Origin: Thermoanaerobaculia bacterium
Lineage (GTDB): Bacteria; Acidobacteriota; Thermoanaerobaculia; Multivoradales; UBA5704
Assembly: GCA_025937035.1 (NCBI GenBank)
Contig: JAICSG010000053.1
Span: 1 to 12,332 of the forward strand
Direction of reading: 5' to 3'
DNA: 12,332 nt
A program made the translations under genes and the position numbers. The stretch's first letter is position 1; each line of letters begins with the position of its first letter. Under the pieces are notes generated by a model, which saw only the letters and a program-made list of their open reading frames with translations, did not search any database and was not told the DNA's origin. Positions 1-12,332 of this stretch are shown here, piece by piece.

Positions 1-533
1 ACGTCATAGCGCTTGGCCCCCTGGTCGCCGATGTCGGATTGGAAGACGGCCGACCACATGGGGTCGAACTGGTGGGTGAAGGTGAAGTAGGTGCGCTTCA
101 CGTCGACCCCCGTGCCGCTGTCGCTGCTCTTGACGCCGGTGGCGTCGTCCTTGTTGCTCTTGCTGGAAGCGTCGGCGTAGACGCGGATGCCGAATTTATT
201 GGCCGGATAGTCGGCTGCCTTGGCCGCCTTCGGGGTCGGCCGCTCGTAGGCCGGCAGGTTGTGCTTGAAGAGGTAGAGATCCATGGCCGTGTCGTTCTCG
301 GCCACGATCGTCTCGCCGTTGGAGCCGCGGCCTTCTAGGGTGATCGCCTTCCCCATGTCGCCGTTGCTCTCCCAGGAATGGAATCTCTCGGGCGTGTTGA
401 AAACGTAGACGCGGCCGTCCTTCGCGACCTCCTGGTAATAGAGACCCGTGACCTGCGCGCGGGTGAGGGTGGCCGCCGACAGCGCCAGGACGAGCGCCAG
501 CAGGCCAGCCTTGAACAGAGCCTTTCTACACAT
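1..533 (-). CDS. Porin-like outer-membrane protein, N-terminal part (runs off left edge)
   Basis: An open frame of 177 codons from an ATG at 533 to the window edge; the C-terminus is missing. The start has an AGGAG ribosome site about 8 bases upstream. Residues 1-26 form a signal peptide (Arg/Lys start, then a Leu/Ala-rich core, ending near T-R-A before QVTGLYYQ). Residues about 27-95 form a small domain (GRVYVFNTPERF, GETIVAENDTAMDLYLF). After a Pro/Ala/Lys linker the sequence changes to alternating polar and aromatic residues (RTYFTFTHQFDPMWSAVFQ), as in the first strands of a beta-barrel. I infer an outer-membrane barrel, possibly porin-like; substrate is unknown. The Pho-box-like array upstream would fit a phosphate-related porin, but the visible part does not show OprO/OprP hallmarks I could name. 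Confidence in a real secreted gene is high, in barrel function moderate. Confidence 0.7.
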   Translation of the reverse strand, partial: MCRKALFKAGLLALVLALSAATLTRAQVTGLYYQEVAKDGRVYVFNTPERFHSWESNGDMGKAITLEGRGSNGETIVAENDTAMDLYLFKHNLPAYERPTPKAAKAADYPANKFGIRVYADASSKSNKDDATGVKSSDSGTGVDVKRTYFTFTHQFDPMWSAVFQSDIGDQGAKRYD

Positions 534-624
534 CCTGCTCTCCTTTGGATTCGATGTAACGGTCCTGAAACCGGGATGCTCAAGTGAGCCGGGCTTCAGG
601 ATAAAAACCGTCCGGAGCGACGCC

Positions 625-653
625 GCGACGGTCTTGTGACAGGCCTGCGACAG
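625..653 (-). promoter_or_regulatory. Pho-box-like array (three half-sites) upstream of the porin-like gene
   Basis: Read on the minus strand, CTGTCGC, CTGTCAC and CCGTCGC start exactly 11 bases apart (653, 642, 631), separated by 4-base spacers. The first two make CTGTCGCAGGCCTGTCAC, close to the enterobacterial Pho box (two CTGTCAT-like repeats, 11-bp period) bound by PhoB. The array ends 92 bases before the ATG at 533. A possible -10 (TTTTAT, 606-601) lies 18 bases after the last half-site. Binding by a PhoB-type regulator is inferred. Confidence 0.55.
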
Positions 654-774
654 GGTTTTTTTCAGAAATGCGGAACCGAAGAGGCGTCTGTCAGTCACGC
701 CGCTGTCACATCCCGGTTGGCTCGCTGCCAAACCCGAGATGCTGCGCTATGGGCTCGACCGGGGGTATCTCAGC

Positions 775-975
775 TCACGCCTCGGACCGGTCGCGCCGCG
801 CCCGCGGGCCGAACATCTGGCCGAGGCCCAGGGAGAGCACGGCTCCCGCCAGGATGAGCGCGAGGCCGAGCGACGCTTCCGTCAGGCCGGCGAGCAGCAG
901 CAGGGAGATCACGGCGGCCGTCAGGGCGACCACGGCGCCGGCGAGGACACGGGACGGAGTAAATCTGGCTCTCAT
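775..975 (-). CDS. Small two-helix membrane protein, 66 aa
   Basis: The ATG at 975 is preferred because AGGAG lies 6 bases upstream; a GTG at 993 in the same frame would add six residues but has no comparable site. The product is almost entirely two hydrophobic segments (about residues 10-29 and 32-50), joined by a short loop around T-E-A-S, with a positively charged N-terminus (MRARFTPSR) and a charged C-terminal tail (RARRDRSEA). No family is recognised and no catalytic motif is visible. It lies about 100 bases downstream of the orphan permease on the same strand, beyond a possible weak terminator, so it could be read through from the peptide cluster or have its own promoter. A membrane accessory or immunity role is only a guess from position. 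Confidence 0.5.
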   Translation of the reverse strand: MRARFTPSRVLAGAVVALTAAVISLLLLAGLTEASLGLALILAGAVLSLGLGQMFGPRARRDRSEA

Positions 976-1047
976 CTGAGTCTCCTGAGACACGTCAGCA
1001 CATCAGACCTGAACAGAGGGGCTTCAGGGAGAGTGGTGCCGCAGGCA

Positions 1048-1082
1048 AGAAAAAGCGAGCCTTCTGCGGTCAGGATCGCTTT
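1048..1082 (-). terminator. Possible intrinsic terminator after the permease gene
   Basis: On the minus strand a perfect 7-bp stem AAAGCGA/TCGCTTT (arms 1082-1076 and 1058-1052) encloses 17 bases that themselves contain CTG-ACCG-CAG, and is followed by TTCTT. It begins in the stop codon of the permease gene. Stem and T-run are modest, so termination may be partial. Confidence 0.35.
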
Positions 1083-3484
1083 CAACCCTCCGCGAGGGCG
1101 CGCACGGGGTCGATGCGGGTGACCTTGCGGGCCGGCATGTAGCCGGCCCAGAGCGCCACGGCGAGCAGGAACAGCGGCATGGTGGCGAAGGTCCAGGGGT
1201 CGAGGGGGCTGATCTCGTAGAGGGAGCTCGCGAACAGCCGCGACAGCAGGGCCCCGCCCCCCAATCCCAGAAGGAGGCCGAGGGCGATCCAGTGCGCGCT
1301 CTGCGCCAGGGGGGTCCATACCACCTCCCGGCGCTGGGCGCCGAAGGCGATGCGAATCCCGAGCTCGTGCTGTTTCTGGGAGACGGCGAACGACGTCACC
1401 CCATAGACGCCGATCAGGGCGAGCAGCAGACCGGTGACGGCGAACGCGGCCAGGATCTGGGCGTTGGCGGCGGGGCTCGCCATCTTGGCGGCGGCGAGCT
1501 CCTCCATCGTGGTCGCGTTGCCCATCAGGACCCCCTCGTCCAGCCCGCGCACCTGCCGCCGGATCTCCTCGGCCATCGTGAGGGGGTCCTTCTCGGTGTG
1601 GACCACCAGGCTGGCCGAGCCGACGAGGACCTGCGTGTAGGGGAGATAGGCCTCGGGGTGCGGCGGCGTCTGTGGGCCGACCTCGCGCAGGTCGCCGACC
1701 ACGCCCACCACCAGGCGGGGGACCGGGCTCATCCAGCCCAGGGTCACGCTCTTGCCGACGGCCTCCTCCCCCGGCCAGAGCCGGCGGGCGGCGGCGGCGT
1801 TGAGGATGACCACCGGATGGCGGTCGTCGGCGGTCTCTCCCGGCGTGAAATCGCGTCCGCGGAGCAGGGGGATCCCCAGGGTCGGGAAGTAGCCCGGGCT
1901 GACGCCGTTGAGGTCGATCTGCCAGCTCAAGGGGGTGCTGGACCGCAGCCCGACGGTGGTGCTCATGTTGCCGCCGTCCTTGAGCGGCAGGCTGGTGACC
2001 AGGGCCGCCGAGCGGACCCCCGGCCGGCCGTTCAGGGCGCGCGCGAGATCGGAGAAGAGGGCGCGGGCCCGCGCGGGGTCGCGGTAGACCGGCGCGCTGA
2101 GGTCGATCGGCAGGGCGAGCACCCGTTCGGGGCGGAAGCCGAGATCGACCCGGGAGAGGCGGACGAGGCTCCGGATCAGCACGCCGGCGCCGATCAGCAG
2201 CGCCAGGGAGAGGGCGATCTCGGCGGCCACGAGCGCGTTGCGGCTGCGGCGGCTGGAGCTGGACTCACCCGCCCGGGCGGAGCGCTCGTTGAGCATGGTG
2301 AGCAGGGGGAGGCGCGCCAGCTCCAGGAACGGCAGCAGGTCGATGAGGATGAGGGAGAGGAGCGAGACCAGCGCGGTGATCGCCACGGTCCGGCCGTCGA
2401 GGACCACCCCGGTGAGGCGGATGAGCGGCGTGGGCAGCAGGGCCACGATCACGTCCCAGGCCCAGAGGGTCAGGAGCAGGCCGAGCACGAAGGCCATGCC
2501 CACCAGGGGCAGGCTCTCCTCGAGGAGCTGGCGGAACAGCTTCCCGCGGTCGGCGCCCAGGGCGGCGCGCAGGGCCAGCTCCCGCCGCCGCACGGTGAGC
2601 TCGACCAGGCGTACGTTGGCCGCGTTGGTACAGCCGATGAGCAGCAGCAGGGCCGCCGCTCCGAGCAGCGCCAGCAGGACGGGGCGGGAGCCGGCGACGG
2701 CCACCTCGCGCAGCGGCTCCAGGCGCACGAACGTGGTCTGGCGGCTCTCCGGATGGGCGGCCGCCAGTCCTTGCGCGATCTGCCGCAGCTCCGCCGAGGC
2801 CCGCTCCCGGGTGGCGTCGTCCGCCAGGCGGGCGATCACCCGCATGCCGCGGACCCCCCGTCCCATGTAGGGCGAGCTCGCCGGCACCACGAGCGGCTTC
2901 AGCAGGTCGGCCGCGCCGACGACCACCGGCTCGTCCAGGGCGATCCGCTCGGGCAGGACGCCGACGACCGTGACCATCGTCCCGTCGAGGGAGAGGGGCC
3001 GGCCGATGACGCCCGGATCGCCGCCGAGCCGCTGTGCCCAGAGCTGGTGGCCGAGCACCGCGACCGGCTCGGCTCCGGGCTGGAAGTCCTCCGGCTGGAG
3101 GCCCCGCCCGAGCTCCGGCTTCAGGCCCAGGAGAGGGAAGAAGCCGTCGGACACCGCGGCTCCGGAGAGACGGGTGGAGTCGGCCGGCAGGCGCAGGGTG
3201 GGGCTCCAGGGGCTGGAGATGGCCATCGCCGCGAAGGCGTGGCTCTGGGCCTTCCAGCTCAGGAAATTGGGATAGGCGGCGGAGGTCCAGGCCTCCGGGC
3301 TCGCCGCGTCCGCCTCCCCGATCAGCACCAGGCGGTCCGGGGAGGGGAAGGGGAGGGCCCGCAGCAGCACCATGTCCACGATGCTGCCGACGGTGGACAT
3401 CGCGCCGATGCCCAGCGCCAGGCTGATGACGATCAGCAGGGCGAGCCTTGGCTGGTGAGCCTGCGCACTCTCGGACGGGAGCAT
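1082..3484 (-). CDS. Duplicated MacB/FtsX-type ABC permease without ATPase (acidobacterial orphan permease type)
   Basis: 800 aa from the ATG at 3484 (AGGA 5 bases upstream); a GTG at 3529 would overlap the preceding peptide gene and is less likely. The protein consists of two MacB-like halves. Half one: a membrane helix near residues 14-41 ending in S-I-V-D-M-V-L-L-R-A-L-P-F-P, an extracytoplasmic MacB_PCD-type domain, and three helices beginning around PVLLALLGAAALLLLIGCTN. Half two repeats the plan: a helix at ALVAAEIALSLALLIGAGVL, a second extracytoplasmic domain with the motif GIPLLRGRDF, and three closing helices containing GVYGVTSFAVSQ, ELGIRIAFGA and the end DPVRALAEG. That gives eight helices. 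No Walker A/B motif occurs in the protein or its neighbours, so any ATPase must be encoded elsewhere. It lies 22 bases after the Cys-rich peptide gene, so export of, or resistance to, the matured peptide is a reasonable inference; these permeases are also abundant in Acidobacteriota outside peptide clusters. Confidence 0.9.
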   Translation of the reverse strand: MLPSESAQAHQPRLALLIVISLALGIGAMSTVGSIVDMVLLRALPFPSPDRLVLIGEADAASPEAWTSAAYPNFLSWKAQSHAFAAMAISSPWSPTLRLPADSTRLSGAAVSDGFFPLLGLKPELGRGLQPEDFQPGAEPVAVLGHQLWAQRLGGDPGVIGRPLSLDGTMVTVVGVLPERIALDEPVVVGAADLLKPLVVPASSPYMGRGVRGMRVIARLADDATRERASAELRQIAQGLAAAHPESRQTTFVRLEPLREVAVAGSRPVLLALLGAAALLLLIGCTNAANVRLVELTVRRRELALRAALGADRGKLFRQLLEESLPLVGMAFVLGLLLTLWAWDVIVALLPTPLIRLTGVVLDGRTVAITALVSLLSLILIDLLPFLELARLPLLTMLNERSARAGESSSSRRSRNALVAAEIALSLALLIGAGVLIRSLVRLSRVDLGFRPERVLALPIDLSAPVYRDPARARALFSDLARALNGRPGVRSAALVTSLPLKDGGNMSTTVGLRSSTPLSWQIDLNGVSPGYFPTLGIPLLRGRDFTPGETADDRHPVVILNAAAARRLWPGEEAVGKSVTLGWMSPVPRLVVGVVGDLREVGPQTPPHPEAYLPYTQVLVGSASLVVHTEKDPLTMAEEIRRQVRGLDEGVLMGNATTMEELAAAKMASPAANAQILAAFAVTGLLLALIGVYGVTSFAVSQKQHELGIRIAFGAQRREVVWTPLAQSAHWIALGLLLGLGGGALLSRLFASSLYEISPLDPWTFATMPLFLLAVALWAGYMPARKVTRIDPVRALAEG

Positions 3485-3506
3485 CGGGGTCCTGCGCGTC
3501 CCAGTC

Positions 3507-3719
3507 TCAGATGATCTTGAACGTCCCACAGCTGAACGAGCCGCAACCGCTGAACCCGCTGCAAGTATAACTGGCGCAGGTACCGTCCGCGGCGGCGACC
3601 ATCGCCAGGCGCTCGTCGAGCGCCGCCAGCGGGTCTCCGGTCACCAGGCTGAAGAGCTCGTCGTTGAGGCTGACGATCTCCTCGATCGGTTCCCGCCCGC
3701 CCCTCTGGTGTTTCTTCAT
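3507..3719 (-). CDS. Cys-rich RiPP precursor peptide, 70 aa
   Basis: The ATG at 3719 has a strong GGAGGG site 7 bases upstream; a TTG two codons earlier lies within that site and is rejected. Residues 1-46 look like a leader: a charged N-terminus (MKKHQRGGREP), then an acidic amphipathic stretch (IEEIVSLNDELFSLVTGD) and LAALDERLAMVAAADG. Residues 47-70 look like a core with four cysteines at 48, 53, 59 and 64, spaced C-x4-C-x5-C-x4-C. The core contains two copies of C-[AG]-S-[YF]-[ST]-C (CASYTC and CGSFSC) separated by SGFSG and followed by GTFKII. It sits 21 bases downstream of a radical SAM/SPASM gene, whose families often install thioether or C-C crosslinks in such peptides. No named precursor family is recognised; thioether crosslinking is inference. 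An alternative is an unmodified secreted peptide, but there is no signal peptide. Confidence 0.8.
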   Translation of the reverse strand: MKKHQRGGREPIEEIVSLNDELFSLVTGDPLAALDERLAMVAAADGTCASYTCSGFSGCGSFSCGTFKII

Positions 3720-3740
3720 GAACAATCCCTCCTGGTCGTG

Positions 3741-5243
3741 TCAGAGATCGCAGAAGGCATCCGGCCTGTCGGCACAGGCCTTTCCTTCCACATGATCGAG
3801 ATAAGCCTCCGCCACGGAGGCGCGGAAGCGGTGCGCGAAACCGTCGCAATAGCTCCGGTAGAAGTCCCCCCCGGAGCGGTCCGCCGCCAGCACGGCGCAG
3901 CCGCCGCCGCAGAACAGGTTGTAGCGGCACTTGAGGCAGACCGGGTTGGAGGCGACCGTGCGCCCCTGCCAGAGGGCCCGGAGATCGAAATTGAAGCGTG
4001 CCTCGGAGCCCTCGTCGACGTGGCCGATGCGGACCTTCTCGTCCCCGGTCTTCTCCCAGCAGGCATAGATGTCGCCGAAGGGGTCGAAGATGTACATCCC
4101 CGTGTGCGCCGAGCAGAAGCTGGGCTTGAAGGCCGGCAGGCCCCGCTGGGAGAAGATCCGGCGAGCCTGGTTGCGCAGGCCGTCGTCCTGCCGCCCGAGC
4201 ACGGAGACCGCCGGATGGCTCTCGCGCATCGCCGTGAGCTGGCGGTCGAGCTCCCAGGTGTTGAACGTGGTGCCGGCGTCGGTCTTGCCGTTCGAGGCGC
4301 GGATCGGCGCCACCTGGGAGGCGAAATTCGGATAGCGGTCCCACCCCTGGGCGGCGATCTCCTCGGCCAGGGCGGCCAGGCCGTGGAGATTGCTGCGGTC
4401 CACGTTGGTGCGGACTGCCACCACGATCCCCCGGTCGAGCGCCATCTTGACGTTGCGGGCGATCCGCTCCCACGACCCCTGGCCGTCGGCGTAGACCCGC
4501 CGCCGGTCGTGCTCGCCCGGCGGGCCGTCGAGGGTGATCTGGACGCTGCCCAGGAGACCGGGGCTCAGCAGGTCCTCGTAGGCGTCGAGCTCGGTGCCGT
4601 TCGAGATCGCCCAGAACCGGGCCTGCCCGCGCTCCAGGCCCCGCCGGATGACGTGCTCCACCAGCGGGCGGTTGGCCGCCAGCAGCGGCTCGCCGCCGAA
4701 GAACCCGATCTCGACCCGGGGCTCGGCGTCGGCCGGGATGCCGTGCATCTCCTCGATCTGCGGCATCGCCGCGAACAGCCGGTCGGCCATCTCCGGGGTC
4801 ATCCGCCGCAGCAGATGGGCGAAGCGGCCGTCCGTGCGCATGTGGTCCTGGAAGCAGTAGCCGCAGCGCAGGTTGCAGTCATAGGTCGGCATGAAGAGGT
4901 AGGTGGGCCAGCGCCGCAGGTGGAGGGCGTGGAGCTTCTCCACGTAGCGGGTGAAGAAGGCCTCCTCCTCCTCGCGGCTCATCGGCGTCAGATACCCCCG
5001 CCGCTGGAGCACCTCGATCGTCGCCTCCGTGGGCGGCACGGCCTCGCCGGCCGGGGAAGCCGGCTCGGGGGTCCACTCGCCATAGAGCGGCTTGGGCGGA
5101 CGGCCCACCTCCAGGGAGCGCACCCAGGTGGCGACCCGCCGCGAGACGCGATCGAACGCGCCCGTATAGGTGTGGACGAGGAGCATCTCCTCCTCGTTGC
5201 CGGGCAGGTCGACGTAGATGGTGTAGCTGCTGGTGCGCAGCAC
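3741..5243 (-). CDS. Radical SAM/SPASM peptide maturase
   Basis: 500 aa from a GTG at 5243, with a purine-rich AAAGGGGAG site just upstream. Residues 1-100 form an N-terminal region that may contact the peptide leader. The radical SAM core begins with MPTYDCNLRCGYC, placing the CxxxCxxC cluster ligands at C123, C127 and C130, followed by the GGEPLL motif (F-F-G-G-E-P-L-L) that binds S-adenosylmethionine. The C-terminal SPASM domain is complete: C377-x12-G390-x4-C395, then C436-x2-C439-x5-C445-x3-C449 and C466, enough for two auxiliary [4Fe-4S] clusters. Further cysteines near the end (C490, C498) may be structural. The following gene encodes a Cys-rich precursor, so the natural substrate is inferred to be that peptide. 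Anaerobic sulfatase maturases share this architecture, but no sulfatase gene is nearby. The chemistry (sactipeptide, ranthipeptide, C-C linkage) cannot be decided from sequence alone. Confidence 0.93.
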   Translation of the reverse strand: MLRTSSYTIYVDLPGNEEEMLLVHTYTGAFDRVSRRVATWVRSLEVGRPPKPLYGEWTPEPASPAGEAVPPTEATIEVLQRRGYLTPMSREEEEAFFTRYVEKLHALHLRRWPTYLFMPTYDCNLRCGYCFQDHMRTDGRFAHLLRRMTPEMADRLFAAMPQIEEMHGIPADAEPRVEIGFFGGEPLLAANRPLVEHVIRRGLERGQARFWAISNGTELDAYEDLLSPGLLGSVQITLDGPPGEHDRRRVYADGQGSWERIARNVKMALDRGIVVAVRTNVDRSNLHGLAALAEEIAAQGWDRYPNFASQVAPIRASNGKTDAGTTFNTWELDRQLTAMRESHPAVSVLGRQDDGLRNQARRIFSQRGLPAFKPSFCSAHTGMYIFDPFGDIYACWEKTGDEKVRIGHVDEGSEARFNFDLRALWQGRTVASNPVCLKCRYNLFCGGGCAVLAADRSGGDFYRSYCDGFAHRFRASVAEAYLDHVEGKACADRPDAFCDL

Positions 5244-5286
5244 GAGCTCCCCTTTCCTCTGGGCTGATCTTCCGAGAATCCTGGTG

Positions 5287-5314
5287 AGGCGTGTTGAAAA
5301 ATCGTGACACGCCT
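5287..5314 (-). repeat. 8-bp inverted repeat in the leader of the radical SAM gene
   Basis: AGGCGTGT (5287-5294) and ACACGCCT (5307-5314) are perfect inverted copies with a 12-base A/T-containing centre. The repeat lies about 45 bases upstream of the GTG start and downstream of the TATAAT at 5367-5362. It could be an operator for a dimeric repressor or an RNA hairpin in the leader; there is no T-run that would make it a terminator. Confidence 0.4.
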
Positions 5315-5361
5315 GACGAACCGCGTAGGGTTACCGATTCAGAAGATAAGTATTCCTAACC

Positions 5362-5367
5362 ATTATA
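5362..5367 (-). promoter_or_regulatory. Likely -10 element for the radical SAM/peptide operon
   Basis: A perfect TATAAT on the minus strand, in one of the few A/T-rich stretches of the window, about 119 bases upstream of the maturase start. The expected -35 region 17 bases upstream (TCCCTT) is poor, so activator dependence or another sigma factor is possible. Confidence 0.4.
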
Positions 5368-5412
5368 GTACGGAAGAAGGGCAAAAGGGAGGGGATCGCA
5401 AATCCTGGGACC

Positions 5413-5430
5413 GCCGGCGTCTCCGCCGGC
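5413..5430 (-). terminator. GC hairpin downstream of phoU
   Basis: A perfect 7-bp stem GCCGGCG/CGCCGGC with a 4-base loop lies about 30 bases past the phoU stop. No T-run follows on the minus strand; on the plus strand TTTTT follows 12 bases later. It may help end the phoU transcript or stabilise its 3' end. Confidence 0.3.
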
Positions 5431-5461
5431 CGTCTAATCAGTTTTTAAGAACTATTTTTAC

Positions 5462-6139
5462 TTATCCTGCCTTCAGCAGGTCGCTGCCGTGGGAGTGGCG
5501 GATGTCCCGCCCCTCGACGTAGTAGATGACGTCCTCGGCGATGTTGGTGGCGTGGTCGGCGATGCGCTCCAGGTTTCGCGAAACGAGGAGCAGGTGGAGG
5601 GCGCGGCTGACCGTCTTGGGGTCCTCGATCATGTAGGTCAGCAGCTCGCGGAAGATCTGCTTGTAGAGGCCGTCCACGGCGTCGTCCCCCTTGCAGACGT
5701 CGGTGGCGAGCTGGGCGTCGCGGCGCACGAAGGCGTCGAGGCTCTTGCGCACCATGTCCTGCACGAGCCGCGACATGTGGGGGAGGTCGATGTAGGGCTT
5801 GAGCGGCGGCTGCTCGTTGAGCTGCTCCACCGACTGGGCGATGTTCACCGCCGAGTCGCCGATCCTTTCGAGATCGCTGTTGATCTTCATCACCGCCACC
5901 AGGAAGCGCAGGTCGACCGCCGTCGGCTGCTTGGTGCCCAGGATCAGATGGCAGGCCTCGTCGATCTCGATCTCCAGGTGGTCGACCTGATTGTCCTCCT
6001 CGATCACCTCGGTGCAGAGCTGGTTGTTGCGGTCGAGCAGCGCCTGCGTCGCCTTGGCGACCATCCCCTCCACCATCCCTCCCATCTTGAGGAGGGCCTG
6101 GCGTACCCGGTCGAGATCCTGATCCAGTCGTCGTTCCAT
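5462..6139 (-). CDS. phoU: PhoU, phosphate signalling protein
   Basis: 225 aa, the usual PhoU length, from an ATG at 6139 with AAAGGA 5 bases upstream. The two PhoU repeats are clear: residues about 15-105 containing EEDNQVDHLEIEIDEAC and FLVAVMKINSDLERIGD with NIA, and about 120-210 containing CKGDDAVDGLYKQI and LLVSRNLERIADHATNIAED. The E-R-I-[GA]-D plus N-I-A motifs are the family's metal-binding and surface signature. PhoU acts in the cytoplasm, linking the Pst transporter to the PhoR/PhoB sensor system and restraining Pho regulon expression when phosphate is plentiful. No pst genes lie beside it in this window. A Pho-box-like array ends 48 bases before the start, suggesting that it is itself phosphate regulated. 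Confidence 0.95.
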   Translation of the reverse strand: MERRLDQDLDRVRQALLKMGGMVEGMVAKATQALLDRNNQLCTEVIEEDNQVDHLEIEIDEACHLILGTKQPTAVDLRFLVAVMKINSDLERIGDSAVNIAQSVEQLNEQPPLKPYIDLPHMSRLVQDMVRKSLDAFVRRDAQLATDVCKGDDAVDGLYKQIFRELLTYMIEDPKTVSRALHLLLVSRNLERIADHATNIAEDVIYYVEGRDIRHSHGSDLLKAG

Positions 6140-6186
6140 GCGTGTCCTTTCAGCCCGGCATCTTACTCGGCCCCTACTTCGGGATT

Positions 6187-6215
6187 GTGACAGGTTTCCG
6201 TCAACCGTGTGACGG
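6187..6215 (-). promoter_or_regulatory. Pho-box-like array upstream of phoU
   Basis: On the minus strand CCGTCAC (6215-6209), TTGACGG (6204-6198) and CTGTCAC (6193-6187) start 11 bases apart. The outer two match the CTGTCAT-type half-site well, the middle one poorly. The array overlaps the last codons of the DUF2334 gene and ends 48 bases before the phoU ATG. PhoB-type binding is inferred from the spacing and from the similar array in front of the porin-like gene. Confidence 0.4.
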
Positions 6216-6995
6216 TGTGACGAGCCGTGCCAATTCCGCGTAGGTCACCGGCTCCCGGTCCTCCAGGGCCCGCCGGAGGACGGAGATCAGAGCGCGCCGC
6301 ACCCCCCGCTCGTAGAGGTCCTGGGGGTGGACCGACACCCGCAGGATCGGCTGCCGGCGGCTGGCGGCGAAGCAGGCCCGGCCGACCAGCGGCGAGAGGG
6401 AGCGCCGGAGGAAGCCGCGGGTGCTGAACACCACCGTGGGGGCCGGGACGCGCACGTCCTCCCGCAGCAGGTCGAGATGGCGGAGGGTGACGGTGTACTC
6501 GAAATCGCGCCGGCGGAGCACCTCCCGGGCGGCCGGGCTGAGCAGCCAGGCCGGCGCGATGAAGCCGCGGTAGGGGAGCCCGGCGGCGGCGAGGATCTCC
6601 ATCCCCTCGCGCACCCGGGCCTCGGCCTGCTCGCGGCCGATGCCGTAGAGCTCCCCCTCCCCGGCGGTGTAGAGGCGGCCGATCAGGGCCGAGACGGGGC
6701 CGCGCGGCAGCGTCTCCGCGCGATGGGTAAGCCCGTGCAGGCAGATCTCGTGCCCCTCCTGGGCGAGCGAGCGCAGCCAGCGCAGGAAGAACGGGCGCTC
6801 CAGGATCGTCTCCATGCCGTACCAGCGGGGCACGACGAGGAGGGAGGCCCGGGGGATGCCGAGGTCCGCGAGCAGCATCAGCAGCTCCTGGCAGGGGCGC
6901 TGGTTGTGCGGGGCGAGATCGTGGAACGAGACCACCAGCCAGCGCTCGCCGGCCGGGGCGGCGGGGACGGATCCGAGGGGGTTGTGAATCGCCAT
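6201..6995 (-). CDS. DUF2334-type polysaccharide deacetylase
   Basis: 264 aa from an ATG at 6995 with AAGGAG 6 bases upstream; an in-frame TTG ten codons earlier is less likely. It shows NodB/carbohydrate esterase 4-like metal-site motifs in the DUF2334 arrangement: SFHDL with H25-D26 near the start, HEICLHGLTH with H87 and H91, GFIAPAW around 144-150 in the place of the R-P-P/A motif, and a late R-V-S-V-H-P-Q that would supply another His. There is no signal peptide or membrane segment, so it is probably cytoplasmic. The family is thought to remove acetyl groups from amino sugars; the substrate here is unknown. Upstream lies a short stretch resembling a glycosyltransferase C-terminus, which would fit a glycan pathway. 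The gene's 3' end overlaps the Pho-box-like site for phoU. Confidence 0.85.
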   Translation of the reverse strand: MAIHNPLGSVPAAPAGERWLVVSFHDLAPHNQRPCQELLMLLADLGIPRASLLVVPRWYGMETILERPFFLRWLRSLAQEGHEICLHGLTHRAETLPRGPVSALIGRLYTAGEGELYGIGREQAEARVREGMEILAAAGLPYRGFIAPAWLLSPAAREVLRRRDFEYTVTLRHLDLLREDVRVPAPTVVFSTRGFLRRSLSPLVGRACFAASRRQPILRVSVHPQDLYERGVRRALISVLRRALEDREPVTYAELARLVTPSHG

Positions 6996-7021
6996 GTGCG
7001 GCTCCTTCAACGTGCGGCGCC

Positions 7022-7150
7022 TCAATGCCCGACCATGCGCCGGTGGGCCGCCGATTCCGTCAGCCGGCCGTACAGGTCGAGGAGCCGCGCGAACGTCCTG
7101 TCGATCGAGAGCGTCTCGATAATTGTACGGTGGAGGCGCTCCTGGCGTTG
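7022..7150 (-). pseudogene. Possible 3' remnant of a glycosyltransferase
   Basis: In the gap before the deacetylase, one minus-strand frame ending at a TGA (7024-7022) reads QERLHRTIIETLSIDRTFAR followed by LLDLYGRLTESAAHRR. The [LF]S-x-D-[RK]-x3-[RQ]-[LY]-L-x-L-Y pattern is what the last helix of many GT4 glycosyltransferases looks like. No start codon with a ribosome site and no upstream GT domain exist, because the frame runs into the end of the neighbouring gene. It may be a decayed gene end, or a coincidence in 170 bases of non-coding sequence. Confidence 0.25.
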
Positions 7151-7199
7151 GGGGCCGCCGCGTTGCGGTGAGGTGACAGTGAGGAGGCTCGGTCCGGAG

Positions 7200-8462
7200 C
7201 TACCGGCCGTCCGGCTCCAGCGCCAGGCTCAAGGTGGGATTCGGCTGGCCGGCCGGCGCGCAGATCCGCACCAGCCTCCGGTGCGCGTCGAGCCCCGGGG
7301 TGCTGCCGGCGATGTGGTAGCCGGGCACCTGCAGACTGACCTCCAGGTCCTCGTCCACCGGCACCCCCCGGATCTGGAAACGGCCTTCGGGGCCCACGGT
7401 GGCCTGCTGGGTGTCCCAGGTCTCCGCGCGGGCGATGGAGATCCGCGTCCCGGGCGGCACGGGCCTGCCGTCGCCGAGCGTCACCCGGCCGGTGAGCTCG
7501 GCCGCGGGGTGGGCGGTCAGCTCGATCCCCTCCGTCGCCGTGCCGTCCGGCCCGGTCATCAGGGCCTGATGGGAGGTGGCGAGCCCGGCCTCCCGCAGGC
7601 TGTCCATCCGCGCGGACACCAGGACCTCGCGGTCCGCGGGGACGTTGGGGAGGGCGAACCGGCCGTCCAGTCCGGTGGCGATCTCCTGCCAGCGGGTGAA
7701 CGTCCCGGACCGGTCCAGGGTGGGAGCCACGTGAACGACGGCGCCGGGCACCCCGCGGCCCGCCGGGTCCCGGACGACGCCGGTGAGCGTGGTCCCCTCC
7801 GAGAGCCGGATCTCCTCCCGGCGGCCCGTCCCGGAGACCAGGGCCGTCACCATCCGAGGGGACAGATCCCGCGCCTGAACGAGCGCGGAGATGAAGAGCC
7901 CGGGCTCCGGAGCACGGAGGTGAAACTCGCCGCGACCGTCGGTGATCGCCAGCGCTTCCATCCCTGGGCTCTCTCCGGAATCCCCGCCGCCGTCCACCGT
8001 CCGGTAGCCCAGGGGCTCGACGGTCGCGCCGGCCACCGGCCGCCCCTCGGGATCGAGCACGCGCCCGGTCACCAGCCGTTGCGGGTCCTCCCGCGAGAGA
8101 TCCCGCTTCGGGAGAGCCACCCGGAGCTCCCCCTGGAGCGGATCGACGTTCGGGGTGAAGACCGGCTCGAAACCCTCGCGCATGGTGAGGACGCGGAAGA
8201 GGAGCGAGCGGTCGAGAGCCGGGAGGCGGAACCTCCCCCGGGCGTCAGTGGTCTGGCGCTTCCCGCAATCCACGTAACAGGAGGGACAGAAGGCGCTGGT
8301 CCCCTGGCGCGGGCCGGCGGTATAGACGTAGACGGTCGCTCCGGGAAGAAGATGGCCGCCGGCGTCGGTCACCGTGCCCGCCAGATCGATCCCCCTCTCC
8401 GCGGCGCTCCCCGGAGCGGCGGCGATCAGGAGGCCGAGGAACAGCAGCGGCAGGCCGGTCAT
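7200..8462 (-). CDS. Secreted protein of four carboxypeptidase-regulatory-like domains
   Basis: 420 aa from an ATG at 8462. Residues 1-21 are a signal peptide (hydrophobic core LPLLFLGLLIAAAPG, cleavage near SAA/ER). Four beta-sandwich repeats of the CarboxypepD_reg type follow, each opening with a G-x-V-x-D/G-x-x-G-x-x-[LV]-P/A-G-A pattern: about 27-100 (GTVTDAGGHLLPGATVYVYT), 128-205 (TGRVLDPEGRPVAGATVEPL), 222-305 (TGVVRDPAGRGVPGAVVHVA) and 322-405 (TGRVTLGDGRPVPPGTRISI). Matching D-x-x-G-R-F strands are visible in several. Domain one has a small cluster C59-x2-C62-x3-C66. No peptidase domain is present, so the protein is structural or binding rather than enzymatic, outside the cytoplasmic membrane. 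It lies 14 bases after the cyclic-nucleotide-binding gene with only a weak GAGG ribosome site, suggesting translational coupling. Confidence 0.85.
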   Translation of the reverse strand: MTGLPLLFLGLLIAAAPGSAAERGIDLAGTVTDAGGHLLPGATVYVYTAGPRQGTSAFCPSCYVDCGKRQTTDARGRFRLPALDRSLLFRVLTMREGFEPVFTPNVDPLQGELRVALPKRDLSREDPQRLVTGRVLDPEGRPVAGATVEPLGYRTVDGGGDSGESPGMEALAITDGRGEFHLRAPEPGLFISALVQARDLSPRMVTALVSGTGRREEIRLSEGTTLTGVVRDPAGRGVPGAVVHVAPTLDRSGTFTRWQEIATGLDGRFALPNVPADREVLVSARMDSLREAGLATSHQALMTGPDGTATEGIELTAHPAAELTGRVTLGDGRPVPPGTRISIARAETWDTQQATVGPEGRFQIRGVPVDEDLEVSLQVPGYHIAGSTPGLDAHRRLVRICAPAGQPNPTLSLALEPDGR

Positions 8463-8476
8463 GGCTCAAGAATACC

Positions 8477-9340
8477 TCAGCTTCCGAGATGCCCCCGGGC
8501 CAGCCCCCGCCGCAGCTCGTCCAGCCGCCCCAGGGCCTCGGCGTGCAGGCGGTCGATCTTCTGATGGAGCTCCGCCACCTCGAGCTCGGCCTTGAGGTTG
8601 ACCTCGTACTCGATGTCCCCGCGGACGCGGTCCTTCGCGGCCTGCCGGTTCTGGCTGAGCAGCACGAACACCGAGAGGATGATCGCCTCCAGCGACACCA
8701 CCATGGTCAGCAGGCCGAACGGGAACGGGTCGAACATCGGCGGCTTCCACCCGGGGAGCCAATTCACGTTGAGCAGGATCCAGACCGCGAAGAAGACGAC
8801 GTGCAGCATCAGGAACGAGATGCTGCCGGAGAACTCGGCGATCCAGTCCGCCCACCGCTCGACGGTGGTGCGGCGGTCCTCCGCCTCCTCGTTGACGTTG
8901 CGCGAGGCGGTGTGGCGGAGCAGATCCACGCTGCGCCGCAGCCGCTTGCCCATCGCCGCGATGATGTCGAGGCCCGCCTCCGGGTGGGTGCGGAAGAGGT
9001 GGTTGAGGTCGTCCCGGTCGACCGCCAGCGCCTCCAGGTCCTCGGTCACCACCACCGAGGCGCTGCGGGCGCCACCGTCGAGGAAGGAGAGCTCGCCGAA
9101 CACCTCCCCGGGGCCGGGCGTCTCCAGCACGATCCGCTCGCCGGTGTCGTCCTTCAGGAAGACCTCGACGCACCCCTGGCGGATCACGTAGAGGATGCCG
9201 CCGGGGTCGTCCACATGGAAGACGGTCTCGCCCTTGGGGAGCCGCACCACGTCGAGCTGCTGGGCCAGCACCTCGCGCTCCTCGTCGTCGAGATACTGGA
9301 AGAACGGCACGCCGGCCAGCAGCGCCACATCGGTCGCCAT
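8477..9340 (-). CDS. Cyclic-nucleotide-binding domain fused to DUF1003 membrane domain
   Basis: 287 aa from an ATG at 9340 with a perfect AGGAGG 5 bases upstream; an in-frame GTG at 9382 is rejected. Residues about 7-125 form a CRP/FNR-type cyclic-nucleotide-binding domain with a recognisable phosphate-binding cassette (F81-G82-E83-L-S-F-L through R92-S93-A94), so ligand binding is plausible. There is no helix-turn-helix. Residues about 160-265 are DUF1003: two membrane helices (174-192 and 208-228), then SQNRQAAKDRVRGDIEYEVN, the family signature. The C-terminus (245-280) is a charged coiled coil. It is probably an inner-membrane protein whose DUF1003 part is gated or positioned by a nucleotide; the function is not established. 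It is likely co-transcribed with the following secreted repeat protein. Confidence 0.9.
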   Translation of the reverse strand: MATDVALLAGVPFFQYLDDEEREVLAQQLDVVRLPKGETVFHVDDPGGILYVIRQGCVEVFLKDDTGERIVLETPGPGEVFGELSFLDGGARSASVVVTEDLEALAVDRDDLNHLFRTHPEAGLDIIAAMGKRLRRSVDLLRHTASRNVNEEAEDRRTTVERWADWIAEFSGSISFLMLHVVFFAVWILLNVNWLPGWKPPMFDPFPFGLLTMVVSLEAIILSVFVLLSQNRQAAKDRVRGDIEYEVNLKAELEVAELHQKIDRLHAEALGRLDELRRGLARGHLGS

Positions 9341-9480
9341 CGAAGCCTCCTGCGAGGTTGGGGCCCGGAAGGGCGGAGCCACTCTAGCCCGGCTCCCCGC
9401 GGAACGGAAGCCAGCCTGGATTCATGTGCTTCTGTCTATTTGATGTGGTACGATGCCCATCCACTTACGAGGAGGCTCGA

Positions 9481-9666
9481 ATGAAGAGAAAGAAGAACGA
9501 TCGTAAGAAGCTGGGACTGGCCAAGGAGACGATCGCGCCTCTGGAGGCCAAGGCCCTTGACGGGGTCGCCGGCGCGGTGACCATCTGTCCGAAGGAGAGC
9601 AACCAGATCTGCAGCATCCAGCACACCTGTGTGAGCTGCGTCTACACGGCGGATACCTGCGCCTAG
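9481..9666 (+). CDS. Class-I-lanthipeptide-like precursor, 61 aa
   Basis: The ATG at 9481 has GAGGAGG 5 bases upstream. The very basic start MKRKKNDRKK is followed by LGLAKETIAPLEAKALDGV, which resembles the LxLxKETIxxL leader of class I lanthipeptide and related natural-product precursors, and by GVAGA where a leader could be cleaved. The remaining residues hold cysteines at 36, 44, 50, 53 and 60 with Ser/Thr at 34, 40, 45, 49, 52, 56 and 59, fit for lanthionine rings or for disulfides. No LanB/LanC dehydratase-cyclase or protease is in the window, so modifying enzymes, if any, act in trans; the radical SAM enzyme 4 kb away is another candidate. A GC hairpin follows the stop. A possible -10 (TACGAT) lies at 9449-9454 without a good -35. 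Coding status is supported by the ribosome site and leader; the product class is inferred. Confidence 0.75.
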   Translation: MKRKKNDRKKLGLAKETIAPLEAKALDGVAGAVTICPKESNQICSIQHTCVSCVYTADTCA

Positions 9667-9680
9667 GTTGACCTCCTACC

Positions 9681-9708
9681 GGGCCGGGGCTCTTCGGGGC
9701 CCCGGGCC
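9681..9708 (+). terminator. GC hairpin with UUCG loop after the 61-aa precursor gene
   Basis: GGGGCTCTTCGGGGCCCC (9686-9703) forms a 7-bp stem with one G-U pair closed by C(UUCG)G, extended by GGCC/GGCC outside with a one-base bulge. It begins 14 bases after the stop codon. The following sequence is pyrimidine-rich but lacks a T-run. Nearly the same hairpin follows the next plus-strand gene. Confidence 0.6.
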
Positions 9709-9727
9709 TCTTCCTCCCAGATCCGTA

Positions 9728-9756
9728 TTGACAATGAATTTCTGAAATATTAGAGT
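9728..9756 (+). promoter_or_regulatory. Promoter for the secreted Cys-rich protein
   Basis: TTGACA (9728-9733) is a perfect -35, followed after exactly 17 bases by TAGAGT (9751-9756; 4 of 6 matches to TATAAT) within an A/T-rich island. Transcription would begin near 9763 and give a leader of about 140 bases. Confidence 0.65.
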
Positions 9757-9790
9757 CCATCCGCCCGGGTGAGATGGGAAGCCGCGCGCG

Positions 9791-9883
9791 GTACCAGGTT
9801 CGGACGGCTGGCGCCGGGAGCTTTGGAAGCTCTCAGGCCCGGCCAAGGCATTGACACCGACGGCTCCTTCGGGAGCCTGGTAC
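9791..9883 (+). promoter_or_regulatory. Structured leader, possible riboswitch-like or thermosensor element
   Basis: The leader contains GTACCAGG (9791-9798) and its exact complement CCTGGTAC (9876-9883), which can close a domain. Inside are GCCGGG/CCCGGC (9813-9818, 9838-9843) enclosing GAGCTT-TGG-AAGCTC (9818-9832), and GGCTCC-UUCG-GGAGCC (9862-9877). The closing helix and the last hairpin share bases 9876-9877, so they compete at their junction. The ribosome site AAGGAG lies 6 bases after the domain. I do not recognise a known riboswitch class; all pairings are read by eye. Confidence 0.4.
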
Positions 9884-9901
9884 TGATCAAGGAGAATGCT
9901 C

Positions 9902-10372
9902 ATGACTCACAGCATGCGGTACACCCTGACCTGTACGGGCGCGGCGCTCCTCTTCCTCGTGGCTTCGGCGGCGTGGGCGGGCAACAACGGGAAGGTGCGC
10001 CAGTCCCCCAGCGTGGACCAGGAGCTGGTGGACGCCGGATTCTTCAAGCTGGTGACGGGCAAGGCGGCGGCCTGCTGCGTCCCCGACGGCAGCGTGGACG
10101 ACACGCTCGGCATGTGGTCCTGCTGCAGCGGGTTCGCGGTGAGCGGCAGCACGGTCTGCGCCAATCCGGCGGACTACGGCACGACCTGGACCAGTTGCCG
10201 CCAGGTCTGCGGCACCGCGCCGGTGAACGGCTGCATCCCGTCCGGCGGTTGGGACGACACGCTCTCCAACACCCACTGCTGCAGCGGCGCGGCGGTCCCG
10301 GGGAGCACCTGGTGCCTCAACCCCGCCGACTACGGCACCAGTTGGAAGTCCTGCGTCCAGCAGTGCCAATAG
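9902..10372 (+). CDS. Secreted protein of two tandem Cys-rich modules, 156 aa
   Basis: The ATG at 9902 has AAGGAG 7 bases upstream; the ATG at 9896 is too close to that site. Residues 1-26 are a signal peptide (core TGAALLFLVASAAWA, cleavage after A26). A short linker (27-55) carries VDQELVDAGFFKLVTG. Two homologous modules follow: 59-103 and 111-155. Each reads C-[VI]-P-x-G-x2-D-D-T-L-x4-CC-S-G-x-A-V-x-G-S-T-x-C-x-N-P-A-D-Y-G-T-x-W-x-S-C-x3-C, giving six cysteines per module, with one extra (C58) before the first. The pattern suggests compact disulfide-bonded domains, comparable in style to small toxin or knottin folds, but no named family is recognised. It acts outside the cytoplasmic membrane. 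Its promoter, structured leader and terminator make a self-contained unit next to another Cys-rich peptide gene. Alternatives are an adhesin-like or sugar-binding module. Confidence 0.85.
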   Translation: MTHSMRYTLTCTGAALLFLVASAAWAGNNGKVRQSPSVDQELVDAGFFKLVTGKAAACCVPDGSVDDTLGMWSCCSGFAVSGSTVCANPADYGTTWTSCRQVCGTAPVNGCIPSGGWDDTLSNTHCCSGAAVPGSTWCLNPADYGTSWKSCVQQCQ

Positions 10373-10379
10373 GGTAGAC

Positions 10380-10598
10380 CTACCCATGCCGGGGCTCCTC
10401 GGGGCCCCGGCCCTCCTCGTCGCACTTCTTGCAGTCGAGCTCCACTCCCAGAAACTTCTCTCGTCCTTCCGCCGTGACCACCCACGGCCGCACCGTCCAC
10501 GGCGGGTTGTGCCGCACGTGCTGGCCGTGCCCGCACTCCAGATCGGCGACCCAGTCGAGCCGCTCGTCCTGATGAAAGCCGATGATCTTTCGCTTCAC
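10380..10598 (-). CDS. DUF3565 family protein, 72 aa
   Basis: Starts at a GTG at 10598 with AGGGGG 5 bases upstream. The sequence is typical of DUF3565: IIGFHQDERLDWVADLECGH, then GQHVRHNPPW, RPWVVT and LDCKKCDE. The conserved C-G-H-x-Q-H-x-R-H set and the C-K-K-C pair look like a metal site, probably zinc. The family is small, cytoplasmic and of unknown function. The gene converges on the secreted Cys-rich gene: its stop lies 8 bases beyond that gene's stop, and its last codons (residues about 61-72, EEGRGPEEPRHG) are encoded on the other strand of that gene's hairpin. A strong minus-strand terminator ends 56 bases upstream of its start, so its promoter must lie in that gap or it depends on readthrough. 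Confidence 0.88.
   Translation of the reverse strand: MKRKIIGFHQDERLDWVADLECGHGQHVRHNPPWTVRPWVVTAEGREKFLGVELDCKKCDEEGRGPEEPRHG
10388..10411 (+). terminator. GC hairpin after the secreted Cys-rich gene
   Basis: GGGGCTCCTCGGGGCCCC (10391-10408) inside GCC/GGC arms makes a stem of about 10 bp with a CTCG loop and one G-U pair. It differs by a single base (T to C in the loop) over 18 bases from the hairpin at 9686-9703. It begins 15 bases after the stop codon; a shorter palindrome GGGTAG-AC-CTACCC (10372-10385) precedes it. There is no T-run. It lies within the DUF3565 coding sequence on the other strand. Confidence 0.55.
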
Positions 10599-10653
10599 GA
10601 ATACCCCCTGCGCGGTTGACCCTATCTCAGAGCCTCATCAACCCTCGCCGGTG

Positions 10654-10697
10654 GAAAAAGGACGGGGCTCGCGCCGCCAAGATATACGAGCCCCGTC
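10654..10697 (-). terminator. Strong intrinsic terminator on the minus strand
   Basis: An 11-bp perfect stem, GACGGGGCTCG (10661-10671) and CGAGCCCCGTC (10687-10697), with a 15-base loop, followed on the minus strand by CTTTTTCC (T-run 10659-10655). This is the best intrinsic terminator in the window. It faces transcripts coming from the repeat array, yet no minus-strand protein gene is recognised there. Confidence 0.7.
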
Positions 10698-10741
10698 AAG
10701 CCCCGGGCTTCCCTTCGATTCAGCTATCAAAGAACCCCACG

Positions 10742-11060
10742 CCCGGAGCGAATTCTCCGGAGCCCGGCGACCTTTTTCCATCCCGGCCCGGAATTTCGTT
10801 ATCCGGACGGCGATTTTGGTTGCCCGGCCGGTTTTTTGGCTTCCCGGCCGGCCATTTTGCCTGGATATCCCGTTTTTGGCTTCCCGGCGGCTTTTTTTCT
10901 TTCCCGGATGGTTATCCAGCGCTCCCGGGTCACTATCTTTCTTTGCAGACGGCTACCTTTCTTTCCGAGCCGCCATCTTCGTAATCCGGGCCGCCGGGTT
11001 TCTCTCGGAGAGGTCATCCTGCTTCCGGAACGTCCATCTCTCTTCCGGAAGGCTCATCCC
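10742..11060. repeat. Degenerate tandem array of ~16 units with a 20-bp period
   Basis: A CCCGG-type core recurs with its first G at 10745, 10766, 10785, 10805, 10826, 10846, 10886, 10906, 10927, 10967, 10988, 11007, 11027 and 11047; the slots near 10866 and 10947 are degenerate. The mean step is about 20.1 bp. In the left half each core is followed by a T-tract (centres near 10775, 10795, 10815, 10834, 10856, 10875 and 10895). An approximate unit is CCCGGCCGGNNATTTTNNCT. Because 20 is not a multiple of three, the units shift reading frame, arguing against coding. The first unit contains the palindrome CCGGAG-cgaatt-CTCCGG. Units at the right end are more diverged. Confidence 0.75.
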
Positions 11061-11234
11061 ACCCTGAAATGCGTTCGGCAGGCGAGGCACACCCTACCTC
11101 ATCCTCGCAGCGCTGTCCACTTTCATTTGCGCATGACAATGCCTACGGACTTCAAGATCCCGCAGATTCATCGAGATAAGCGAGGTCTGGAGCCTTGAAT
11201 TGCGCAAGCGGAGTGAGATTTTGCATAAACCCCC

Positions 11235-11263
11235 TTGACGGGATGGGGGCCCTGGTCTACGAT
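11235..11263 (+). promoter_or_regulatory. Promoter of the 121-aa protein gene
   Basis: TTGACG (11235-11240), a 17-base spacer and TACGAT (11258-11263) match a housekeeping-type promoter at 5 of 6 and 4 of 6 positions. Transcription would begin near 11270, giving a leader of about 147 bases. Confidence 0.6.
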
Positions 11264-11321
11264 GCTCCCCGTCGTCGCGTTGCATTCCAAAAAGCAGTCC
11301 AGGACCCGAAAGGAGGTCGCC

Positions 11322-11330
11322 ATGACCTGA
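11322..11330 (+). other. Two-codon upstream ORF (Met-Thr-stop) in the leader
   Basis: ATGACCTGA is preceded by AAAGGAGGT with 4 bases between, the strongest ribosome-binding match in the region. The flanks AGGTC/GACCT (11314-11318, 11324-11328) can form a 5-bp hairpin around GCCAT that would hide both site and start. It lies 86 bases before the ATG of the 121-aa gene. It might regulate by ribosome pausing, or be a relic. Confidence 0.35.
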
Positions 11331-11416
11331 GAGAGAACGTGTGTCGATTCGTGATGTGAAACCTGATTCGACGAGGGCGGGAAACCCTCAAAGACAACCA
11401 AAAAAGGAGAAAGATC

Positions 11417-11782
11417 ATGGCTACCTTCACTCTGGCGAAGCTCATCGCGGACTGGGAGCTGCTCAACACCGCTCTCCAGCCCCATCTCACGGACATGCCC
11501 TTCCTCAAGGACCAGGCGACGGAGCTCGACGGGCTCATCACCGAGGCCAAGGGGATGGACACCAGGCAGCAGGACCTGCGCGGCTCGCTTCAGGAGACCG
11601 TGCGGCAGCGGCAGGCGCTCGAGAGGCGGGGGAAGGATCTCCATCTCCAACTCGCGGCGATGCTCCGGGGCAGCCTCGGGTTCGACAACCAGACGCTCCT
11701 CAGCTTCGGCATCAAGCCGCGCCGGCCGCGCAAGAAGAAGGCGCCGGCCGACACGCCGCCGCCGCAGTCGGCCGCCAAGTAG
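11417..11782 (+). CDS. Small helical protein with basic, proline-rich tail, 121 aa
   Basis: The ATG at 11417 has AAGGAG 7 bases upstream in an A-rich leader. Residues about 5-84 are predicted helical from composition: an N-terminal segment (TLAKLIADWELLNTALQPHL), then long charged stretches rich in Gln, Glu, Arg and Leu (about 31-83) with coiled-coil-like spacing. Residues 85-99 (GSLGFDNQTLLSFGIKP) form a short hydrophobic motif, followed by a strongly basic tail R-R-P-R-K-K-K (102-108) and a Pro/Ala-rich end. There is no signal peptide, membrane helix or cysteine. I recall similar hypothetical proteins ending in a G-[IV]-x-P-R plus basic tail, but no function. The basic tail could bind nucleic acid. 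It has its own promoter, a long leader and a downstream hairpin, so it looks monocistronic and possibly well expressed. Confidence 0.85.
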   Translation: MATFTLAKLIADWELLNTALQPHLTDMPFLKDQATELDGLITEAKGMDTRQQDLRGSLQETVRQRQALERRGKDLHLQLAAMLRGSLGFDNQTLLSFGIKPRRPRKKKAPADTPPPQSAAK

Positions 11783-11830
11783 CCGGCGGCCGGCTCATCG
11801 GGTTCTTTGACAAGCGAAGTGTCTTGCCGG

Positions 11831-11870
11831 GGGAACGGAAAGCGGAGCCGTTCCCTCTGGCCCTCTTTTT
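11831..11870 (+). terminator. Terminator after the 121-aa protein gene
   Basis: GGGAACGG (11831-11838) and CCGTTCCC (11848-11855) form a perfect 8-bp stem with a 9-base loop, extendable by G-U pairs, and TTTTT follows at 11866-11870. The 10-base gap between stem and T-run is longer than usual. A second small GC hairpin (GCCGG/CCGGC) lies directly after the stop codon. Confidence 0.45.
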
Positions 11871-11944
11871 GTCCGGCGGCGGAAGCCTGGGAGCGGCGCA
11901 TTCCGCCACTTCTGGAGCCCGTCAGGGGCGACCGTCCTCATGGC

Positions 11945-12332
11945 TCACCCCCGCGGCAACACCATCTCCGCCAACGCCCCGCCCCCCTCCCGGTTCACCA
12001 CCCGCACCGTCCCGCCGTGCGACTTCGCCACCTCGCGCACCAGATTCAATCCCAGCCCGGTGCTCTTCTTGCCGGTGTCCGGCCTTCCTAACGAATAAAA
12101 ACGGTCGAAGATCCGGTCGAGGGCGTAATCGGGAATTCCCGGCCCCAAGTCGGTGATGGCGATCTTGATGCGGTCGCCGTCCGGGGTGACCTCGGCTCTC
12201 ACCGTGCCTCCCCGGGGGCTGAACTCGATGGCGTTCTGGACGAGGTTCTCCACGGCCTGGTGGAGGAGGAAGGCGTTGCCGTTCAGGGTCAGGCGGTCCG
12301 GGGCGGCGATCTCCATCTTCAGATCCTTGGCG
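11945..12332 (-). CDS. creC: CreC-like sensor histidine kinase, C-terminal ATPase domain (runs off right edge)
   Basis: The frame is open from the right edge to a TGA at 11945, giving 128 residues; the true start, sensor region and phospho-acceptor His lie outside the window. The visible part is a complete HATPase_c domain: N box HQAVENLVQNAIEFSPRGG, G1 box DLGPGIP, F box IFDRFYSL and G2 box K-K-S-T-G-L-G-L. The combination FYSL-x-R-P-D-T-G-x-K-S-T-G-L-G-L followed by VREVAKSHGG is characteristic of CreC, the inner-membrane partner of the CreB response regulator, linked to carbon metabolism and outer-membrane or beta-lactamase stress responses in Gram-negatives. A PhoR-type kinase is the main alternative and would fit phoU in the same window, but the F/G2 region favours CreC. 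It converges on the 121-aa protein gene. Confidence 0.8.
   Translation of the reverse strand, partial: AKDLKMEIAAPDRLTLNGNAFLLHQAVENLVQNAIEFSPRGGTVRAEVTPDGDRIKIAITDLGPGIPDYALDRIFDRFYSLGRPDTGKKSTGLGLNLVREVAKSHGGTVRVVNREGGGALAEMVLPRG

Follow-up and report, generated by a model that had tools for sequence, protein, structure and literature searches.

A putative RiPP cassette with a maturase from an unassigned radical SAM/SPASM family, a residue rule three positions after cysteine and an adjoining ADOP permease

The cassette and its maturase

The window, a stretch of 12,332 nucleotides from a soil bacterium of the class Thermoanaerobaculia (contig JAICSG010000053.1), contains a cassette of three genes, all on the minus strand: a radical SAM/SPASM maturase, a short cysteine-rich precursor peptide and a permease of the ADOP family (Table 1). 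The maturase is separated from the precursor by 21 bp and the precursor from the permease by 22 bp, which confirms the coordinates, the gaps and the one-strand layout given by an earlier sequence-only reading of this DNA. The first GTG of the permease reading frame, at position 3529, would make the permease overlap with the precursor, while the ATG at position 3484 leaves the 22-bp gap. That reading also spoke of a three-gene system, which is correct for the window. In the closest relative compared (genome G454, dN 0.175 and dS 0.428), a second precursor is located 3' of the permease, and in genome G455 an extra open reading frame is present between precursor and permease.

Table 1. Features of the window and their positions
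Feature	Position	Strand	Description
Porin-like gene, start	3-731	-	recognised by eye
Small hydrophobic ORF, 3' of the permease	775..975	-	66 aa from ATG; possible cassette member
ADOP-family duplicated MacB/FtsX permease	1082..3484	-	800 aa from ATG, without ATPase
RiPP precursor	3507..3719	-	70 aa, four Cys within the last 23 residues
Precursor core	3510..3593	-	approximately residues 43-70; C-x-x-[F/Y] units C48-Y51, C53-F56, C59-F62, C64-F67
Precursor leader	3594..3719	-	approximately residues 1-42, IVSLNDELFS motif; boundary approximate
Radical SAM/SPASM maturase	3741..5243	-	500 aa, GTG start
phoU	5462-6139	-	next gene upstream of the maturase, same strand
61-aa peptide	9481-9666	+	class I lanthipeptide leader model NF038153, 31.3 bits (cut-off 22)
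158-aa Cys-rich protein	9896-10372	+	probably secreted; two similar halves (by eye)

The cassette is flanked by the porin-like gene and phoU. On the contig of G454 that carries a second permease (locus L090), genes resembling pstA and pstB can be recognised by eye, and these neighbours, together with phoU, hint at a phosphate-linked location of the cassette. Elsewhere in the window, the 61-aa peptide has no adjoining modifying enzyme that could be recognised; a LanB-type dehydratase is encoded on a separate contig of the host genome (G000:C502). The 158-aa protein has no NCBIfam or Pfam family above threshold.

The maturase, of which the host genome (G000) contains a single copy at E <=0.001, matches the radical SAM model PF04055 with 46.4 bits (Pfam cut-off 29.5) and the SPASM model TIGR04085 with 47.7 bits (NCBIfam cut-off 27); no match to the Pfam SPASM model PF13186 is reported in the window. 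The radical SAM site CX3CX2C is formed by C123, C127 and C130, and the SPASM set is complete, with seven cysteines (C377, C395, C436, C439, C445, C449 and C466). All ten are invariant across 49 aligned sequences. The protein thus has the CX3CX2C site, the seven-cysteine SPASM set and the above-cut-off TIGR04085 score that define a radical SAM/SPASM peptide maturase. Its structure model has a pLDDT of 88.1, and the top structure matches are those of CteB (PDB entries 5WGG and 5WHY). The amino-terminal part of the maturase aligns to the amino-terminal part of CteB, which is the leader-binding part of that enzyme.

Homologues of the maturase number 1173 at E <=0.001 among 7997 scored candidates, the outer ones not all belonging to the same family, and the family ranges over four phyla (Acidobacteriota, Cyanobacteria, Eremiobacterota and, with Rheinheimera, a fourth). 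None of the NCBIfam maturase family models reaches its cut-off with the window maturase, and all remain far below it. A named RiPP class for the cassette was considered and excluded, given that no NCBIfam maturase cut-off is reached and no precursor family matches; the sequence-only reading, which could not place the cassette in such a class either, is upheld in this respect. A search of openly licensed papers gave no description of this maturase and precursor family among the matches listed. Judged from its sequence, the cassette would be of the SPASM thioether-RiPP kind and, by the tests run, falls outside every named family.

The precursors and the residue at Cys +3

Profile searches yielded 173 precursors (of which the best 120 are listed) and then 53. 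The window precursor matches no NCBIfam family and has one sub-threshold match in Pfam. None of the NCBIfam precursor families matches a set of 16 precursors, the E-value of 0.027 obtained with TIGR04149 for one of the 16 being at noise level. The leader type of the window is found in 57 of 138 precursors examined, with four core cysteines in all except one shortened entry and, in 50 of the 57, cysteine spacings of 5, 6 and 5. Among the window-type precursors, 43 are exactly 70 aa long; their mean pairwise identity is 0.87 over leader residues 11-42 and 0.55 over the non-Cys residues of the core. A precursor made up of leader and core is therefore present beside a modifying enzyme, with a conserved leader and a variable core, as is general for RiPPs, and the RiPP reading of the cassette is well supported.

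An SLN- or ESLN-like leader motif recurs in most of the other precursor types; the Rheinheimera precursors are without it. The number of core cysteines varies. A single cysteine after residue 28 is present in 15 of 172 listed precursors, and such cores could accommodate one ring at most. At the other extreme are acidobacterial cores, among P0246, P0257, P0275 and related precursors, with up to 14 cysteines in near-continuous C-x-x-[N/D/L] tetrads. Two precursors similar to these, P0247 and P0249, have the precomputed Pfam label PF27846.1, suggesting that some of the tetrad-repeat precursors may already belong to a Pfam family, while our local Pfam copy returned no family for either.

The cores obey a simple rule: three residues after a cysteine there is one of F, Y, H, N, D, K, R or L. 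In the window type, this holds at all 224 cysteines of 56 precursors, with 187 F, 32 Y and 5 L. For the other types, 55 representatives with cores less than 0.7 similar were drawn from 80 non-window-type precursors; in these, the rule is followed by 123 of the 145 non-Cys residues found at +3, against 39.8 expected when the non-Cys core residues are shuffled, although the shuffles ignore common ancestry among the representatives. The information content in this set is 1.23 bits at +3, and the next offset, -2, has 0.52 bits, largely due to W. For F, Y, N, K and H at +3, the observed counts are each reached by none of 2000 shuffles, for R by one, for L by 19 and for D by 308, so that D alone is not enriched in the 55 representatives (12 against 8.8 expected). 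Depleted at +3 are G (9 against 27.4 expected), A (2 against 15.3), S (2 against 11.4), T (4 against 11.8), V (0 against 7.6), I (1 against 7.2), P (1 against 7.5) and E (1 against 7.3). Residues outside the set account for 22 of the 145, 9 of them G.

The residue set was fixed only after the first precursor set had been seen. A second search gave 52 new precursors, of which 38 were removed because they resembled one another or precursors found before, and the 14 kept have 133 of 139 fitting +3 residues against 50.0 expected, a count reached in none of 1000 shuffles; 12 of these 14 representatives are of one tandem tetrad-repeat type, which the first set had included through one member (L056). 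In cores adjacent to a maturase (n = 21, one or two per locus rather than all copies), 60 of 66 +3 residues fit, and 44 of 50 when four window-type cores are omitted. The rule is kept in cores with 1 to 14 cysteines and irregular spacing. A high signal at -1 is also seen in unbroken tetrads, since there this position is the +3 position of the preceding unit. In the other types, W is enriched at -2 of the cysteine (26 of 146), which makes a second modification at the border of leader and core possible. Asparagine at -3 occurs 11 times in 156, against 9.8 expected, in a set including one window-type row, or 11 times in 149 non-Cys residues.

Pairing with precursors, partner genes and the permease

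To assess the pairing of the two genes, loci were chosen by the maturase alone, which gave 28 distinct loci at an identity of at least 35%. One of them (L014), ending 325 bases 3' of the maturase match, was left out, so that 27 are assessable; thirteen remoter loci (L022-L034, 19 to 36% identity over the best segment) are outside all counts. A Cys-containing peptide is encoded downstream on the maturase strand in 23 of the 27: in 12 of 13 acidobacterial and 6 of 9 cyanobacterial loci, in the Eremiobacterota locus and in all four of Rheinheimera. Its first codon is at most 300 bases from the end of the maturase match in 20 of the 23 and at 425, 1631 and 3379 bases in the rest.

The remaining acidobacterial locus, L059, has a 35%-identical maturase and Cys-free leader-like peptides in place of a Cys-containing precursor, which indicates that the wider family is not tied to cysteine chemistry. 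These are two near-identical peptides, near 9782 and 10080, and another radical SAM/SPASM gene is located nearby. Inspection of the small open reading frames of three Nostocales loci (L013, L015 and L016) revealed no precursor candidate; the neighbours of the maturase homologue are a tryptophan halogenase and a 2OG-Fe(II) oxygenase, and these homologues possibly have a different substrate. The proposal that maturase and precursor form a pair is supported at 23 of the 27 loci. Two findings that would have spoken against it, a maturase usually located beside other substrates and a precursor lacking conservation in close relatives, did not occur as a rule: the former is confined to the three Nostocales loci, and the precursor is conserved in the close relatives. 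The window-type precursor is present in 4 of 148 genomes of the class, and the maturase in all four of these. The gene pairing and the sequence rule are both solid.

An M50-like peptidase is encoded beside the maturase in five of ten maturase genomes (G456, at two loci, G410, G411, G412 and G008), and six of its seven matches in the ten genomes are on maturase contigs. These score 18 to 21 bits against PF02163, below the cut-off of 27.2. In a search with positive controls, no such peptidase was found in the draft genomes G000, G454, G455, G246 and G368, and it was undetected in all three drafts of the window's genus. The description of the system as being without a dedicated peptidase is thus valid for the window's genus only, where the leader may be cut by another protease or may never be removed. 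Neighbours in other members of the family are a squalene-cyclase-like protein of about 700 aa, UDP-glycosyltransferases, C39-ABC exporters and a halogenase with an oxygenase; with the M50-like peptidase, these suggest that a larger system is present in the window in reduced form. In locus L051 (G455:C32), a class III-type lanthionine synthetase (10477-13206, with RamC_N, kinase and LanC-like parts) is located about 1 kb downstream of the maturase and an ABC transporter about 3.7 kb downstream.

The permease is a full-length member of the ADOP family, with 751.7 bits against TIGR03434 (cut-off 622.3), and contains only MacB_PCD and FtsX domains according to Pfam. In a tree of 35 ADOPs, comprising the best-scoring ones of four genomes and the maturase-adjacent ones, and with bootstrap values not fully settled, the maturase-adjacent ADOPs of G000, G454, G455 and G456 form a clade with 100/100 support. 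Within the tree, this clade includes just one further ADOP, the second of G454, on contig C885. This permease is followed by a small hydrophobic open reading frame that is 81% identical to the one 3' of the window permease (L061/L090); the small frame has no other strong match among the loci searched. The second precursor of G454 (L005, 6030-6437) starts directly after the first permease and ends at the contig edge, from which we infer a tandem precursor-permease arrangement, on contigs that are unjoined. The maturase-adjacent ADOPs of the acidobacterial loci L051, L052, L054, L055 and L058 are outside the clade; in another acidobacterial family, ADOPs are near the maturase in L052, L053 (a fragment, outside the tree) and L054.

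Faster evolution of the permease, driven by the variable core, was considered as well: the permeases of G000 and G454 share 74.7% identity, and two other ADOP pairs reach 94.4% and 92.6%. Between G000 and G455, however, the values are 63.3% and 69.3%, and the idea was set aside.

Proposed chemistry and comparison with known systems

The maturase would bind the leader of the precursor, through the I[EV]SLN motif present in most types. Using SAM and the auxiliary iron-sulfur clusters, it would then remove a hydrogen atom from residue i+3, counted from each cysteine i, and close a thioether between the cysteine and this residue, most likely at its beta carbon. The core would turn into consecutive C-x-x-Z rings of four residues each, and the window peptide would have four of them. 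Leader binding, the +3 pair as the crosslinked pair and a non-alpha thioether are all predicted from sequence features. The fixed +3 position offers a beta methylene and has few beta-branched or small residues, a pattern that suits a beta-carbon acceptor and leads us to predict four-residue beta-thioether rings; glutamate and glutamine are also scarce there, a shortage for which a beta-carbon acceptor model does not account. The co-inherited ADOP would serve to export or insert the mature peptide or to protect the host from it, together with an ATPase whose gene would lie outside the cassette. Taken together, we regard a RiPP cassette of an unassigned SPASM family, with thioether rings from cysteine to residue i+3 and an ADOP handling the product, as the probable reading, if by no wide measure. 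More tentative, and somewhat doubtful, is its extension to a cross-phylum RiPP class with tandem C-x-x-Z rings, broad acceptors, a direction opposite to that of NxxC and, in the window's family, a precursor and an ADOP that evolve as a unit.

The same pairs could be joined at the alpha carbon, as in sactipeptides. Radical SAM peptide maturases make alpha and non-alpha thioethers alike, according to passages of one report (PMC8326336), and sequence and fold cannot tell the two linkages apart; still, an alpha acceptor does not require the depletion of V, I, T, A, S and G at +3, and the closest models include those of PapB and CefB, with CteB as the closest fold, which makes this alternative improbable. 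Cysteines that stay free or paired, as metal ligands or disulfides, with a maturase acting otherwise (for instance by epimerisation) and the +3 residue serving the folding of the peptide, are quite improbable. Passages of a report on another Cys-rich RiPP from uncultured soil bacteria (PMC8692599) propose metal chelation, and the single-Cys precursors (15 of 172) have too few cysteines for several rings. However, a single-Cys core has no internal disulfide, several such cores still obey the rule (WICGIYDN, with Y at +3), and the rule spans cores of up to 14 irregularly spaced cysteines. Carbon-carbon or aryl links, as in a three-residue cyclophane on an aromatic-x-Cys motif, would make the +3 pattern secondary and could explain W at -2 in the other types and F or Y in this position at two of the four cysteines of the window type. 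Yet all four of these have F, Y or L at +3, the non-aromatic residues N, K, D and R are frequent at that position, and the cyclophane models YhhB (46.6 bits, cut-off 445) and FxsB (36.9 bits, cut-off 370) remain far under their cut-offs; we consider such links very improbable.

As to the permease, it could be a bystander from a greatly expanded family, with no role in the peptide system. There are 26 to 43 ADOP-like matches per genome (E <=0.001, fragments included), the cyanobacterial and Rheinheimera loci are, except for L012, without an open reading frame of the ADOP cluster, and the divergence of the permease is not consistently unusual. Against this, the linked ADOPs from four genomes of two genera form a single clade, and G454 has another precursor after its first permease and, on a different contig, a second permease of the clade together with the window's small open reading frame, so that a bystander is rather unlikely. 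The sequence-only reading had counted the permease as part of the system; its co-inheritance with the cassette in the window's family supports this, and the permease may move the peptide.

We know of no ADOP with a demonstrated role in a RiPP system, and in a literature search for such a link the phrase was absent among the matches listed. The link to a precursor is a first handle on the ADOP permeases, of which the genomes examined contain many, and, if it is true, this large orphan permease family gains a first substrate. The +3 rule gives an unannotated maturase family a concrete chemical prediction. Should it be right, a single enzyme family would form rings of four residues with eight different acceptors, as opposed to Asp and Glu for PapB, and this broad range would be of use for peptide engineering.

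Among known systems, the ranthipeptides (PapB, NxxcA, CteB), whose thioethers go to a non-alpha carbon, have in common with the window a SPASM maturase with the cysteine set for two auxiliary clusters, a short spacing and a Cys-containing core, and the closest solved structure is that of CteB. According to passages of a report on PapB (PMC9413430), this enzyme joins cysteine to the beta carbon of aspartate in C-x3-D and tolerates other spacings. In PapB and freyrasin the acceptor is Asp or Glu at +4, whereas in the window type it would be at +3 and is never acidic; the window-type residue at +4 is mainly T, K, S or G, and the PapB model NF047865 gives 111.1 bits (cut-off 340). In NxxcA, a beta-thioether joins Cys23 and Asn20, as stated in passages of its report (PMC8326336). 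The distance is equal and the direction reversed, with the acceptor three residues before the cysteine instead of three after it, and asparagine at -3 is found in our set at about the expected frequency (11 of 156 against 9.8). The SCIFF model TIGR03974 gives 68.8 bits (cut-off 425), and the window core has four cysteines where SCIFF has six.

The models TIGR04463 (rSAM_vs_C_rich, 113.9 bits, cut-off 525), NF038107 (CefB, Cys-every-fifth, 103.5 bits, cut-off 600) and TIGR04115 (CXXX-repeat target, 50 bits, cut-off 350) are, by name, the nearest named relatives or have regular-Cys targets, the comparison being by maturase score. Cysteines are regular here too, both in the prevailing 5, 6, 5 spacing of the window type and in the near-continuous tetrads of some other cores. 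The pairing of maturase and M50-like peptidase that recurs elsewhere in the family would resemble the Yyd epipeptide cluster. Unlike Yyd, the window's genus has no such peptidase in the drafts searched, and the cassette combines a Cys-rich core with an ADOP-type permease. Within the ADOP family itself (TIGR03434), the window permease is a full-length member, but one that is linked to, and co-inherited with, a RiPP cassette.
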